Below the pieces are notes generated by a model. It saw only the letters and a list, made by a program, of their open reading frames with translations, ran no database searches and was not told the origin of the DNA. Below are positions 1 to 64,000 of a DNA stretch of 64,000 nucleotides, piece by piece. The first letter of the stretch is position 1, and every line of letters starts with the position of its first letter. A program made the position numbers and the translations under genes. The stretch comes from Ferrimonas marina (GTDB taxonomy: Bacteria > Pseudomonadota > Gammaproteobacteria > Enterobacterales > Shewanellaceae): NCBI RefSeq assembly GCF_900129905.1, contig NZ_FQXG01000005.1:62001-126000 (forward strand), given 5' to 3'.

Positions 1-819
1 GGCAGCCATGGCCAGACCGTACGCCATCACCCCGGTGGCCCGCACGCCTTCACCCTGCAGATCGGCTGCCCCAACACCCTGGCGGTGGAGACCGGCATCG
101 ATGTGATCGCCGATTTTCGCCGCAAAGACATCGCCCTGGGCGGCCAGGGCGCGCCCCTGGTGCCCGCCTTCCACCAGGGCCTGTTTGCCGCCGACGTCCC
201 GCGGATGATCGTCAACATCGGCGGCATTGCAAACCTGACCTGCCTGAAAGGCGATGAGGTGCTGGGTTATGACACCGGCCCGGGCAATACCCTGATGGAC
301 GCCTGGGCCCGCGAGCATTTTGACCTGCCCTTTGACCGCGACGGCCAGATCGCCGCCAGTGGCAAGGTGGACGGCGCGCTGCTCAAGCGACTGCTGAGTC
401 ACCCCTACTTTGCCCAACCTGCGCCCAAGAGCACCGGCCGGGAGCTGTTCAACACCAGTTGGCTGGCCAGCCACCTCAACAGCCTCGATGCTCTGCCGCT
501 GGAGGATGTGATGGCCACCCTGCTGGCCCTGACCGTGCAAACCATCGCCACCAGCGCCCAGCGTCATAGCGACAGCGGCGAGCTGTACCTTTGTGGTGGT
601 GGTGCCTTTAACGCGGCTTTGGTCAGTCAGCTGCAGCAAACCCTGCCCAGCTTCAAGGTCACTACCACCTCCGAGCTGGGGCTGGACCCTCAATGGGTAG
701 AAGGGCTGGCCTTCGCCTGGCTGGCCTGGCGCCACATCAACGGCCTGCCCGGCAACCTGCCGGCGGTCACCGGCGCCAAGCGCGAGGCGATCCTCGGCGC
801 GCGCTATCCGGCAGCATGA
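1..819 (+). CDS. anmK: Anhydro-N-acetylmuramic acid kinase (5' truncated by window)
   Basis: The reading frame is open from base 1, so the N-terminus lies outside the window. AnmK phosphorylates and opens 1,6-anhydro-MurNAc during peptidoglycan recycling in the cytoplasm. The visible start [11 protein letters not shown], followed by [49 protein letters not shown] and GYDTGPGN, is characteristic of the family and supplies its nucleotide- and sugar-binding segments. GGGAFN near residue 200 and the ending are family-typical. A GC-rich hairpin follows the stop. Confidence 0.96.
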
Positions 820-858
820 TGTTGTTGTCGCTTTAGCGACGGCGAACGCTGGATAAGA

Positions 859-882
859 AAAGGGGCCCCAAGGCCCCTTTCT
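859..882 (+). terminator. Rho-independent terminator after anmK
   Basis: AAGGGGCC / GGCCCCTT hairpin flanked by A and T runs, 40 bases after the anmK stop. Confidence 0.85.
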
Positions 883-1212
883 CAATCCAAAAGAGCACGG
901 TTGAGAGGAAAGTAATTCAATACTCAAAGACGCGATGCCCCAACTGCTTCACGCCGACTTAGAGGTGCCTGAGCAGAAGCGGCGTCGGCAAGGCTGAGGG
1001 CCAGGATGGCCCGAATGACCAGCGGAGACAGGGAGGTCGACTCTGGTCAGTGCTGCTAGCCGATGTCGCTGGGCGAAGACAAGCACCGAATGGAGGCAAA
1101 GGGGAGTCCAGAGGGGCAGAGCCCCTTTGGTTGAAGTCGCCAACGCGACAACCAAGTGCTTTGAAGCTGCTGCACAATGGCAATGTGGAAACACAAAGAC
1201 AAAAGAACAAAG
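883..1212. other. Hairpin-rich intergenic stretch between convergent anmK and chrA
   Basis: About 330 bases without a credible gene. Open frames on both strands here have no ribosome-binding site and no recognisable protein. It contains a perfect AGGGGC-AGA-GCCCCT hairpin (1112-1126) and, right after it, GGTTG-AA-GTCGC-CAAC-GCGAC-AACC (1128-1152). This looks like a structured intergenic repeat or a small RNA decay product rather than coding DNA; the family is not recognised. Confidence 0.4.
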
Positions 1213-1234
1213 AAAGGGGCCCGCAGGCCCCTTT
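1213..1234 (-). terminator. Terminator of chrA
   Basis: AAAGGGGCC-CGCA-GGCCCCTTT hairpin just downstream (minus sense) of the chrA stop; near twin of the anmK terminator. Confidence 0.8.
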
Positions 1235-1241
1235 AGTATCC

Positions 1242-2426
1242 CTACAGCAGGGCGAAACGCAGCAAGCAAGCCCCGACCATAAAGGCGATCAGCGCCCAAA
1301 TCGGCCACTTCAAGCCCCGCAGGACAAACAGCCCCAGGATCACCAGCGCCATCTCCACCGGGCCGTGCACCGCGGTGACAAACACCGGGGCAAACAGGGC
1401 GCTGATCAGCAACCCCACCACTGCAGCGTTGATCCCCGCCGCTGCCGCCGCCACCTTAGGGCGTGACGCCAGCGCCTCCCAGCCGTGATAGAGCACCAGT
1501 ACCAGCAGCAGTCCCGGCAGGAACAACGCCAGGGTGGCCACCAAGGCCCCCAGCAACGGCGATTGCGGTGCCAGCTCCGCCCCCAGGAAGGTAGCCAGGG
1601 TGAACATCGGCCCCGGCACCGCCTGAGCAGCAGCGTAGCCGGTCAAAAAGGTCTCCGCCCCCACCTGGCTGCCCACGGTTTCCTGCAGCAGTGGCAGCAC
1701 CACGTGGCCGCCACCAAACACCAGCGCCCCGGCCTGGAAGAAGTCTTTGTAGATCTGATGCAAGCCGCCCATGGCGGGTAACAGCGCCAGGCCCAGCGCC
1801 AGCGCCAATGCCAGTGCCGCGCCGCGCTGCCAGCGCGTACTACCGGTGCCATTGGCGGTTGCCGGTATCGCAACCGCTGGGGTCAGGCTAGCTGACAGCA
1901 GCGCCGCGACAGCCAATACCGCCAGTTGCGCCAGCACCCCGGGCACCACCAACAGCACCGCGGCACTGACGCAGGCCAGGCCCCAGTGCAGCCGACGTTT
2001 GCAGAAACTGCCCGCCATCCCCCACACCGCGTCGGTCACCACCACCACCGCCAGCAGCTTCAGGCCAAAGATCACCGCATCCACTGCCGGGTTACCCATC
2101 ACCGACTGGCCCAGGCGACTGAGGCCGTACATCAGCAGAAATGAGGGCGTGGTAAAGCCAAGGAAAGCCGCGATGGCGCCCGGCACCCCGGCCTTACGGT
2201 AGCCCAAGGCAAAACCAACCTGACTGGAACCGGGCCCCGGCAAAAACTGAGACAGGGCCACCAGACGACCATAAGCAGCGTCATCGAGCCACTTGTCCTG
2301 TTCGACAAACTTCTTGCGGTAGTAGCCAATATGAGCCGCCGGCCCACCAAAGCTGACCCAGCCCAGCAGAAAGAATTGAACAAAGATGTGTATCACGGCC
2401 TTCATCAGCGACTCGGTTGTTTGCAA
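1242..2426 (-). CDS. chrA: Chromate transporter, two-domain ChrA
   Basis: Inner-membrane CHR-family protein of 394 residues, the long form with two homologous halves. The first half has the signature FFLLGWVSFGGPAAHIGYY (residues ~18-36), the second the related FFQAGALVFGGGHVVLPLL. About ten hydrophobic segments are visible. Family members export chromate, probably coupled to the membrane potential; some act on other oxyanions, so the substrate here is inferred. It stands alone, without chrB or chrC, convergent with anmK and divergent from the DsbA-like gene. Confidence 0.9.
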   Translation of the reverse strand: MQTTESLMKAVIHIFVQFFLLGWVSFGGPAAHIGYYRKKFVEQDKWLDDAAYGRLVALSQFLPGPGSSQVGFALGYRKAGVPGAIAAFLGFTTPSFLLMYGLSRLGQSVMGNPAVDAVIFGLKLLAVVVVTDAVWGMAGSFCKRRLHWGLACVSAAVLLVVPGVLAQLAVLAVAALLSASLTPAVAIPATANGTGSTRWQRGAALALALALGLALLPAMGGLHQIYKDFFQAGALVFGGGHVVLPLLQETVGSQVGAETFLTGYAAAQAVPGPMFTLATFLGAELAPQSPLLGALVATLALFLPGLLLVLVLYHGWEALASRPKVAAAAAGINAAVVGLLISALFAPVFVTAVHGPVEMALVILGLFVLRGLKWPIWALIAFMVGACLLRFALL

Positions 2427-2661
2427 TAGATTCTCTGGCCCCCGATCTTAATGATGTCGATGATGTTGTCATGACAATTCGGGCTGCTATGACAAAGATT
2501 TACATCCTTACCCATGCTCTATCTCGGCATCCGCATCACAGATTGCGTCACCTTGGGGGCGAACAGTTCACATTTTGCCGACAAAACGACCCCTTTGCTT
2601 GCTGCCCTTGCCACAATCGGCGATACCCCTGCGCAGCAACCACTCAAGCAAAGGATCCCTC

Positions 2662-3411
2662 ATGCAAACTGCCTATCAACGCGCCGCCAGCCTGCTCCTG
2701 ACTGCCGCCCTGGGCCTGGCCCCTATCGCCAGCCAGGCCGAAGAGCTGGGCGGCTGTGGTGGCGAGCCCCAGACCACCGAGTCCGGCGCCCCCTCGCTGT
2801 TTTCCACCTGCTCCGGCGACAGCCTGGCAACCCCGACTCAGCTACCTGAGCACGGCAGCGACAGTGAGTATGTCGAAGGGGTGCACTACAAGCAGGTTTC
2901 CGGCATTGAGATCGAGGCGGACACCCCGTTCCTGGTGGAGTACCTATGGATCGGCTGCCCCTACTGCATCAAGATTGAGCCCTACCTGGACGGCTACCTG
3001 GCCGATAACCAGGAAACCGCGCTGGTGCGCCGTCACTCCGCCAAGAATCCCACCTGGGAGCGCGATGCCCGGCTCTACTACGCCTTGGAGCAGTCCAATC
3101 AACTGGCGGTGCTGCACGAGCTGATGGATCACTATGTGGCCCTGCGTCGCAGCGGCGTCGACGCTGCGGATGCCGATCTGGCCCCCTTCTTTGCCGAGCG
3201 TGGCATGGATTACGACGCCCTACTGAAGTTGGCCAACGGCGCCGACGTGGATGCCCTGATCGCCACCACCAAACGGGAGATGGACGCCATCGAGCTGCAG
3301 TTTGTCCCCACCCTGGTGGTCAACGGGAAATACATGGTGCTCTACTCCGACGCCATTGAAACCAATGAACAGCGCATGGCGCTGGTAGAGTACCTGGCCG
3401 AGCTGGACTAA
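2662..3411 (+). CDS. Periplasmic DsbA-like thiol:disulfide oxidoreductase
   Basis: 249 residues with a Sec signal peptide (ATG at 2662, cleavage near ASQAEE) and a thioredoxin-fold DsbA core. The active site is GCPYC (CPYC, against CPHC in E. coli DsbA) and the cis-proline loop is FVPTLVVNGKYMV. The start was chosen because it yields a proper signal peptide; an in-frame upstream start at 2575 would add 29 non-signal residues. A short Cys-containing insert (GGCGGEPQ, STCSGDS) after the signal peptide is unusual. It probably oxidises exported thiol proteins, including apocytochromes; no dsbB is adjacent, so partner and redox direction are unknown. Confidence 0.85.
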   Translation: MQTAYQRAASLLLTAALGLAPIASQAEELGGCGGEPQTTESGAPSLFSTCSGDSLATPTQLPEHGSDSEYVEGVHYKQVSGIEIEADTPFLVEYLWIGCPYCIKIEPYLDGYLADNQETALVRRHSAKNPTWERDARLYYALEQSNQLAVLHELMDHYVALRRSGVDAADADLAPFFAERGMDYDALLKLANGADVDALIATTKREMDAIELQFVPTLVVNGKYMVLYSDAIETNEQRMALVEYLAELD

Positions 3412-3435
3412 CCGCTCCGATTGAGCCTGTCTCTG

Positions 3436-3469
3436 GCCCACCCCGACCTGCTCGGCGGTGGGCTTTTTT
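3436..3469 (+). terminator. Terminator after the DsbA-like gene
   Basis: GCCCACC ... GGTGGGC stem followed by TTTTTT. Confidence 0.85.
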
Positions 3470-3589
3470 GTATCAGACTGCGGCGTGCCGGCCCCCTCTT
3501 TTTCCGATCAATCGCTCCCCGTCTAAGGGCCCGGAAATTAAAACTAAAACCCCGAGCTGGAAATAACTTCCCAGTCAGGCCAAGCAAGC

Positions 3590-3631
3590 TGATAAATAAA
3601 ATTATCAGGCTTTGATAACTTTATTTATCAA
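3590..3631. promoter_or_regulatory. Two tandem TGATAA-N6-TTATCA dyads upstream of the kinase gene
   Basis: Left dyad TGATAAATAAAATTATCA (3590-3607) and right dyad TTGATAA-N6-TTATCAA (3612-3631) have centres about 23 bp apart. The two dyads are also mutually inverted: 3591-3606 and 3614-3629 match as an inverted repeat at 15 of 16 positions. They sit in an AT-rich island 220 bases before the kinase start and 160 bases before its probable promoter. Paired operators about two helical turns apart suggest a cooperatively binding dimeric regulator; a cruciform or hairpin is the alternative. Confidence 0.5.
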
Positions 3632-3779
3632 CAGCATGATCTTGCGATTTCACCAAGGTGTCGTCACCGGCATTCGAGGGCAAAAGCTAAGGTAGCCGCG
3701 ACAGGCTATGCCTGTGGCAGCAGGACTTCGACCCAACTTTCACATTTAAGTCATCTTGTTGTCACACAGGGTCCCGGGT

Positions 3780-3822
3780 TTGGAATTGGCTCACAGATTC
3801 GGTTCATTGGTCCCCCTATAAT
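3780..3822 (+). promoter_or_regulatory. Probable CRP-class-II-like promoter of the histidine kinase operon
   Basis: A TATAAT -10 box lies at 3817-3822, preceded by a C-run (3812-3816). TTGGA-N6-TCACA (3780-3795) is a half-perfect CRP-type dyad centred about 41.5 bp before the expected start point. The same arrangement, TCACAGA-N14-CCCCCTATRAT, occurs before the paralogous kinase at 8513-8544. No good -35 box is visible, which fits activator dependence. Confidence 0.5.
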
Positions 3823-3849
3823 CCCCAAAGCCTGGCTAGGGAGAGGCTG

Positions 3850-5229
3850 ATGTCGTCGCTGTTAATATTTAATATCTATCTATTTTATGGCTTAGCTTTC
3901 TTTGCCATCGGCAGCGTGATCGCATTTCAAAACCTGCGCTTCAGTCAGCTTCCCATTGCCACCGCCCTGCCGGCCCTGGCCCTGTTTGGCTTTACCCACG
4001 CCTTCCATGAGTGGGCCGAGCTCTACCTTGAACTGCTGGCCCCCTACAAATCCCTCTCCTGGCTAAGGGAGATGGCGGTGCTGCGCACCATCAAGCTGTG
4101 GCTCTCCTTCGTGGCACTGACCTGGTTTGCCTGGTTGATGCTGGGCCTGATCCGCTTCCCCCTGCGCCACTGGGTCCGCACCGGTACCTACGGCCTGTTT
4201 CTCCTGTTTGGCCTGCATGTGCTGTTCAGCGCGTTTTACCTCAACCAGGACCATTATCTCGACACGGTTAACCTGCTCACCCGCCTGATCTTTGGCCTGG
4301 GCGCGTCGGTGGTGGCCGGAGCCGCGCTGATCCTCTATGCCCGGCAACACCGCGCCGAGAGCGATCTCTCCGCCGTCTATTTTGGCTACTGTGGCATCGC
4401 CCTGATCGCCTATGGCCTGGCGGCGGGCCTGCTCAAGACCGAATGGAGCCTGTGGGTGCCGGTAACCCGAACCTTCTGCGCCCTGGCCGTGTTGGTCACC
4501 CTGTTTCGCGCGCTGAAGATCTTCGATCGGGAACGGGAGCTGCAGATCCAAGCCCAACAGCGACAGCTCTATCGCGGCGAGAAGATGCGCGCCATGGGCG
4601 AGCTGGCCTCCGGCATCGCCCATGAGATTAAAACCCCGCTGAGCTACGCCCAGCTCAGCTGTGACCTGCTGCAGAAGCGCTGGTGCCCCGACGCACCGGA
4701 ACGCAAACAGCTCGACCGGGTGCAGCGTGGCCTGCAGCGGGCAGCCCACATCAGCCAGGAGGTGCTGCAGTTCTCCCGCCAGCAACCGGCGCAGATGCAG
4801 ACCGTGCAGCTCAGTGAGGTGGTGCACTCCGCCCTGGACCTGATGGCACATCGCCTTAAGCCCTTCACCGTGGCGTGTCGGCTGGATCCCAGCCTGAGGA
4901 TCCAGGGCGATCGCATCAAGCTGGAGGAGGTGCTGATCAACCTGCTGCAGAACGCCATCGATGCCAGCGAGCAGGAGAAGAGTTTGGAGATCCATAGCTG
5001 GGCCCGGGGTGACCGCGTCTTGCTGCAGGTGCTGGATCACGGCAGCGGCATCGACCCGACCCAACTCAAACGGGTGCTGCAGCCCTTCTACACCACCAAA
5101 GACAACGGCACCGGTCTGGGTCTGGCCATCAGCCAGCAGATCATCCATGAGCACCAGGGCGAGCTGACCCTGGACAACTGGATGAAGGGCCTGCGTGTCA
5201 CCATTAACCTACCGAGGTACCTGGCATGA
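3850..5229 (+). CDS. Seven-TM sensor histidine kinase
   Basis: 459 residues. The N-terminal ~230 residues form about seven hydrophobic helices; TM2 carries FTHAFHEWAEL, whose two His and acidic residues are kept in the paralogue at 8573. A linker helix (FDRERELQIQAQQRQL) leads to a HisKA H-box GIAHEIKTPL with H258, then the N-box NLLQNAIDASEQ, G1 DHGSGID, F-box QPFYTTK and G2 GTGLGLAIS, all intact. It should autophosphorylate and pass phosphate to the regulator whose start overlaps its stop by four bases (ATGA). The ligand is unknown; conserved intramembrane His residues make a redox, quinone or haem cue possible (inference). Confidence 0.9.
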   Translation: MSSLLIFNIYLFYGLAFFAIGSVIAFQNLRFSQLPIATALPALALFGFTHAFHEWAELYLELLAPYKSLSWLREMAVLRTIKLWLSFVALTWFAWLMLGLIRFPLRHWVRTGTYGLFLLFGLHVLFSAFYLNQDHYLDTVNLLTRLIFGLGASVVAGAALILYARQHRAESDLSAVYFGYCGIALIAYGLAAGLLKTEWSLWVPVTRTFCALAVLVTLFRALKIFDRERELQIQAQQRQLYRGEKMRAMGELASGIAHEIKTPLSYAQLSCDLLQKRWCPDAPERKQLDRVQRGLQRAAHISQEVLQFSRQQPAQMQTVQLSEVVHSALDLMAHRLKPFTVACRLDPSLRIQGDRIKLEEVLINLLQNAIDASEQEKSLEIHSWARGDRVLLQVLDHGSGIDPTQLKRVLQPFYTTKDNGTGLGLAISQQIIHEHQGELTLDNWMKGLRVTINLPRYLA

Positions 5230-5861
5230 CGCTGAAGATCCTGTTAGCGGAAGACGATACCGAGCTGCGCGAAACCCTGGTGGATGCGCTGGAGTTTGAA
5301 GGGATGGCCGTGCGCGCCTGCGACTGTGCCGAGACCGCCATCGCCGCCGCACAGCAGGAGCGGTTCGACATCGCCCTGCTGGACCTGGTGATGCCGGGAA
5401 TGACCGGGATCGAAGCACAAACCGCCCTGAAACAGATACAGCCGGATATGGGGTTGGTACTGACCACTGCCTTTGCCACGGTGGACACCGCGGTGGAGGC
5501 GATGAAGAAAGGCGCCGACGAGTTCCTCACCAAGCCCTTTAACCTGGAAGCCTTGGCCACTACCCTGCGACGGGTTCAGGCCCAGCGGCAAACCCAGCCT
5601 CAGTTTGCCGACGAAGAGGCGGACAAGATCTTCGCCGCCCTGTCCAACCCCATTCGGCGCCAGGCCCTGCTGCACCTAAGCCATCATGCGCCAATGCGCT
5701 TTATGGATCTGTGCCGCAAGGTGGGCATCGAGGATCACACCAAGTTCAACTTCCACCTGCGCCAACTCAAGCAGAGTGGGCTGCTGCAACAAAATGTGAA
5801 CAAGCTCTACATTCTGACCAACAAAGGCCGCCAGATGTGTCAACTTCTGGCCGGTGAATGA
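5226..5861 (+). CDS. Response regulator with ArsR-like winged-helix output domain
   Basis: 211 residues, translationally coupled to the kinase. The receiver domain is complete: acidic pair D10-D11, phospho-acceptor D53 in LLDLVMPGMTG, T80/T81 in LTTAF, K103 in TKPF. After a Gln-rich linker, residues ~128-211 form an unusual output. FAALSNPIRRQALLHLS is the opening helix of ArsR-type winged helices, followed by a recognition-helix region (KFNFHLRQLKQSGLL) and a wing (KLYILTNKGRQM). This is neither an OmpR, NarL nor NtrC output. Probable target genes are the adjacent octaheme cytochrome and its own operon (inference). Confidence 0.87.
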   Translation: MTLKILLAEDDTELRETLVDALEFEGMAVRACDCAETAIAAAQQERFDIALLDLVMPGMTGIEAQTALKQIQPDMGLVLTTAFATVDTAVEAMKKGADEFLTKPFNLEALATTLRRVQAQRQTQPQFADEEADKIFAALSNPIRRQALLHLSHHAPMRFMDLCRKVGIEDHTKFNFHLRQLKQSGLLQQNVNKLYILTNKGRQMCQLLAGE

Positions 5862-5901
5862 TCAATTTAAAACAAGTAAAAACAGCAGCTTAATCAGGTT
5901 C

Positions 5902-5950
5902 AGATAAGGCCACTTCACAGAAACCCCATTCTGGGTAACCGGGCTTATCT
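5902..5950. promoter_or_regulatory. Nested inverted repeats between regulator and octaheme gene
   Basis: AGATAAG (5902-5908) pairs with CTTATCT (5944-5950), and inside the loop CAGAA (5918-5922) pairs with TTCTG (5929-5933). The GATAA/TTATC half-sites resemble those of the dyads at 3590-3631. It could be an operator for the upstream regulator or an RNA hairpin separating regulator and cytochrome expression. Confidence 0.35.
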
Positions 5951-6023
5951 GGAAGCCACTGAGGCCAATTTCAGATACTCATCCTGCCAAAAATAGCCGC
6001 ATTGAGCGGTGCAGGAGATGATG

Positions 6024-7712
6024 ATGAAAACCTTCCAGAAAACCACCCTGGCATTGCTGATGGGGTCCGTGGCCCTCGTTGGTTGTGGCAGTGACAGCAA
6101 GGACGACACCACCCCGCCGGTGACCCCGCCGCCGGAGAACACCCCGCCAGTCGCGGAAGACGCCAGCCGCGTCACCGAGAGCAACCTGCCGCTCACCATC
6201 AACCCGATGCTGCACGCCAGCGACGCCGACGAAGGCGACGTGCTGACTCTGGTCAGTGCCAGCAGCGAGCAGGGCAAGATCACCGTCGATGGCGATCGCA
6301 TCCGCTTTGACCCCCAGGGCGAGGTGGGCGAAGTAGCCATCCAGTACACCATCAGTGACGGCACCGACGAAGCCTCCGCCACCATCACCGTCAAGGTGCA
6401 CGAGGCGATCTACGCGGGTACCCAGACCTGTCTGACCTGCCACAGCATGGAATCCCTGGGGGATGCCAGTGCGCACCAGAACCACGGTCACAACTTCAAG
6501 ATCATGAAGATCGCCAACGACGAAGCACCGGCCTTCCCTTACGTGGATGTGGACGGCGCGCTGGAGATGATCGACAACGACGGTAATCCCACCGACAACA
6601 CCCTGGGTACCCCAGTCAGCTACGCCGACGTCAGCTACACCTCCGGCGGCTACGCCTGGAAGATCCGCTGGATGGATGAAGACGGCTACCTGGTGACCGG
6701 CCAGCAGGCCCAACACAACGTGCACGCTGAGCGCCTGGGTTACGACGACCAGATCATGTCCAACTACAACGGCGGCACCGTCGACAAGCCCTACGACTGT
6801 GGCCACTGCCACACCACCGGCTGGAAGCCCTACGACGAAGCGCTCAACCCGCAGAAGCAGGATGACCGACCCGGCATCATGGGCACCTGGGTGGCCGAGG
6901 GCGTGCAGTGTGAGGCCTGCCACGGCGCCGGTCGTGACCACGTTAAGAGCATGAGCAAGGACGACATCACCCGCTTCGCCACCCCGCGTACCACCGCGGA
7001 TCTGCAAAGCGACACCATGGGTTACGGTCAGCCGATGCACTGTGCCGAGTGCCACACCCGCGATGGTGATCGTACCCACTGGAAGGGCTATGAGAGCTCC
7101 TTCAACCTGGCCGTGGCCGCTGCGCTGGAAGCCGGCGAGATCACTCAGGAAGTGGCCGATGCCGCGCCGGAATACGGTGCCCGCGTGATGGTTCGTTCCG
7201 GCCTGCCCCGTCACCATCAGACCCACGACGAACTGATGGCGATCGATCCGGACACCTTCGAGATCACCGGTAAGCACTACCAGAAGTTCCCGCTCTACTA
7301 CGGTGCCGAGAACGCCTGTGCGGTGTGCCACGACACCCACGAGTCCACCGTGTTTGAAGGCGGCGCCACCATGGCCTGTACCGATTGCCACACTGGCGAT
7401 CACCAAAAGGAGTTCAACGACGAGCTGAGCTTCAGCCACGCCTCTGTCGACTGTGTAGCCTGCCACATGCCCAAGGTGGTGAAGAACGCCCTGACCACCA
7501 CCACCAAGGCTGGCGTCAAAGCCGGTGATATCGCCCTGCACACCTTCGCCATCGACCTCTACAACGAAAAGGGTCAGGTGCAAGACAGCGAGGCGCGGGA
7601 CACCTATATGTACCCCTACCTGCAGCACGACTTCGCCTGTGGCCAGTGCCACAACGCGGATGACGGCAAGCTGGAGGTACTCAAGGCCAAAGGCGGCACC
7701 ATCCACAAATAA
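6024..7712 (+). CDS. Octaheme c-type cytochrome lipoprotein with an Ig/cadherin-like domain
   Basis: About 562 residues. The start at 6024 fits AGGAG at 6013-6017; ATGs at 6018 and 6021 are too close to it. A lipobox (SVALVGC) predicts a lipoprotein. Residues ~35-125 resemble a cadherin/Ig-like repeat (ASDADEGDVLTL, YTISDGTDEASATITV). The haem part has eight CXXCH motifs: CLTCH, CGHCH, CEACH, CAECH, CAVCH, CTDCH, CVACH, CGQCH. GVQCEACHGAGRDH and CHTTGW match the cytochrome c554/octaheme superfamily. All motifs are CXXCH, so the CXXCK active site of nitrite reductases is absent. It is likely a periplasmic or surface electron carrier or oxyanion reductase; the substrate is unknown. Confidence 0.88.
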   Translation: MKTFQKTTLALLMGSVALVGCGSDSKDDTTPPVTPPPENTPPVAEDASRVTESNLPLTINPMLHASDADEGDVLTLVSASSEQGKITVDGDRIRFDPQGEVGEVAIQYTISDGTDEASATITVKVHEAIYAGTQTCLTCHSMESLGDASAHQNHGHNFKIMKIANDEAPAFPYVDVDGALEMIDNDGNPTDNTLGTPVSYADVSYTSGGYAWKIRWMDEDGYLVTGQQAQHNVHAERLGYDDQIMSNYNGGTVDKPYDCGHCHTTGWKPYDEALNPQKQDDRPGIMGTWVAEGVQCEACHGAGRDHVKSMSKDDITRFATPRTTADLQSDTMGYGQPMHCAECHTRDGDRTHWKGYESSFNLAVAAALEAGEITQEVADAAPEYGARVMVRSGLPRHHQTHDELMAIDPDTFEITGKHYQKFPLYYGAENACAVCHDTHESTVFEGGATMACTDCHTGDHQKEFNDELSFSHASVDCVACHMPKVVKNALTTTTKAGVKAGDIALHTFAIDLYNEKGQVQDSEARDTYMYPYLQHDFACGQCHNADDGKLEVLKAKGGTIHK

Positions 7713-7747
7713 GCCGCCTCATCTCACTTCTCACTCCATACGACAAA

Positions 7748-7772
7748 CGGCCCCTCGCGGGGCCGTTTTTTT
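7748..7772 (+). terminator. Terminator of the octaheme cytochrome gene
   Basis: CGGCCCC-TCGC-GGGGCCG stem followed by seven T. Confidence 0.9.
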
Positions 7773-7785
7773 GTCATCAAGTGCA

Positions 7786-8229
7786 TCAGTTGTAGGTCAG
7801 CAGGGCCAACTCCTCCGCCTGGACCGAATAGGTGTAGCGCAACCGAGCCAGCTGCTGCTCCAGGGCCTGTCGCTGCTGTAGCGACAGGTTCATTCCTCCG
7901 CTTAATCGCTGCTCCAGTGCCTGGATCTCATCACTCTGCACCGCCAGCTGCTGCTCCAAGAACAGGGTACGCCGCTCCAGTGACTGTGGCGCCACCGCGG
8001 GCTCAGGCGAAGCACTCACCACCGCGGATCGGCTTCCCCAGCCTTGCCACAGGATCAGGGCAAACAGCAGCACATTGGCAAGCACCAGGATGGCGGTGAG
8101 TAAGCCGCGCAGTTCACGCATTGCCAAGCGCCAGCGCATGCGCCGCAGTGAGTCACTCAAATCACGATGGTGGGCGCTGGCACGGCGCGACACCGGGCCA
8201 ACACGGACGGGGTGGGGATAACGGGACAC
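7786..8229 (-). CDS. Small membrane protein with C-terminal coiled coil
   Basis: 147 residues from a GTG at 8229, chosen because AGGAG (CTCCT at 8237-8241 on the plus strand) sits seven bases ahead; a longer TTG start lacks a ribosome-binding site. A basic, Arg-rich N-terminus (~40 residues) precedes one TM helix (LLTAILVLANVLLFALILW) and a Gln/Leu/Glu-rich coiled coil to the C-terminus (~80-140). No family is recognised. It faces the octaheme gene convergently and lies upstream of and divergent from the second kinase. It may be a bitopic partner of the sensor proteins, but that is only positional. Confidence 0.6.
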   Translation of the reverse strand: MSRYPHPVRVGPVSRRASAHHRDLSDSLRRMRWRLAMRELRGLLTAILVLANVLLFALILWQGWGSRSAVVSASPEPAVAPQSLERRTLFLEQQLAVQSDEIQALEQRLSGGMNLSLQQRQALEQQLARLRYTYSVQAEELALLTYN

Positions 8230-8501
8230 AACCAAACTCCTCGACCAAGCAGGGGCGGACAGGCGCTTGGCCACCGGCAAGTAAAGCTGGCCAACACCGG
8301 TTTGTCACTGTCGTGGCGGCAACCAAAGACTAGGTGCCTCAATGACCACGCAAAACAAAATGCAACAAAGTGTGGCATTGCCAGAGAGCCCACCCGGATC
8401 TGTCGCGGCATAGCTTCCCCGGCAAAGAATGAACGACACCAGACCGGAGTAATATCAGTCGAATTTTTATTCTTAAAAATGATTAACTTAGCCATAAAAC
8501 T
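8230..8501. other. Intergenic region before the His-less kinase
   Basis: No gene seen. The stretch becomes AT-rich from about 8455 (GAATTTTTATTCTTAAAAATG) towards the promoter of the second kinase; it also holds the divergent start signals of the small coiled-coil protein. Confidence 0.4.
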
Positions 8502-8544
8502 ACTGACATAAATCACAGACGCAATTCGTGCCGCCCCCTATGAT
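8502..8544 (+). promoter_or_regulatory. Probable CRP-class-II-like promoter of the second kinase
   Basis: TATGAT (8539-8544) preceded by CCCCC, with ACTGA-N6-TCACA (8502-8517) centred 41.5 bp before the expected start. The TCACAGA-N14-CCCCCTATRAT pattern is identical in spacing to that before the kinase at 3850, although the N14 differs. Confidence 0.5.
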
Positions 8545-8568
8545 GCTCATCATCTATTCATAGGGGGC
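8533..8568 (+). promoter_or_regulatory. Perfect 11-bp inverted repeat spanning the -10 box and the ribosome-binding site
   Basis: GCCCCCTATGA (8533-8543) and TCATAGGGGGC (8558-8568) are exact reverse complements with a 14-base loop. The right arm contains AGGGGG, the ribosome-binding site five bases before the ATG at 8573. If transcription starts upstream of 8533 the hairpin would mask the start; if it starts near 8551, the dyad would act as DNA. Confidence 0.6.
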
Positions 8569-8572
8569 AGGC

Positions 8573-9955
8573 ATGAACGAACTCGCACTCTACACCATTT
8601 ATTTGATCTACGGCCTGGCCTTCTTCGCCATCGGCATGACCATCTCGCTGCGCGACCTGAAGCTGAGCCGGTTAAGCATCGTCGCCGCGCTGCCGGCACT
8701 GGCGCTGTTTGGCTATACCCATGCCCTGCACGAATGGACCGAGCTCTATATCGAATGGGTTGGCCCCAACCGGGATGTCAGCTGGCACCTGCAGGTGGAG
8801 TCGATGCGCTCGGTCAAGCTGCTGCTGTCCTACCTGGCACTGGGCTGGTTTGCCTGGAAGATGCTGGGGCTGATCCGCTGGCGCTACCTGCACTGGATGC
8901 GCACCATCACCTACGCGGTGATGACCACCTACCTGGCCTTGCTGGCCATCAGCTACCAAGCGATGGCATTGGAAGCCTTTCTGCCGACTGCCAATACCCT
9001 TACCCGTTGGATCTTTGGCCTTGGGCCTGCGGTCGTATCTGGCCTGGCCCTCACCGCCTACGCTCGCCAGCAGCATTGGCGCAGCCATCGTGGCGCCCGC
9101 TACTTCGGATACTGCGGTCTGGCCCTGATCGCCTACGGCGTTGCTACTGGCATCATCCCCACCGATTTGGGCCTGTGGGTCCCCGTGCTGCGCGCCAGCT
9201 GCGCCCTCGCGGTGTTGTACTGCCTGGCCAGGGCCCTCTCGATCTTCGACTGGGAGCGGGAGGAGCAGATCCGCCAGGCCCAGTGGCAGTTGGTTCGCGC
9301 CGATCACCACCGTGCTGTCGGCACCCTGGCCTCCGGCCTTGCCAGTGAGATCGAACAACCGCTGCAGCGGGCGATGGAGAAGTGTGACGAACTGGAGCCG
9401 GAGCTCGATATGGACTCCGACGGCCCCTATCGGCTGGAGCAGATCCGCGACGAGCTGCAGCGCTCCCGCGAGGTGTGCAAGGAGCTGGTGACCTTCTCCC
9501 AGCATGCCCAGGATGATCTGCAGGCCCTGCCACTGGACACCCTGCTCAACTCCGCACTGGAGCTGCTCAGTCACCGCCTCAAGCCCTTTATCGTGCTGCA
9601 GGACCTGGAGCCGGGGCTGACCATCCTGGGCAATGAGAAACAGCTCAAGGAGGTGCTGGTCAACGTGTTGAGCAACGCCATCGACGCCTCCGAGGAGGTC
9701 AAACGACTGGAGATCAGCGCCGTACTCAAGGAGGGCGAGGTGCAACTGGAGATACGCGATTACGGCCCGGGCCTCAGTGGTGAGGGCCAAAACAACGCCA
9801 CCGAACCCTTCTACACCACCAAGCAGGAGCACATGGGGCTGGGCCTGACCCTCTGCCACCAGGTGCTGCAGCAGCATGGCGGTCAACTGAGCCTGGAGAA
9901 CTGGCACCACGGCCTGGCGGTGCACCTGAACTGGCCCCGTCACCAGCCAGCCTGA
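8573..9955 (+). CDS. Degenerate 7-TM histidine kinase paralogue lacking the phospho-accepting His
   Basis: 460 residues, the same architecture and near-identical length as the kinase at 3850 (for example FGYTHALHEWTELYIE in TM2). In the H-box, GLASEIEQPL replaces GIAHEIKTPL: position 258 is Ser instead of His, and the flanking Lys-Thr is Glu-Gln. The ATPase part is largely kept: N-box NVLSNAIDASEE, G1 DYGPGLSG, F-box EPFYTTK; G2 is reduced to HMGLGLT. It cannot autophosphorylate on the usual residue but may bind ATP and heterodimerise with the intact kinase. The reading frame is uninterrupted, so it seems maintained rather than decaying. No second regulator is adjacent. Confidence 0.88.
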   Translation: MNELALYTIYLIYGLAFFAIGMTISLRDLKLSRLSIVAALPALALFGYTHALHEWTELYIEWVGPNRDVSWHLQVESMRSVKLLLSYLALGWFAWKMLGLIRWRYLHWMRTITYAVMTTYLALLAISYQAMALEAFLPTANTLTRWIFGLGPAVVSGLALTAYARQQHWRSHRGARYFGYCGLALIAYGVATGIIPTDLGLWVPVLRASCALAVLYCLARALSIFDWEREEQIRQAQWQLVRADHHRAVGTLASGLASEIEQPLQRAMEKCDELEPELDMDSDGPYRLEQIRDELQRSREVCKELVTFSQHAQDDLQALPLDTLLNSALELLSHRLKPFIVLQDLEPGLTILGNEKQLKEVLVNVLSNAIDASEEVKRLEISAVLKEGEVQLEIRDYGPGLSGEGQNNATEPFYTTKQEHMGLGLTLCHQVLQQHGGQLSLENWHHGLAVHLNWPRHQPA

Positions 9956-9971
9956 CGCCAGGCTCTAAACG

Positions 9972-10004
9972 CAAAAACGCCCCGGCATGGCCGGGGCGTT
10001 TTGT
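9972..10004. terminator. Bidirectional terminator between the second kinase and erpA
   Basis: AACGCCCCGGC-ATG-GCCGGGGCGTT stem with A and T runs on its flanks, serving both convergent genes. Confidence 0.88.
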
Positions 10005-10022
10005 TATCTGAACCGGGTAGGC

Positions 10023-10373
10023 TCAGATGGAGAAGGAGGCACCGCAGCCACAGGTGGAGGTGGCGTTGGGGTTGCTAACGAAGAAGCGGCTGCCCTCCAG
10101 ACCCTCGGTGTAATCCACCTCACCACCGACCAGATACTGCAGGCTCATGGCGTCCACCAGCAGGGTCACGCCCTCTTTCTCGATGGTGAAGTCACCTTCG
10201 TTGATCTTCTCATCGAAGGTAAAACCATACTGGAAACCGGAGCAACCGCCACCGGTCACGTACACGCGAAGCTTCAGCTCCGGGTTTTCCTCTTCGGCCA
10301 GCAGCGCCTTTACCTTGGCGGCCGCGGCATCGGAGAACTCAATCGGCATGGCTTGTTCAACGGCTGCAGTCAT
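10023..10373 (-). CDS. erpA: Iron-sulfur cluster insertion protein ErpA
   Basis: 116-residue A-type Fe-S carrier, the usual length. The three cluster-ligating cysteines are in [11 protein letters not shown] and the C-terminal CGCGASF. It hands Fe-S clusters to apoproteins such as IspG/IspH and respiratory enzymes in the cytoplasm. The start has a good AGAGGT ribosome-binding site. The DUF6776 gene lies directly upstream on the same strand, 54 bases away. Confidence 0.96.
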
Positions 10374-10427
10374 GGTTACCTCTGGGATTGTTTGACGGCC
10401 GGATTATCCAATACCCGACCAAAGCAT

Positions 10428-11183
10428 TCAAGCTTTCTCAATCAAACGTGCGAGAGCCCCCTCACTGATCAACTCAGTGATCGGAAAGGCGGTCTCGGCA
10501 CTGGCGGCGCGCTGGTTACCGCTGGCGGGCAGGCGCAGGTTGACGCGGATCCGCTCCGGCACAAAGCCGTCAGGCAACTTGAGGCTGCCCTCCAGCTCCT
10601 GGAAGTAGCGGAAGGAGAACGCCAGACGCTCCTCATCGCCGCCCAGCTCGGTCAGCTTCAGGCTGCGGGCCTTGCCGTTCTGACTGCCGTCCAACGTTAC
10701 CTGGGCGGTACCGCGCACCGTGCTGTTACGGATCTTCTGCTGGCTCAACACCAGGCGGAAACGAAAGCGCTGGGCCGAGGCGGTCTCATCCACCACCAGG
10801 TCATGGATGTGCACCCCGTCGGCGGTCTTCTCCGGCGCCATGATGTTGCGGTAGAACGCCAGCTCGCGCTCCATCTCCTCCATGGTGCCACGCTGGCGGG
10901 CCATCAGCGCCCGGGTCTCCTGCTGGCTCTGCTGCTCCATCTTCAGCTCCAGGTCCAGCGCCGCATTGCGCTTCTCCAGTTCAAGCCGCTCGTAGTTCCA
11001 CAGCTTGGACTCGGTCTCCAGCTCGCCGAACTCCTTGATCACATGCAACTGATTGAGCCAGCCCAGCCCCATCCCCAGCACCAGAACCAGCAGCATCAGC
11101 GGAAACAGCAGGACACCTCGTGGATTAAGCCGCTGTTCCCATTGGGTAAAGGCGTGCCAGCGATGTTTTAAATATTGCATCAT
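10428..11183 (-). CDS. DUF6776-like single-pass membrane protein
   Basis: About 251 residues from tandem ATGs at 11183/11180; a 25-residue upstream extension would overlap the divergent CLC promoter and has no ribosome-binding site. One TM helix (VLLFPLMLLVLVLGMGLGW) is followed by a long coiled coil (~50-110, ELETESKLWNYERLELEKR) and a beta-rich C-terminal domain. I recall this architecture as DUF6776 in gammaproteobacteria, next to bactofilin or erpA; its function is unknown. It probably shares a transcript with erpA. Confidence 0.7.
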   Translation of the reverse strand: MMQYLKHRWHAFTQWEQRLNPRGVLLFPLMLLVLVLGMGLGWLNQLHVIKEFGELETESKLWNYERLELEKRNAALDLELKMEQQSQQETRALMARQRGTMEEMERELAFYRNIMAPEKTADGVHIHDLVVDETASAQRFRFRLVLSQQKIRNSTVRGTAQVTLDGSQNGKARSLKLTELGGDEERLAFSFRYFQELEGSLKLPDGFVPERIRVNLRLPASGNQRAASAETAFPITELISEGALARLIEKA

Positions 11184-11243
11184 GTTGGTTTTCTTAGCTT
11201 TGTCAGTGATAAACTTGTTGTATCGCCGCCCGATTTTTCTGAC

Positions 11244-12914
11244 ATGATCAACGAACATAAGTTTCGCTTATCCCATCCGCGCATCAGCCTCCAGCTTTGC
11301 TTCCTGGGGCTGTTGGTGGGGATCCTGTCCAGCGGCTTGATCGTGCTGTTCCAGCTTGCCGTGTCCGGCTTGCAGGCCCTGCTTTGGGTCGAATCCGAGG
11401 ATTTTACCCAGCTGCCCATGTGGATGCGAGTGGCGCTGCCCATCGCTGGGGCGGCGATCATCCATCAGTTGATCCGCCACTCCCGCGCCTCCTACCGACG
11501 CATGGGCATCGCCTACGTTATCCACCGGGTCAAGATCCACTACGGCCGGCTGCCCCTGGGCTCCGGCATCGGCCAGTTCCTCCACGCGGTGGTGGCGCTG
11601 GCCAGCGGCTTTTCGGTCGGTAAAGAGGGCCCAGCGGTGCACATCGGTGCCAGCGCCGCCACCATGGTGGCCAAGCGCTGGTCGCTGCCAGACAACACCA
11701 TGCGCATCCTCTCATCTTGCGGCATAGCGGCCGGTATCTCGGCGATCTTTAATACCCCGCTGGCCGGTGTGATCTTCGTCCTCGAGGTGGTACTGCGGGA
11801 GTACAAGATCCACTACATCCTGCCGATCATGCTCGCCGCCATCGCCGGCGCGGTGATCTACCGGGCGGTGTTTGGCAATACCCACGTCTACGAGCATCTG
11901 GAGCTGCTGCGGATGCCGCTGGAGCAGTACCCCACTTTGGTGCTGTTTGGCCTGGTAGTGGGGGTGGTTTCCGCCCTGTTCAGTAAGGCGCTGCTGACCA
12001 CCACGGCGGTCAGTGCCAACCAGCCACAGTGGCTGCGCTTTGCCCTGGCCGGGGGCATTACCGCGGTGGTGGGGCTGATGATCCCAGGCGCCCTGGGCGG
12101 CGAAGCGGGCGTGGTGGCCCTGTCCCACAGCAGCGACATCACCCTGGGCCTGATCTTCGCCCTACTGCTGGGCAAGATGGTGCTCACCATCGCCGCCCTG
12201 GGGCTGGGGATCCCCGGTGGCCTGATCGGCCCGCTCTACGGCATCGGCGCCCTGCTCGGCGCCCTGCTGGTACTGATCCTCTCCCCCATGCTGCCTCAGG
12301 TGGCCGAATACCATAGCCTCTACACCGCCCTGACCATGACCGCCATGATGGGGATCTGCCTCAATGCCCCGATGGCCTCACTGATCGCCCTGGTGGAGCT
12401 GACCGACAACGCCACGGTGATCGTGCCCTTCCTGCTGATCACCCTGCCCGGTTTCCTTTTGGCCCACGAAGGTCTGGGCGGCCGTGCCATCTTCCTGCGG
12501 CAGCTCGATCTGATGGGGCTGAACTACAAGGTGCCGCCACTGGAGCAGGCACTGCAGAAGGTGGGGGTACTGGCGTTGGTCAACTCCGCCATCGTCGCGG
12601 TACGGCCGCAACTGTCCGAGGCGGAGCAGCTGGACCTGATCAAAAGCGCCGAGGGCCGGCGCTTATTGATCCCCACCGGCGAAGGGCAGGACCTGCTCTC
12701 CCTCAGCGACGACTACGCTCATCAGGCTACCCCGTTGAAACGCACGCCACTGCAGGGGCTGCCGGACACCGCCACCCTGGCGGAGGTGTATCGGGCCCTG
12801 GAGCCCAAGCGCACTGGCATGGTGTTCATCTACCACAAGGATCCCAGCTGCCCCATCGGGGTGATCACCTGGGCCCGCCTGCACCGCTACTTCCGGATCG
12901 AGGGAAGTGGCTGA
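11244..12914 (+). CDS. clcA: CLC-family chloride channel/transporter
   Basis: 556 residues, membrane domain (1-~430) plus a soluble C-terminal domain (~440-556) that may be a degenerate CBS region. CLC signatures are GSGIGQ, GKEGPAVHIGA (gating glutamate E128) and GIPGGLIGPLYGIGALLGA. The position equivalent to the proton glutamate E203 of E. coli ClC-ec1 (IIEE) is V182 here (VLEVV), as in CLC channels. Passive chloride conductance rather than 2Cl-/H+ exchange is therefore plausible. The start at 11244 was chosen because an upstream in-frame start would overlap the divergent DUF6776 gene. The clcA symbol is by family only. Confidence 0.88.
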   Translation: MINEHKFRLSHPRISLQLCFLGLLVGILSSGLIVLFQLAVSGLQALLWVESEDFTQLPMWMRVALPIAGAAIIHQLIRHSRASYRRMGIAYVIHRVKIHYGRLPLGSGIGQFLHAVVALASGFSVGKEGPAVHIGASAATMVAKRWSLPDNTMRILSSCGIAAGISAIFNTPLAGVIFVLEVVLREYKIHYILPIMLAAIAGAVIYRAVFGNTHVYEHLELLRMPLEQYPTLVLFGLVVGVVSALFSKALLTTTAVSANQPQWLRFALAGGITAVVGLMIPGALGGEAGVVALSHSSDITLGLIFALLLGKMVLTIAALGLGIPGGLIGPLYGIGALLGALLVLILSPMLPQVAEYHSLYTALTMTAMMGICLNAPMASLIALVELTDNATVIVPFLLITLPGFLLAHEGLGGRAIFLRQLDLMGLNYKVPPLEQALQKVGVLALVNSAIVAVRPQLSEAEQLDLIKSAEGRRLLIPTGEGQDLLSLSDDYAHQATPLKRTPLQGLPDTATLAEVYRALEPKRTGMVFIYHKDPSCPIGVITWARLHRYFRIEGSG

Positions 12915-12935
12915 AAACCCTGCCATGGCCGCCCT

Positions 12936-12963
12936 TTGCGCCGCCCTCAAATGGGCGTATAAT
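12936..12963 (+). promoter_or_regulatory. Promoter of the pyr operon
   Basis: TATAAT at 12958-12963 with TTGCGC at 12936-12941 (16-base spacer), 32 bases before the leader peptide start. Confidence 0.7.
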
Positions 12964-12994
12964 CCACCGAAAATTTGCCGGGACTGGATGAAAA

Positions 12995-13165
12995 ATGACG
13001 CAACACTGGCCGCTGCAAAAGCTGCATGAGTGCCCCCAAGGGTGCCTGTCCCAGGCGCCGTGTTGTCGCTTCCCGTCCCCTCGCGTTTCGAAAAAAGCCC
13101 CCTGGCCTTCCCTGGGGGCTTTTTTTGGATCCGCCCTAAGAATCTCGTACTCGAACCTGAGGTAA
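12995..13165 (+). CDS. pyrL: pyrBI leader peptide (attenuator peptide)
   Basis: A 56-codon frame from ATG 12995 (GGA six bases upstream) runs straight through the attenuator and stops at 13163-13165, nine bases before pyrB. The terminator encodes SLGAFFGSA, at the place where E. coli PyrL has RGAFFCPG. This is the classic arrangement in which a ribosome following polymerase closely blocks the terminator when UTP is low. A 13-codon frame from ATG 12988 is an alternative leader but would stop well short of the terminator. The long U-tract that causes UTP-sensitive pausing in E. coli is not evident. Confidence 0.7.
13041..13059 (+). promoter_or_regulatory. Pause hairpin in the pyr leader
   Basis: GGTGCCTG-TCC-CAGGCGCC stem (one G-U pair), about 40 bases before the attenuator; equivalent in position to the RNA polymerase pause hairpin of enteric pyrBI leaders. 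Confidence 0.5.
13091..13127 (+). terminator. Attenuator of pyrBI
   Basis: AGCCCCC ... GGGGGCT stem preceded by six A and followed by seven T, lying between promoter and pyrB and inside the leader frame. Confidence 0.88.
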
Positions 13166-13173
13166 CAGACGTC

Positions 13174-14103
13174 ATGGCGAACCCCCTGTACCAGAAACAC
13201 ATCATCTCCATCGCCGAGCTCAGCCGGGCCGAGCTGGAGCTCATCGTTGAAACCGCCGGCGCCCTGAAGGCCGAGCCCAACCCCACCCTACTGCAGAACA
13301 AGGTGGTGGCCAGCTGCTTCTTTGAGCCCTCCACCCGCACCCGACTGTCATTTGAAACCGCCATCCAGCGTCTCGGCGGCAGCGTCATCGGCTTCGATAA
13401 CGACGGCAACACCTCGCTGGCCAAGAAGGGCGAGACCCTGTCCGATTCGGTCCAGGTAATCAGCTCCTACGTCGATGCCTTCGTCATGCGTCATCCGCAG
13501 GAAGGCGCCGCCCGCCTGGCGTCCGAGTGCGCCAACGGCAAGCCAATCATCAACGGCGGCGACGGTGCCAACCAGCACCCGACCCAAACCCTGCTCGACC
13601 TATTCTCCATCTACGAGACCCAGGGCCGGCTGGACAACCTCAATGTCGCCTTTGTCGGCGATCTCAAGTACGGACGCACCGTCCACTCGCTGACTCAGGC
13701 ACTGGCCAAGTTCGACAACGTCACCTTCCACTTTATCGCCCCGGAAGTGCTGGCGATGCCGGACTACATCTGCGAGGAGCTGGACGAGGCGGGCATCGCT
13801 TACCACCTGCACACCTCGATGGAGTCGGTGATCCCGCAGCTGGACGTGCTCTACATGACCCGGGTACAGAAGGAGCGCTTTGACGAGTCCGAGTACGCCC
13901 ACGTTAAATCCGCCTACATCCTCACCGCCAAGCTGCTGGAAGGCGCCCGTGGCAACCTCAAGGTGCTGCACCCGCTGCCCCGGGTCGATGAGATCACCAC
14001 CGACGTGGATGTCACCCCCCACGCCTACTACTTCCAACAGGCCGAGAACGGCGTCTACGCCCGTCAGGCGCTGCTGGCCCTGGTCCTGAACCCCGAGATT
14101 TGA
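13174..14103 (+). CDS. pyrB: Aspartate carbamoyltransferase catalytic chain
   Basis: 309 residues, the standard length. Carbamoyl-phosphate binding [24 protein letters not shown] and HPLPRVDEI motifs are all present. It catalyses the first committed step of pyrimidine synthesis (carbamoyl phosphate + aspartate). The start at 13174 follows the leader stop; longer frames from 13030 run through the attenuator and are not credible. It is followed 11 bases later by pyrI, so the holoenzyme is the allosteric class B form. Confidence 0.97.
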
Positions 14104-14114
14104 GGAGTCCCGTC

Positions 14115-14579
14115 ATGAGCAAAGAGAACCAACTGCAGGTCGAGGCGATCAAACAGGGCTCGGTGATCGACCACATCCCGGCCCACGCCGGCATCAAGGT
14201 GCTGCGCCTGTTTGAGCTGCACAAAACCCAAAACAAGGTCACCATCGGTCTGAACCTGCCCTCTTCTGCCCTGGGCCATAAGGATCTGATCAAGATCGAG
14301 AACGTCTTCATCGACGAAGACCTGGCCAACCAGCTGGCGCTGCTGGCCCCCAACGCCACGGTCAACCAGATCGAGGATTACGAGGTGGTGAAGAAGCTGC
14401 AGCTGAACCTGCCGCAGCGGGTGGACCGGGTGTTCCAGTGCCCCAACTCCAACTGCATCACCCGCACCGAGCCTGTGGCCTCCAGCTTCACCGTGGTGAG
14501 CAAGGGCGACGCCATCAAGCTCAAGTGCAAATACTGCGAGAAGGCGTTCAACCGCGACAGCGTGGCAGAGCTGCGTTAA
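14115..14579 (+). CDS. pyrI: Aspartate carbamoyltransferase regulatory chain
   Basis: 154 residues. It binds CTP/ATP and docks on PyrB through a zinc site made by four cysteines, seen here as CPNSNC and CKYC. The N-terminal allosteric domain contains [13 protein letters not shown]. The start at 14115 follows TGAGGAG, which begins at the pyrB stop, so translation is tightly coupled. Confidence 0.97.
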
Positions 14580-14596
14580 CGGCTGCCGCCGGGATA

Positions 14597-14620
14597 AACG
14601 CGCCTTCGGGCGCGTTTTTT
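14597..14620 (+). terminator. Terminator of pyrBI
   Basis: AACGCGCC-TTCG-GGCGCGTT with a UUCG tetraloop and a T run. Confidence 0.9.
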
Positions 14621-14819
14621 AATGCCATTCAAGCCCCTGCCAGCCGGCAACGGGCAAAAATAGCCCGGCCTGTGATCCGCCCCCTTGATCAACCCCGTCA
14701 CAAAATGCCACCCTCCCCTCACTGGATAACAACCTTGCCCCGTCGGTGTTACAACGGGACAGGGCTGGCTACATTGATGGCCCGGCGACGACGCCGGCAA
14801 CTAAGGATCAAGGAAACCC

Positions 14820-16109
14820 ATGAACCGTTCCGAAACGCTATTTGAACAAGCCCAGCAAACCATCCCCGGCGGCGTGAACTCGCCGGTGCGTGCCTTTAAA
14901 GGCGTGGGCGGTACCCCGGTGTTCATCGACAGCGCCGACGGCGCCTACCTGTACGATGTGGACGGCAAGCGCTACATCGATTACGTCGGTTCCTGGGGTC
15001 CGATGATCCTGGGCCACAACCACGACAGCATCCGTAACGCCGTAATCGAAGCCGCCCACAAGGGCCTCTCCTTCGGTGCCCCCACCCAGTCCGAGGTGGA
15101 GATGGCGGACCTGGTCTGCAAGCTGCTGCCCAGCGTTGAGCAGGTTCGTATGGTGAACTCCGGCACCGAAGCCACCATGAGCGCCCTGCGCCTGGCTCGT
15201 GGCTTCACCGGCCGCGACAAGTTCATTAAGTTCGAAGGCTGCTACCACGGCCACGCCGACTGCCTGCTGGTGAAAGCTGGCTCCGGCATGCTGACCTTCG
15301 GCGAGCCCACCAGCCCGGGCGTGCCGGCGGACTTCGCCAAGCACACCCTGACCGCCGACTACAACGATCTGGACAGCGTTAAGGCCCTGTTCGAGTCCAA
15401 CCCGGGCGAGATCGGCGCCATCATCCTGGAGCCGGTGGCTGGCAACATGAACTGCATCCCGCCGGTAGAAGGCTTCCTGGAAGGCCTGCGCGCCCTGTGT
15501 GACCAGCACGGCGCCCTGCTGATCATCGACGAGGTGATGACCGGCTTCCGCGTCTCCCTGACCGGTGCCCACGGCCACTACGGCGTAACCCCGGACCTGG
15601 TCTGCCTGGGTAAGGTAATTGGCGGCGGCATGCCGGTAGGCGCCTTCGGTGGCCGTGCCGACGTCATGGCTCACCTGGCTCCGAATGGCCCGGTATACCA
15701 GGCCGGTACCCTGTCCGGTAACCCGGTCGCCATGGCCGCTGGCCTGGCCCAGCTGGAAGTGCTGCAACAGCCTGGCCTGTACGATGAGCTGACCGCCAAG
15801 ACCGAGAAGCTGATCCACGGCATCAAGGCCGCGGCCGACAAGCACGGCGTACCGATGGCGATCAACACCGTGGGTGGCATGTTCGGCTTCTTCTTCACCG
15901 AAGAGCAGAACATCACCTCCTTCGCCCAGGTGTCCCGCTGCAACATGGATCACTTCAAGGCGTTCTTCCACGGCATGCTGGATGAGGGCGTTAACCTGGC
16001 GCCGTCCGCGTTTGAAGCGGGTTTCCTCTCCATGGCCCACAGCGACGAAGACATCCAGGCGACCCTGGACGCCGCCGACAAGGTGCTGGCCAATATCGCC
16101 GCTGCTTAA
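14820..16109 (+). CDS. hemL: Glutamate-1-semialdehyde 2,1-aminomutase
   Basis: 429 residues, class III PLP aminotransferase fold. It converts glutamate-1-semialdehyde to 5-aminolevulinate, the C5 route to haem, relevant here given the many c-type cytochromes. [18 protein letters not shown]-like N-terminus, [25 protein letters not shown] and the PLP lysine K265 in [16 protein letters not shown] are all present. The gene is monocistronic with its own terminator. Confidence 0.97.
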
Positions 16110-16144
16110 GCGGGTTTTAAGGGCATTCGTGCCCAACCAGGCAT

Positions 16145-16178
16145 GAAAAAAGGAGCCACTTCACGTGGCTCCTTTTTT
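16145..16178. terminator. Bidirectional terminator between hemL and the SPFH gene
   Basis: AAAAAAGGAGCCAC-TTCAC-GTGGCTCCTTTTTT; works on both strands. Confidence 0.9.
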
Positions 16179-16201
16179 GTATTCCATCTGTACTTGCCCG
16201 G

Positions 16202-17128
16202 TTATTTCTCGGCGCTCATATTCCACAGAATGGATTGATCCGCCCCCATCATGGTGGACGGCATCTGGCCATTCCACTGCTGGGCTTTGACGTAATCCAC
16301 CAGACGATCGCTGTTGGCCAACGCCTTAGCCTTCTGGGTCATCGCTTCCGCTTCGGCCAGGCCGGTCATGCGGATGGCCTGCGCCTGCGCTTCCGCCTCG
16401 GTGATGATGGCGTAGGCCTTGCCGTCCGCCCGCGCTTTCTCCGCATCCCGCTTCGCTTCGGCGGTGTTCACCTCACGCTGGGCTTCGAGCTTTTGCCGGT
16501 CCAACCGGTGCATCTCCGCCGCCGCCAAGTTCTTCTCGGTTTGCTTGGTCTCAATGCTTTGCAGGTACTTAGCAGGCAATACCAGATTCTCTATCTGCAC
16601 GCTGTCCAGCTTGACCGGAAACTCCGCCATGGTTTCCAGCAACTCGGACTCGATCATGGCGATCACCTGGCCGCGAGACTGGATGATCTGCTCCGCCTTG
16701 TACTTGGCCAGCGCTTCCTTGGCCGCACTGCGCAGCCGGGGGTCGAGAATGCGGGCCTCGAACTGATCCAAGCCACCAAAGTTCTTGTAAAGCTCAAACG
16801 CCTCGGCGCGGATCACCGTCCAGTTGACCGACACCTCAGCGTCCACCGGCATCTGCTCATTGGTGGCCGCCTTGAGGGTTTCCAGGTTCTTGCGGGTACG
16901 GATCTCCAACTCTTCCACCGTATCGGCAAAGGGGATCTTAAAATGCAGACCCGGATTAACCTGCGTGGTGGCTTCGCCGAAACGCTTGACGATGCCGACA
17001 TGGCCCTCGTCGATGGTGTAACAACTCATGGCACCTAGCCCCAGCAACACCAGAGCCGCAATGCCACCACTGAGGTAGGAGAGGTTGAATCTCTTTACCG
17101 GCGCGGAGACCGTTAAATTCCCTGTCAT
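16202..17128 (-). CDS. SPFH/prohibitin-family membrane protein
   Basis: About 308 residues with one N-terminal TM helix and an SPFH domain (IDEGHVGIVKRFGEA, NPGLHFKIPFADTVEELEIR), then a long Ala/Glu/Lys/Gln helical region (~180-270) typical of flotillin/prohibitin coiled coils. Such proteins form ring scaffolds in the inner membrane and act with proteases such as FtsH. ATG 17128 is preferred since AAGGA lies seven bases before it; ATG 17134 is only one or two bases from that site. There is no NfeD or HflK neighbour, so it is a solitary prohibitin-like protein. Confidence 0.85.
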   Translation of the reverse strand: MTGNLTVSAPVKRFNLSYLSGGIAALVLLGLGAMSCYTIDEGHVGIVKRFGEATTQVNPGLHFKIPFADTVEELEIRTRKNLETLKAATNEQMPVDAEVSVNWTVIRAEAFELYKNFGGLDQFEARILDPRLRSAAKEALAKYKAEQIIQSRGQVIAMIESELLETMAEFPVKLDSVQIENLVLPAKYLQSIETKQTEKNLAAAEMHRLDRQKLEAQREVNTAEAKRDAEKARADGKAYAIITEAEAQAQAIRMTGLAEAEAMTQKAKALANSDRLVDYVKAQQWNGQMPSTMMGADQSILWNMSAEK

Positions 17129-17292
17129 CGTCATTTCCTTTGACTGTGCATAACAAGCTGTTAAACCTACACAATCAAAAGGTTAATGACAAAACGAAGG
17201 GATGATGTCGCTGGGCTGGTCCCAGCGGGACAGCCCAGCACTTCAGCACAGTGGGGCGATGGCTCCGAGACCAGCCTCTCGGTATGGTGCTG

Positions 17293-18297
17293 CTACAGCT
17301 TCACCAGCATCTTGCCGGTATTGGCACCGGAGAACAGCCCTAGGAAGGCGTCAAACGTGCTCTCCAACCCCTGGTACACCGTCTCCTCCGCCTTGATCTG
17401 GCCCTGGGCCAGGGCAGCGCCCACCTCCTGGGCAAAGGCATTGAAGTCCGCCAGATGGTCCGTGGCGATAAAGCCCTGCACCTTGAGGCGGCGACGGATG
17501 ATCTCGGTCAGGTTACCCGGGCCCGGGCGGTTGCCGTCGCTGTTATAGAGATCGATCATGCCGCAGATCACCAGCTGGCCGAAGTCGTTCATGTTACTGA
17601 TGGCCGCCTCCAGGTGCTCACCGCCGACATTGTCGAAGTAGAGATCCACCCCTTGCGGGGCCACCCGCGACAACGCCTTGGTCAGACTGGCTTCCTGCTT
17701 GTAGTGGATCACCCCATCCACCCCCAGCTGCTCGGTCAGGTAGCGGCCTTTGGCCTCGCTGCCCACCGAGCCAATCACTGTGGCGCCCTTGAGCTTGCCC
17801 AGCTGGCACACCATGGTGCCCACCGCGCCAGCGGCGCCGGAGACAAACAGGGTCTGCCCGGCCTTCAGCTCGCCGATGCGATTGAGGCCAACCCAGGCCG
17901 TCAGGCCGGTAAGCCCCAACACTCCCAGGTAGGACTGCAGCGGCGCCATCCCCTCCGGCAGCTTGGTCACACCGGTGCCGTCACTCAGCGCCAGGTCGCG
18001 CCAACCCAGCATATGCAGCACCTTATCGCCCACCGCAAAGTCCGGGTGCTGGGAGGCGATCACCTCTCCCACGGCGCCCCCCTCCATCAGCTGGCCCAGC
18101 TCAAAATGGGGCACATAGCTTTTCACCGGGATCATCCGGCCACGCATATAAGGGTCCACCGACAGCCAGTGATTGCGGATCACCAACTGGCCGGGTTGCG
18201 GCTCAGGCAGGGAGTGGGAGACTAGGGAAACATCCTGAGGGGTAGGCAGGCCCTGGGGGTAAGTATCCAGTTGCCAGCCTTGGCATTGCAGTGACAT
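17293..18297 (-). CDS. NADP-dependent MDR oxidoreductase, CurA/YncB-like
   Basis: 334 residues of the zinc-free leukotriene B4 dehydrogenase/CurA group. SVDPYMRGRM near residue 45, GLTGLTAWVGL, the nucleotide-binding SGAAGAVGTMVCQLGK, VDLYFDNVGG and the C-terminal GKMLVKL are typical. It reduces alpha,beta-unsaturated carbonyls in the cytoplasm. ATG 18297 was chosen for the AGGAG about eight bases upstream; longer frames lack one. It is transcribed alone. Confidence 0.9.
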   Translation of the reverse strand: MSLQCQGWQLDTYPQGLPTPQDVSLVSHSLPEPQPGQLVIRNHWLSVDPYMRGRMIPVKSYVPHFELGQLMEGGAVGEVIASQHPDFAVGDKVLHMLGWRDLALSDGTGVTKLPEGMAPLQSYLGVLGLTGLTAWVGLNRIGELKAGQTLFVSGAAGAVGTMVCQLGKLKGATVIGSVGSEAKGRYLTEQLGVDGVIHYKQEASLTKALSRVAPQGVDLYFDNVGGEHLEAAISNMNDFGQLVICGMIDLYNSDGNRPGPGNLTEIIRRRLKVQGFIATDHLADFNAFAQEVGAALAQGQIKAEETVYQGLESTFDAFLGLFSGANTGKMLVKL

Positions 18298-18410
18298 CGC
18301 ATCTCTCCTTGTCGTCATCAGGCCCAATGACGTTAGCAGAAAGCCTGGCCGCTGGCATCATCAGGTCCAACCAGCGGTCAGGCTACCAAGCTGTCAATCT
18401 CCTGTGGTGT

Positions 18411-19784
18411 TCAGGCCTGGGCCCGTCGTCCCCAGGCTTTGCGCCCCAGGGCGATGATTGCCGTCAGCAGGATGGCAAACAGGATCAGGCCGATGGCGAT
18501 CGCCGGGCTTTGCAGCAGGGTGGGATCCCACACCAGCAGCGCCCCCATCCCCATCATCATCAGGCCGGACATCAGCTTCAGGGTCTGGCCCTCCTTCTCG
18601 GTCAGCTTGCGCTTGCCCATGGTCAGGGCAAACACCAGCACGATCAGCGCCAGGGGCACCACGTAGACCAGGTTGTAGAACACCAGATAGAGGTAGCGTT
18701 GGGTCTGGGTCAGATCGTGCAGGCTGAGCACACTGGTGAAGATCATCGGGAACCCGGCGGTGCACAGCAGCTCATAGGCGTTAGCCAGGATCGCCAGCAC
18801 CACGGTGCCGGCAATCAGGGTCGGCAGGCTGCTGGCTTTGGTCAATTGACCCATCCGCTTAATCAGGCTGCTGCGGTTCTGGGTCGACATCGACAGCGAC
18901 ACATCACCCTTGCTGGTGGTGTACTCCCGCACATTGATGGCGCCAGCGCTCAACGCCAGCAGACCCGCCGCTATCATGATCACGCCGCCACCGGCGCCGC
19001 CGAGCAGCACAAACAGGTTGAGCCAGGCGGTCATAAACAGGAAATAGATAAAGCCGGAGAAGAACACGAAGATCCCCCCCACCAGCAACATCCGGCGACG
19101 GCTGCGGGCGTTGACCAGGATCGACAGCAGGAACAGCAGGACAAAAAAGGCACAGGGGTTAAAGGCATCAACCCCCGCCAGCACCACGGTCAGCAACGGC
19201 AGTGACAGGGTCTCCGGCGCCACCGTTCCCAGCAGCGGCAGCTTGACCGGTGCCACCTGGGCCGGGGTAACCGGGGTGTCCAGTCCACAGCTGCCGGCGG
19301 TCAGGCTGCCCTCATCACAGGTGGCGAACAGCCCACCGCCTGACGCCTCACTGATTGGCAGCGGCGGGTAAGCGCTGAGATCGCCCCCTTGCTGCTGATA
19401 ACAGGCCCGCACCAACTCCTGTAGGTAAGCCCCGGTGACACCATCGCCGTTGTAGCCGACCACGGCGCGCTCACACACCGCCATGTAGGGCACCGAGTTG
19501 GCAGGGGTGCCGGTGGCTTGCGCCAGGCTGCTCCACAGCGGCCCGGTACTGGCGTCGGTCACCTTGGGGGCCACCAGCTCAAGCCAGGGATACTGCGCCG
19601 CCAGGGCATCGATAAAGGGGTGCGCTTCGGCGCAGTGGGGGCAGGTCTCCGACCAGACGAAGTAGAGGGTGATACGGGGCTCACTATTGGGGTCCGACTG
19701 ATGCCACATCGGCTCTGCCGCCACGCTGTTTGCCCACAAGATCGCCACCAGCCCCAGCAGAGCCATACACCGCATTACCATCAT
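18411..19784 (-). CDS. Thioredoxin-like domain fused to a CcdA/DsbD-type transmembrane domain
   Basis: 457 residues. A signal peptide leads to a periplasmic thioredoxin fold (residues ~30-150) with CPHC in WSETCPHCAEAHPF and a cis-proline SVPYM. A Cys-containing linker (ATCDEG, GSCGLD) precedes six or more TM helices with the paired membrane cysteines of CcdA/DsbD (DAFNPCAFFVL, ELLCTAGFP). It probably moves reducing equivalents from cytoplasmic thioredoxin across the membrane to its own periplasmic domain, supporting cytochrome c maturation or thiol repair. The domain order, Trx before CcdA, is the reverse of DsbD. An SDR gene lies upstream on the same strand, 134 bases away. Confidence 0.82.
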   Translation of the reverse strand: MMVMRCMALLGLVAILWANSVAAEPMWHQSDPNSEPRITLYFVWSETCPHCAEAHPFIDALAAQYPWLELVAPKVTDASTGPLWSSLAQATGTPANSVPYMAVCERAVVGYNGDGVTGAYLQELVRACYQQQGGDLSAYPPLPISEASGGGLFATCDEGSLTAGSCGLDTPVTPAQVAPVKLPLLGTVAPETLSLPLLTVVLAGVDAFNPCAFFVLLFLLSILVNARSRRRMLLVGGIFVFFSGFIYFLFMTAWLNLFVLLGGAGGGVIMIAAGLLALSAGAINVREYTTSKGDVSLSMSTQNRSSLIKRMGQLTKASSLPTLIAGTVVLAILANAYELLCTAGFPMIFTSVLSLHDLTQTQRYLYLVFYNLVYVVPLALIVLVFALTMGKRKLTEKEGQTLKLMSGLMMMGMGALLVWDPTLLQSPAIAIGLILFAILLTAIIALGRKAWGRRAQA

Positions 19785-19918
19785 TACATCCCTTGTTACT
19801 GACCGGGCACCTGCCCTACCCGTATCAATACGCCTCGATGGGTTCAGGTTCTGTGATCCGCCTCAAGCCCAGCCACATTGGTAACCAAATTGTTAAATGA
19901 TGGCGATGGGCATGGCCG

Positions 19919-20632
19919 CTAGCGGTACTGACGAAACTGGCCCGCCAGGGCCAGAGGATCAGCCTGCCACTGGGCCTGTACCTCTTTGCCGATGGAGTCA
20001 GGGAAGATCATCGCCTGGCGCTGCGCTATGCCGGTCAGGATGGCCTGTGCCACCGACTCTGCTGTGGCCATCTCGGCCACCGCTTGCCCGGCGTTCATCT
20101 CGGTATCGATGGGGCCGGGGAAAGCCCCCAGCAACTGGATGCCCTGCTCCTGCAGCAAAGGGATCAGAGACTGGTGCAGGGAAAACAGCGCCGCCTTGGA
20201 GGCACTGTAACCGGCCAGTCCCGGCATGCCGGCTAGGGCACAGACACTGATGACATTAACGATGGTGGCATCAGGCTTGTGCCGCAGATCCGGCACCAGG
20301 GCTCGGATCAGCCGCAGGGTGCCAAAGGCGTTGGTCTCCATCTCTGCTTGAATCGATGCCATCGGCGCGCCCAAGGCGTCACCAAAGCCATTGATGCCAG
20401 CGTTGTTGATCAGCAAGGTAGCATCCTGGGCACGCTCGGTCAGCGCCATGATCTGCTGCTCGCAGGTGATATCCAGCGTCACCGGGATCAACCGGGGGTC
20501 ATCATCGCATATCCCCCGACGGCTGCAGGCGTACACCTTGGCGACACCCCGACCCAGCAGCGCTTGGGTCAGCGCCCGACCCAAGCCCCGGTTGGCACCG
20601 GTCACCACCGCCACCTGTTGTTGCCACTGCAT
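19919..20632 (-). CDS. Short-chain dehydrogenase/reductase
   Basis: 237 residues. Classical SDR motifs: TGANRGLG cofactor loop at the N-terminus, NNAG, Ser in NVISVCA and catalytic YSASK. Basic residues after the first strand (CSRRG) favour NADP(H). The substrate is not predictable. It lies upstream of and codirectional with the Trx-CcdA gene, probably in a separate transcription unit. Confidence 0.88.
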   Translation of the reverse strand: MQWQQQVAVVTGANRGLGRALTQALLGRGVAKVYACSRRGICDDDPRLIPVTLDITCEQQIMALTERAQDATLLINNAGINGFGDALGAPMASIQAEMETNAFGTLRLIRALVPDLRHKPDATIVNVISVCALAGMPGLAGYSASKAALFSLHQSLIPLLQEQGIQLLGAFPGPIDTEMNAGQAVAEMATAESVAQAILTGIAQRQAMIFPDSIGKEVQAQWQADPLALAGQFRQYR

Positions 20633-20737
20633 CCCTTGCCCCCCTTACTCTGCCGGTCAGGCCACTATGGGGTCTTGCCCTGATCTTCGGCCAGTGCCGT
20701 ATTGCTTAGACCCTTTATGAAAAGCGGTCAGACGCAA

Positions 20738-20763
20738 AACGGCCCGCCAAATGACGGGCCGTT
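20738..20763 (-). terminator. Terminator of the small outer-membrane gene
   Basis: AACGGCCCG ... CGGGCCGTT stem just past the stop of the minus-strand gene. Confidence 0.8.
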
Positions 20764-20794
20764 GTCTTTCGCAAGCTTCTGGCGGGCTTCTGAC

Positions 20795-21199
20795 TTAGAA
20801 GGCGTAGCGCACACCCAGACCGGCGTGCAGACCGAACTCGGCACCGCCATCGAAATCCAGGTTGGGGACCACCTGCAAGAACGCCTCCCAGCGGGGCGCA
20901 AAGTGCAGCTCCAGCCCCAGCGGCAGGCGGGCACCGATGCCATCATCCCAGCCAACGAAGGCACCGCCGCCGACGTACCAGCTCATGGGCACATCTTCCA
21001 CATCCGGCACGGTACCGCGCTTGAACAGGTAATCGGCACTGATGCCGTCATTACCCAGGAAGAAGTTGTACTTGTTGTCCAGTTGGGCGGTAACACCCAG
21101 GCCCTGGTCGTAACCAAAACCCACCTCGAAGCGGGCTTCAGCGGCAGTGGTGGCCAACAGGGCAGTGGCACCCAGTGCGGCCATCGAAAGGTACTTCAT
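20795..21199 (-). CDS. Small outer-membrane beta-barrel-like protein
   Basis: 134 residues with a signal peptide (cleavage around TAAEARFEV). Alternating hydrophobic/polar strands (VGFGYDQGLGVTAQL, WYVGGGAFVGW) and a C-terminal aromatic (GVRYAF) suggest a small beta-barrel or lipocalin-like outer-membrane protein. A good AGAGGA site precedes the start. No named family is recognised. It is divergent from nrfA, separated by about 500 bases. Confidence 0.65.
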   Translation of the reverse strand: MKYLSMAALGATALLATTAAEARFEVGFGYDQGLGVTAQLDNKYNFFLGNDGISADYLFKRGTVPDVEDVPMSWYVGGGAFVGWDDGIGARLPLGLELHFAPRWEAFLQVVPNLDFDGGAEFGLHAGLGVRYAF

Positions 21200-21709
21200 G
21201 ACTATCCTCTTTCGTTAAGCGATCTTGGCGGGTCGGAAACCCCGGGTTCAGAGAGCCCTAAGGCGACCGTTTTAACGCGCAGCACAATACAGGCTGGCAC
21301 CCTCCCTCGCCGAGTCGGCAGGCGACAAAGTGGCGCGCAGAATATCACCAAAGCCTCGATTCATTCACGCATTATTCTCATGCGACAACACTGGTTTCCA
21401 AATGCCACTTGGTAAGCCTTTGCTGTACATGGAGTAATCGACAATCTCGTCATAACATGCGAACTGTGTCGCCCTATTGCCTGGCAAAGAAAGAAATCCC
21501 GAACCGAATCACAAGCTATTCCTTCTTGCTTTTCAGTGGTTTTATCCCGAATTAAAGTCTCAGTCGAAAATATTTACCCAGCCAAGCACAATCCCGTGGC
21601 CGATCTAACAAATGGCCGAAATGCCCTTATAAAACAACCTTTTCATCTACACCATTGGGGTAGTCTCGGGGTCAGCTCTCACAAAAGAGGGCACGATGAG
21701 GATGATGAG
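21200..21709. other. Long intergenic region before the first nrfA
   Basis: About 510 bases between divergent genes. It is noticeably more AT-rich than the genes, as expected for a regulatory region. An open frame from 21536 continues into nrfA but would bury the signal peptide, so it is not used. I see no confident FNR, NarP or CRP palindrome. Confidence 0.4.
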
Positions 21710-23059
21710 ATGAAAAAACTGGCTCTGGCGATGGCAGTCGCCACTTTCAGCTGCGGCGCAGCCGCCAAGACCGTGGTCTCCGATAACGAGGCCTGGAAAG
21801 ACAAGTACCCGAATCAATACGCCTCCTGGGCCGAGACCCAAGAGACCGATGCGGTGATCGACCTGCTGGAGAAGAACCCGAACCTGGTGATCCTGTGGGG
21901 CGGTTACGGCTTCATGAAGGACTACAAAAAGGCCCGCGGCCACCAGTTCGCCGTGACCGATGTGGTGCAGACCCTGCGCACCGGTGCCCCGATGGGTGAC
22001 ATGGACGGCCCGATGCCGGCCTCCTGCTGGTCCTGTAAGACCCCGGATTCCGCCCGCATGATCGCCGAGCTGGGCGAAGCCGAGTACTCCGCCAAGAAGT
22101 TCGGTGCCCTGGGCCACGAGATGTCCAACGCCATCGGCTGTGCCGACTGTCACGACGGCACCTCGCCCAAGCTGACCCTGTCCCGTCCGTTCGCTGAGCG
22201 CGCCATGGAAACCGTGGACCTGGCGTTTGCCGATCAGGACCGCAAGATGCAAGGCTCCCAGACCTGTGCCCAGTGCCACGTTGAGTACTACTTCGATCCC
22301 ACCAACAGCGGTGCGGTGAAGTTCCCCTGGGATATGGGCATGAACGCCGAGCAGCAGCTGGCCTACTACGATTCCATCGGCTTCGCCGACTGGACCCACG
22401 CTGTCTCCAAAGCGCCGATGCTGAAAGCCCAGCACCCGGAGTTTGAGACCTGGGCCCCGAGCATCCACGCCGAGCTGGGCGTGACCTGTGTTGACTGTCA
22501 CATGCCGAAGGTGAGCAACGACGAAGGTCGCAAGTTCTCCAAGCACAACGTCGGCAACACCATGGATAACTTCGACGTGGCCTGTTCCTCCTGCCACGAC
22601 AGCAAGTCCGACATGGAAGACCTGCTGAAGGCCAACAAGGCTGAGATCCAGGCCAAGCAAGCGCTGGCCGAAGAGGTTATCGTGCGTGCTCACTTCGAAG
22701 CGGGTGCTGCCTGGGATGCCGGTGCAGACGAAGCCGAGATGAAGCAAGCGCTGACCAAGATCCGTCACGCCCAATGGCTGTGGGACTTCGCCATCGCCTC
22801 TCACGCCATCCACGCCCACAACCCGAGCGAGTCCCTGCGTCTGCTGGATTCCGCCAAGGCCACTGGCCTGCAGGCGCAAGCTGAGCTGAAGAAGGTACTG
22901 GACAAGCACGGCGTGAAGCAGCCGGTTGCCCTGCCGGACTTCTCCACCAAGGCCAAGGCACAAGCCCTGCTGGGCTTTGACAAGGCCGCCGACCAGGCCG
23001 CCAAGGACAAGTTCGTTGAAGAGCGCGCCAAGGGCCAGTGGGAAACCCCGCTGAAGTAA
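21710..23059 (+). CDS. nrfA: Ammonia-forming nitrite reductase, pentaheme NrfA (copy 1)
   Basis: 449 residues. Signal peptide MKKLALAMAV...AAAK, then a pentaheme core: the catalytic haem has the lysine-ligated motif CWSCK (106-110), the other four are CADCH, CAQCH, CVDCH and CSSCH. CHVEYYF and KFPWDMG are NrfA hallmarks. It reduces nitrite to ammonium with six electrons in the periplasm. Start 21710 gives the signal peptide; AGGA lies seven bases ahead. A five-codon frame ATGAGGATGATGAGATGA overlaps the start, as also in copy 2. With no nrfBCD/nrfH nearby, electrons probably come from a CymA-like quinol oxidase (inference from Shewanella). Confidence 0.97.
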   Translation: MKKLALAMAVATFSCGAAAKTVVSDNEAWKDKYPNQYASWAETQETDAVIDLLEKNPNLVILWGGYGFMKDYKKARGHQFAVTDVVQTLRTGAPMGDMDGPMPASCWSCKTPDSARMIAELGEAEYSAKKFGALGHEMSNAIGCADCHDGTSPKLTLSRPFAERAMETVDLAFADQDRKMQGSQTCAQCHVEYYFDPTNSGAVKFPWDMGMNAEQQLAYYDSIGFADWTHAVSKAPMLKAQHPEFETWAPSIHAELGVTCVDCHMPKVSNDEGRKFSKHNVGNTMDNFDVACSSCHDSKSDMEDLLKANKAEIQAKQALAEEVIVRAHFEAGAAWDAGADEAEMKQALTKIRHAQWLWDFAIASHAIHAHNPSESLRLLDSAKATGLQAQAELKKVLDKHGVKQPVALPDFSTKAKAQALLGFDKAADQAAKDKFVEERAKGQWETPLK

Positions 23060-23072
23060 GCCGATAAGCGTG

Positions 23073-23104
23073 AAAAAAGCCCGGGCAGTGCCCGGGCTTT
23101 TTTG
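23073..23104 (+). terminator. Terminator of nrfA copy 1
   Basis: AAAAAAGCCCGGGC-AGT-GCCCGGGCTTTTTT. Confidence 0.95.
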
Positions 23105-23384
23105 TGTCTGCGACTCAACCAAGATTTGCTTTGGGCTGGCACGGCCAAATCAGCCCCCAAGCCGAAAATCTGGCTTACTGGCTTCAAATCCCAACCACCT
23201 TTTGTTAGGTGAAACCACTGAGTTAGATACGAAAGTGAAAATCTTTACTCTTATTGACACTCTGGTGTGCTCTGGGTGTCAGTTTTCACTTTCTCAACAA
23301 CATAAACATTTATTTCATTTACCACTTTAAGTAGCTTCGCCCTCAGCTTCCCACCGGAAAGGGGAGCAAAATGAGGATGATGAG
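23105..23384 (+). promoter_or_regulatory. Regulatory region of nrfA copy 2
   Basis: 280 AT-rich bases between the copy-1 terminator and copy 2, hence an independent promoter is expected. AGTGA-N6-TTACT (23234-23249) is a weak CRP-like dyad (7 of 10 core bases). No sequence similarity to the copy-1 upstream region is apparent apart from the last ~15 bases around the ribosome-binding site. Confidence 0.35.
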
Positions 23385-24734
23385 ATGAGAAAACTGACCC
23401 TGGCGATGGTGATCGCTACCCTCAGTTGCGGCGCTGTGGCCAAGCCGGTCCAGTCCAACAACGAAGCCTGGCAAAGCAAATACCCCAATCAATACGCCTC
23501 CTGGGCCGAGACCCAGGAGACCGACGCCGTTATCGACCTGCTGGAGGAAAACCCCAACCTGGTGATCCTGTGGGGCGGTTACGGCTTTATGAAGGACTAC
23601 AACAAGGCCCGTGGCCACCAGTTCGCCGTCACCGATGTGATCCAGACCCTGCGCACCGGCGCCCCCATGGGCGACAAAGATGGCCCCATGCCGGCGGCTT
23701 GCTGGTCCTGTAAGACCCCGGACGTGGCCCGTCTGATCGAAGAGAAGGGCGAAGCGGCCTACTTTGATCCCAAGTTTGGTGCCCTCGGCCACGAGATGAG
23801 CAACGCCATCGGTTGTAACGACTGCCACCAATCCGGTACCCCTAAGCTGGCCCTGTCCCGCCCCTACGCGGCCCGCGCCATGGCCACCATCGATCAGCCG
23901 TTTGAGCAGCAGGATCGCAGCATCAAGGCGGCCCAGACCTGTGGTCAGTGTCACGTCGAATACTACTTCGACAAGACCAACCACAACGCGGTGAAGTTCC
24001 CCTGGGACAACGGCCTGACTGCCGAAGACGCGGAAGCCTACTTCGACGCCATCGAGTTTGCCGACTGGACCCACGCCATCTCCAAGGCGCCGATGCTCAA
24101 GGCCCAGCACCCGGAGTATGAGACCTGGTCCACCAGCGCCCACGCCGACATGGGCGTCACCTGCATCGATTGCCACATGCCCAAGGTCACCAATGACCAG
24201 GGCCGCAAGTTCTCCAAGCACAATGTCGGCAACACCCTGGATAACTTCGATGCCGCCTGCTCCTCCTGCCACGACAGCCAGTCCGATATGGCGGCGCTGC
24301 TCAAGGCCAACAAGGCAGAGATCAAAGCCGCCCAGGCCCAGGCCGAGGAGGTAATTGTCCGTGCCCACTTCGAAGCAGGCGCCGCTTGGGACGCCGGTGC
24401 CACCGAGGCGGAGATGAAGCAAGCCCTGACCCACGTCCGTCACGCCCAATGGCGCTGGGATTTCGCTATCGCCTCTCATGGCGTCCATGCCCACAACCCC
24501 GGTGAAGCCCTGCGACTGCTGGCCTCTGCCAAGGAGATCGGCCTGCAGGCGCAGGTCGAGCTGAAGAAGGTGTTGGATAAACATGGCGTGGCTCAACCGG
24601 TTGCCCTGCCGGACATCTCCACCAAGGCCAAGGCGCAAGCGCTGATGGGTTACGATCGGGAGGCAGATCAGGCCGCCAAAGACAAGTTTGTCGAGGAGCG
24701 CGTTAAGGCCCAGTGGAACACCCCACTGAAGTAG
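23385..24734 (+). CDS. nrfA: Ammonia-forming nitrite reductase, pentaheme NrfA (copy 2)
   Basis: 449 residues, exactly the length of copy 1 and very similar throughout; signal peptide MRKLTLAMVI...AVAK. Catalytic CWSCK at 106-110, then CNDCH, CGQCH, CIDCH, CSSCH. Differences cluster at surface positions (for example CHQSGTP against CHDGTSP after haem 2, and the loop LTAEDAEAYFDAIEF against MNAEQQLAYYDSIGF). Both copies keep all catalytic motifs, so both should be active. Separate terminators and dissimilar upstream DNA suggest differential expression. Confidence 0.96.
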   Translation: MRKLTLAMVIATLSCGAVAKPVQSNNEAWQSKYPNQYASWAETQETDAVIDLLEENPNLVILWGGYGFMKDYNKARGHQFAVTDVIQTLRTGAPMGDKDGPMPAACWSCKTPDVARLIEEKGEAAYFDPKFGALGHEMSNAIGCNDCHQSGTPKLALSRPYAARAMATIDQPFEQQDRSIKAAQTCGQCHVEYYFDKTNHNAVKFPWDNGLTAEDAEAYFDAIEFADWTHAISKAPMLKAQHPEYETWSTSAHADMGVTCIDCHMPKVTNDQGRKFSKHNVGNTLDNFDAACSSCHDSQSDMAALLKANKAEIKAAQAQAEEVIVRAHFEAGAAWDAGATEAEMKQALTHVRHAQWRWDFAIASHGVHAHNPGEALRLLASAKEIGLQAQVELKKVLDKHGVAQPVALPDISTKAKAQALMGYDREADQAAKDKFVEERVKAQWNTPLK

Positions 24735-24746
24735 GCCAACTAACGT

Positions 24747-24777
24747 AAAAAAGCCCGGGTTCTGCCCGGGCTTTTTT
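24747..24777 (+). terminator. Terminator of nrfA copy 2
   Basis: AAAAAAGCCCGGG-TTCTG-CCCGGGCTTTTTT; nearly the same stem as after copy 1, so the duplicated unit includes the terminator. Confidence 0.94.
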
Positions 24778-24863
24778 GCGTCTGCGGGCTATCTGAGCTT
24801 CACTGGATCTCTGTCAGGGACGTGATAGCGTAAAACGTAACCTCACTGCAGCGGGAGGCGAGG

Positions 24864-25175
24864 ATGGACCCACAAGCCTACTTCGATGAACTCGACAGGC
24901 TGTTTGTCACCCTGTTTGAACAGACCAAGCAGGGCCAGGCCTGCGATGATCTGCGCGCCCAGGTGCAGGGCTTTGTCCGCGCCGGAGAGGTGCTCGGTCT
25001 GCTCAGCCGGGCCGACAGCGAGGCCCGCATGGCGGCCGCCCACCAGCAGGTATTCCAGCAAAGTATCCAGCAGCGCCAGGCACACAAGGCTCAGCTTAAG
25101 CAGATGCGGGAGTCCGGCTATCGCGATCTGGAGACCCCGGCCATCCATCGCCGCCACAACAACAGCGACAACTAG
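24864..25175 (+). CDS. Short helical protein of unknown function
   Basis: 103 residues, hydrophilic and helical, Gln/Ala/Arg-rich (HQQVFQQSIQQRQAHKAQLK), with no signal or TM segment and a His/Asn-rich tail (HRRHNNSDN). GGGAGG precedes the ATG. It ends eight bases before the antiporter gene, so the two form an operon and it may be a cytoplasmic accessory to that transporter. No family is recognised. Confidence 0.65.
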   Translation: MDPQAYFDELDRLFVTLFEQTKQGQACDDLRAQVQGFVRAGEVLGLLSRADSEARMAAAHQQVFQQSIQQRQAHKAQLKQMRESGYRDLETPAIHRRHNNSDN

Positions 25176-25183
25176 GAGACGCC

Positions 25184-26374
25184 ATGTACGGCGATCTGGC
25201 CATCCTCTGTGGGTTGATCGTGCTCTACGCCGGCCTGTCGGGCCGGCTCGAGCGCAGTGTGCTGTCAGGCCCCATGCTTTTTGTCGCCGCCGGCTTTGTA
25301 TTGGGCCCCGTGGGGCTGGGCTGGTTCGATGGCGATGTCGCCCGGGAGGAGCTCAAGCTACTGACCGATCTGACCCTGGCACTGATCCTGTTCACCGATG
25401 CCGCCAACGCCGATCTCACTACCCTGCGCCGCCGTTTTACCCTGCCGCTGCGGATGCTGTTGCTGGGCCTGCCCGGGGTGATCCTGCTGGGCTTTGTCCT
25501 GGCACTCTGGCTGTTCGACGCACTGTCTCCCTTGCAGGCAGCGGTGCTGGCCACCATGCTGGCCGCCACCGATGCCGCCCTGGGCAAGGCGGTATTCTCC
25601 AACCCCGACGTGCCCGCCCCGCTCAGAGAGGGGCTCAACACCGAGAGCGGACTCAACGACGGCCTCTGCGTCCCCTTCCTGTTGCTGTTCATCGCCCTGG
25701 AGCTGGGCAGTATCGAGGGGCTGGGCAACTGGGCCGCACTGGAGCTGTTTGTCCGTGAGCTGGGCGTCGGCTTGCTGGTTGGGGTAGGCGGCACCCTGCT
25801 GGTGGTGGGCTTTCTCCGGCTCTGCCATCAACACACACCGCAGAACCCGCTGTGGATCTACATCGCGGTGGCAGCCCTGGCCCTAGGGGTGTTTGCCACC
25901 GCTCAAAGCCTGCACGGCAGCGGCTACATCGCCGCCTTCACCGGTGGCTTGCTGTTTGGCTACCTGGCCCCGGAAAAGGGCCACGAGGCGGTAATTGGTG
26001 CCGAGGTGGATGGCGAGAGCCTGGCGATGCTGACCTGGTTTGTGTTCGGCGCGGCGGTGATCAGCCAGCCTTTGCAGTTCACTCCCCAGGTGCTGCTCTA
26101 TGCCCTGCTGAGCCTGACTGTAGTGCGGATGCTGCCGATCTATCTCTGCCTCAGCGGCAGCGGCGAGCGCGCCGAGAGCAAGCTGTTCCTCGGCTGGTTT
26201 GGCCCCCGCGGGCTGGCCAGCATCGTCTTCGCCATCATTGTGCTCAACAGTGGCCTGCCCAACGCCGCGTTGATCGCCAATGTGGTGACCTGCACCGTGC
26301 TGCTGAGCCTGGTACTGCACGGCATCAGCGCCAATCCCCTGGCCCGTTGGCTGGCTAAGCGGCTGGCGTCGTAA
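25184..26374 (+). CDS. Cation:proton antiporter (CPA1/NhaP-type)
   Basis: 396 residues with about 11-12 TM segments. The conserved transport residues are in MLAATDAALGKAV and ESGLNDGLCVPF (Asn-Asp pair), as in NhaP/CPA1 antiporters; FGPRGLAS near the C-terminus is also typical. It should exchange Na+ or K+ for H+ across the inner membrane. There is no C-terminal regulatory domain. TAGGAGA precedes the start. Confidence 0.9.
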   Translation: MYGDLAILCGLIVLYAGLSGRLERSVLSGPMLFVAAGFVLGPVGLGWFDGDVAREELKLLTDLTLALILFTDAANADLTTLRRRFTLPLRMLLLGLPGVILLGFVLALWLFDALSPLQAAVLATMLAATDAALGKAVFSNPDVPAPLREGLNTESGLNDGLCVPFLLLFIALELGSIEGLGNWAALELFVRELGVGLLVGVGGTLLVVGFLRLCHQHTPQNPLWIYIAVAALALGVFATAQSLHGSGYIAAFTGGLLFGYLAPEKGHEAVIGAEVDGESLAMLTWFVFGAAVISQPLQFTPQVLLYALLSLTVVRMLPIYLCLSGSGERAESKLFLGWFGPRGLASIVFAIIVLNSGLPNAALIANVVTCTVLLSLVLHGISANPLARWLAKRLAS

Positions 26375-26479
26375 CCCAAACGGGACTCGCTGACTACACT
26401 GCATTAAGGATCCTGTGCCCAGGGACCAACCGCCCAGCCTGTAGAAACCCTCGGTTGCTGTCCTGGCTCAACTGGGAAA

Positions 26480-27700
26480 ATGGTCATGACCACATGGAAA
26501 CAACCACTGCGCCACAGCTGGCGTAAAATCCGCCTCGCCTTGGACCGGCTGACCGGCGAGTGGCACCCCTACATCGAAGCGCGCATTCCCAAGGTGGAGA
26601 TGGCCAAGGCGATGAAATCCGCCTCCATCCCCTCCATGGCTTTTTTCTTCCTGCTCGGTCTCTCCGCCGCCATCGCCACCTTTGGCCTGCTGGCCAACAG
26701 CGCCCCGGCCATCATCGGCGCCATGATCATCGCGCCGCTGATGACCCCAATCATGGGGCTGGCCTACGGCGTGGTACAAATGAGCTGGTCGCAGATCGCC
26801 CGCTCCGGCATCACCGTGATGCTGGGGGTCGGGGTGGTGATCGGTATCGGCTACCTCAGCGCCCGGGTGATTGGCCTGGAGGTGGCGGGCACCGAGATGC
26901 TCAGTCGCGCCTTCCCTACCCTGCTGGATCTGGGGGTGGCCATCGCCGCCGGCGCCGCCGGGGCCTTCTCACTGAGTCGGGAGAGCATCCGCAGCTCGGT
27001 GGCCGGGGTCGCCATCGCCGTGGCGCTGGTACCGCCGCTGTCGGTAGTGGGGATCGGCCTGGCGCTGGGGCGCAGCGCCGCCGCCGACGTCGGCCTGTCG
27101 TTTCGCGAGCTGGGGCTGTTTGATGCGGGCATGGACATCGCCACCGGCGCCTTTGTGCTGTTTCTCACCAACCTGACCGCCATCGTTGCTGTAGCAGGGA
27201 TGGTGATGACGCTGCAGGGCTACGCCCGCTGGCGCCGTGGCATGGCGGGTCTGGCCACCACCATCATCGGCGCGGTGATCCTGGTGCAGCCACTGGGGGA
27301 TGAGCTGCACAAGCTGCAGGTAAAAAGCGAGGCGCTACGCCTGGCCAATACCCTGCCCCGCACCTACCCGGGGATCTTTGAGAAGGCACTGAGAGTCGAC
27401 ACACTGAGCGTGCGCTACCAGGACGATGTGGTGCACTTGCACATCGAGGGCTTTATCGCCGAGGATAGGGTTGAAGGCGCCCAGGAGCGGCTGAACCTCT
27501 ACCGGGAGATGCTGGAGCGGGAGATCCGCGAGTCGGTGGTGATCGAGACCGAGGTGATCCCGGTGCAGCTGCTCAAGTTCCGCTCCGCCGCCCTGCCCGC
27601 CGAGGAGCAGCCCGAGGGCGCACTGACTCAACTACAACCTGGCGTGACGTCTGAGCCCACTAATCCCGCCCGGCCAGAGAGCCCCAGCCATGAGCCCTAA
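26480..27700 (+). CDS. DUF389 membrane protein
   Basis: 406 residues. Five or six TM helices fill residues ~50-270, with the DUF389 signature SAPAIIGAMIIAPLMTPIMG. The C-terminal third is soluble, with a ferredoxin-like repeat region (YQDDVVHLHIEGFI). Members of the TIGR00341/DUF389 family occur widely without a proven function. The ribosome-binding site is weak (GGGAAA). The next small gene starts 11 bases before its stop, so the two are coupled. Confidence 0.85.
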   Translation: MVMTTWKQPLRHSWRKIRLALDRLTGEWHPYIEARIPKVEMAKAMKSASIPSMAFFFLLGLSAAIATFGLLANSAPAIIGAMIIAPLMTPIMGLAYGVVQMSWSQIARSGITVMLGVGVVIGIGYLSARVIGLEVAGTEMLSRAFPTLLDLGVAIAAGAAGAFSLSRESIRSSVAGVAIAVALVPPLSVVGIGLALGRSAAADVGLSFRELGLFDAGMDIATGAFVLFLTNLTAIVAVAGMVMTLQGYARWRRGMAGLATTIIGAVILVQPLGDELHKLQVKSEALRLANTLPRTYPGIFEKALRVDTLSVRYQDDVVHLHIEGFIAEDRVEGAQERLNLYREMLEREIRESVVIETEVIPVQLLKFRSAALPAEEQPEGALTQLQPGVTSEPTNPARPESPSHEP

Positions 27701-27908
27701 AGTACTGAATACCCTGAAATGGACCCACCGCGCCGGCCTCGTCTTTCTGGCCATCGGCCTGGCGCTTTATGCGGTCAGCCCGGCGGAGCATGACGTCGGC
27801 CGCATGGTAGTGATGGCCAGCTGCCTGGGCTTGGGCCTGGTGCTCATCGCCCCCTGGCCCATCGCCCTGTTTCTGCGCTGGGCCCAGAGCCAATCCCCCG
27901 GTAACTGA
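27690..27908 (+). CDS. Small two-TM membrane protein
   Basis: 72 residues; two hydrophobic helices (AGLVFLAIGLALYAV and MVVMASCLGLGLVLIAPWPIALFL). It overlaps the DUF389 stop by 11 bases in another frame and is probably translationally coupled. The family is unrecognised; a small subunit or companion of the DUF389 protein is possible. Confidence 0.6.
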   Translation: MSPKVLNTLKWTHRAGLVFLAIGLALYAVSPAEHDVGRMVVMASCLGLGLVLIAPWPIALFLRWAQSQSPGN

Positions 27909-27923
27909 ACTGCCAGCCCAGCG

Positions 27924-28631
27924 CTACACCGCAATCCAGGTAGCACGAGCCGCCGCAAGGCACTGCCCCTGCTGGTCATACAGTGCCGCCCCACCGTAAT
28001 GCTTGCGCCCCTCCTGCCCCATGGGCCAAGCACACACCATCAGCGGGGCATCCAGGCCGATGTGAAAGTGAAAGCGCTGCAGGGTCAGCCGCCCCAACAG
28101 CGCCTTGGGGTTGGTTTGCCCCAATGTCGCGCCGAAGAAGCTGGGGCAGTCCAGTGCCGCCCAGACCTGTTCCGCCGCCAGCTCCCCCTGGTCATTGGCC
28201 AGGGCCGGAAACAGCTCCAACGGCGCTGCCACCATCTGATGGTCCTCCACCTGCCCGGCAAACAGCCGCAGCCCATCATGGCGCTGACGCTCGGGGCCGC
28301 AGACATAGCAGCGGGGATAGGGGTGATGGTGAAACCCCGGGTACTGGACACTGGCCGCCTGGGCCTGCGGCCAGTCACAGGGGCTGGGGATCGACAACGC
28401 CAAGCTATCAAAGGCCACCGTGGCCACCTGGGTTTGACCCGCCATCACCTGGGCCTGCTCCCCCTGCCGCTCCAGCGTCATCGGCGTCGCCAGCGGTGGC
28501 GGAGTGCGCAGGGTGACGGTGATGGCGCGCTCGGTGTCCGGGGCAAAGGCCTGGGCAAAACAGCCGGCACTGTAGCCGCCGTTGCCACTGCCATCAGGGC
28601 CATTGAATCGGGGGGCGATCTCCAGGCTCAT
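27924..28631 (-). CDS. Thioesterase-like (probable hotdog-fold) protein
   Basis: 235 residues. An N-terminal NGPDGSGNGGYSAG segment is followed by a Cys pair and His/Pro-rich stretch (FHHHPYPRCYVCGPERQ) at ~100-118, and a second half with DCPSFFGAT and GQCLAAARATWIAV. The layout of two similar halves resembles acyl-CoA thioesterase-like double-hotdog proteins I recall from other bacteria; the assignment is tentative. GAGAGGA precedes the start. It is convergent with the preceding small membrane gene (15 bases apart). Confidence 0.55.
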   Translation of the reverse strand: MSLEIAPRFNGPDGSGNGGYSAGCFAQAFAPDTERAITVTLRTPPPLATPMTLERQGEQAQVMAGQTQVATVAFDSLALSIPSPCDWPQAQAASVQYPGFHHHPYPRCYVCGPERQRHDGLRLFAGQVEDHQMVAAPLELFPALANDQGELAAEQVWAALDCPSFFGATLGQTNPKALLGRLTLQRFHFHIGLDAPLMVCAWPMGQEGRKHYGGAALYDQQGQCLAAARATWIAV

Positions 28632-28792
28632 AGCATCCTCTCAGTCGGTCAAAAACCCAGCTTATCCAGCTTCATCGAAGCGCGGCAAGCATTGGCAACC
28701 GGCTGAAAAGTTGGACGTTGTAACGGATCTTGGCCAGCCGCCAGAAACATGCGAACCTGACTGCAATTGTATCGCTTTTGCTGGGAGGCAGA

Positions 28793-29344
28793 ATGAAACG
28801 GATTGGATTGTGGTTGGCGCTGGTGTGCAGCCTAGTGGTGCCCCAGGCCCTGGCGGACAGTGTGGCCGATGCCATCACCACCTTTAAGCAGGCCCCGGAG
28901 ACCCACTCGTTCTTCGACAACGCCTACGGCTACGCGGTGTTCCCCACCATTGGTAAGGGCGGCATCGGTTTAGGCGGTGCCTATGGCTCCGGTAAGGTGT
29001 ATCGCCATGGCAAGCTGACCGGCAACAGCAAGATGGCCCAGGTCACCTTCGGCTTCCAGCTCGGCGGCCAGGCCTATAGCCAGATCATCTTCTTCCAGAA
29101 CAAGGACGCCTACGCCCAGTTCACCAGTGGCGACTTCGAGTTTGGCGCCCAGGCCAGCGCCGTTGCCCTGACCGTGGGCGCCTCCGCCAGCGCCGGCACC
29201 AAGGGCACCAGCGCTGGAGCCGCCGGCAACCAGTTGGAGAACGATTACCATGGCGGCATGGCGATCTTCACCGTCGCCAAGGGCGGTTTGATGTACGAGG
29301 CCAGCCTGGGTGGCCAGGCCTTTACCTTTGACCCGGTAAACTGA
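28793..29344 (+). CDS. SYLF-domain (Ysc84-like) lipid-binding protein
   Basis: 183 residues with a signal peptide (cleavage near ALADSV) and a SYLF/Ysc84 domain: YGYAVFPTIGKGGIGLGGAYG is the family hallmark, followed by Gly/Ala-rich strands (ASAVALTVGASASAGTKG) and GLMYEASLGGQAF. Bacterial members are periplasmic or surface proteins of uncertain function that bind phosphoinositide-like lipids in eukaryotic relatives. GGGAGG is well spaced before ATG 28793. Its 3' end overlaps the convergent YedE-type gene by 23 bases. Confidence 0.85.
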   Translation: MKRIGLWLALVCSLVVPQALADSVADAITTFKQAPETHSFFDNAYGYAVFPTIGKGGIGLGGAYGSGKVYRHGKLTGNSKMAQVTFGFQLGGQAYSQIIFFQNKDAYAQFTSGDFEFGAQASAVALTVGASASAGTKGTSAGAAGNQLENDYHGGMAIFTVAKGGLMYEASLGGQAFTFDPVN

Positions 29345-29786
29345 CCGCCGCTTTGGGCCGCCAGGCACAGGCCAGGCGGATCCCCGCCGCCATGCTGAGC
29401 ACAAAGGCCAGGATGGTGAGGTGGCCGGTACCGAGGCTGGCCAGTGCCGGCCCTGGGCACAACCCAGCCACACCCCAGCCCAGGCCAAACAGGGCTGCAC
29501 CCCCCAGCAGGCGGCCATCGATGGCCTGACTCAGTGGCAGGTGATAGGCATCACCGGCCGCGGGCTTGGCCCCCTGCTCCGCCCTGGGCTTCACCCACAG
29601 CAGGTAACCGGGCAGGAACACCGCCAGGGCCCCGCCCATCACCGCCATCAGGGCCGGATCCCAGCTACCATCGGCCAGCCTGGAGAGGTCGAGAAAACCC
29701 AGCACCTTGGCGGGATCCGCCATGCCGGAAACAAACAGGCCAAAACCAAACAGCAGGCCACAGCCAAAGGCGATCAACTTGTTCAT
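29322..29786 (-). CDS. YeeE/YedE-type sulfur transport half (DUF6691-like)
   Basis: 154 residues, about four TM helices. MNKLIAFGCGLLFGFGLFVS, GMADPAKVLGFLDL and GLCPGPAL are typical of the PmpB-like half of the YeeE/YedE family that moves thiosulfate or other reduced sulfur via membrane cysteines. Nine bases separate it from the upstream half-transporter, and the persulfide reductase gene lies further upstream, forming a sulfur operon. Confidence 0.82.
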   Translation of the reverse strand: MNKLIAFGCGLLFGFGLFVSGMADPAKVLGFLDLSRLADGSWDPALMAVMGGALAVFLPGYLLWVKPRAEQGAKPAAGDAYHLPLSQAIDGRLLGGAALFGLGWGVAGLCPGPALASLGTGHLTILAFVLSMAAGIRLACAWRPKAAVSLPGQR

Positions 29787-29795
29787 GCTGCCCCC

Positions 29796-30194
29796 TTAAT
29801 GCAGAAACACGGCGGCCAGCACGCCGGTGGTCATAAACACCCCGGTGGCGGCGGCGGAACGCAGCGACAAGCGGCCAAGGCCACAGATCCCGTGGCCGCT
29901 GGTGCAGCCAGAGCCCAGGTAGGTACCGATCCCCACCAGCAGGCCCGCCACCACCACCCGGGGCAGGCTCAGGCTGTCTAGATCGGCACTGACCGCGCCA
30001 AGCAGACCCATCGCTACGCCGCTGGCCAGCAGGCCCAGCAGGAAGGCAAAACGCCAACCGTCGCCGCTCACCGGCTTAAGGGCGCCGGTCAGGATCCCAC
30101 TGATCCCGGCAATCCGCCCCCCCAGGGCCAACATCAGCAGCGCCGACAGGCCAATCATCGCGCCCCCCAACAGGGGCATCAGCAAACTCATCAA
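29796..30194 (-). CDS. YeeE/YedE-type sulfur transport half (PmpA-like)
   Basis: 132 residues, four TM helices. SGCTSGHGICGLGRLSLRS holds the conserved Cys pair of the YeeE/YedE family; GRIAGISGIL is also typical. Together with the downstream half it should form one sulfur-compound (thiosulfate or sulfane sulfur) channel in the inner membrane. Confidence 0.83.
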   Translation of the reverse strand: MMSLLMPLLGGAMIGLSALLMLALGGRIAGISGILTGALKPVSGDGWRFAFLLGLLASGVAMGLLGAVSADLDSLSLPRVVVAGLLVGIGTYLGSGCTSGHGICGLGRLSLRSAAATGVFMTTGVLAAVFLH

Positions 30195-30249
30195 AATCCT
30201 CTCCTGTACCTCGACGCGAGGTCTCCCCCGCGTCCTCAGGATATGTCAC

Positions 30250-31902
30250 TCAGAACCGGGCGTTGACCGCCTGGTAGGTTTTATAGCCCCCGGTCAAGTT
30301 CTTGGCCTGGAACCCGGAGTTGGTCAGCAGCTTGGTGGCAACATGGCCACGCAGCCCCACCTGGCAGAACACCAGGATGGTCTTGTCCTTGGGCAGTTCT
30401 GCCAGACGCTCACGCAGTTGATCCACCGGGATGTTGATCGCCCCGGCGATGGTACCGGTCCGGCTCAGCTCGCCGGGGTTACGTACATCCAGCAGCAGTT
30501 GGTCATCGCCGGCGTCATCCAGCGCCTGGCTATGCACCAGGGCGGTCTCTCCCGTCACCCGGTTGCTAGCGACGAAGCCCGCCTGGTTAAGCACGTCCTT
30601 GGCGGAGCCGAACGGCGGCGCATAGGTCAGCTCCATCTCGGTCAGGTCAAACACCGTCATGCCGGCGCGGATCGCCACCGCCAGCACATCGATGCGCTTG
30701 TCGATGCCATCCTTGCCGACCGCCTGGGCCCCCAACAACTTGCCGTCTTTGGGGCTGAACAGCAGCTTCAAAGAGACCGGATGGGCGCCGGGGAAGTAGC
30801 TGGCGTGGCTGGCACCGTGGACGTAGACCTTGTCGTAATCCCAGCCCAGTTGGGCCAGGCGCTTCTCATTGAGACCGGTATTGGCCACCGCCAGAGAGAA
30901 TACCCGGCAGATGGCGGTGCCCTGGGTACGGTTATAGCGACTGTCCTGACCGAAGATCACGTTGGCGGCGATGCGGCCCTGGCGGTTGGCCGGGCCGGCC
31001 AAGGGGATCAGCGCCGGCTGGCCGGTCAGCAGATCAATCTCCTCCACCGCATCCCCTACCGCGAAGATGTGCGGATCGCTGGTGCGCATCTGCGCATCCA
31101 CCTGGATGCCGCCAAGCTCGCCGATGGTCAAGCCGGCGTTCGCCGCCAGGCTCACCTCAGGCTTCACCCCGATGGCGCTGATCATCAGCTCAGTCTCCAG
31201 CACCTTGTCGTTGCTCAGTTGCAGGCGCAGGCCCTGTGGCGTCTCCTCGACCCGCTGTAGCGCGGTGGCCAGGTGCAGATCAACGTCGTGATCCACCAAC
31301 TCCTGGTGCAGCATATTGGCCATCTCCGGATCCACCGGCGCCATCACCTGGTCTGCCATCTCCACCAGGCTGACCTGGATGCCGCGCTGGTGCAGCGCCT
31401 CCACCATCTCCAGACCGATAAAGCCGCCACCCACCACGGTGGCGTGCTTGGGCTGGTGCTGCTCAATGGCGGTCAGGATCTTGTCCATGTCCGGCAGGTT
31501 GCGCAGGCTGAAGGTGCGGGGGTTTTGCAGGCCCGGGATGGGCGGTACCACAGGGGCGGCCCCGGGAGAGAGGATCAGCGCATCGTAGCTTTCCTGGTAG
31601 CGCTGACCGGTGACCCGGTTGAGGATAGTGACGCGCTGGGCGGCGGAGTCGATGCTGAGCACCTCGTTGTGTACCCGCACATCAACGTTGAAACGCGCCT
31701 TGAAACTGGCCGGGGTCTGCAGCAGCAGGGCGTCCCGCTGCTCGATGTCACCGCCAATGTGATAGGGCAAGCCGCAGTTGGCAAAGGAGATGTGCTCACC
31801 CCGCTCCAGCAAGACGATCTCCGCCTGTTCGTCCAACCGACGGGCCCGCGCCGCCGCCGACGCGCCGCCGGCCACGCCACCCACAATCACCAGTTTCTTC
31901 AT
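30250..31902 (-). CDS. CoA-disulfide/persulfide reductase with C-terminal rhodanese domain
   Basis: 550 residues. FAD/NADH part: VGGVAGGASAAARARR dinucleotide fold, catalytic Cys in FANCGLPYHIGG (position ~43), second GxGxxG in VVGGGFIGLEM, and the dimerisation domain ending APPFGSAKDVLNQAGF. The last ~100 residues are a rhodanese with CQVGLRGH holding the sulfur-accepting Cys. This is the CoADR-Rhd/Npsr architecture, which reduces persulfides and polysulfides with CoA as cofactor (first shown in Shewanella). ATG 31902 with GGGAGG was chosen. It is first gene of the sulfur operon with the two YedE halves. Confidence 0.93.
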   Translation of the reverse strand: MKKLVIVGGVAGGASAAARARRLDEQAEIVLLERGEHISFANCGLPYHIGGDIEQRDALLLQTPASFKARFNVDVRVHNEVLSIDSAAQRVTILNRVTGQRYQESYDALILSPGAAPVVPPIPGLQNPRTFSLRNLPDMDKILTAIEQHQPKHATVVGGGFIGLEMVEALHQRGIQVSLVEMADQVMAPVDPEMANMLHQELVDHDVDLHLATALQRVEETPQGLRLQLSNDKVLETELMISAIGVKPEVSLAANAGLTIGELGGIQVDAQMRTSDPHIFAVGDAVEEIDLLTGQPALIPLAGPANRQGRIAANVIFGQDSRYNRTQGTAICRVFSLAVANTGLNEKRLAQLGWDYDKVYVHGASHASYFPGAHPVSLKLLFSPKDGKLLGAQAVGKDGIDKRIDVLAVAIRAGMTVFDLTEMELTYAPPFGSAKDVLNQAGFVASNRVTGETALVHSQALDDAGDDQLLLDVRNPGELSRTGTIAGAINIPVDQLRERLAELPKDKTILVFCQVGLRGHVATKLLTNSGFQAKNLTGGYKTYQAVNARF

Positions 31903-31958
31903 ACCGCCTCCCGATCGGGCCATCCACAGCAGGGCAGCCCAAGACTAAAATAGGGAAG

Positions 31959-31984
31959 CTAATTTAGTTTTATCTAATTTAGTT
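31959..31984 (-). promoter_or_regulatory. Direct-repeat operator candidate before the persulfide reductase
   Basis: CTAATTTAGTT occurs twice (31959-31969 and 31974-31984) with a 15-bp period; each copy contains the near-palindrome CTAATTTAG. It lies 57-82 bases before the ATG at 31902, in the promoter. An ArsR-type persulfide sensor (BigR/SqrR/YgaV class) is a reasonable candidate binder; none is encoded here. Confidence 0.5.
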
Positions 31985-31994
31985 GTCAACGGGT

Positions 31995-32255
31995 TTATTG
32001 CAGCAGTGGATCGTCCTTTGGCAGCTTGCCGGCGATCCACTTGGCCAGGCGGTGACGGATGTTGACCCCGGTTTCCTGGTCTTCCGGTAGCGGTGTCAGC
32101 AACTTAAGGTGCACCAGCATGCGGTAGATCGCCTCCGCCTTCTCATCGGCCGAATCGGTGGGCTTAAAGGCGCTGTAGCCGGACTTCACCGCCAGCGCTT
32201 CGCCGATCTGCATCGCCTTCTTAAACAGGGCCTTTTCGTTCTTCAGCTTCTTCAT
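31995..32255 (-). CDS. DUF5062-like small cytoplasmic protein
   Basis: 86 residues, Lys-rich and helical (MKKLKNEKALFKKAMQIGEA, IRHRLAKWIAGKLPKDDPL). I recall this as DUF5062, a gammaproteobacterial family of unknown function. It is on the same strand as the persulfide reductase operon but separated from it by the repeat operator. Confidence 0.7.
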   Translation of the reverse strand: MKKLKNEKALFKKAMQIGEALAVKSGYSAFKPTDSADEKAEAIYRMLVHLKLLTPLPEDQETGVNIRHRLAKWIAGKLPKDDPLLQ

Positions 32256-32409
32256 CTTCTGCTCCTTGGCGATCCGAGTCCTTAGGCTAGCAGGCCTGGC
32301 CTGCGGGTAACAGGACCGATCCCGTTACACTCCAGCCGGGATGGATCCCCGCTGTCTTCCCCCACGACTGCTAGCCTGTACAGGATCCCGAATTGAAGGA
32401 GGGCGCAGC

Positions 32410-33894
32410 GTGGCTCATCGTTACGACAGCATTCTCGACACCATCGGCAACACCCCGGTGGTCCGCATCAACCACCTGGCCCCCGAGGGGGTCAACCTCT
32501 ACGTCAAGATCGAAGCCTTCAACCCCATGGGCTCGGTCAAGGATCGGCTGGCGCTGGGGGTGATTGAAGACGCCGAACGCCGGGGCGAGCTCAAGCCGGG
32601 CCAGACTGTGGTGGAGGCCACCAGTGGCAACACCGGCATCGGCCTGGCGATGGTCTGCGCCCAGAAGGGCTACCCGCTGGTGGTTACCATGGCGGAGAAC
32701 TTCAGCGTCGAGCGGCGCAAGCTGATGCGCTTTCTCGGCGCCAAGGTGGTGCTCACTCCGGCCCATCTGAAGGGTTCCGGCATGGTGGCCAAGGCCAAGG
32801 AACTGGCGGAAGCCCACGGCTGGTGGCAATCGCGCCAGTTTGAGAACCCCGCCAACGCCGACACCCATGCCCGCACCACCGCGGTGGAGATCCTCGAGGA
32901 CTTTGCCGATGTGTCACTGGATTACTGGGTCACCGGCTTTGGTACCGGGGGCACCCTCAACGGCGTCTCCCGGGTGCTGAAGGCCCGCAGCCCCCATACC
33001 CAGATCATGGTGTGCGAGCCGGACAATGCCACGCTGCTGGCCAGCGGCGTACCCCAACCCCGGGATGAGCAGGGCCAGCACAGCGCCAGTCACCCCAACT
33101 TCCGCCCCCACCTGATGCAGGGCTGGTCACCGGACTTTATCCCCCAGCTGGCGGAGGAGGTATTGGACGGCAGCCGCATCGATCACTACCTGCCCATCGA
33201 TGGCAACGAGGCGCTCAAGTGCAGCGCCGAGCTGGCCAGCCGGGAGGGGATCTTCACCGGGATCTCCGGCGGCGCCACCTTTGCCGGCGCCCTGGCGGTG
33301 GCCCGCAAGGCCCCGCCCGGCAGTCACATCCTCTGCATGCTGCCTGACACCGGCGAACGCTACCTCAGCACCCCCCTGTTTGAGCCGGTACCGGAGTCGA
33401 TGACCGAGGAGGAGATCGCCATCGCCCGCTCCACCCCCAACTACCGCTTTGACGTCAGTGCCGCGCCCCCCACCGCCGGCTCGGCGCTGATCCCGCCGGA
33501 TCCGGAGCAGGAGGCCGAGGTGGCCGCGCTGATCGCCGACGCTGATCAGCCCATCGTGATGTTTGCCCTGGAGTGGTGTGAGTTCTGCTGGTCAGTGCGT
33601 AAAGTGTTTAAGCAGTACGGTATCCCCTACCGCTCGGTGGACCTGGACTCGGTGGCCTATCAGCAGGACCAACGCGGCGGTAAAATCCGCTCGGTGCTGA
33701 AGGAGAAGACCGGCTGGACCACCCTGCCGCAGATCTTCATCGGCGGTGAGTTTGTCGGCGGCTGTACCGATCTGTTCGACCAGATCCGCGCAGGGGATCT
33801 GCCCAAACGCCTGACCGAATTGGGCATTCCCTTCGACACCAGCGTCGACGCCGATCCCTATGATCAGCTGCCCAAGTGGCTCCACCCTCGCTAG
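32410..33894 (+). CDS. Cysteine synthase fused to glutaredoxin
   Basis: 494 residues from GTG 32410 (GGAGGG seven bases ahead). Residues 1-~345 are a PLP beta-family cysteine synthase: TIGNTPVVRI, the PLP lysine in NPMGSVKDRLA, TSGNTGIGLAM and GTGGTLNGVSR. A linker (~345-385) leads to a glutaredoxin (~385-494) with active site WCEFC, cis-Pro TLPQIFIGGEFVGG. It couples O-acetylserine (or phosphoserine/cystathionine-type) sulfhydrylation to a dithiol carrier, perhaps delivering sulfide or protecting the product. The upstream genes handle persulfide, which fits. Confidence 0.88.
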   Translation: MAHRYDSILDTIGNTPVVRINHLAPEGVNLYVKIEAFNPMGSVKDRLALGVIEDAERRGELKPGQTVVEATSGNTGIGLAMVCAQKGYPLVVTMAENFSVERRKLMRFLGAKVVLTPAHLKGSGMVAKAKELAEAHGWWQSRQFENPANADTHARTTAVEILEDFADVSLDYWVTGFGTGGTLNGVSRVLKARSPHTQIMVCEPDNATLLASGVPQPRDEQGQHSASHPNFRPHLMQGWSPDFIPQLAEEVLDGSRIDHYLPIDGNEALKCSAELASREGIFTGISGGATFAGALAVARKAPPGSHILCMLPDTGERYLSTPLFEPVPESMTEEEIAIARSTPNYRFDVSAAPPTAGSALIPPDPEQEAEVAALIADADQPIVMFALEWCEFCWSVRKVFKQYGIPYRSVDLDSVAYQQDQRGGKIRSVLKEKTGWTTLPQIFIGGEFVGGCTDLFDQIRAGDLPKRLTELGIPFDTSVDADPYDQLPKWLHPR

Positions 33895-33949
33895 CCCGGC
33901 ATCACACCGGTATCATAGGGGCCTCTGAATCAAGCTGAGCGAGGCCCCT

Positions 33950-34711
33950 GTGGCGAAAAAGTTCTACGTTGTCTGGCGCGGTCACAAGACCGGGATCTTC
34001 ACCGACTGGCCCCAGACCCAGGCCGCCGTCAGCGGCTTCTCCGGGGCCAAGTACAAGGCCTACCCCAGCCGGGAAGCCGCCATGGCGGCACTGAAGCAGG
34101 GCCACGCTGCGGCCCTGGGTGCTACTGCGAAAGCGGCCAGCAAGCCCGCCGCCAATACCGCGTCGAAACCCGCCAACACCGCAGCACTGCCTGACAGCGA
34201 AGTGGCGATCTACTGCGATGGCGCCTGCGACCCCAACCCCGGCCAGGCCGGTACCGGGGTGGCGCTGTACCGTCAGGGCCAGGCTGCCGAGCTCTGGTAC
34301 GGGCTCTACAACCCCATGGGCACCAACAACACCGCCGAGCTCAACGGTTTGCACCAGGCCCTGCTGCTGGCACAGCAAGAGCGCCAGAGTGGCCGCAGCG
34401 TCACCGTGTTATGCGACTCCATGTACGCCATCAACTGCATCAAGGTCTGGGCCGACGGCTGGCAGAAGCGCGGCTGGAAGCGGGCCGGTGGCGAGATCCA
34501 GAACCTGGCCCAGATCCAGACCATCCACGCCCTGTGGCAGCAGCTCAAGCACCAGGTCAGCCTGGAGCACGTTAAGGGCCACGCCGGCATCGAAGGCAAC
34601 GAGCTGGCCGATCGCATGTCGGTCTACGCCGTCACCGAAAAACAGCCGGATTTTGTTGCCCTGCCCACCCCCTTTGACCTGGACGAGATCCTGGCGATGC
34701 GGGCCGGCTAA
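33950..34711 (+). CDS. RNase H1 with N-terminal hybrid-binding domain
   Basis: 253 residues from a GTG start. Residues 1-50 form the caulimovirus-viroplasmin/RNase H1 hybrid-binding domain (KKFYVVWRGHKTGIF, GFSGAKYKAYPSREAA), then an Ala/Lys linker (~55-80) and an RNase H catalytic domain with acidic residues in YCDGACDPNPG, NNTAELNG, LCDSMYA and GNELADRMS. It cleaves RNA in RNA-DNA hybrids. This is the eukaryote-like architecture, different from the short E. coli RnhA. Confidence 0.92.
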   Translation: MAKKFYVVWRGHKTGIFTDWPQTQAAVSGFSGAKYKAYPSREAAMAALKQGHAAALGATAKAASKPAANTASKPANTAALPDSEVAIYCDGACDPNPGQAGTGVALYRQGQAAELWYGLYNPMGTNNTAELNGLHQALLLAQQERQSGRSVTVLCDSMYAINCIKVWADGWQKRGWKRAGGEIQNLAQIQTIHALWQQLKHQVSLEHVKGHAGIEGNELADRMSVYAVTEKQPDFVALPTPFDLDEILAMRAG

Positions 34712-34821
34712 GCCGCCATAACTTGCAGTGGGTCCGACTCCCTCCCCCCTCCACTTGCAATCTGGCAGTGGCAGGATAGAGTCGGCCTATCCCCTCCCGG
34801 CATAGATTGAACAAGGACGTA

Positions 34822-35670
34822 ATGCGTAAACCGGCGTTTTGGCTTATCCCCCTGGCTCTGTTGGCGGCCCTCTCGGCCCTGGGCTGGCACTATTGGCAAC
34901 AGGAGCAGGCCCGGGCTGAGCGCTGGCGATGCCCCCATGGCTACCCGGTGTTTCCCAACTCGGACAAACGGGATGCCAAGGGCTTTCTCGGCGCCTACGT
35001 CCAGTTTCCCGGTCAAAGCTACCACGGCAAGCAATCGGTGGGCAGCGGCAGCGCTGTGCTGCAAGGCAGTGCCCGGGTCGAGGGGATCCCCCAACCCGGC
35101 CTGAAGCTGCGACTCTACCTCAATGGCAGCCGTGCCACCGAGTGGGCCACCACCGACAGCCAGGGCAGCTACAGCATCCCGCTGCCGGCAGGGGAATACC
35201 GCATCTCCGGCTTTGAACTGGCCCGGGACAGCGCCGATGAGTTGCTGCTGGGGCTGATCCACAAGGCCCCCTACCGCTTTAATCAAACCTTCACCCTGGC
35301 CGATGGCCAAACCGGCACCGGGCTGGATTTTCGCTTTGTCACCCCGGTGCGCCGAACCCTGCAGCAAACCGAGTACCGCGTGGATGAGCCGATCCCGGTG
35401 CAGTGGCAGGCCTACCTCGGCGCCAGCTACTACAAGATCCAGGTACTGGAGATCGAAGACCCCTACGAAGAGGGCGGGGTGCAGCGGATCTTCCCCTTTG
35501 GCGACCGTCCCCGCACCATCACCACCGAGCTGGACCTGCGCGAGCTGTACGACGGCTTCAAACCCGGCTACTTCTACCGCTACGTCATCACCGCCTTCGA
35601 CGAACAGGACCGTCCCATCGCCAGCAGTGGTCGCAAGCACGTTGATGTCGATTTCCTGATCCTGCCCTAA
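34822..35670 (+). CDS. Membrane-anchored protein with a carboxypeptidase-regulatory-like domain
   Basis: 282 residues from ATG 34822 (AAGGA five bases ahead). An N-terminal TM anchor (FWLIPLALLAALSALGWHYW) is followed by a periplasmic part. Residues ~75-135 resemble a CarboxypepD_reg repeat (SARVEGIPQPGLKLRLYLNG, TTDSQGSYSIPLPAGEY). The last ~100 residues are beta-rich (YYKIQVLEIEDPYEEGG, YVITAFDEQDRPI), possibly fibronectin-like. Family and function are not recognised. Confidence 0.6.
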   Translation: MRKPAFWLIPLALLAALSALGWHYWQQEQARAERWRCPHGYPVFPNSDKRDAKGFLGAYVQFPGQSYHGKQSVGSGSAVLQGSARVEGIPQPGLKLRLYLNGSRATEWATTDSQGSYSIPLPAGEYRISGFELARDSADELLLGLIHKAPYRFNQTFTLADGQTGTGLDFRFVTPVRRTLQQTEYRVDEPIPVQWQAYLGASYYKIQVLEIEDPYEEGGVQRIFPFGDRPRTITTELDLRELYDGFKPGYFYRYVITAFDEQDRPIASSGRKHVDVDFLILP

Positions 35671-35788
35671 GCGCCACTGGATTGATCCAAAACAAGTTAT
35701 CCTCGGATAGCCAAAGCAGGCTCGGTGTCGCCGTGGCACCGCGCCTCAGTTGAGATAAGCTGGGTAGGACAGAGAAAGGAGTCCGCCC

Positions 35789-37261
35789 ATGGGTCAAACG
35801 GTCACTGAGCAGCACTTTTCCCAACAGGATCACCACCGCTTCGAGCGGCAACTCACCGAGGATCTGGACTGCCTGGCGCAGCTGCTGACGGATCCCGACT
35901 GGGGCCGGGGCGAACGCACCCTGGGCGCCGAACTGGAGCTCTATCTGCTGGATCAGGAGCAAGGGCCCTGGATGGCCAACCAGCAGCTGCTCAAGGCGGC
36001 TGCCGATCCCCACCTGACCCCAGAGCTCAACCGCTTCAACCTGGAGTACAACTGCCCCTACACCCAGTGCCAGGGCAGCCCGTTCAGCCAGCTTGGTGGC
36101 CAGATGACGCGCCAGCTGAGCCAACTCCAGCACCTGGCCAGTGAGATGGGCGGCCAGGTCACCGCCATCGGTATCCTGCCCACCCTCAAATCGGCCCACT
36201 TCGGCCTCTCCTCGATGACCGATGAGCCCCGCTACCACCAGCTGACCCGGGCGCTGAAGCAGCGCCGGGATGGCCCGTTCCAGATCTGCATCAATGGACC
36301 GGACCGACTGATGATGAGCGCCGACGACCTGACCCTGGAGGGGGCCAACACCTCGTTCCAGCTGCACCTTAGAGTCGATCCGGCGGAGTTTGCCGACTGG
36401 TTCAACGCCATCCAGCTGGCCACCCCCTTCGTCATGGCCCTGTCCGGCAACGCACCGCTGTTTCTCGGTCGGCGGCTGTGGCAGGAGACCCGCATCGCCC
36501 TGTTCAAGCAGTCCATCGACTGCCGCAACCTGTGTGATACCCCCTGGGATCCCCCTGCCCGGGTCTCGTTCGGCAAGGGCTATGTCCGCCACAGCGCCAT
36601 CGAGCTGTTTCGCCAGGGCACCAGCCTGTTCCCGGTGATCCTGCCGGATTGGCACCGGGTCGAGGACAAACCCGGTGAAGGCCCGGCACTGCACGCCCTG
36701 CGTCTGCATCAGGGCACCATCTGGAGCTGGAACCGTCCGGTTTATGACCCCGCCGGCGGCGGTCACCTGCGCATCGAGATGCGCACCCTGCCCGCCGGCC
36801 CCACCATCGACGACATGATGGCCAACGCCGCCCTGCTGCTGGGCCTGGCGCAAAGCTTCCGGGCCCAGATAGATAGCCTGATTGACCGCCTGCCGTTCGA
36901 CTTTGCCGAGTACAACTTTTACCGCGCCGCCCAATCCGGGCTGGAGGCCAAGCTGCTATGGCCAGGACAACGCCTGCTGCTGCAGGAGCAGCCGGTAGTA
37001 CCGCTGCTGGAGGCCATGCTGCCCCAGGCCCAAACTGGACTGGAGCAGCTGGGCATCGACTCGGACGAGGCGGCACGACTGATGACACTGCTGGCAGAGC
37101 GCCTGGCCCGGGGCCAGACCGGGGCCCAGTGGCAACTGCGTGCCCTGGCCAAGCTGGAGCAACAGCACGACCACGACACCGCACTGCGGCGCATGGTCCA
37201 GCACTACTGCGAACTGAGTCGTTCAGGCCAGCCGGTGGCCCAATGGGAGTTGCCCGCATGA
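35789..37261 (+). CDS. GCS2-type glutamate-cysteine/carboxylate-amine ligase
   Basis: 490 residues. The ATP-grasp-like GCS2 fold is suggested by GAELELYLLD near residue 46, FNLEYNCPY, LEGANTSFQLHLR, MALSGNAPLFLG and the Glu/Arg of GGHLRIEMRTLPAGPT. It is distinct from GshA and close to the YbdK/EgtA-like group, so it probably joins an amino group to a glutamate-type carboxylate; the true substrates are unknown. A strong AAAGGAG precedes the start. Its stop overlaps the start of the deacylase gene (ATGA), implying a shared pathway. Confidence 0.75.
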   Translation: MGQTVTEQHFSQQDHHRFERQLTEDLDCLAQLLTDPDWGRGERTLGAELELYLLDQEQGPWMANQQLLKAAADPHLTPELNRFNLEYNCPYTQCQGSPFSQLGGQMTRQLSQLQHLASEMGGQVTAIGILPTLKSAHFGLSSMTDEPRYHQLTRALKQRRDGPFQICINGPDRLMMSADDLTLEGANTSFQLHLRVDPAEFADWFNAIQLATPFVMALSGNAPLFLGRRLWQETRIALFKQSIDCRNLCDTPWDPPARVSFGKGYVRHSAIELFRQGTSLFPVILPDWHRVEDKPGEGPALHALRLHQGTIWSWNRPVYDPAGGGHLRIEMRTLPAGPTIDDMMANAALLLGLAQSFRAQIDSLIDRLPFDFAEYNFYRAAQSGLEAKLLWPGQRLLLQEQPVVPLLEAMLPQAQTGLEQLGIDSDEAARLMTLLAERLARGQTGAQWQLRALAKLEQQHDHDTALRRMVQHYCELSRSGQPVAQWELPA

Positions 37262-38298
37262 TGCGGATGGACCGGCTCCACCCCCATCCCCTGCCCTCGC
37301 CAAGGCAACTGGAACAGGGGATGCTGCACTGGCTTCATAGCCTGCCGGGCCCGGTTTGGCTGACCCTGCCCGGCAGCACCGACAAACCTGCCCGGGTGGT
37401 GGTTACCCTGCTTCATGGCAACGAGCCCTCGGGGTTGAAAGGGCTGTGGCGTTGGTGGCACGAGTCGCCCCGACCAGCGCAAACCTGCCACTTTGCCATC
37501 ATCAATGTCGAGGCGGCCCTGGCGGAGGGCGGCTTTGTCCACCGCTACCTGCCCGGCCAGTGGGACCTTAACCGCGGCTTTGGTGAGCACGGAGACCTGG
37601 CCCACCAACGGTTGGCGCGGGATCTGCTTCAACATATCCAGGCGGCCAGGCCGGAGGCGGTGGTGGATCTGCACAACACCTCAGGCAGCGGCCCCAGCTT
37701 CGCCGTGGCAACTGAAAACTGGGCCCAACACCGGGCCCTGGCTGGCCTGTTCACCGAACGGCTGCTGATCACCGAAGTGCGCCTTGGCGCCCTGATGGAG
37801 ATGACCACCCGCCACAGTCCCATCATCACCATCGAGTGTGGCGGGGCGGTGGATCCCCAGTCAGACGAAGTGGCCTACCAGGGGCTGCGACGCTTTTTAG
37901 AGACAGAATCGGTACTGGAGGAGCAGCAGGGTGACTGGCAGCTAGACCTGCTGACCCGTCCCATCCGGGTGCGGCTCAATCACGGCAGCACCATCCATTA
38001 CGGCGAGACCCCCTGCGAGGAGGCCGACATCACCCTGCCGCCGGACATCGAGCGACTCAATTTCGGCTGGGTGCAGCCGGAGGAGCCGCTGGGCTGGCTC
38101 GGCAGCAAGGGACTGGATGCGTTGAATCTCAGCGATGGCGAACAGCAACTGGCCGCCAGCGAGCTGTTTGTTCAGCAGGACAACCGGCTTCACCTGGCCT
38201 GCGGCAGCAAGCTGTTTATGATCACCACCAACGCCCGCATCGCCGCCAGCGACTGCCTGTTCTACGCCGTCCGTAGCCCATCGGCCAGTGATGGATAG
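37258..38298 (+). CDS. Succinylglutamate desuccinylase/aspartoacylase-like zinc amidohydrolase
   Basis: 346 residues; ATG 37258 overlaps the ligase stop, with a second ATG three bases later. Zinc ligands of the AstE/AspA (M14-like) family: LLHGNEPSG (His and Glu) and the later His in VDLHNTSG; TIECGGAVD supplies the catalytic Glu region. It should hydrolyse an N-acyl amino acid or a small amide. Coupling to a carboxylate-amine ligase suggests one pathway of making and breaking an amide. The C-terminal ~120 residues form an extra beta domain. Confidence 0.8.
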   Translation: MMRMDRLHPHPLPSPRQLEQGMLHWLHSLPGPVWLTLPGSTDKPARVVVTLLHGNEPSGLKGLWRWWHESPRPAQTCHFAIINVEAALAEGGFVHRYLPGQWDLNRGFGEHGDLAHQRLARDLLQHIQAARPEAVVDLHNTSGSGPSFAVATENWAQHRALAGLFTERLLITEVRLGALMEMTTRHSPIITIECGGAVDPQSDEVAYQGLRRFLETESVLEEQQGDWQLDLLTRPIRVRLNHGSTIHYGETPCEEADITLPPDIERLNFGWVQPEEPLGWLGSKGLDALNLSDGEQQLAASELFVQQDNRLHLACGSKLFMITTNARIAASDCLFYAVRSPSASDG

Positions 38299-38380
38299 AT
38301 AACGAATCGGTCACAAGAACCCTTCCGCTGGCGTGATACACTCCCCGTGGCCAGACGTTTCTAGCCGAAGGAGACACGGC

Positions 38381-39034
38381 ATGAAAACCCGGGATCGCAT
38401 CTTACTGACTGCATTAGAGGCGTTCAGCGCCCGCGGCGTGGCTGGTGTATCGACCAACCAGATCGCCGATGAGATGGAGATCAGTCCAGGCAACCTGCAC
38501 TACCACTTCAACAGCAAGGCGGAGCTGATCAAGGCGCTGTACCTGTGCTTCAACCAGGACATCCTCAGCTACACCCGTACCAGCGAGCGGCCGGTCCGCA
38601 CGCCCCAGGAGCTTTGGCTGCTGCTGGCACTGAGTTTCCAGCTGCTGGCCAAATACCGCTTCGTATTTCGTGACGCCAGCTACGTACTGAACCGCTACCC
38701 GGAGCTGCGCCGCCCCTTTGCCACCTTGTTGCGGCAAACCCGCGAGAGCAGCCAGCGCTTCTGTCGCGGACTGGTGGCCAGCGGCATCCTCGACGCCGAC
38801 AGTGACACCCAGGAGGCGCTGGCCCAGGGACTGCACCTGCAGATCACCCAATGGGTGGGCTACGCTGATCTGCTGCAACTGGGCCGGGTGACCCACCAGG
38901 ATGAGCAAGACCCCTTCGCCCTGGTGGAGGGGATCAACCAGGTACTGCACCGGTTGCACCCCTACCTGCGCCCGGAGGTGCGGGAGGCGTTTACCAAACC
39001 AGTCCCCGCCGAGGTCATCAAAGAAGCGATATAA
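38381..39034 (+). CDS. TetR-family transcriptional regulator
   Basis: 217 residues from ATG 38381 (AAGGAG ahead). The N-terminal HTH is clear: TALEAFSARGVAGVSTNQIA, then MEISPGNLHYHFNSKAELI, with the TetR recognition helix. The C-terminal ligand domain has no obvious specificity. It lies between the ligase/deacylase pair and the phasin-like gene and could control either; the recognition pattern GNLHYHF is common in regulators of polyhydroxyalkanoate and fatty-acid genes (inference). Confidence 0.88.
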   Translation: MKTRDRILLTALEAFSARGVAGVSTNQIADEMEISPGNLHYHFNSKAELIKALYLCFNQDILSYTRTSERPVRTPQELWLLLALSFQLLAKYRFVFRDASYVLNRYPELRRPFATLLRQTRESSQRFCRGLVASGILDADSDTQEALAQGLHLQITQWVGYADLLQLGRVTHQDEQDPFALVEGINQVLHRLHPYLRPEVREAFTKPVPAEVIKEAI

Positions 39035-39151
39035 ACCATAATCGAATTGAAATGGAGTTGTGTCTGCTCGCCCCGTAGCATGAATCAGGTGGGCGCTTGG
39101 CACGGATGGCTTGGCCCCACGTAGACCACAGCAACGACAAAGGAATCTGCC

Positions 39152-39976
39152 ATGGCGCCATCTCTGTTCAAACCGGAGGAGCTCTCCTCCATTGGTCAGC
39201 AACTGCTGCTGTCCAACCAGACCATGATCCAAACCTTGCTGGCCGCCAGCCAGCAGTGGCTAAGCCACAGCATCGAGTACCACCGCGCCTCCATCGAGAT
39301 GGGGGTGACTATGCTGACCCAGGCTCAGGCCCAGCAGGCCGAGCTGAACCAGCATTGGCAAGCGGTGTGGCAGGCGAATTACGAGGAGGGCCAGCAGTTT
39401 TGGCAGCAGTGGTTTGAACACAGTGGCGCCCCGGTGACGGAGGCGGTTCCCCAGCCAACGAGCCTCGCCAGCGCCCAGCCTCAACCCGCCTCCGCAGAAA
39501 CCACCCCGCCTCCATCAAAGCCCCGCACAGCCACTCGCAAAGTCACCCGCAAAACCACCACGGCAAAACCCCGCAAGCCCCAGCCCGCCGCCAAGGCTGC
39601 CCCGGCAAAGCCAACAGCGAGCAAGACCTCAAAGACTAAGAGCACGACGGCAAAAGCCGCCGCAGCTCAGACAGCCCCAACCAAGCCCAGCGTCGCCAAG
39701 ACTGCCGCAGCTCAGGCAGCCCCAGCCAAGCCGGCAGCCGCTAAAGTCACCGCGACAAGCAAACCCGCCAAGACGGCGGCCAGCAAGGCCAATGGCGCTA
39801 AGGTGGCTCCCACCAAAGCCACCGCGGCAAGTGCCAGCAGCGCCAAGGGCGTGGAAGCAAAACCCGGCAAGGCCACAGCGGCGAAAGCCCGTGCTGCCAA
39901 GCCCGCCTCAAGCAAGCCCGCGAAGGCGTCGCCGGCAAAAACCGCGGCTGCAAAGCCCAGCGGCGAAGGCCAGTAA
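39152..39976 (+). CDS. Phasin-like protein with histone-H1-like Ala/Lys/Pro tail
   Basis: 274 residues. The first ~95 are an amphipathic phasin-type helix bundle (LLLSNQTMIQTLLAASQQWL, WQAVWQANYEEGQQFW). Residues ~125-274 are a low-complexity tail of Ala, Lys, Pro and Thr with KTA/AKP/AKA repeats, like AlgP and PhaF. PhaF-type proteins bind PHA granules via the phasin part and DNA via the tail, linking granules to the nucleoid. No phaC synthase is in the window. The start at 39152 is preceded by AAAGGA. Confidence 0.78.
   Translation: MAPSLFKPEELSSIGQQLLLSNQTMIQTLLAASQQWLSHSIEYHRASIEMGVTMLTQAQAQQAELNQHWQAVWQANYEEGQQFWQQWFEHSGAPVTEAVPQPTSLASAQPQPASAETTPPPSKPRTATRKVTRKTTTAKPRKPQPAAKAAPAKPTASKTSKTKSTTAKAAAAQTAPTKPSVAKTAAAQAAPAKPAAAKVTATSKPAKTAASKANGAKVAPTKATAASASSAKGVEAKPGKATAAKARAAKPASSKPAKASPAKTAAAKPSGEGQ
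39520..39973 (+). repeat. Low-complexity KA/KP-rich coding repeat
   Basis: Degenerate GCC/AAG/CCC-rich codon repeats encode the H1-like tail of the phasin-like protein. The repeats are imperfect and stay in frame; length variation between strains is likely (inference). Confidence 0.6.
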
Positions 39977-39980
39977 CAAC

Positions 39981-40014
39981 ACGCCCCGCCGAGGCTCAAG
40001 CCTGGCGGGGCGTG
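39981..40014 (+). terminator. Terminator-like hairpin after the phasin gene
   Basis: ACGCCCCGCC ... GGCGGGGCGT with AGGCT/AGCCT nested inside; no long T run follows. Confidence 0.65.
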
Positions 40015-40222
40015 CATCGCGCTAAATTGACGGCGTAGGGTTCCCCCTGTTGGGCAGCTCTGATTCTCTGGTGTTGATCCTCACCTGGCGAACCCAACCG
40101 GAACCCCACGCCGGATCAAAAGGATAGACCCTTTCCGTCGCCATTGCCCAAGTCACATCCCCATCCTAAGTTCAGTAACTTCGTCTACACCTGTAAGACG
40201 CGATCAGGATGCGAGGTGTGGA

Positions 40223-40684
40223 ATGAAAGGCAAAGAGCGCAAGAAGGTATTGAACCTGCTCAACGAGATCATGGAGAGGGAGCTGGCCGGCGTCGTGCGG
40301 TACAGCCACTACTCGCTGATGGTGTTCGGCTACGGCCGCATCCCAATCGTCTCCTGGCTCAAGGGCAACGCCAGCGAGAGCCTGGCCCACGCCCAGCGCG
40401 CCGGTGAGTTTGTCACCATGCTGGGCGGCCACCCCTCGCTGGGGATAGGCCCGCTGCTGGAGTCCAAACAGCACGACATTGGCGACATCCTGCGGGAAAG
40501 CCTGGCCCACGAAAAGAGCGTGGTGCAGCTGTATTACAACCTACTGACCCTGGTGGAGGGGAAGTCCGTGGTACTGGAGGAGTACGCCCGGGAGATGATA
40601 GTGCAGGAGACCCTGCATGAGGACGAAGTCGACAAAATGCTCCGTCGGCCTGGCGATATTGAGGCGTTCGATTCGGATCATTGA
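40223..40684 (+). CDS. Ferritin-like/bacterioferritin-type di-iron protein
   Basis: 153 residues forming four helices. Candidate di-iron ligands are Glu in RELAGVVRYSHYSL, Glu/His in ESLAHAQRAGEF, Glu in ESLAHEKSVVQLYY and Glu/His in QETLHEDEVDKML, the bacterioferritin/rubrerythrin-like spacing. It probably stores or detoxifies iron in the cytoplasm; whether it binds haem is uncertain. Its 3' end overlaps the convergent small gene by seven bases. Confidence 0.8.
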   Translation: MKGKERKKVLNLLNEIMERELAGVVRYSHYSLMVFGYGRIPIVSWLKGNASESLAHAQRAGEFVTMLGGHPSLGIGPLLESKQHDIGDILRESLAHEKSVVQLYYNLLTLVEGKSVVLEEYAREMIVQETLHEDEVDKMLRRPGDIEAFDSDH

Positions 40685-40998
40685 TCCTGGCGCTGACGAA
40701 CCCGCTCTTTCTGCTTCTGCTGGGCCAGCCAGTGCCGCTGGAACGACCAGCGGCGGTCGGTGGGGATGGTGTCGTCACAGGGGTCACTCTGGTGCCAATC
40801 CCGTCGCCGTGGGGCGACTGAGCCTGCGGTCATTAGGTCAAGCAGGATCAGCGGCCAGAACAGCAGGCACAGGCTGGCGTATACCAGCCAAGTGGCTCTG
40901 CCGGTTGGCTGCACCTGGCCGAGCAGGTAGCCGCGCTTGAGTCTGGCCCAAAGCACCACCATTGCACCCAATGTCAGATAGCCCCAGATCACGGTCAT
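40678..40998 (-). CDS. Small membrane protein of unknown function
   Basis: 106 residues: two hydrophobic helices (MTVIWGYLTLGAMVVLW and WLVYASLCLLFWPLILLDLM), then a charged, Gln/Arg/Lys-rich C-terminal tail (HWLAQQKQKERVRQRQDQ). No family is recognised. It overlaps the ferritin-like gene tail-to-tail. Confidence 0.6.
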   Translation of the reverse strand: MTVIWGYLTLGAMVVLWARLKRGYLLGQVQPTGRATWLVYASLCLLFWPLILLDLMTAGSVAPRRRDWHQSDPCDDTIPTDRRWSFQRHWLAQQKQKERVRQRQDQ

Positions 40999-41138
40999 CC
41001 TTCCGCTCCCCTGAAGTGGCTTGGCTCCTGCCTAAGCCTGTGTATTTTCTATTCTACTCATTTCGAGTAAACGCTTTTGCCGTAGCAAACACAAGCAAAA
41101 CCGTACCTCCTCTCTACGCTGCCTCACCGAAGAGGCGA

Positions 41139-43370
41139 TCAGAACGGCTTGCCAAAGAAGAAATAGATGCTGCGGTTGCCGTCGTCGGTTTGGCCATAGG
41201 CAAAGGCCGCTGGCCCCCAACGGGTATCGGTACTGACAAAGGCGCTGCCGGCGTAGATCAGGTCATCCAGGGCCATGTCGTCCTTGCTGTCCCAGATATT
41301 GCCCGCCTCCGCGGAGGCACCAATGGAAACCGGCAGGGTGATGCCAAAGGGGGCATTGCTCAGGTCATAGCGGTAGATCAGGGTGCCCAGCCCCTTGTGA
41401 TTGCCAAACAGGGCATCCTTGTAATAGCCGGACAGGTTAAGGAAGCCACCGATGGAGGTCAGCCGCGACAGCTGCAGCGAGTTTTGGTCCAGACTCTCCA
41501 CCTCCACCTTGCCGGACACGGTGTGGGCACCCAAGCTGTAGGCACCACGCCAGCGTGCCTGGTAGGCCCACAACGACTGGTGCTCGGACCCGTCGATGCC
41601 GGAGGGCGGCAGGAAACGGGTATAGCTGTCCAGGTAGGCGGCACTTAACCGCCACTCCATCCCTCGGGTCGGGAACACACCATTATCCAGGGTATCGTAG
41701 CCCACCAGCAGCTCCGGCCCTTTGTAGTGGTAGTAGGCCAGCTTGGAGCTGTTGCCGGAGGGGATGGAGTCCAGCTCACCATCCTCGTAGCGATACAGCA
41801 GCTCCACTTGGGCGGCGCGGCCAAGATGCAGGCCCAGGCCGGCATAGAGATCGTGGCTGCTCTGGCGCAGGCTCTGGATCAGGTTGGCCTCGGTCTCCAG
41901 CACGTTCCAGCGCTGATTGATGTACTGGTAGCCCACCCGGCTAAACAGCATCTCGTTACGCCCCAGTGGCTGGTACAGCTCAGTGGCGAAGCGTTTGTTG
42001 GTCCCCAGGTTCAGCTCCGTGCGCCACTGGGTACGCAGGTCGAACAGGTTGTAGGCGCTGTACGCCACGTCGATGCCAAAATCCAGCTCCTCCTCGAAGT
42101 TGTCTTCGAAGCGCAGACCCAGGTCAAACACGTTGGGGCCCCAGTCCTTGTTGCGGGCACTGATCACCAGGGTGGCTTCATCGCCATGACGATCGATGCG
42201 CGCATCCACCCGCTCAAACTGGTTGAGGGCATAGACCCGGCTGATCGCCTCCTCCAGGGTGGCGCTGTCCAGCGCCGTGCCCAGCGGCAGATCCAATGCC
42301 TCCAGGATCACCGTGGGATCCACCCAGGAGGCGTTCTCCAGATCCACCGCGGTGATCACCGGCGCCTGATCAAACAGCGCCTCCCGCTTCTCGGTCTTTT
42401 CTGCCTGGTAACGCTGATAGGCGGCGGGGCTGACCTGGTAGGGCAGCAGCTGCGCCAGCATCTCCTGGGCAGCGTGCTCACCGCGCTGGATCATCAAAGG
42501 CATCTTGTCGAAATCGCTGGTGCCGACATCCCCAATGTCCGGCACGATCAAAAGATCCTTCTCCGACATCAGCGCCACCTGCTGATCCCGGGTCAGGTTG
42601 GTGAGGTAGCCCGACAGCTGGCTGAGCACATCGATCACCGAGTTGAGCTCATCCCGGCTGTGCAGCGGCGAGCCGATGTCCACGGCGATCACCACATCGG
42701 CGCCCATCGCCTTGACCACGTCCACCGGCAGGTTGTTGACCAAGCCACCGTCCACCAGCAGCTTATCCTCGTACTGGATCGGCGCCAGCGCGCCGGGCAC
42801 CGTCATACTGGCCTGCATGGCGATCGCCAGGCTGCCCTGGTCAAATACCATGGCGGAGCGGTCGGTGAGATCCGTCGCTACGGTGCGAAGCGGGATGGGC
42901 AGCTGATCGAAATCCTCCACCGTGGGCACCGGTCCCAGCGAGCGGCGGATCAGCGAGGACATGGTCTGGCCCTGCAAGGCGCCCTTGGGCAGGGTGAATT
43001 CGCCCTCGTTAAACCCCACCTTGGTCTCTATGGGGTAATGATCGTAAAACGCCTTATCCCGGTAGATCCGCTGCTCCCGGGGGACGTCATCGGAGAAGCC
43101 GGTGTTGAAGTCCATCGAGCCGATGATCGCTTCAATCTCATCGGCGCTGTAGCCGACGGCATAGAGGGTGGCGACATAGGCCCCCATGGAGGTGCCGGCC
43201 AGATAGTCCACCGGGATCTGGTTGCGCTCCAGGGTCCGAAGCACGCCAATGTGTGCTGCGCCCTTGGCACCGCCGCCGGAGAGCACCACCCCGATCTTGG
43301 GTCGCTCCGCCACCGCGGTCATGGACACCCCCACCAGCATCAGCGCCAGCCATCGCCATCCCTGCATCAT
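41139..43370 (-). CDS. Patatin-like phospholipase with POTRA and beta-barrel (PlpD-type, T5dSS)
   Basis: 743 residues. After a signal peptide come a patatin domain (~25-310) with oxyanion loop GGGAKGAAHIG, nucleophile GTSMG and DGGLVNN dyad partner; a POTRA-like segment (~340-405, VDARIDRHGDEATLVISARN); and a 16-strand-type barrel ending in FFFGKPF with C-terminal Phe. This is the type Vd autotransporter layout, in which the lipase is exported to the outer-membrane surface. In related proteins the lipase is released or displayed and cleaves phospholipids. It is divergent from the phosphatase gene. Confidence 0.93.
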   Translation of the reverse strand: MMQGWRWLALMLVGVSMTAVAERPKIGVVLSGGGAKGAAHIGVLRTLERNQIPVDYLAGTSMGAYVATLYAVGYSADEIEAIIGSMDFNTGFSDDVPREQRIYRDKAFYDHYPIETKVGFNEGEFTLPKGALQGQTMSSLIRRSLGPVPTVEDFDQLPIPLRTVATDLTDRSAMVFDQGSLAIAMQASMTVPGALAPIQYEDKLLVDGGLVNNLPVDVVKAMGADVVIAVDIGSPLHSRDELNSVIDVLSQLSGYLTNLTRDQQVALMSEKDLLIVPDIGDVGTSDFDKMPLMIQRGEHAAQEMLAQLLPYQVSPAAYQRYQAEKTEKREALFDQAPVITAVDLENASWVDPTVILEALDLPLGTALDSATLEEAISRVYALNQFERVDARIDRHGDEATLVISARNKDWGPNVFDLGLRFEDNFEEELDFGIDVAYSAYNLFDLRTQWRTELNLGTNKRFATELYQPLGRNEMLFSRVGYQYINQRWNVLETEANLIQSLRQSSHDLYAGLGLHLGRAAQVELLYRYEDGELDSIPSGNSSKLAYYHYKGPELLVGYDTLDNGVFPTRGMEWRLSAAYLDSYTRFLPPSGIDGSEHQSLWAYQARWRGAYSLGAHTVSGKVEVESLDQNSLQLSRLTSIGGFLNLSGYYKDALFGNHKGLGTLIYRYDLSNAPFGITLPVSIGASAEAGNIWDSKDDMALDDLIYAGSAFVSTDTRWGPAAFAYGQTDDGNRSIYFFFGKPF

Positions 43371-43560
43371 CTCGCTCCAAACTTGGTCTCACCTTCACAA
43401 TAAAATACGGTTTTATTTGGAGGTTTTGAATCTTGATGGGGTAGCTTATTCAGCTAAGGGCAATCCGCGCCGTGGCAGCGCCTGCGGCAATGGGCTAAAC
43501 CCACCACAACATCGGCAGCGTATCCCCGGTTCCAGCGGAGAAAGATCGAAGGAGAGAGTG

Positions 43561-44124
43561 ATGGCGAAAACAAAGAGATTGGCTCGGCAGATCCTGGCTG
43601 CAGGGCTGGGGCTGCTGGCCCTGCTTAGTGGTTCAGCCAGCGCCGCCGTGGACCCTGAAGCCCTGCCGGCACTCAAGGCGATGCGGGTCAACGACGCCCA
43701 GGTGGTCACCGCCGGCCTGCCGACCCCAGAGCAGTTCACCGCCCTCAAGGCCGCCGGTATCGAACTGGTGATCGATCTGATCCCGCCGGATCACCCCCAT
43801 GCTCCCACGCAGGAACCGGCCCAGGTGCGCGCCGCCGGCATGGTTTACGCCAACATCCCGGTGGACTGGCAGGCCCCCAGTTCGGATAACCTGGCCCGGT
43901 TTGCCGAGCTGATGCAGCAGTACCAGGGCAAGGGAGTCCTGGTGCACTGCATGGCCAACTACCGCGCCTCCGCCTTCTACTACCTCTACCAAAGTCAGCA
44001 GGGTCAGGGTGACATCGGCCTGCTGGAGCCCTGGGGCGATCTGGACCAGGCCTTTGCCGAGTATCCCCAGTGGCAGCGCTTTATCGAGCAGCATCGCACC
44101 ACGGCCGACTCGAACGCTCGATAA
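43561..44124 (+). CDS. Exported phosphatase-like protein with CX4R motif (DUF442/BLH-like)
   Basis: 187 residues with a signal peptide (cleavage near ASAAVDP). The active-site loop is VHCMANYRAS, Cys-X4-Arg, as in DUF442 (beta-lactamase-hydrolase-like) phosphatases, one residue shorter than the CX5R loop of classical tyrosine phosphatases. GLPTPEQFTALKAAGIELVIDL is the usual DUF442 opening. It likely acts in the periplasm; the substrate is unknown. GAAGGAGAG precedes ATG 43561. Confidence 0.78.
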   Translation: MAKTKRLARQILAAGLGLLALLSGSASAAVDPEALPALKAMRVNDAQVVTAGLPTPEQFTALKAAGIELVIDLIPPDHPHAPTQEPAQVRAAGMVYANIPVDWQAPSSDNLARFAELMQQYQGKGVLVHCMANYRASAFYYLYQSQQGQGDIGLLEPWGDLDQAFAEYPQWQRFIEQHRTTADSNAR

Positions 44125-44245
44125 GGCCCTAGCCGACGTATCCGCCGAAGATACGCCGAAGATACGCCGTTCAATACCCGCTTCACGCCATTGTTAGTCG
44201 CTTTTCGCTAGCCTGCTGCTTTGCATTGTTGATGACGAGGTGGGG

Positions 44246-44809
44246 ATGCGAGGGGTCGTTTGGGGTTGTCTTTTGCTGAGCAGTGCTGTGCTGGGGGCAG
44301 AGGTAGCACCGCCAAAGCAGGCGATCCACTGGGGCATCGGCAGCGGTGTGATTGAGCACACCAGCGAGTTCGACGGCGATACCAGCAGCTCTTTCAGTTT
44401 TCAGCTGGGCTACCGCCGTGAACTGGCCCGTCACCTGCACTGGGAGGCCCAGGCACTGTACCTGCAAGGCGGTGCCATTGATTGGATGTTCGACTGGTTG
44501 GTACCGGAGCGGGTGGAGCCCAGCTACGTGGGCGCAGGCACCGGGCTGATGCTGTACTGGCCCCATGATCACTTGGCCCAGCTGACCCTGCGCGGCGGTG
44601 TCCAGCTCGGTGAGCTGACCGAGAAGATCCGCTACCAGGGTGACACCCAGGAGACCAGCTCGAGCTGGCACGGAGGCTATTATGGCGCCGCCGGGATCCG
44701 TCTGGCACCAACGCGCAAGTTTAGCTTTGGCCTGGAATACCAGCACTACGCCCTCTCCTCCCGCTACGACGCCGAGGCCGTTATGCTCAACTTCAGCCAC
44801 CGCTGGTAA
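44246..44809 (+). CDS. Small outer-membrane beta-barrel protein
   Basis: 187 residues with a signal peptide (CLLLSSAVLGAEV). Alternating strands (FSFQLGYRRELARHLHWEAQ, YYGAAGIRLAP) and the terminal FSHRW are typical of eight-stranded OmpA/OmpW-sized barrels. ATG 44246 is preferred over a GTG two codons upstream that overlaps the GAGG site. Function unknown. Confidence 0.68.
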   Translation: MRGVVWGCLLLSSAVLGAEVAPPKQAIHWGIGSGVIEHTSEFDGDTSSSFSFQLGYRRELARHLHWEAQALYLQGGAIDWMFDWLVPERVEPSYVGAGTGLMLYWPHDHLAQLTLRGGVQLGELTEKIRYQGDTQETSSSWHGGYYGAAGIRLAPTRKFSFGLEYQHYALSSRYDAEAVMLNFSHRW

Positions 44810-44834
44810 GCACGAACAGGTAAGCCCAAACAAA

Positions 44835-44862
44835 AACGGCCCCGCGATTGCGGGGCCATTTG
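44835..44862. terminator. Bidirectional terminator between the barrel gene and gnd
   Basis: GGCCCCGC-GATT-GCGGGGCC stem between convergent genes, with A and T runs at its flanks. Confidence 0.85.
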
Positions 44863-44885
44863 GTAACGTGGCTTAACAGCGACGC

Positions 44886-46397
44886 TTACATCTTCACCAT
44901 TTTGCGCTCGGCGGTGCCCCACTCAACGTGGTACATCTCACCGGCCGGCTGATCAGTACGCTCGAAGGTGTGCGCACCGAAGAAGTCACGCTGGCCCTGC
45001 AGCAGGTTGGCCGGCAGGGTTTCCAGGCGGTAGGCGTCGTAGTAGGACAGCGCTGAGCTGAAGGCCCCCACCGGGATCCCCATCATGGTGGCCTTGGCGA
45101 TGGCCATACGCCAGTTGCCCTGGTGAGACTCGATCTGCTCAGCAAAGAACTGATCCACCAGCAGGTTAGCCAGCTCCTGGTCACGACCGTACGCGTCGGC
45201 GATGGACTGCAGGAATACGGCGCGGATGATGCAGCCGGCCCGCCAGATCTTGGCGATGGCGATGAAGTCCAGCTTCCAGCCATTGGCCTTGGCCGCCGCA
45301 CTCATCAGCTGGAAGCCCTGGGCGTAGGCACAGATCTTGGAACAGTACAGGGCATCATGCAGCTGGGCGATGGTCTCCGCCTTCTCCTGCTCGCTCATCG
45401 GCGCTACTTGCGGGCCACGCAGTACCTTGGCAGCGGCAACGCGCTCGGTCTTCATGGCGGACATGGCACGGGCATACACCGCGGCGGTGATGGTCGGGGC
45501 TGGGGCCGCCAGCTCCAGACTGCTCATGGCGGTCCACATGCCGGTGCCCTTTTGGCCGGCGCGATCCATGATCACGTCCACCAGCGGCTGACCGCTGTGG
45601 CTGTCCTGCTGCTCCAGTACCTCGACACTGATCTCCATCAGGTAGCTGTCCAGCACACCCTGGTTCCACTGGCGGAACACCTCGGCGATCGCCTTGGGGG
45701 TCATATCCAGGGCATCGCGCATCACGTGGTAGGCTTCGCAAATCAGCTGCATGTCGGCGTACTCAATGCCGTTATGCACCATCTTGACGTAGTGACCGGC
45801 ACCGTTGGGACCGATGTACTCAGCACAGGGCTCGCCTTCGGTGATCGGCTTGCCCGGGGCTGCGCCTTCGATGGGCTTGCCGGTTTGCGGGTCGACCTTG
45901 GCGGCGATCGCCTGCCACATCGGCTTGATGCGCTGCCAGGCACGCTCGTCACCAGAAGGCATCAGCGACGGTCCGAAACGGGCACCCGCCTCGCCACCGG
46001 ACACGGCGGTGGAGAAGAACATGAACAGGCCAGCGTACTTCTTCTCACGGCGAACGGTGTCGCTCCACAGGCTGTTGCCGGTGTCGACCACGGTATCGTC
46101 CGGGCCGATGCCCGCTTCAATCAGCTTACGGCAGACGCTGTCCACCGGGGCACCAGCCGGTACCGACAGAACGATGGTACGCGGTGCCTTCACCTTGGCC
46201 AGTAGGTCGCCAAAAGAGCTGCAGCCCTGAACACGGGCTACGCCGTTGTTCTCCACCTGGTCCTGGGTCATGGCCGCATCGACTTTGCCGGCGTCCAGAT
46301 CAAAGGCCGCCACCTGGAAGCCGTTGTCCGCCAGGTTCAGGGTCAGGCTTTTGCCCATTACCCCAAGGCCCACAAAACCGATATCGCACTGCGCCAT
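44886..46397 (-). CDS. gnd: 6-phosphogluconate dehydrogenase (decarboxylating)
   Basis: 503 residues. NADP-binding GFVGLGVMGKSLTLNLAD, substrate loop STAVSGGEAGARFGPSLMPSG split over residues ~130-150, catalytic Lys/Asn in GHYVKMVHNGIEY and a C-terminal GQRDFFGAHTFERTD. It oxidises 6-phosphogluconate to ribulose-5-phosphate and NADPH in the pentose phosphate path. ATG 46397 follows AGGGGA; longer frames add a non-homologous extension. It stands alone, without zwf or pgl. Confidence 0.96.
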   Translation of the reverse strand: MAQCDIGFVGLGVMGKSLTLNLADNGFQVAAFDLDAGKVDAAMTQDQVENNGVARVQGCSSFGDLLAKVKAPRTIVLSVPAGAPVDSVCRKLIEAGIGPDDTVVDTGNSLWSDTVRREKKYAGLFMFFSTAVSGGEAGARFGPSLMPSGDERAWQRIKPMWQAIAAKVDPQTGKPIEGAAPGKPITEGEPCAEYIGPNGAGHYVKMVHNGIEYADMQLICEAYHVMRDALDMTPKAIAEVFRQWNQGVLDSYLMEISVEVLEQQDSHSGQPLVDVIMDRAGQKGTGMWTAMSSLELAAPAPTITAAVYARAMSAMKTERVAAAKVLRGPQVAPMSEQEKAETIAQLHDALYCSKICAYAQGFQLMSAAAKANGWKLDFIAIAKIWRAGCIIRAVFLQSIADAYGRDQELANLLVDQFFAEQIESHQGNWRMAIAKATMMGIPVGAFSSALSYYDAYRLETLPANLLQGQRDFFGAHTFERTDQPAGEMYHVEWGTAERKMVKM

Positions 46398-46758
46398 GCT
46401 CGCTTCCCCTGAAAAAAAATTACAGCCAGTCAAAATTCGGGCAGGATTATACCCGCTGCAGCGGGTGAGCGTAAGTGTGAAACCACGTTAATTTCGGTTG
46501 CTGGCAGCAGGAGATGACTTTTTTGAACAAGGTCATGGTTTGCCCGCCGGACTCAGCGTAAAGATCACGCCTACCACCTAAAACGCCACACCAAGCAGGG
46601 TTGCGCGGCGCAACAGGAACTGATCGGGGGACCGACCCTCGTGATAAGTTGTGCATTTTCATCTCGTCACACTCACAAACGGCCAATTTGTGAACTTTTG
46701 TCTTGGGACTCTCGGTGGGCAGGGCGCCTCAGCAGGCTGAAAGATAATTACAGAAAAG
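46398..46758. other. Intergenic region upstream of gnd
   Basis: About 360 bases between gnd and the structured repeat ahead of the MOSC gene. It should hold the gnd promoter. No convincing gene, tRNA or sRNA promoter is seen; short frames here lack ribosome-binding sites. Confidence 0.35.
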
Positions 46759-46830
46759 GGTGCGCGAGCGATAATAAAACCCAGGAGAATTCGGCACTTA
46801 GCCATCTTCTCCTGGGTTGGTTAGCGCACC
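46759..46830. repeat. Nested inverted repeat, candidate structured RNA or terminator
   Basis: AACCCAGGAGAA (46778-46789) is the exact reverse complement of TTCTCCTGGGTT (46807-46818), and outside it GGTGCGC (46759-46765) pairs with GCGCACC (46824-46830). It lies just beyond the stop of the minus-strand MOSC gene. There is no T run, so a plain terminator is not the best fit. Confidence 0.55.
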
Positions 46831-46862
46831 GTCTTTCGGGATGAGCGGCTTGGCTGCGTTGA

Positions 46863-47702
46863 TCAGTCCAGGCTGAAGGTCACCGCGTCGCCAACGCGAA
46901 TCGCCTCACCCTGGTGCGAGATCAGCACCGCGTTGCCACCAAAGTAAGCGCGTCCATCTGCCAGGGGATCCATCGCCATCAAAGTAGACAGCGGCTCCTT
47001 GCCCCCTATTCGCTCGCCGGTTTGCTGATCGATGGTGGTTACCGGGCAGCGCTCGCAAGGCTTGCGCAGCGCCAACCGCCAGTTGGGGCCCTGCAGGGTC
47101 AGCCGTTCCAACTCCTGGAACGGGCGCTCAAAGCCGTCGATCACCACATTGGCGCGAAAACGCGCCATCTCAACTGGCGAGCAGCCCTTGGCCTGCAACT
47201 GCTGATTGAGCCCGTCCAGGCTCTGCTGGGAGGCAACCAGGTAGGGGAAACCGTCGGCAAAGTGGGTACTGGAGCTTTCGCCGGCTTGCAGATACTTGGG
47301 CTTGATCGCCCGGGTCTGCTGCGGGTCAAAGCGCACCAGGCGCAGCGGCGCGCCACGAAAGGCCCCCAACTGCTCGGTCAGCCAGTGACTGGCCGCGGCC
47401 CCCTCATCCAGTGCCGGCATCTCGCTTTGCCACACCCTGATCGGCGTGCTGGCTTGCGGGCTTTGCTGCAGCGGCACAGCAAATCGCTGATCGCCGCAAC
47501 GCAACAGCAGGCTGTCCTGGGTGATCTCGGTGGCGATGCGGGCCATCGCTGGCAGCTGCCGCTGGGTGACAAAGCGGCCGTTGGCATCCACCAGCATCCA
47601 GTGGCGGTCCCAGGGCAGGCCGGTCTCGGTCAGTGGCAGCTGATCGACGGCGATCCCCTGCAGGGACTTCACCGGGTAACGGTACAGTTGGGTGACTCGC
47701 AA
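46863..47702 (-). CDS. MOSC-domain protein (YcbX-like)
   Basis: 279 residues. An N-terminal MOSC_N barrel (LYRYPVKSLQGIAVDQL, DRHWMLVD) is followed by a MOSC domain with the conserved Cys in KPCERCPVTTID and RFRANVVIDG. Such proteins bind molybdenum cofactor and reduce N-hydroxylated compounds; E. coli YcbX carries an extra C-terminal ferredoxin that is absent here, so a separate electron donor would be needed. Confidence 0.87.
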   Translation of the reverse strand: MRVTQLYRYPVKSLQGIAVDQLPLTETGLPWDRHWMLVDANGRFVTQRQLPAMARIATEITQDSLLLRCGDQRFAVPLQQSPQASTPIRVWQSEMPALDEGAAASHWLTEQLGAFRGAPLRLVRFDPQQTRAIKPKYLQAGESSSTHFADGFPYLVASQQSLDGLNQQLQAKGCSPVEMARFRANVVIDGFERPFQELERLTLQGPNWRLALRKPCERCPVTTIDQQTGERIGGKEPLSTLMAMDPLADGRAYFGGNAVLISHQGEAIRVGDAVTFSLD

Positions 47703-47764
47703 TGCCTTACCTCATTAATAGCCAGTGGCCGCAGCACCCTGGGCCGATAACAGTCGAGATCCGA

Positions 47765-48271
47765 TCAACTGCTGCACTCTCCTTCGAGCACCGGCTGGGG
47801 CCGCTGGGTGTAGTTGTTGAAGGTCTTGTAGCGCAGGTAGCACACGCTGCTATCAAGCCCGGTCATCCGGATCCAGGCAAAATCCCGGTTTTCATCCTTG
47901 CAGCTAAAGCGACCGTCAGTGGAATCCTGTTTGCCGTTACTGCTCATGGCGGTGTCAGTCAGACCAAGGATATGGCAGATCTCCACACGGCTCAGGTAGC
48001 CCTTCTCCAGCCGATACTCCTTGTTATTGTCGTAGCTAAGGTACTGGTTACCATTGCTGTCGGTTCGTACCCGACTGGGGACCTGCTTGAGGGTGTCCAC
48101 CTGAACCATGACCTGCTGAAGTTGGCCGCGAAGTTCATTGAGTACAGCAACCTGCGCATCCTGACGCAGGCTGATCTGGCGGCTATAAACCACCAGTGCC
48201 AGCACCGCCAGCACCACCACAACCGCCACCAACTCGATGAGGGTAAAGCCCCCCTGCTGCCTTCCTTTCAT
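47765..48271 (-). CDS. Type IV pilin-like/pseudopilin protein
   Basis: 168 residues. Prepilin peptidase site GGFTLIELVAVVVVLAVLAL, cleaved between Gly and Phe, with Glu5 conserved. The C-terminal domain has Cys residues (EICHILG, FSCKDEN, SVCYLRY, EGECSS) that may form two disulfides. ATG 48271 follows GGAG. No other pilus genes are adjacent, so it is an orphan minor pilin or MSHA-like subunit. Confidence 0.85.
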   Translation of the reverse strand: MKGRQQGGFTLIELVAVVVVLAVLALVVYSRQISLRQDAQVAVLNELRGQLQQVMVQVDTLKQVPSRVRTDSNGNQYLSYDNNKEYRLEKGYLSRVEICHILGLTDTAMSSNGKQDSTDGRFSCKDENRDFAWIRMTGLDSSVCYLRYKTFNNYTQRPQPVLEGECSS

Positions 48272-48358
48272 ACAACCACTCCATGTACTGCTGCCCATCA
48301 ATGGGAATTCCCACGCACAGTAACACCGAGTGTCCGTCAGGCCAATCCGTCTCTGCGT

Positions 48359-49108
48359 CTATCCCAGGCTGCGCAGCATCCGCAGCGGTGCCCAGCGCAA
48401 TACCCAGCGCATCCAGGCCCAAGGCCAGCCGGGTACGAAGGCGTTATCCCCCTCTTTCTCAATCGCCTTGATGATGGCGCGGCAACCGGTTTCGGTGTCC
48501 ACCATAAAGGGCACCTTATCGACCCGATCGTTGATCTCGCTCTGGATATAGCCAGGATGTACCGTGGTTACCTTGATGGGGGTATTGAGCAGATCCACCC
48601 GGATCCCCTCGCTCAAGCTGGTCAGCGCCGCCTTGGTGGCAGCGTACACCGTCATGGCGCGGCGAAAGCCCCGCACCGCACTGACCGAAGAGATGGTGAC
48701 CAGGTGACCATGATTCTGTGCCCTGAACTGGGTCAGTGCCGCTTCACACTGGGCCAGTGCTGCGACAAAGTTGGTCTCCGCGGTCTGGCGATTGGCCTCG
48801 AAATGCCCGGTGCCCAGGGAAGCCCCTTTGCCCATGCCGGCGTTGACGATAACCCGGTCGATGCGACCGCCGAAGTCTTGAGCAAAGGCCTCGAACACCG
48901 CAAACACCTGTTCATGGTCGTTCACATCCAGGGCGCGGACATGCACCTGGATATCGGGGTAGGAGGTCTTTAGCTCCTGTTGCAGCGCTTCCAGCCGTTC
49001 GGTACGTCGGGCACACAGGGCCAGGTTTCGTCCCATGGCGGCAAACTGCCGCGCCATCTCCCAACCCAGGCCCGAACTGGCACCGGTGATCACTATGTTC
49101 TGTCGCAC
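48359..49108 (-). CDS. Short-chain dehydrogenase/reductase
   Basis: 249 residues from GTG 49108 (GGAGGC about nine bases ahead). TGASSGLGWEMARQFA cofactor loop, Arg-rich CARRTERLE (NADP preference), NAGMG, Ser in TISSVSA and YAATK catalytic residues. A hydrophobic C-terminal Trp-rich segment (WPWAWMRWVLRWAPL) suggests membrane association, as in short-chain reductases acting on lipids. Substrate unknown. Confidence 0.86.
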   Translation of the reverse strand: MRQNIVITGASSGLGWEMARQFAAMGRNLALCARRTERLEALQQELKTSYPDIQVHVRALDVNDHEQVFAVFEAFAQDFGGRIDRVIVNAGMGKGASLGTGHFEANRQTAETNFVAALAQCEAALTQFRAQNHGHLVTISSVSAVRGFRRAMTVYAATKAALTSLSEGIRVDLLNTPIKVTTVHPGYIQSEINDRVDKVPFMVDTETGCRAIIKAIEKEGDNAFVPGWPWAWMRWVLRWAPLRMLRSLG

Positions 49109-49248
49109 GATTTGATTGCCTCCTTGCTCAACTCTTGGCCAAGTTAGAGTCCTGAGCGGCACAAGTAAACCCCACCACTAAGCACAGCCCGGGGTCGCCA
49201 CCAGCTCTGCCGGGCTAAACCCAAGCCATGAGGTCCACTCAGGGCAAC

Positions 49249-49277
49249 AAAAAAGGCCCCGCGTGGGGCCTTTTTGC
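49249..49277 (-). terminator. Terminator of the M3 peptidase gene
   Basis: AAAAAGGCCCC-GCGT-GGGGCCTTTTT stem immediately past the stop. Confidence 0.92.
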
Positions 49278-49280
49278 TGT

Positions 49281-51446
49281 TTAGAGTCCTACCGAGAGGC
49301 CACGTCGTGCCAGCAGGGCTTCCGGGCTAGGCGGCTGGCCACGGAAAGCGGTGTAGATGGACATCAGATCCTCGCTGTTGCCCTTGGCCAACACCTCCTT
49401 ACGGAAGCGCTCGCCGGACTCACGACTCAGCCCGCCCTGTCGCTGCAGGTGGGCATAGGCATCGGCGGCCATGATCTCACTCCACAGGTAGGCGTAGTAG
49501 CTGGCCGAGTAGCCCCGGGCAAAGACATGGCCAAAGAAGGTGGAGCCGTAGCGCGGCGGGATCACCTCACTGGACAGGCCGTGGCGCGCCAGGGCTGCCG
49601 CGTCAAACTCTGCTACCGAGGGGATCTCCGCATCCGCCGCCAGCGAATGCCACTCCAGATCCAGCAGCGCCGCCGCCAGGTACTCCTGGGTGTCGAACCC
49701 CTTGTTGAACCGTTCCGCAGCCATCGCTTTGGCCAACAGCTGCGGCGGGATCGGCTCGCCGGTTTGATGGTGGAAGGCGTAGTTGGCGATCACCTCGGGG
49801 TGGAAGCGCCAGTCCTCCTGGAACTTGGCTGGGAACTCGGCAAAATCCCGTGGTACCGCGGTACCGGACAGGCTGCGGTAGGTCACGTCGGACAGCAGGC
49901 CATGAACCCCGTGGCCCATCTCATGGAACAGGGTGTTGACCTCTTTGGGGGTCAGCAGTTGCGGTTGCCCCTCCGGCGCCCGGGCGATGTTGGCTACGTT
50001 GAGCACCACCGGGCGACTGCCCTGCAGGTTGGACTGGTGAACGAAGTTGGCCATCCAGGCACCACCGCGCTTACCGGGGCGGGCAAAGAAGTCGCCGTAA
50101 AACAGGCCCAGCCCCTGGCCCTGTTCATCAAACACCTCGTAGACCAGCACATCCGGGTGGTAGACCGGCAGGTCGCTACGAGGCTCAAAACGGATGCCAA
50201 ACAGCCGCTTCATGGTGTAGAACACCCCGTCCTCCAGCACCCGGTGGAACTCCAGATACTCGGAGACCTGTTTGCTGTCCAGCTCGTACTGGGTCTGGCG
50301 CACCCGCTCGGCGTAGTAGAGCCAATCCCAGGGGGCCAGTTCATGCTCGGCGCCGTCCCGGGTCATCTGTGCCCGCAACTGCTCGGCCTCGCGGCCACTG
50401 TTGGCCACCACATCGGCGGCCATGCTGCCCAACAGCGCCAGCGCCTGCTCCGGCTCACCGGCCATCTGCTTGTCCAGACGATAGCCAGCCCAATGGTCGT
50501 AGCCCAGCAGCTGTGCCTTTTCCGCCCGCGCCAGCATCAGCGCCGGAATGACGCTCTGGTTTTCGAACTCACCATCCACACCTCGCTCGGCGGAGGCACG
50601 CCATAAGCGCTCCCGCAGCGCGCGATTTTTCAGGTTGGCCAGGGCGGGCTGACGGGTGGTGCTTTTCAGGGTCAGCAAGAAGCGCTCCGGCGATCCGGCC
50701 CGCTCTGCTGCCCGCTGGGCTGAGCGGATCTGGCTATCGCTGAGACCGGCCAGATCCGCGATCTCATCCACCCAGACGCCGGCAGCGTCGGTGGCTCCCT
50801 GCAGGTTCTCACCGAAGCGGTTGGTCAGTTGGGCGATGGTGACATTGAGCTGCTGCACCCGCGCCCGGCTCTGCTCAGACAGGGCCGCCCCGGTGCGGAC
50901 AAAGCGTTGATGGGTCTGCTCCAGTAGGCGGCGATCCTCGGGTGCCAGCTCCAGCTGGTCACGCTGCTGATAAAGCGCATCGATGCGACCAAACAGGGTC
51001 GGGTCCTGGTAGATGCTGTCGTTGTGTTCGGAGAAGCGGCGGGCGTAGCTGGCCTTCAGCGCCTTACGCTCCGGGTTATTGGCCACCGCCACCAGGTGGT
51101 TAAACACCCGACGGGCCCGCCGTAACAGCTCGCCACTTTGTTCCAGCGCGACAACGGTGTTGGCGAAGCTGGGGGCCTCTTGCTGGCCGATGATCGCCTC
51201 GATCTCCCGGCGGTGCTCCGCCATACCGGCATCAAACGCCGGGGCAAAGTGGTGGTGCTCAATGGCGGCAAAATCCGGGGTCTGGTACGGCAGTGTGCTG
51301 GCACTTTGGAAGGGGTTGCTCTGGGGCAACATATCGGTGGGCTTCACACTGGTGTCGGTGCTGGCAGCGTTATCACTGCAGCCCACCAATACCAACAGCG
51401 CGGCGCCCCAAATGCGAGTCCGCATGGTCATCATCCTTGTGAACAT
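49281..51446 (-). CDS. M3-family peptidase, lipoprotein (Dcp-like), copy 1
   Basis: 721 residues. Metal site HEMGH in TLFHEMGHGVHGLL; downstream Glu region WRFHPEVIANYAF; family motifs RAEKAQLLGYDHWA and FYGDFFARPGKRGGAW. It is like dipeptidyl carboxypeptidase Dcp, but a lipobox (LLVLVGC) predicts a lipid-anchored, exported enzyme. AGGA six bases before ATG 51446 supports the start; downstream ATGs are alternatives. A close paralogue follows upstream, so the two arose by tandem duplication. Confidence 0.9.
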   Translation of the reverse strand: MFTRMMTMRTRIWGAALLVLVGCSDNAASTDTSVKPTDMLPQSNPFQSASTLPYQTPDFAAIEHHHFAPAFDAGMAEHRREIEAIIGQQEAPSFANTVVALEQSGELLRRARRVFNHLVAVANNPERKALKASYARRFSEHNDSIYQDPTLFGRIDALYQQRDQLELAPEDRRLLEQTHQRFVRTGAALSEQSRARVQQLNVTIAQLTNRFGENLQGATDAAGVWVDEIADLAGLSDSQIRSAQRAAERAGSPERFLLTLKSTTRQPALANLKNRALRERLWRASAERGVDGEFENQSVIPALMLARAEKAQLLGYDHWAGYRLDKQMAGEPEQALALLGSMAADVVANSGREAEQLRAQMTRDGAEHELAPWDWLYYAERVRQTQYELDSKQVSEYLEFHRVLEDGVFYTMKRLFGIRFEPRSDLPVYHPDVLVYEVFDEQGQGLGLFYGDFFARPGKRGGAWMANFVHQSNLQGSRPVVLNVANIARAPEGQPQLLTPKEVNTLFHEMGHGVHGLLSDVTYRSLSGTAVPRDFAEFPAKFQEDWRFHPEVIANYAFHHQTGEPIPPQLLAKAMAAERFNKGFDTQEYLAAALLDLEWHSLAADAEIPSVAEFDAAALARHGLSSEVIPPRYGSTFFGHVFARGYSASYYAYLWSEIMAADAYAHLQRQGGLSRESGERFRKEVLAKGNSEDLMSIYTAFRGQPPSPEALLARRGLSVGL

Positions 51447-51574
51447 AAATTTCCTGGCTCCCCGATGCTGTTCGCCATGCGGTGATCGGGATCACGATTG
51501 ACCTTACCCACAGCGAGGGTAGCCAGGCAAGTACCGATAAGGCGAACGGTGATTTTTCCCCCGCTTTCGCCATA

Positions 51575-51605
51575 AAAAAGGCCAGCCCGAAGGCTGGCCT
51601 TTTGA
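51575..51605 (-). terminator. Terminator between the two M3 peptidase genes
   Basis: AAAAAAGGCCAGCC-CGAA-GGCTGGCCTTTT. Confidence 0.9.
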
Positions 51606-51625
51606 TGCCATCAAGGATGGCTGGC

Positions 51626-53755
51626 TTAGAGGTTGATACCGCGACGGATCAACAGCGCCTCAGTGGTCGGCTCGGCACCCTTGAAGCCCTTGTAGGCCTC
51701 CATCAGGTCCTGGCTGTTGCCGACAGAGAGGATAGTCTTGCGGAACCACTCACCCTGCTCCTCGGTCAGACCGCCCTGCTCACGGACGTGGGCAAAGGCA
51801 TCCGCCGCCAGGATCTCACTCCACATGTAGGCGTAGTAGCCTGCGGAGTAGCCACCAGCAAAGGTGTGGGCAAAGTAGGTGGACTTGTAGCGCGGCGGGA
51901 TGTAGTTCAGCGCCACCCCGTTACGGGCCAGGGCTGCCGCTTCAAACTCGGCCACATCGTCGATCTGGGTGTTGGCATCGATGCTGTGCCACTCCATGTC
52001 CAGCAAGGCCGCTGCCAGGTACTCCAGGGTGTCAAAGCCCTGGTTGAACTTGGCCGCCGCCAGCACCTTCTCCAGCAAGGCCGGCGGAATGGTTTCGCCG
52101 GTCTCATAGTGCTTGGCGTAGTTGTTGATCACCTCGGGGTGGAAGGCCCAATCCTCCATGTAGGTGGAGGGGAACTCGACGAAGTCAGTGGATACCGCGG
52201 TGCCTGCCAGGCTCGGGTAGGTCACGTCGGAGAACAGACCGTGCACGCCATGGCCCATCTCATGGAACATGGTGGTGGCTTCATCGAAGGAGACCAGCTG
52301 CGGCTGACCTTTGGCGGCCTTGCGGATGTTCATCACGTTGACGATCACTGGCTTATTTTCCAGCAGGTGAGACTGGCCAACAAAGACGTTCATCCAGGCA
52401 CCACCCCGCTTGCCCTGACGGGCAAAGTAGTCGGCATAGAACAGGCCCATGCTGCTACTGTCTTTGTCGAAGATCTCGTACACCTTCACATCTTCATGGT
52501 AAGCCGGGATGTCCGGACGGGCCTTGAAGGTGATGCCGAACTGGCGGGTCATGGTGTAGAACACACCGTCTTCCAGCACCCGGTTGAACTCCAGGTATTG
52601 GCTAACCTCGTCCTGGTCCAGGTTGTACTTCTGAGCGCGTACCTTCTCGCCGTAGTAGAACCAATCCCAGGGCTGCAGCTCAAAGTCGGCGCCTTCGGCC
52701 TTCATCAGGGCACGGATCTCATCCGCTTCCTTACCGGCGTTGGCGACCACCTTGGGCGCCATGGAGCCGAGCAGCTCCAGCACCGCTTCCGGCTTCTTCG
52801 CCATCTGGGTCTGCAGCTTGTACTCCGCCCAGCTGTTAAAGCCGAACAGGGCCGCCTTCTGGGCACGCAGTTGCGCCTGCTCCAGCACCAGGCCGCGGTT
52901 ATCGAACTCGCCTTCGGTGGCACGGTAGGCAGAGGCCTTCCACACCTGCTCACGCAGGGCGCGATCTTCCAGGTCGATCAGCGCAGACTGACGGGTGGTG
53001 TTAGTCAGGGTGATCAGGTACTCGCCCTCGTAGCCGGCCTTGTTGGCGGCAGCAGCGGCGGCCTGGATCCGACCTTCGCTCAAACCCTTCAAGCGAGCCT
53101 TATCCTTGACCCGAACCGCGCCTTCCTGGCTGGCCTTGAGCAGGTTCTGGCCGTAGGTGGTGGAGAGGGTGGACAGTCGCTTGTTCAGCTCACGCACCTT
53201 CACCTTCTGCTCATCGGTCAGCTTGGCGCCGGCCAGCTCGAAGCGCTGATGCATCACCTCCAGCAGACGCAGGGACTCGCTGTCCAGGCCCAGCTCAGCG
53301 CGCTGTTGATACAGGCCATCGACACGCTGGAACAGGGCATCGTTGAGGTAGATGTTGTCGCTGTGCTCCGACATCTTAGGGCTGAACTCCGCCATCAGGG
53401 CGGTGCGCTCGTCATTGCCGGTGGAGCTGGCCAGGTTGTAGAACACCGAGGCGGTGCGGGTCAGCAGGGCGCCGCTCTTCTCCATCGCCACGATGGTGTT
53501 GTCGAAAGTGGCCGGATCCGGGTTATTGGCGATCAGCTCGATCTCCGCCAGGTGCTGGGCCATGCCCGCCTCAAACGCCGGCTTGAAGTGGCTGTCTTCG
53601 ATCTGGGTGAAGTCCGGCGCCTGGTAGATCAGGCTGCTGGGGGCGGCAAAGGGGTTGTCAGGGCTCAAGGCAGTGGTCTCCTGGTGGTTCACAGTGCTCG
53701 AGCAGGCAGCCAGGGTCAGGGCCACGGTGGCCGCGATCAGGGACTTGGGTAGCAT
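51626..53755 (-). CDS. M3-family peptidase, lipoprotein (Dcp-like), copy 2
   Basis: 709 residues from ATG 53755 (AAGGAG ahead); lipobox LTLAACSS. Zinc site MFHEMGHGVHGLFSD, AFHPEVINNYAKHYE, and YYAYMWSEILAADAF near the end. It matches copy 1 over the full length, with diverged N-terminal regions. It probably degrades oligopeptides in the periplasm for nutrition. The terminator between the copies implies separate transcription. Confidence 0.92.
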   Translation of the reverse strand: MLPKSLIAATVALTLAACSSTVNHQETTALSPDNPFAAPSSLIYQAPDFTQIEDSHFKPAFEAGMAQHLAEIELIANNPDPATFDNTIVAMEKSGALLTRTASVFYNLASSTGNDERTALMAEFSPKMSEHSDNIYLNDALFQRVDGLYQQRAELGLDSESLRLLEVMHQRFELAGAKLTDEQKVKVRELNKRLSTLSTTYGQNLLKASQEGAVRVKDKARLKGLSEGRIQAAAAAANKAGYEGEYLITLTNTTRQSALIDLEDRALREQVWKASAYRATEGEFDNRGLVLEQAQLRAQKAALFGFNSWAEYKLQTQMAKKPEAVLELLGSMAPKVVANAGKEADEIRALMKAEGADFELQPWDWFYYGEKVRAQKYNLDQDEVSQYLEFNRVLEDGVFYTMTRQFGITFKARPDIPAYHEDVKVYEIFDKDSSSMGLFYADYFARQGKRGGAWMNVFVGQSHLLENKPVIVNVMNIRKAAKGQPQLVSFDEATTMFHEMGHGVHGLFSDVTYPSLAGTAVSTDFVEFPSTYMEDWAFHPEVINNYAKHYETGETIPPALLEKVLAAAKFNQGFDTLEYLAAALLDMEWHSIDANTQIDDVAEFEAAALARNGVALNYIPPRYKSTYFAHTFAGGYSAGYYAYMWSEILAADAFAHVREQGGLTEEQGEWFRKTILSVGNSQDLMEAYKGFKGAEPTTEALLIRRGINL

Positions 53756-53961
53756 GGTAACGCTCCTTGTGGGTGTGCGGTTGTTGGCAGTTCCCGCCAA
53801 CACGCTCTTATTGTTCTGAGCGATCGCTGAAACGAACTCGCTGCTGGCACCGTACCCACTGTTGGCTGCCCGCCATAGTCAAGGTGGTAACAAAATATGA
53901 CGCCGCATTTACATTTGGCGTTGCGCGCTTTTTTCTTATGAGTTGGTGGAGTATTGCTCTG

Positions 53962-54426
53962 TTACGAACGGGCCTGGCGTGCCACCTTGGCCAGGTAACG
54001 GTCCAAGGCATTGCCAAACTGCTGGCGTTCGGTGGCGGAGAGCGGCGGTGGTCCACCGGTCTGTACGCCGGAGGCACGCATGGTGTCCATAAAGTCCCGC
54101 ATGTTGAGCCGGGCCCGGATATTGTGCTCGGTGTAGAGCTCTCCGCGGGGGTTCAAGGCCTGGGCGCCCTTCTCAATCACCTCGGCAGCCAGAGGGATGT
54201 CGGCGGTGATCACAAGATCGCCAGGCTCGCAGCGGCGGACAATCTCGTTGTCGGCCACGTCAAAGCCCTGGGGCACCCGCAAGCTGCGGATATAGGCAGA
54301 GGGGGGCGTGGCGATGGACTGGTTGGCCACCAGGATCAGCGGCAGCTTGGCGCGCTCGGCGGCGCGGTAAAGGATCTCGCGGATCACCTTGGGACAGGCA
54401 TCCGCATCAACATAGAGGCTCGGCAC
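53962..54426 (-). CDS. yaiI: YaiI/YqxD family protein (DUF188)
   Basis: 154 residues from GTG 54426, which gives the family-typical start [16 protein letters not shown]; a TTG further upstream is an alternative. [32 protein letters not shown] and the Arg-rich [16 protein letters not shown] are conserved. A PIN/NYN-like nuclease fold has been proposed for the family; function unproven. Confidence 0.92.
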
Positions 54427-54470
54427 ATCAGGGCCCTTTATCAATTGGGCCTGTCACCTTAGCTTTTCTG

Positions 54471-55250
54471 TTACCTGTGTTCCAGCTCAACGGTGGAGTG
54501 GCGCATGCGGTAATGGCTAAAGTAATCGCAGCTCATCATTTCGCGCAGTCGCTGCTCGTCCAGCACCTTGAGGCTGCGGTAGCCCTTCTCCAGGATCCCG
54601 GCCTTCACCAGCGGGCGGATCGCGCCATTGAAATACTGCCGGGTACTGCAGACGATGCGGCACCAGGTGTCGTCACTGAAGGGGATGGCGCCATTGCCCC
54701 GCTTGGTCCAGGCGTCGTTGATCAGCAGCACCGCCAGGTAAACAAAGTCCTTCTTCGGCAGCAGCTGTCGCAGCATCGCCGCTTCCTCAATGCGTACCGC
54801 GAGAAAGTTGGCGTGGGCATAGACAAAGTGGCTGATCCGTAGGTTCTTGGCCATCAATGGTCCGGACAGCTCGTAGGGCAGCAGGCGCACTGTCACCGGG
54901 GTGAGGCAGCGGGAGTGCATCAGGCTGGTGCCAAAGTTCTTGGCCTTCTCTGCCAAGATCAGGTTGCCGGACATCATCACATAGGAAATCCCGGCGCGGC
55001 CATCGGACAGCACGTGCTCTCGGGCGATGATGCCGTCTTCAATCAGGATAATGCCGGGAAAGTCCACCTCACCGCAGAAGGTCTTGCCTTCGGCCAGGTG
55101 CAACTGACGGGACGCCTTCAGCAAGGCGTCGATGTCGCTTTGAGTGCAGCCCATGGCACTCATCTGCTCTCTCCAGCTGCGGAACAGGCCCCGGCGCAGG
55201 CCGAGGATCACGCTCTCGGTCGAGGGGTAGGCGGATTTTTCTGAATTCAT
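54471..55250 (-). CDS. CRP/FNR-superfamily-like transcriptional regulator, divergent
   Basis: 259 residues. Residues ~45-130 resemble a cyclic-nucleotide-type beta roll (FPGIILIEDGIIAREHVLSDG, RAGISYVMMSGNLILAEK), then a long helix and a winged HTH near ~195-245 (IPFSDDTWCRIVCSTRQYFN, RPLVKAGILEKGYRSLKVLD). The phosphate-binding loop of CRP and the Cys cluster of FNR are not evident, so the ligand is unknown. It is divergently transcribed from the molybdoenzyme-fragment gene and may control it. Confidence 0.72.
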   Translation of the reverse strand: MNSEKSAYPSTESVILGLRRGLFRSWREQMSAMGCTQSDIDALLKASRQLHLAEGKTFCGEVDFPGIILIEDGIIAREHVLSDGRAGISYVMMSGNLILAEKAKNFGTSLMHSRCLTPVTVRLLPYELSGPLMAKNLRISHFVYAHANFLAVRIEEAAMLRQLLPKKDFVYLAVLLINDAWTKRGNGAIPFSDDTWCRIVCSTRQYFNGAIRPLVKAGILEKGYRSLKVLDEQRLREMMSCDYFSHYRMRHSTVELEHR

Positions 55251-55417
55251 GTCACCAGCTTACTGTGCTCACCTGAGTCATAACCGGTCAATTACAAAAA
55301 GTGTCGCACACGCGCTATGAAAATGTCGCCCAGAAGACACTCCAACTGATCGCAACATCGTAGAGTAGTGAAAAACAGCATAAGCGCCATCATTGGCTCA
55401 CAAAGAAATAACAATAA

Positions 55418-56062
55418 ATGGATTCAACCCGCATCGAATTGATCAGTGTGGTGCAGTCGCGGCTCAAGGGCCACGCACACTCGAGCAATAACAAGACCCA
55501 CGGCATGGCCTCAATAAACGAGCTGAATGCCCCCAGCAGTGAGCTGGCCGATCTCAACCTGGTGTTTCACAAGGCTCCGTCAGAGCTGCCTCCGCTGACC
55601 GACAACTGCTGGGTGATCAGCAATGCCGACAGCATCCCCCAAGGCAGGCATCTGAAGCTACGTTGCGGCTCCCTGTGGGCCCTGATCGACGCCATCATCT
55701 ACAGCTGGCTCACCGAGTTTGATGCCCTGCCCATCGACGAGGTGTTCGTCGAACGCCACGTCTACGGCTTTGGTGCCGTCACCCGATGCTCCACTCCGGA
55801 CTGCCCGCCGCCGCTGACCGAGGCAGAAAGCTACCGTGGCTACCTGCTGGGCTGGCCGGATGCAACGCCGAAGACGCCGGAGTGGGCCCGCAAGGTCACC
55901 GGGCTGGAAAGCAGTGACATTCGGGCCCTGGCCGCCGAGCTGGCTAAGGCCGAACACCCCCGCTTCCAGTGTGCCAGCGACGGCGAGAACGCCTCCAAGT
56001 ACTGGCAGCTGCTGCCACTGCTTAAAGGCCAGTACACCAGCAACAGCTGGAGTGCAGACTAA
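55418..56062 (+). CDS. Stand-alone fragment of a molybdopterin oxidoreductase (TorA/DMSO-reductase-like)
   Basis: 214 residues. Residues ~65-190 align by eye with the internal cofactor-binding region of TMAO/DMSO/biotin-sulfoxide reductases: a VISNADSI strand, HLKLRCGSLWALIDAIIYSW in the place of the usual PGTDAAL helix, EVFVERHVYGFG, then YLLGWPDATPKTPEWARKVTG and ESSDIRALAAELAKAE. The flanking two thirds of the enzyme are missing, both N-terminal and C-terminal, and the frame is uninterrupted. No classical ribosome-binding site precedes the ATG. It could be a remnant, or a domesticated domain acting as sensor, chaperone or decoy; the divergent CRP-like gene is a possible partner. Confidence 0.65.
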   Translation: MDSTRIELISVVQSRLKGHAHSSNNKTHGMASINELNAPSSELADLNLVFHKAPSELPPLTDNCWVISNADSIPQGRHLKLRCGSLWALIDAIIYSWLTEFDALPIDEVFVERHVYGFGAVTRCSTPDCPPPLTEAESYRGYLLGWPDATPKTPEWARKVTGLESSDIRALAAELAKAEHPRFQCASDGENASKYWQLLPLLKGQYTSNSWSAD

Positions 56063-56074
56063 CCCCCATACGAA

Positions 56075-56104
56075 AAAAGGCCGCCGGATCCCTCCGGCGG
56101 CCAG
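56075..56104. terminator. Bidirectional terminator between the molybdoenzyme fragment and katA
   Basis: GGCCGCCGGA-TCCC-TCCGGCGGCC; six A on the left give the T run for the minus-strand katA. Confidence 0.88.
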
Positions 56105-56128
56105 TTCGGCTGGTAAGCCAGCCTCTTC

Positions 56129-57586
56129 TTATCGCTGCTCTAGGGCAGCTTTCACACCGGCTGCGTAAGCCACGTCCGCCTGGCGGAAGTGCTCCAGCAT
56201 CTTCTCCTGGATATCCATGCTGGCCTGGCCCAGGGTGGAAGCGATGGTGTCAAACAGCGCCTGCTGCTGCTCGCCGTTCATCAGTCGGAACAGATCGCCC
56301 GCCTGGGCGTAGTCGTCCTCAACGGTTTTGTCGTAGCGGTCCATGGCACCGGCCAGGTCCATCGGCGGCTCGGCCACCTGGGGCTGCTGAGCCGGGCCCT
56401 GCTGGGTGTTGGGACCGTAGTTGACCGAGCTATCGCTGCCCGCGGCGCTGCCGTGGAAGGGGCAACCCACACCCGCCATGGCACCGGCACGCTGGTAGTG
56501 GTTCGGCTTGCTGGCATGGGGGCAGTTCACCGGCAACTGGTTGTAGTTGGCGCCAATGCGGTAGCGCTGGGCATCGGCGTAGGCAAACAGTCGGGCCTGC
56601 AGCATCTTGTCCGGTGAGGCGCCGACACCGGGTACCAGGTTGGACGGGGCCAGGGCCGCTTGCTCCACCTCGTTGAAGTAGTTCTCCGGGTTGCGGTTCA
56701 GCTCCAGAGTGCCGATCTCGATCAGCGGGTAATCCTTGTGCGGCCACACCTTGGTCAGGTCGAACGGGTTGATGTGGTAACGCTCCGCGTCGGCCTCCGG
56801 CATGATCTGCACGTTCACCGCCCACTGCGGGAAATCGCCATCCTCGATGCTGGCAAACAGGTCACGCTGGGCGTGGTCCGGATCGATGCCCTTGATCTTG
56901 TCCGCCTGCTCGTTGGACAGGTTCTTGATCCCCTGCTTGGTCTTGAAGTGGAACTTGACCCAGAAACGCTCACCCTTGGCGTTCCACAGCGAGAAGGTGT
57001 GGCTGCCGTAGCCGTTCATATGACGGTAGGTGGCCGGAATGCCCCGGTCGGACATCAGGATGGTGATCTGGTGCAGCGCTTCCGGGTTGAGTGACCAGAA
57101 GTCCCACATTGCCTGGGCATCCTTCATGTTGGTCTTGGGGTTGCGCTTCTGGGTGTGGATAAAGTCGGGGAACTTGATGCCATCACGCAGGAAGAAGGTG
57201 GGGGTGTTGTTACCGACGATGTCGTGGTTGCCGTTGGCGGTGTAGAAACGCACCGCAAAGCCACGGGGGTCACGCTCAGCATCGGCGGAGCCGGACTCGC
57301 CACCCACGGTGGAGAAGCGCAGGAACACCTCGGTCTGCTTACCAACGCCCTGGAAGTGATCGGCGATGGTGTAATCGGACAGATCCTTGTTCAGGGTGAA
57401 GGTACCGTAGGCACCGCTGCCCTTGGCGTGTACCACCCGCTCCGGGATCCGCTCACGGTTGAAGTGCGCCAGCTTCTCAATCAGTTGCCAGTCTTGCAGC
57501 ATCAGGCCACCGCGGGCACCGGCGCTCAGGCTGTTTTGGTCGTCGGCGATAGGGGCGCCGTTTTGTGCAGTCAGTCGTTCAGTCAT
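56129..57586 (-). CDS. katA: Monofunctional haem catalase
   Basis: 485 residues, small-subunit (clade 3-like) catalase. Catalytic His in [18 protein letters not shown], Asn in [17 protein letters not shown], and the proximal Tyr in [17 protein letters not shown]. It dismutates hydrogen peroxide in the cytoplasm. ATG 57586 was chosen for GAGG about nine bases upstream; the longer frame begins in the leader. A Fur-type box lies in the promoter (57771-57789). Confidence 0.96.
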
Positions 57587-57770
57587 GGTGTGCATCCTCG
57601 TTATCGACCCAGTTCGTGTCTTAATCCTGGTTTTCGGCGCCGTAGCGCCCCTCAATCCATTGCATCAGGCTGTCCCACATGGTCATGCCCTCCTGTCTAT
57701 GGATCTAGATTAAGGCGCTGACGGAGTGGAAGATAACGAGTTAATGCGGTTCCCTCATTCGCTTTTTAAG

Positions 57771-57789
57771 ATTAAGAACCATTCTCATA
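57771..57789 (-). promoter_or_regulatory. Fur-like box in the katA promoter region
   Basis: Read on the minus strand, TATGAGAATGGTTCTTAAT matches the 9-1-9 Fur pattern AATGAGAATnATTCTCATT at about 14 of 18 positions. It is about 190 bases upstream of katA. Fur or PerR control of a haem catalase is well known in other bacteria; occupancy here is inferred. Confidence 0.45.
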
Positions 57790-57868
57790 ATTGATTTAGG
57801 TCAACGAATCGAGACAGCAACCCGGGCAGGGTGCAACGCAAGCGGATGTAATACTGCGGCGAAAACGA

Positions 57869-57893
57869 AAAAACCGCCCCGAGGGGCGGTTTA
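57869..57893 (-). terminator. Terminator of the YggL-like gene
   Basis: AAACCGCCCC-GA-GGGGCGGTTT stem downstream of the minus-strand stop. Confidence 0.85.
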
Positions 57894-57912
57894 GAGGTGA
57901 GCGACAAAGCGC

Positions 57913-58296
57913 TTACTGGGCGTCGTAGCTGGCGTCCCAGTCGCCGTAGTTGGCATCACCGGCCAACACCTTGAGCTCAGCAACATCGCCGTGCACCTGA
58001 GTGATCACCCCTTGCACAGCATCAATGACCGCTTGCTGGCTGGCGTCGCCTTCGATAAAGGTAACGGCAACATGGTACCGCTCATTGAAGTAAGCCACGA
58101 AGATGTCCCAGCCCTGCTCCACCTGCAGCGCAATCAGGGCGTCGTCCAGGGCATCAAACTGGTCGATGTCCGCCTGGTAACGCAACTCAACACAGCCCTG
58201 GCTGAACGGGCCGATGGCCATCTTCTTCAGATGACGGGGCTTGTGGTGACGCTTGGCCACGGGCTTACCCACACTGGGGACAGCGATGATGGACAT
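57913..58296 (-). CDS. YggL-like (DUF469) protein
   Basis: 127 residues from ATG 58296. RHHKPRHLKKMAIGPFSQG resembles the basic opening of E. coli YggL, a 50S ribosome-binding protein, and the remainder (alternating helices/strands, acidic C-terminus DANYGDWDASYDAQ) fits its length. Similarity is modest by eye, so the assignment is tentative. Confidence 0.6.
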   Translation of the reverse strand: MSIIAVPSVGKPVAKRHHKPRHLKKMAIGPFSQGCVELRYQADIDQFDALDDALIALQVEQGWDIFVAYFNERYHVAVTFIEGDASQQAVIDAVQGVITQVHGDVAELKVLAGDANYGDWDASYDAQ

Positions 58297-58388
58297 AGGA
58301 TTTCCTCGCAAAACAAAGGCGTTATCGCCTGGATGGTCTGGAGAGTATGCCAGGGCGCCGAGTTTGGCAAGGCAGCCGATTGAGCGGG

Positions 58389-58685
58389 TCAGTCCTGCTC
58401 CGACTGAGATCTTGCCTCTACCTCCGTCTCCGCCTGCGGTGGCGACTCAGCGGGCCGAAGATGCTGCTCGATGCGAAAGGGGATGATCAGCAACTCGCAC
58501 AATACCCGCACGCCAATCGAGCCGCTGAACAGGATCCACAGCCCCATCCAAAGATTGCCGTGAAAGTGACTGGCATGAAAGTAGGCCATGGCGATCACCG
58601 CCAGCAGCAACAGCCAATACAACAGGGTGATCAGGGTCGGCGCGGCAAATCGCTCCAGCAGCATCAGGCGTTGTATCAGGGACAT
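58389..58685 (-). CDS. DUF4282 membrane protein
   Basis: 98 residues. Two TM helices (LITLLYWLLLLAVIAMAYF, LWMGLWILFSGSIGVRVLC) followed by ELLIIPFRIEQHL, the conserved DUF4282 motif, and an acidic Gln/Glu tail. Function unknown. Confidence 0.78.
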   Translation of the reverse strand: MSLIQRLMLLERFAAPTLITLLYWLLLLAVIAMAYFHASHFHGNLWMGLWILFSGSIGVRVLCELLIIPFRIEQHLRPAESPPQAETEVEARSQSEQD

Positions 58686-58778
58686 AAGAGACTCTCCGCA
58701 AGCACTGTGTTGATCAGCCTACGTAACTGACGAGGGTTCAGCCTCTTTTGCCCACCAGTTTATGCCCTTTGGAGACGC

Positions 58779-58802
58779 AAAAAAGGCACCCGAGGGTGCC
58801 TT
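58779..58802 (-). terminator. Terminator of OmcA/MtrC-family gene 1
   Basis: AAAAAAGGCACCC-GA-GGGTGCCTT; almost identical hairpins follow the other two paralogues (61134-61160 and 63731-63754). Confidence 0.9.
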
Positions 58803-58860
58803 GTGTGTTTGCAGGGACGGTGGCCACGAATGCCGTCGTGGCCACCTGTTCTAAGCAAGC

Positions 58861-60840
58861 TTAGAAGTTGTGGTACTTGTCGATACCGAAGGTCTTGCCA
58901 GTGTCGTGACAGGTGGCACAGGACTCCGGAGTGGAGATGGTGTACCAGTTGTCGCCAGCAGTAACGTTCAGCTCACCACCGTTTTGCTTCATGTGGTTCA
59001 GGGCCGCGTCGTCGTTGTGACAAGCGAAGCAGTTGGCGGTCACAGGGGAGCTCATCACGCCCGCAGTGCCACCGTTGTAGGCCTTGGACAACATGTAGTT
59101 GTTCGGGATGGCCGCCAGAGACACACCACCTTCGTGGCAGGACACACAGTTGTCAGCGTTCAGACGGTCAGCAGAGTTCGGCACATTGTTACCTTCCTCA
59201 TCCTGCTTGGCGCCGGACAGCTCATTACCCACACCCCAGTGCATGGAGTGAACCATGGGGCCGAAGCCCGGTGCACTGTTCTTGGCTGAGCGATCCTGAC
59301 CGTTGTTGTGACAGGCCATGCAGTCCCAACCGCCATTATCGTAGGAGCCGTTCTTGTGGTAGTTGGTCTCGCTGTTGTGACAAGCGGTACAGGTATCGGC
59401 CAGAACCACTTGGCGACGATCGAAGTCAGCCTCTTCGGTGCCGATGGTAACGCCATCCCAAGCAACAACCGGGGAGTAGGCGGTGAAGGACACACCTTCA
59501 CGACCATCATCGCTCACCCAACCCGCGTGGGAGAAGGTGATACGAGAGCTGGCCATGATGCCTGCCATCTCAACGCCAGCGCCGATCTCAGAGAAGCACA
59601 GGGTACGGGTGCCATCTTCGTTATCGATCTTGCCGTAGCTGCTGGCCGGACGGCCCACAACGGAACCTTCGTAGTAACCGTGCAGGTAAGCACTGGTGTA
59701 CACCAGGGTACCGGCTTCGTACAGCGCCGGGATGTCCAGCATCACAGGAGCTTCGCCGGTGGTGTCATACAGAGCCAGGTCTACACAGTAACCGCCAACA
59801 AAGTCGCCAATCGGGTTACCGTAACGGTCGTACACGGTGTACGCCGCGGTGGCATCCCAGTAAGGCGCAGAGACGCTGGTGGAGTGGTTAGCACGGATCG
59901 CCTGCTTCTCATCGATCGCCACCTTGGCGGTGTGGATAGCACGTACGTCTACCTCACCCGGTACGATCGGGCCAACCGGCGCAGTGCCGTCGCTGTGACA
60001 GTCAACACAGCCCGGGCCAGCGATGCTGGTGTTTACCGGAGACTCGGTGTGACAGGTAGTACAGTTGGTCACCTGGAAGTCCTTCTCGAACTTCTGGTGG
60101 TTGATGTGACCAATCTTGGACAGGGTGTTGGTGGCGTAGCCGCCATCTTCTTCGGCACGGGAAACGTTGCCGTGACAGGTCATACAGCCTGCAACGAAGT
60201 CCACGTCGCCGTTGATATCAACCGCGGTGTAGCTCGGGTGACGGAAGCTGGAGGTCGCGTAGTCGGTGTGACAGGCGTAGCAGCTTTCGGTGGTGGTGGT
60301 GTGGAAGCCTTCCGGCTTGTTCACGACTACCGGCATGGAGCGCGCAATGGCCGCTTCGCCGCCACCGGCACGCAGCCAAACGATCCCTTCCTGATCGGCG
60401 GTCACGTTGGGCATCGGCATCACCAGGGTGTACAGGCCGTCTTCGTTCATCTCCAGAGTCGCGCCTTCCAGCGGCTCTTCTGCGGTCACATCAAAGGTGC
60501 CGTAACCGCCGTGCTCACCCTCGCCAGAGCGGCTCAGGATCATGCCACGCTCGGTCTGAGCAGAGAATTTGGCTTCCGCTTTGTCCAGGCCCTCAATCAG
60601 CAGGCCTTCCGCGTCAGTAGCTTCAAATTCAAAGGTCACCTGGCCGTCTTCTACGGCGTAGTGGGTAACGTTCAGGTAGGTTACATCAGAGGTGCTTACC
60701 ATGGGGGGCACGTAGCCCGGGCCTTCTGGGCCGGTATCACCCGGTGCACCATCGGCGCCGTCTTTGCCGTCATCGGCACAACCAGCAACCCCGAGGGTCG
60801 CGGCGACCAGTAACGCCATGTAAGTCTTTTTGTTCATCAT
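58861..60840 (-). CDS. OmcA/MtrC-family multiheme cytochrome lipoprotein (nine haem motifs), copy 1
   Basis: 659 residues. Lipobox LGVAGC, then a short collagen-like linker (GKDGADGAPGDTGPEGPG). An MtrC-type N-terminal beta domain (~50-165) precedes haem block 1 with four CXXCH (CYACH, CMTCH, CTTCH, CVDCH), a beta domain (~290-470) with a Cys pair (GGYCVDL, RTLCFSE), then haem block 2 with five (CTACH, CMACH, CVSCH, CFACH, CATCH). OmcA/MtrC proteins have ten; one from block 1 seems missing. It is probably exposed on the cell surface, passing electrons to metals, humics or other shuttles. GGGAG precedes the ATG. Confidence 0.92.
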   Translation of the reverse strand: MMNKKTYMALLVAATLGVAGCADDGKDGADGAPGDTGPEGPGYVPPMVSTSDVTYLNVTHYAVEDGQVTFEFEATDAEGLLIEGLDKAEAKFSAQTERGMILSRSGEGEHGGYGTFDVTAEEPLEGATLEMNEDGLYTLVMPMPNVTADQEGIVWLRAGGGEAAIARSMPVVVNKPEGFHTTTTESCYACHTDYATSSFRHPSYTAVDINGDVDFVAGCMTCHGNVSRAEEDGGYATNTLSKIGHINHQKFEKDFQVTNCTTCHTESPVNTSIAGPGCVDCHSDGTAPVGPIVPGEVDVRAIHTAKVAIDEKQAIRANHSTSVSAPYWDATAAYTVYDRYGNPIGDFVGGYCVDLALYDTTGEAPVMLDIPALYEAGTLVYTSAYLHGYYEGSVVGRPASSYGKIDNEDGTRTLCFSEIGAGVEMAGIMASSRITFSHAGWVSDDGREGVSFTAYSPVVAWDGVTIGTEEADFDRRQVVLADTCTACHNSETNYHKNGSYDNGGWDCMACHNNGQDRSAKNSAPGFGPMVHSMHWGVGNELSGAKQDEEGNNVPNSADRLNADNCVSCHEGGVSLAAIPNNYMLSKAYNGGTAGVMSSPVTANCFACHNDDAALNHMKQNGGELNVTAGDNWYTISTPESCATCHDTGKTFGIDKYHNF

Positions 60841-60937
60841 TCATCACTCCCAACAAATAGTCGGATACAAATCCACGCGTATCCGCCACAACAAATTAAC
60901 TAAATACCCCCATAAAAAAGGGGGGCAAGATCACCAA
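60841..60937 (-). promoter_or_regulatory. Conserved leader of OmcA/MtrC-family copy 1
   Basis: About 95 bases directly upstream of the start that align with 63416-63511 before copy 2. In the minus sense: GGTGATCT, a CCCCCC-loop-GGGGG hairpin (60907-60925), a perfect CGGATAC/GTATCCG stem (60862-60885), then TTGTTGGGAGTGATGA with the ribosome-binding site. Further upstream the two loci do not match. Confidence 0.6.
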
Positions 60938-60968
60938 TTGCAACGCCCACTGCGGAAAAGTGAAATTT

Positions 60969-60984
60969 TCTGATCTAGAGCAAA
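60969..60984. promoter_or_regulatory. CRP-like site upstream of copy 1
   Basis: TCTGATCTAGAGCAAA matches TGTGATCTAGATCACA at 13 of 16 positions, about 130 bases before the start codon, just upstream of the conserved leader. In Shewanella, CRP controls the mtr/omc metal-reduction genes, which makes the site plausible. Confidence 0.5.
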
Positions 60985-61133
60985 AAATCACTAACATCAC
61001 CAACAAGGCGGGCCGCAACAGAACATTCCTCCAAGTTAGTGTTATCAGAGCGGATTCCATTTCATCAATGCCCTTTCGGAGTTCTATTTTCTGCACTTCT
61101 GGATTGCCAAAACTGCAACTCTTTCGCCACAAA

Positions 61134-61160
61134 CAAAAAAAGGCACCCGAGGGTGCCTTA
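61134..61160 (-). terminator. Terminator of OmcA/MtrC-family gene 2
   Basis: AAAAAAAGGCACCC-GA-GGGTGCCTT hairpin downstream of the stop. Confidence 0.9.
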
Positions 61161-61208
61161 AGGTTTTGCAGGGGTGATCGCCGTGGCGCGATCCTTTTCT
61201 AAGCGAGC

Positions 61209-63410
61209 TTAGAAGTTGTGGTACTTGTCGATACCGAAGCTCTTGCCCATGTCGTGACAGGTGGCGCAAGACTCACCGGTGCCGGTCATGTACCAGGTAT
61301 CATCCGCGGTGATGTTCAGCTCACCACCGTTTTGCTCCATGTGGCTGACCGCTGCGTTACCGCTGTGGCAAGCCACGCAGTTGGCAGTGACCGGCGAGCT
61401 CATCACACCAGAGGCCATCTCTTCATTGAAAGCCTTGGACTTGATGTACTGGTTCGGGATAGCCGCCAGGCTGACACCGCCGGCGTGGCAGACCACACAG
61501 TTCTCGGCGTTCAGACGGGTCGCGGAGTTAGCAGTGATCTGCCACTCGGTACCAGTCACATTGCCTGCGTCATCCTTCACCTCGACCTCTTCCGACATGA
61601 TGGCGCCGTTACCCCAGTGCCAGGAGTGAACCAGCGGCCCCAGACCCGGTCCGGTCATCTCAGCAATGTAGGCCTCGCCAGTGGGCTCGTAACGAGCACA
61701 GTAAGCGCTGGTGGAGCGGATAAAGCCAGCCGCATTGGCTTCGGCGTCAGTGGCAAAGCTATCGACGCTCAGGCAACGCTTACCACCACGGTCCATACCG
61801 TTGTTGTGACAGGCAACACAGCCGGTCACATCCAGGGCGTAGGCGCCGTGCTTGTGGTAGTTGGTAAGGTCGTTGTGACAGGCGATACAGCTGCCTTCAG
61901 AGACCACATCCAGACGACGGGCGAAGTCAGTAGTGCTGTCGGAGGCCAGCATGTATACGTTGCTGAAACCGCTCAGACCCGCAGTGTACTTACCATCATC
62001 ATTGACGTACTTGCTGTCGATGAAATCAACGCGAGCGGATACAGTCAGACCCGGGTGGTAACCCTGGAACGCGGTATCACCGTAGACAGTAGCACCGTCC
62101 TTGGTGGCACCCGGACCATGACAGAAGGTCTTGGTACCGTCGTCATTGTAGGTGGCATCGTAGAAGTTATGGCTGCCAGCACGGGCCACCAGGGAGTCGT
62201 TGTGGTAACCGTGGATGTAGGAGCCAGCGTAATCCAGCAAGGTGCCGCCGTAATCGGTCAGGTTGTCGTGGATGTTGATGATCTCAGAACCAGCCACATC
62301 CCCTGCCGGGCCCTTGTACAGGGTCAGGGTAGAACAGTAACCACCGGGGCTAGCAGCGACGCCAGAATCCGGATTGGAGCTATTGATATCGAAATTCGGA
62401 CCAGTATAGGTGGCATCGTACTTGATATCAGACAGGGCAATCCAGTAGTCGGCAAACACCGCCTGACGCTCAGTCAGGGCGACTTTATTGGCGTGCAGTT
62501 CACGCACATCGTTGCCGCCAGTGCTCGGTGCAATCGGGCCAACCGGCGCGCCACCGTTGTCGTGACAATCGATACAACCCGGGCCCACGATGCTGGTGTT
62601 CACCGGCGCCGCATCAGCGTGACAGGTGTAGCAGTTGGTGACCTGGAAGTCTCTGCCGAACTTCTGGTGGTTAACGTGACCAATCTTGGACAGGGTATTG
62701 GTGGCGTAACCGCCATCGTCCTCGGCACGGGAAACGTTGCCGTGACAAACCATACAACCGGCGACAAAGTCGACGCCGCCTTCCATGTCATTGGCGGTGT
62801 AGCTGGGGTGACGGAAACCTGAAGTGGCGTAGTCGGTGTGGCAGGCGTAACAGGACTCGGTGGAGCTGGTGTGAATCGTGTCGGCCTTGTTCACCACCAT
62901 CGGCATGGAGCGGGCGATCGCCGCTTCACCGCCACCGGCACGCAACCAGACGATCCCTTCCAGATCGGCGGTGACATTCGCCATCGGCATCACGAAGGTG
63001 TACAGACCATCTTCGTTCATCTCCAGGCTGGCGCCTTCGACATTGTCTTCGCTGCCCAGCACAAAGGTGCCATAGCCGCCGTGCTCACCCTCGCCGCTGC
63101 GGCTGAGGATCACACCACGCTCGGTCTGCACTGCAAACTTGGCTTCCGCCTTGTCCAGACCCTCAATCAGCAGGCCTTCGGCGTCTGTGGCTTCAAATTC
63201 GTAGGTCAGCACACCATCTTCAATGGCGTAGCTGATCACATTCAGGTAGGTCGCATCAGAGCTTTCCACCATCGGCGGCACGTAACCCGGGCCACCTGGC
63301 CCCGGCGGTCCCGGTTCGCCCGGTGCGCCATCTTTGCCGTCATCCCCACTACAGCCTGTCACCCCCACCGTGGCGGCGACCAATAAGGCCAGGTAAGTCT
63401 TCTTGTTCAT
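61209..63410 (-). CDS. OmcA/MtrC-family multiheme cytochrome lipoprotein (nine haem motifs), copy 2
   Basis: 733 residues from ATG 63410 (MNKKTYLALL, as in copy 1); ATG 63419 is an alternative closer to GGGAG. Lipobox VGVTGC, collagen-like GKDGAPGEPGPPGPGGPG. Haem motifs: CYACH, CMVCH, CYTCH, CIDCH in block 1; CIACH, CVACH, CVVCH, CVACH, CATCH in block 2. Relative to copy 1, the middle domain is longer and an insert with two cysteines (GKRCLSVDS, SAYCARYEP) follows haem 6. C-terminus KSFGIDKYHNF equals copy 1 closely. A surface electron-transfer role is inferred from the family. Confidence 0.92.
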   Translation of the reverse strand: MNKKTYLALLVAATVGVTGCSGDDGKDGAPGEPGPPGPGGPGYVPPMVESSDATYLNVISYAIEDGVLTYEFEATDAEGLLIEGLDKAEAKFAVQTERGVILSRSGEGEHGGYGTFVLGSEDNVEGASLEMNEDGLYTFVMPMANVTADLEGIVWLRAGGGEAAIARSMPMVVNKADTIHTSSTESCYACHTDYATSGFRHPSYTANDMEGGVDFVAGCMVCHGNVSRAEDDGGYATNTLSKIGHVNHQKFGRDFQVTNCYTCHADAAPVNTSIVGPGCIDCHDNGGAPVGPIAPSTGGNDVRELHANKVALTERQAVFADYWIALSDIKYDATYTGPNFDINSSNPDSGVAASPGGYCSTLTLYKGPAGDVAGSEIINIHDNLTDYGGTLLDYAGSYIHGYHNDSLVARAGSHNFYDATYNDDGTKTFCHGPGATKDGATVYGDTAFQGYHPGLTVSARVDFIDSKYVNDDGKYTAGLSGFSNVYMLASDSTTDFARRLDVVSEGSCIACHNDLTNYHKHGAYALDVTGCVACHNNGMDRGGKRCLSVDSFATDAEANAAGFIRSTSAYCARYEPTGEAYIAEMTGPGLGPLVHSWHWGNGAIMSEEVEVKDDAGNVTGTEWQITANSATRLNAENCVVCHAGGVSLAAIPNQYIKSKAFNEEMASGVMSSPVTANCVACHSGNAAVSHMEQNGGELNITADDTWYMTGTGESCATCHDMGKSFGIDKYHNF

Positions 63411-63415
63411 AATCT

Positions 63416-63511
63416 TCATCACTCCCAACAATTTTCGGATACATATCAACGTGAATCCGCCACATCACGTTAACCAACCCCCCCATTGAAAAAGTGGGGA
63501 GAGATCACCAA
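63416..63511 (-). promoter_or_regulatory. Conserved leader of OmcA/MtrC-family copy 2
   Basis: Counterpart of 60841-60937: C7 (63478-63484) opposite GGGG (63496-63499), CGGAT/ATCCG (63436-63459), shared TCATCACTCCCAACAA at the gene-proximal end and AGATCACCAA at the distal end. Confidence 0.58.
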
Positions 63512-63730
63512 AACCGGGGGTTCTGAGCAGTAAGGATGTTTGGCCAAAAAATGAGGAAAAAGCATCCAATTGTCAGGCAAAGCTGCCAGCTGACATTCAC
63601 AAGATGCGTCTTGAGGGCATCGATGCCGATGAACCGGATCTACGGGCGAGCCTGCAATTCCCAGAGTCACAATTGAGTCGATCGCGAGGTGAAATGCTGA
63701 AGCGGATTTGGGCCAGATGGGAAGAGAGAA
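63512..63730. other. Promoter-bearing spacer between copies 2 and 3
   Basis: About 220 bases without a credible gene; should contain the promoter of copy 2. No clear CRP-like palindrome such as that before copy 1 was found. Confidence 0.35.
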
Positions 63731-63754
63731 GAAAGGCACCCGGGGGTGCCTTGA
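63731..63754 (-). terminator. Terminator of OmcA/MtrC-family gene 3
   Basis: AAAGGCACCC-GG-GGGTGCCTT hairpin, the third of the same family. Confidence 0.85.
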
Positions 63755-63807
63755 TTTGCAGGGAGGGCCGCCGCTGGGGCGGCCTTAGGTTGCACTTCTA
63801 TGCGTGG

Positions 63808-64000
63808 TTAGAAGTTGTGGTACATGTCGATACCGAAGGTCTTGCCTTCCGCGTGACAAACAGCACAGGACTCGCTCGGTACAGCGTCGTACCAATTGAT
63901 ACCCATGGCTTCCAGCTCGGCAATAGAGGCATCGATCTCACCACCGTTCTGCACCATGTGGTTCAGCGCAGCGTCGTCGTAGTGACAGGCGAAACAGTTG
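63808..64000 (-). CDS. OmcA/MtrC-family cytochrome, copy 3 (C-terminal part only; cut by window)
   Basis: The last 63 codons of a third paralogue; the rest lies beyond the window. Two haem motifs are visible, CFACH and CAVCH, and the end KTFGIDMYHNF matches copies 1 and 2. Between the two haems it has an insert (IDASIAELEAMGINWYDA) longer than in the other copies. The tandem row therefore extends further. Confidence 0.9.
   Translation of the reverse strand, partial: NCFACHYDDAALNHMVQNGGEIDASIAELEAMGINWYDAVPSESCAVCHAEGKTFGIDMYHNF

What the first reader, a model, noticed from the sequence alone, without database searches (positions are those of the whole stretch)
8573..9955. Kinase paralogue with Ser in place of the phospho-accepting His, next to an intact kinase/regulator pair
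Two 7-TM kinases of equal domain layout flank an octaheme cytochrome. In the second, residue 258 (His in the first) is Ser and the adjoining Lys-Thr is Glu-Gln, while N, G1 and F boxes remain and the frame is open. This looks like a maintained pseudokinase that could heterodimerise with, inhibit or retune the first kinase, using the same 7-TM sensing module. A paired sensor/antisensor around a multiheme cytochrome is, to my knowledge, not described.
Basis: partly seen in the sequence, partly recalled or inferred. Interest (0 to 1): 0.72.

Follow-up and report, generated by a model that had tools for sequence, protein, structure and literature searches.

The report
His-less sensor kinase beside intact twin
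In one Ferrimonas genome a bacterial sensor kinase has a nearby duplicate that kept its membrane sensor but lost the histidine it needs to signal, so it is probably a regulator of its working twin rather than a kinase itself.

Summary
K1 (3850-5229) and K2 (8573-9955) are 47% identical over 457 residues without a gap. Residue 258 is His in K1, Ser in K2, and His in 32 of 32 other relatives read.

K1, its regulator and the octaheme gene form a cassette shared by Ferrimonas, Paraferrimonas and Shewanella. No K2 orthologue turned up: it is a fast-evolving duplicate known from one genome. Neutral evolution is rejected in each domain; only DHp is looser than the family.

The change exceeds one residue. 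The basic residue and phosphatase Thr after the His, the predicted regulator-docking face and the first Gly of G2 are gone. The sensor (37 of 39 invariant sites) and one heptad stripe of DHp helix 1 (9 of 9) remain. K1 and K2 leaders look alike.

Best reading: a maintained pseudo-histidine kinase that tunes K1, most simply by mixed dimers. Selection is supported; the mechanism is inferred. Pseudo-histidine kinases are known (DivL, RcsD), so this is a new member of a known kind.

The parts
3850..5229 (+). K1, intact 7-TM HisKA sensor kinase (His258 = CAT 4621-4623)
5226..5861 (+). Response regulator, receiver plus winged-helix (DUF7347-like) output; overlaps K1 by 4 bases; only full-length homologue among 28 matches in the genome
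5901..5951 (+). Inverted repeat CAGATAAGGCC / GGGCTTATCTG before the octaheme gene, partly conserved in the 12 Ferrimonas leaders aligned (window included); putative operator (inferred)
6021..7712 (+). Octaheme c-type cytochrome, 8 CxxCH, lipoprotein-like N-terminus (read from the sequence), Big_9/cadherin-like domain
7745..7768 (+). Terminator-like hairpin after the octaheme gene (1 found against 1.4 expected, so weak on its own)
8513..8544 (+). K2 promoter-like module TCACAGA-N14-CCCCCTATRAT, same spacing as at K1
3791..3822 (+). K1 copy of the same module
8573..9955 (+). K2, pseudo-histidine kinase
8573..9247 (+). K2 7-TM sensor, residues 1-225; 37 of 39 family-invariant sites kept
9248..9517 (+). 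K2 linker and DHp region, residues 226-315, fastest-evolving part
9344..9346 (+). Codon AGT, Ser258 in place of the phospho-acceptor His
9518..9940 (+). K2 CA (HATPase_c) domain, residues 316-456; N, G1, F boxes kept, first Gly and Thr of G2 replaced by His-Met

Best explanation
K2 is a selectively maintained pseudo-histidine kinase made by duplication of K1, probably within the lineage of this genome. It keeps K1's 7-TM sensor, a packing stripe of DHp helix 1 and most of the ATP-binding motifs. It has lost the phospho-acceptor, the family's phosphatase residue and the family's predicted regulator-docking face. Most likely mechanism (inferred): K2 is made alongside K1 from a similar promoter, senses the same input and pairs with K1 through the sensor and the DHp bundle. 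Mixed dimers have one acceptor and one docking face, so they lower or retune phosphorylation of the single regulator and hence octaheme cytochrome expression. Supported by computation: homology, loss of His, selection, pattern of loss. Inferred: expression, pairing, direction of the effect, and that the regulator controls the octaheme gene.
For: Same sensor: 37 of 39 family-invariant sites kept; sensor identity to K1 is 53%, against 57% between K1 and its G004 orthologue. Kept under selection: whole-gene omega on the K2 branch is 0.079, and omega = 1 is rejected (2dL 53.2; TM 18.6, DHp 12.8, CA 23.3); only DHp is looser than background (0.120 vs 0.055, 2dL 9.6). 0 gaps over 457 residues. Focused loss: positions 258, 261, 262, 265, 266, 268, 269, 273 are H, K, T, S, Y, T, L, and L or M in 12 of 12 other Ferrimonas K1s and S, E, Q, Q, R, M, E, E in K2 (K1 itself has Q at 268); in 32 of 32 relatives read, 265/269/270 are only S or A / L, M or I / G, S or A, and K2 has Q/E/K. 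One heptad stripe of helix 1 is kept 9 of 9 against 9 of 23 elsewhere (p 0.0017 for one of seven registers, about 0.012 corrected); in the control G002b, whose branch is as long, it is 6 of 9. No second regulator: 1 of 28 matches in the genome covers the whole regulator. Leaders: module at the same spacing; 43 of 100 identical in ATG register with a one-base shift, reached by 13 of 127,402 control 100-mers. Literature: CrdS H371A keeps phosphatase activity and N375Q has none measurable (PMC3510030 passages).
Against: No orthologue, so conservation of Ser258 is untested and K2 could be young and doomed. No expression or interaction data. DHp helix 2 keeps only 2 of 6 invariants (control G002b 4 of 6) and no heptad register stands out there (best p 0.26), which could mean that dimerisation is hurt too. 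The total of invariant sites kept is not higher than in the control (61 of 73 against 64 of 73). K2 lacks the repeat found before the octaheme gene and no sigma-70-type promoter was found before it. The leader pattern and the one-base shift were chosen after seeing both leaders; in a plain local alignment 27 of 2000 shuffles and 49 of 2937 random window stretches score as high. Synonymous changes are near saturation (recalled rule of thumb; K2 branch dS about 2.6 in the less well converged), so omega values are rough. In RcsC/RcsD, an active/inactive pair, cryo-EM argues against 1:1 heterodimers (PMC13317618 passages).
Confidence: 0.45

Rival explanations
1. K2 works as its own homodimer, in the manner of DivL: it reads the membrane signal or binds another protein and does not pair with K1.
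For: The helix-1 stripe and the N, G1 and F boxes are kept, and the predicted docking face carries new, mostly charged or polar residues (Q, R, M, E, K, E at 265, 266, 268, 269, 270, 273), as expected if it now binds something else. DivL, which has Tyr for His, binds a phosphorylated regulator and has neither kinase nor phosphatase activity (PMC4211667 passages).
Against: No candidate partner gene recognised beside K2: the nearest ORF (7786-8280) has no Pfam match above its cut-off. Only one regulator of this type in the genome.
Confidence: 0.2
2. K2 is in slow decay: the transmitter is being lost and the remaining constraint reflects the past or only avoidance of a toxic membrane protein.
For: Found in 1 of 14 Ferrimonas genomes held. 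Long branch: 1.65 vs 0.5. DHp branch length 4.52 vs 0.60. DHp omega is above background.
Against: Open frame, no indel over 457 residues. Omega = 1 rejected in all three domains; CA omega (0.069) not above background (0.084). Losses in helix 1 spare the packing stripe.
Confidence: 0.17
3. K2 is a dedicated phosphatase of the regulator: it cannot make phosphate but still removes it.
For: CrdS H371A without the His keeps phosphatase activity (half-life of the phosphorylated regulator 2.6 min against 53.5 without enzyme; PMC3510030 passages). K2 Glu259-x-x-Gln262 lines up with Glu-x-x-Gln in FixL-derived structures; recalled, from no call: FixL has phosphatase activity.
Against: All 32 relatives read have T or N at 262. 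In CrdS, N375Q has no measurable phosphatase activity. In other HisKA kinases the His itself is said to be implicated in dephosphorylation (PMC5727384 passages). The predicted docking face is changed in K2.
Confidence: 0.1
4. K2 is still a kinase, using another acceptor (His245 or His246 just upstream, or Ser258) or phosphorylating K1's His258 in trans only.
For: His at 245 and 246 is seen in K2 and in none of the 13 Ferrimonas K1s compared. N, G1 and F boxes and Glu259 are intact. A mixed dimer could let K2's CA domain serve K1's His.
Against: 245 and 246 lie 12-13 residues from 258, more than three helical turns. The basic residue after the His is now Glu261; in CrdS a basic residue there is needed for full kinase activity. 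G2 is altered.
Confidence: 0.06

Closest known systems
DivL (Caulobacter pseudo-histidine kinase acting on CckA)
   Same: His replaced, here by Ser and there by Tyr; HK fold kept; DivL (4q20) is among the Foldseek rows of the K2 model (ranks 44 and 48 of 50 shown); no autonomous kinase activity expected.
   Different: DivL has PAS domains, is shared by many alphaproteobacteria and binds a phosphorylated regulator (PMC4211667 passages). K2 is a 7-TM protein known from one genome, with a changed docking face.
RcsD, partner of RcsC
   Same: Architecture similar to that of the active kinase, membrane sensor, inactive histidine kinase domain, proposed to regulate the RcsC kinase/phosphatase balance (PMC13317618, a preprint, passages).
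   Different: RcsD has ABL and Hpt domains and relays phosphate; K2 ends with the CA domain. K2 is a recognisable duplicate of K1.
RetS/GacS in Pseudomonas aeruginosa
   Same: One sensor kinase dampening another; three mechanisms including inhibition of GacS autophosphorylation (PMC5992135 abstract).
   Different: RetS takes phosphate from GacS-P and acts as a phosphatase (same abstract), which K2 is not expected to do.
Evolved ChrS pseudokinase in Corynebacterium glutamicum
   Same: A catalytically dead paralogue changes signalling that runs through HrrS; the native paralogues heterodimerise (PMC9491836 abstract and passages).
   Different: Laboratory frameshift in the CA domain; heterodimers of the truncated form were not significant. 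K2 is natural, full length and lost the acceptor instead.
Plant ethylene receptors of subfamily 2 (recalled; only listed papers that use the term degenerate)
   Same: Paralogues with degenerate histidine kinase domains that act with an intact paralogue through a shared membrane sensor.
   Different: Eukaryotic, other sensor, other output.

Membership tests
HisKA sensor histidine kinase | Phospho-acceptor His in the H box | tested here: not met
   Ser258; His in 32 of 32 relatives read
HisKA sensor histidine kinase | HisKA domain match | tested here: not met
   No Pfam HisKA match listed at E up to 1; K1 matches at 2e-12
HisKA sensor histidine kinase | HATPase_c with N, G1, F, G2 boxes | tested here: inconclusive
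   HATPase_c E 1.6e-17; N, G1, F kept; G2 GTGLGL is HMGLGL
Pseudo-histidine kinase (general) | Histidine kinase fold with another residue at the acceptor site | tested here: met
Pseudo-histidine kinase (general) | Gene maintained by selection | tested here: met
   omega = 1 rejected in three of three domains; recent decay not excluded
Pseudo-histidine kinase (general) | Signals without kinase activity | not testable with these tools
   Needs biochemistry and genetics
DivL | PAS domains before the transmitter | tested here: not met
   No PAS match; seven long helices in the model
DivL | Replacement residue conserved in orthologues | tested here: inconclusive
   No orthologue found
RcsD | C-terminal Hpt domain | tested here: not met
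   460 aa, HATPase_c reaches residue 455, no Hpt match
Dedicated HisKA phosphatase | E/DxxT/N motif | tested here: not met
   Glu259-x-x-Gln262
Heterodimerising modulator kinase (RetS-like) | Physical interaction with the active kinase | not testable with these tools
   Structure tool folds single chains only
K1-regulator-octaheme cassette | Second, K2-type kinase is part of the cassette in general | tested here: not met
   0 of 19 other cassette loci taken; in 1 of 13 kinase-bearing Ferrimonas genomes, the window's own

The most novel reading that the evidence does not exclude
A recently born antisensor: after duplication, one copy of a respiratory sensor kinase was turned, under selection, into a His-less subunit that keeps the ligand sensor and dimer core but sheds acceptor, phosphatase residue and regulator docking, so that it dampens its own twin in the control of a multiheme cytochrome. 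It would catch the birth of a pseudo-histidine kinase with the ancestral kinase still next door.
Probability: 0.35. Interest if true: 0.6.

Novelty: new member of a known kind. Interest (0 to 1): 0.42.

Why it matters
To my knowledge few natural bacterial pseudo-histidine kinases are characterised, and the well-known ones are old. Here the active parent and the dead copy share sensor, neighbourhood and perhaps promoter, and the substitutions fall in an interpretable pattern. That makes 'how does a kinase become a regulator of its twin' testable with two proteins and one regulator. If the pair controls a multiheme cytochrome, it would also show a way of tuning respiratory gene expression in metal-reducing bacteria.

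Tried and rejected
Orthologues of K2: searched in 193 relatives besides the own genome (E up to 1e-40), all 14 genus genomes held (E up to 1e-25), an even sample of 394 genomes of the order, own genome included and overlapping, the GTDB contig collection by two peptide patterns (records very near the window's genome may be left out) and plasmids (5 Vibrio records, 35-40% identity, H box not read). No orthologue: the closest non-own matches are 45-46% identical (G004, G006) and have His; the closest named one is 43% and has His.

Second regulator for K2: rejected, 1 of 28 matches in the genome is full length.

Long-branch artefact: the other long row, G002b, does not group with K2 (held together: p-AU 0.006). 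K1+K2 as sisters has 89/69 support, which is not strong; a tree with the clade-A K1s apart from K2 is not rejected (p-AU 0.34), and one with all Ferrimonas K1s apart is borderline (p-AU 0.065). So the date of the duplication is open.

First codon fit was poorly converged and suggested a raised omega for the whole gene; the better fit (two random starts per model, K1 as control) confines the rise to DHp. I report.

First H-box extraction misread minus-strand loci; only its window rows are used here, and relatives come. Sigma-70 scan found no promoter before K2 (0 found, 0.6 expected). A solved relative of the octaheme protein: none at E up to 0.01. A solved fold for the 7-TM sensor: the 50 Foldseek rows shown, of 651 matches, are histidine kinase-type or phytochrome entries. 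Pfam for the ORF between octaheme gene and K2: nothing above its cut-off.

Rows left out: loci were taken for 20 of 37 non-own matches. The tree has 27 kinases: 2 of the window, those 20, and 5 Vibrio. The codon test used 8 of them. The octaheme-leader alignment used 12 genomes, window included, without G010. His258 was read in 32 of 38 non-own matches, and in 19 of 34 loci. Of those 19, 16 have His; 3 remote loci (L077, L079, L085) gave no readable H box. At least four of the 16 are the same genomes as (equal contig lengths).

Full report
Setting. The window lies in a Ferrimonas genome: four same-genus genomes have contigs of the same length as named records (548,802 F. kyonanensis; 503,929 F. 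sediminum; 418,907 F. futtsuensis; 728,489 F. sediminicola). The locus reads K1 (3850-5229), response regulator (5226-5861), octaheme cytochrome (6021-7712), an opposite-strand ORF of unknown function (7786-8280), and K2 (8573-9955), followed by an iron-sulphur scaffold-like gene (called erpA here from recall, no call) and a DUF6776 gene.

The observation. K1 and K2 align without gaps over 457 residues at 47% identity. Residue 258 is His in K1 and Ser in K2, by codons that differ at two bases. HisKA is recognised in K1 only, HATPase_c in both. The same position is His in 32 of 32 other members read, out of 38 non-own matches found.

What is conserved elsewhere. Of 20 relatives' loci taken (out of 37 non-own matches), 19 carry kinase, regulator and octaheme gene side by side. 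The twentieth (L047) is a second, divergent kinase-regulator pair of one Ferrimonas (G002), next to a 10-CxxCH ORF. Among named genomes 11 of 16 related kinases sit with an octaheme gene, and the 5 Vibrio ones do not in the stretch held. At E up to 1e-40 the octaheme protein has relatives in 38 of 193 other genomes searched and the kinase in 36 of 193 (own genome subtracted). Of the 14 Ferrimonas genomes held, 13 have the kinase; two have a second one: the window's (K2) and G002 (37% identical to K2, with His). So the 'pair around a multiheme cytochrome' is one genome's elaboration of a conserved cassette.

Origin. In the tree K2 is sister to the window's K1 (89/69, moderate) on a branch of 1.65 against 0.5. 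An earlier split within the genus is not excluded. The leaders favour duplication with promoter: TCACAGA-N14-CCCCCTATRAT occurs at nearly the same distance from both starts and nowhere else in the window at up to 3 mismatches (expected 0.05, but the pattern was chosen after the fact). In ATG register with a one-base shift, the best of seven tried, 43 of 100 bases agree, reached by 13 of 127,402 control stretches. A plain local alignment is less striking (27 of 2000 shuffles and 49 of 2937 window stretches as good). TCACA is present within 150 bases of the start in 12 of 12 other Ferrimonas K1 leaders.

Is it maintained? Omega = 1 is rejected for the gene (2dL 53.2) and for each of sensor, DHp and CA (18.6, 12.8, 23.3). 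Only DHp is looser than the background (0.120 vs 0.055, 2dL 9.6). With K1 as foreground no domain differs from background (2dL 0.1-0.7). Synonymous changes are near saturation, so the numbers are rough, but evolution as a neutral pseudogene is excluded for most of the branch's history. Recent decay is not.

What was lost and kept. Protein branch lengths for K2 and K1 are 0.81/0.43 in the sensor, 4.52/0.60 in DHp and 1.50/0.40 in CA. K2 keeps 37 of 39 invariant sensor sites, 7 of 8 in the H helix, 2 of 6 in DHp helix 2 and 14 of 19 in CA, with 1 of 1 in the linker 61 of 73 in all. G002b, with an equally long branch and an acceptor His, keeps 38 of 39, 6 of 8, 4 of 6 and 15 of 19, 64 of 73 in all. 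So the number of losses is not special; their place is. In helix 1 K2 has residues not seen in the other Ferrimonas K1s at 258, 261, 262, 265, 266, 268, 269, 270 and 273, among others. The first three correspond to acceptor, basic residue and phosphatase residue of CrdS (PMC3510030, passages); 266, 269, 270 and 273 correspond to contacts of HK853 with its regulator (recalled, from no call). Meanwhile 250, 253, 257, 260, 264, 267, 271, 274 and 278, a heptad stripe of small and hydrophobic residues, are all kept (9 of 9 against 9 of 23; p 0.0017 before correction for seven registers; G002b 6 of 9); helix 2 shows no such pattern. That is what one expects of a helix that must still pack in a four-helix bundle but no longer has to be phosphorylated or dock the family's regulator.

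How it probably works. With the acceptor gone K2 is not expected to start a phosphorelay. With Gln262 (N375Q in CrdS has no measurable phosphatase activity) and a changed docking face it is unlikely to be the regulator's phosphatase, although FixL-derived structures carry Gln there. No second regulator of this type was found for it. What remains is a sensor and a dimerisation module, with an ATP-binding site whose G2 box is altered and whose lid is poorly predicted (residues 418-423 under pLDDT 50). The most economical mechanism is a mixed dimer with K1, which halves acceptors and docking faces and so lowers or retunes output. I give this 0.45. Rivals are a DivL-like homodimer, slow decay, a phosphatase, and a residual kinase.

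Comparison. Pseudo-histidine kinases are a known kind: DivL, RcsD and a laboratory-evolved ChrS (PMC4211667, PMC13317618, PMC9491836; passages or abstracts). RetS/GacS shows kinase-on-kinase control (PMC5992135 abstract). A Caulobacter hybrid kinase without the conserved His is also mentioned in print (PMC11481889 passages). My paper searches (top 25 of 931 and 15 of 377 shown) listed nothing on this locus or on a His-less 7-TM duplicate beside a multiheme cytochrome; most subscription papers are not held. The K2 case is a new member, notable for its apparent youth and its intact parent, and limited by resting on one genome.

Noticed in passing
L047:7228-8589 (-), with 8780-11356 (+): A second, divergent kinase-regulator pair of this family in one Ferrimonas (G002) has His but Gln in place of the Glu next to it, and lies beside a divergent ORF with 10 CxxCH motifs: another family member with an altered H box next to a multiheme cytochrome.
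   Followed up: partly
window 5901-5951: Inverted repeat CAGATAAG...CTTATCTG before the octaheme gene, the only copy in the window. In the 12 leaders aligned (window included, G010 left out) the right arm reads CTTATCTGG or CTAATCTGG in 12 of 12 and the left arm holds GATAA in 9 of 12. Candidate binding site of the regulator.
   Followed up: partly
window 5226-5861: The regulator has a receiver and a DUF7347/ArsR-like winged-helix output, an unusual combination as far as I recall; no other full-length copy among 28 matches in the genome.
   Followed up: no
window 8533-8568: Perfect 11-bp inverted repeat GCCCCCTATGA / TCATAGGGGGC whose second arm covers the likely ribosome-binding site of K2; an operator or a translational hairpin is possible.
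   Followed up: no
window 3590-3630: An 18-nt inverted repeat, 94% complementary with 5 nt between arms, between the DsbA-like gene and K1.
   Followed up: no
L039:11112-15872: Downstream of the octaheme gene, where the window has K2, another Ferrimonas (G006) has an RND-type efflux protein (named from recall of its sequence) and other ORFs before its DUF6776 gene: this stretch is variable.
   Followed up: partly
L065, L066, L068, L069, L070: Vibrio kinase-regulator pairs of this family have no ORF of 150 aa or more with two or more CxxCH in the stretch held, so the family is not tied to cytochromes.
   Followed up: no
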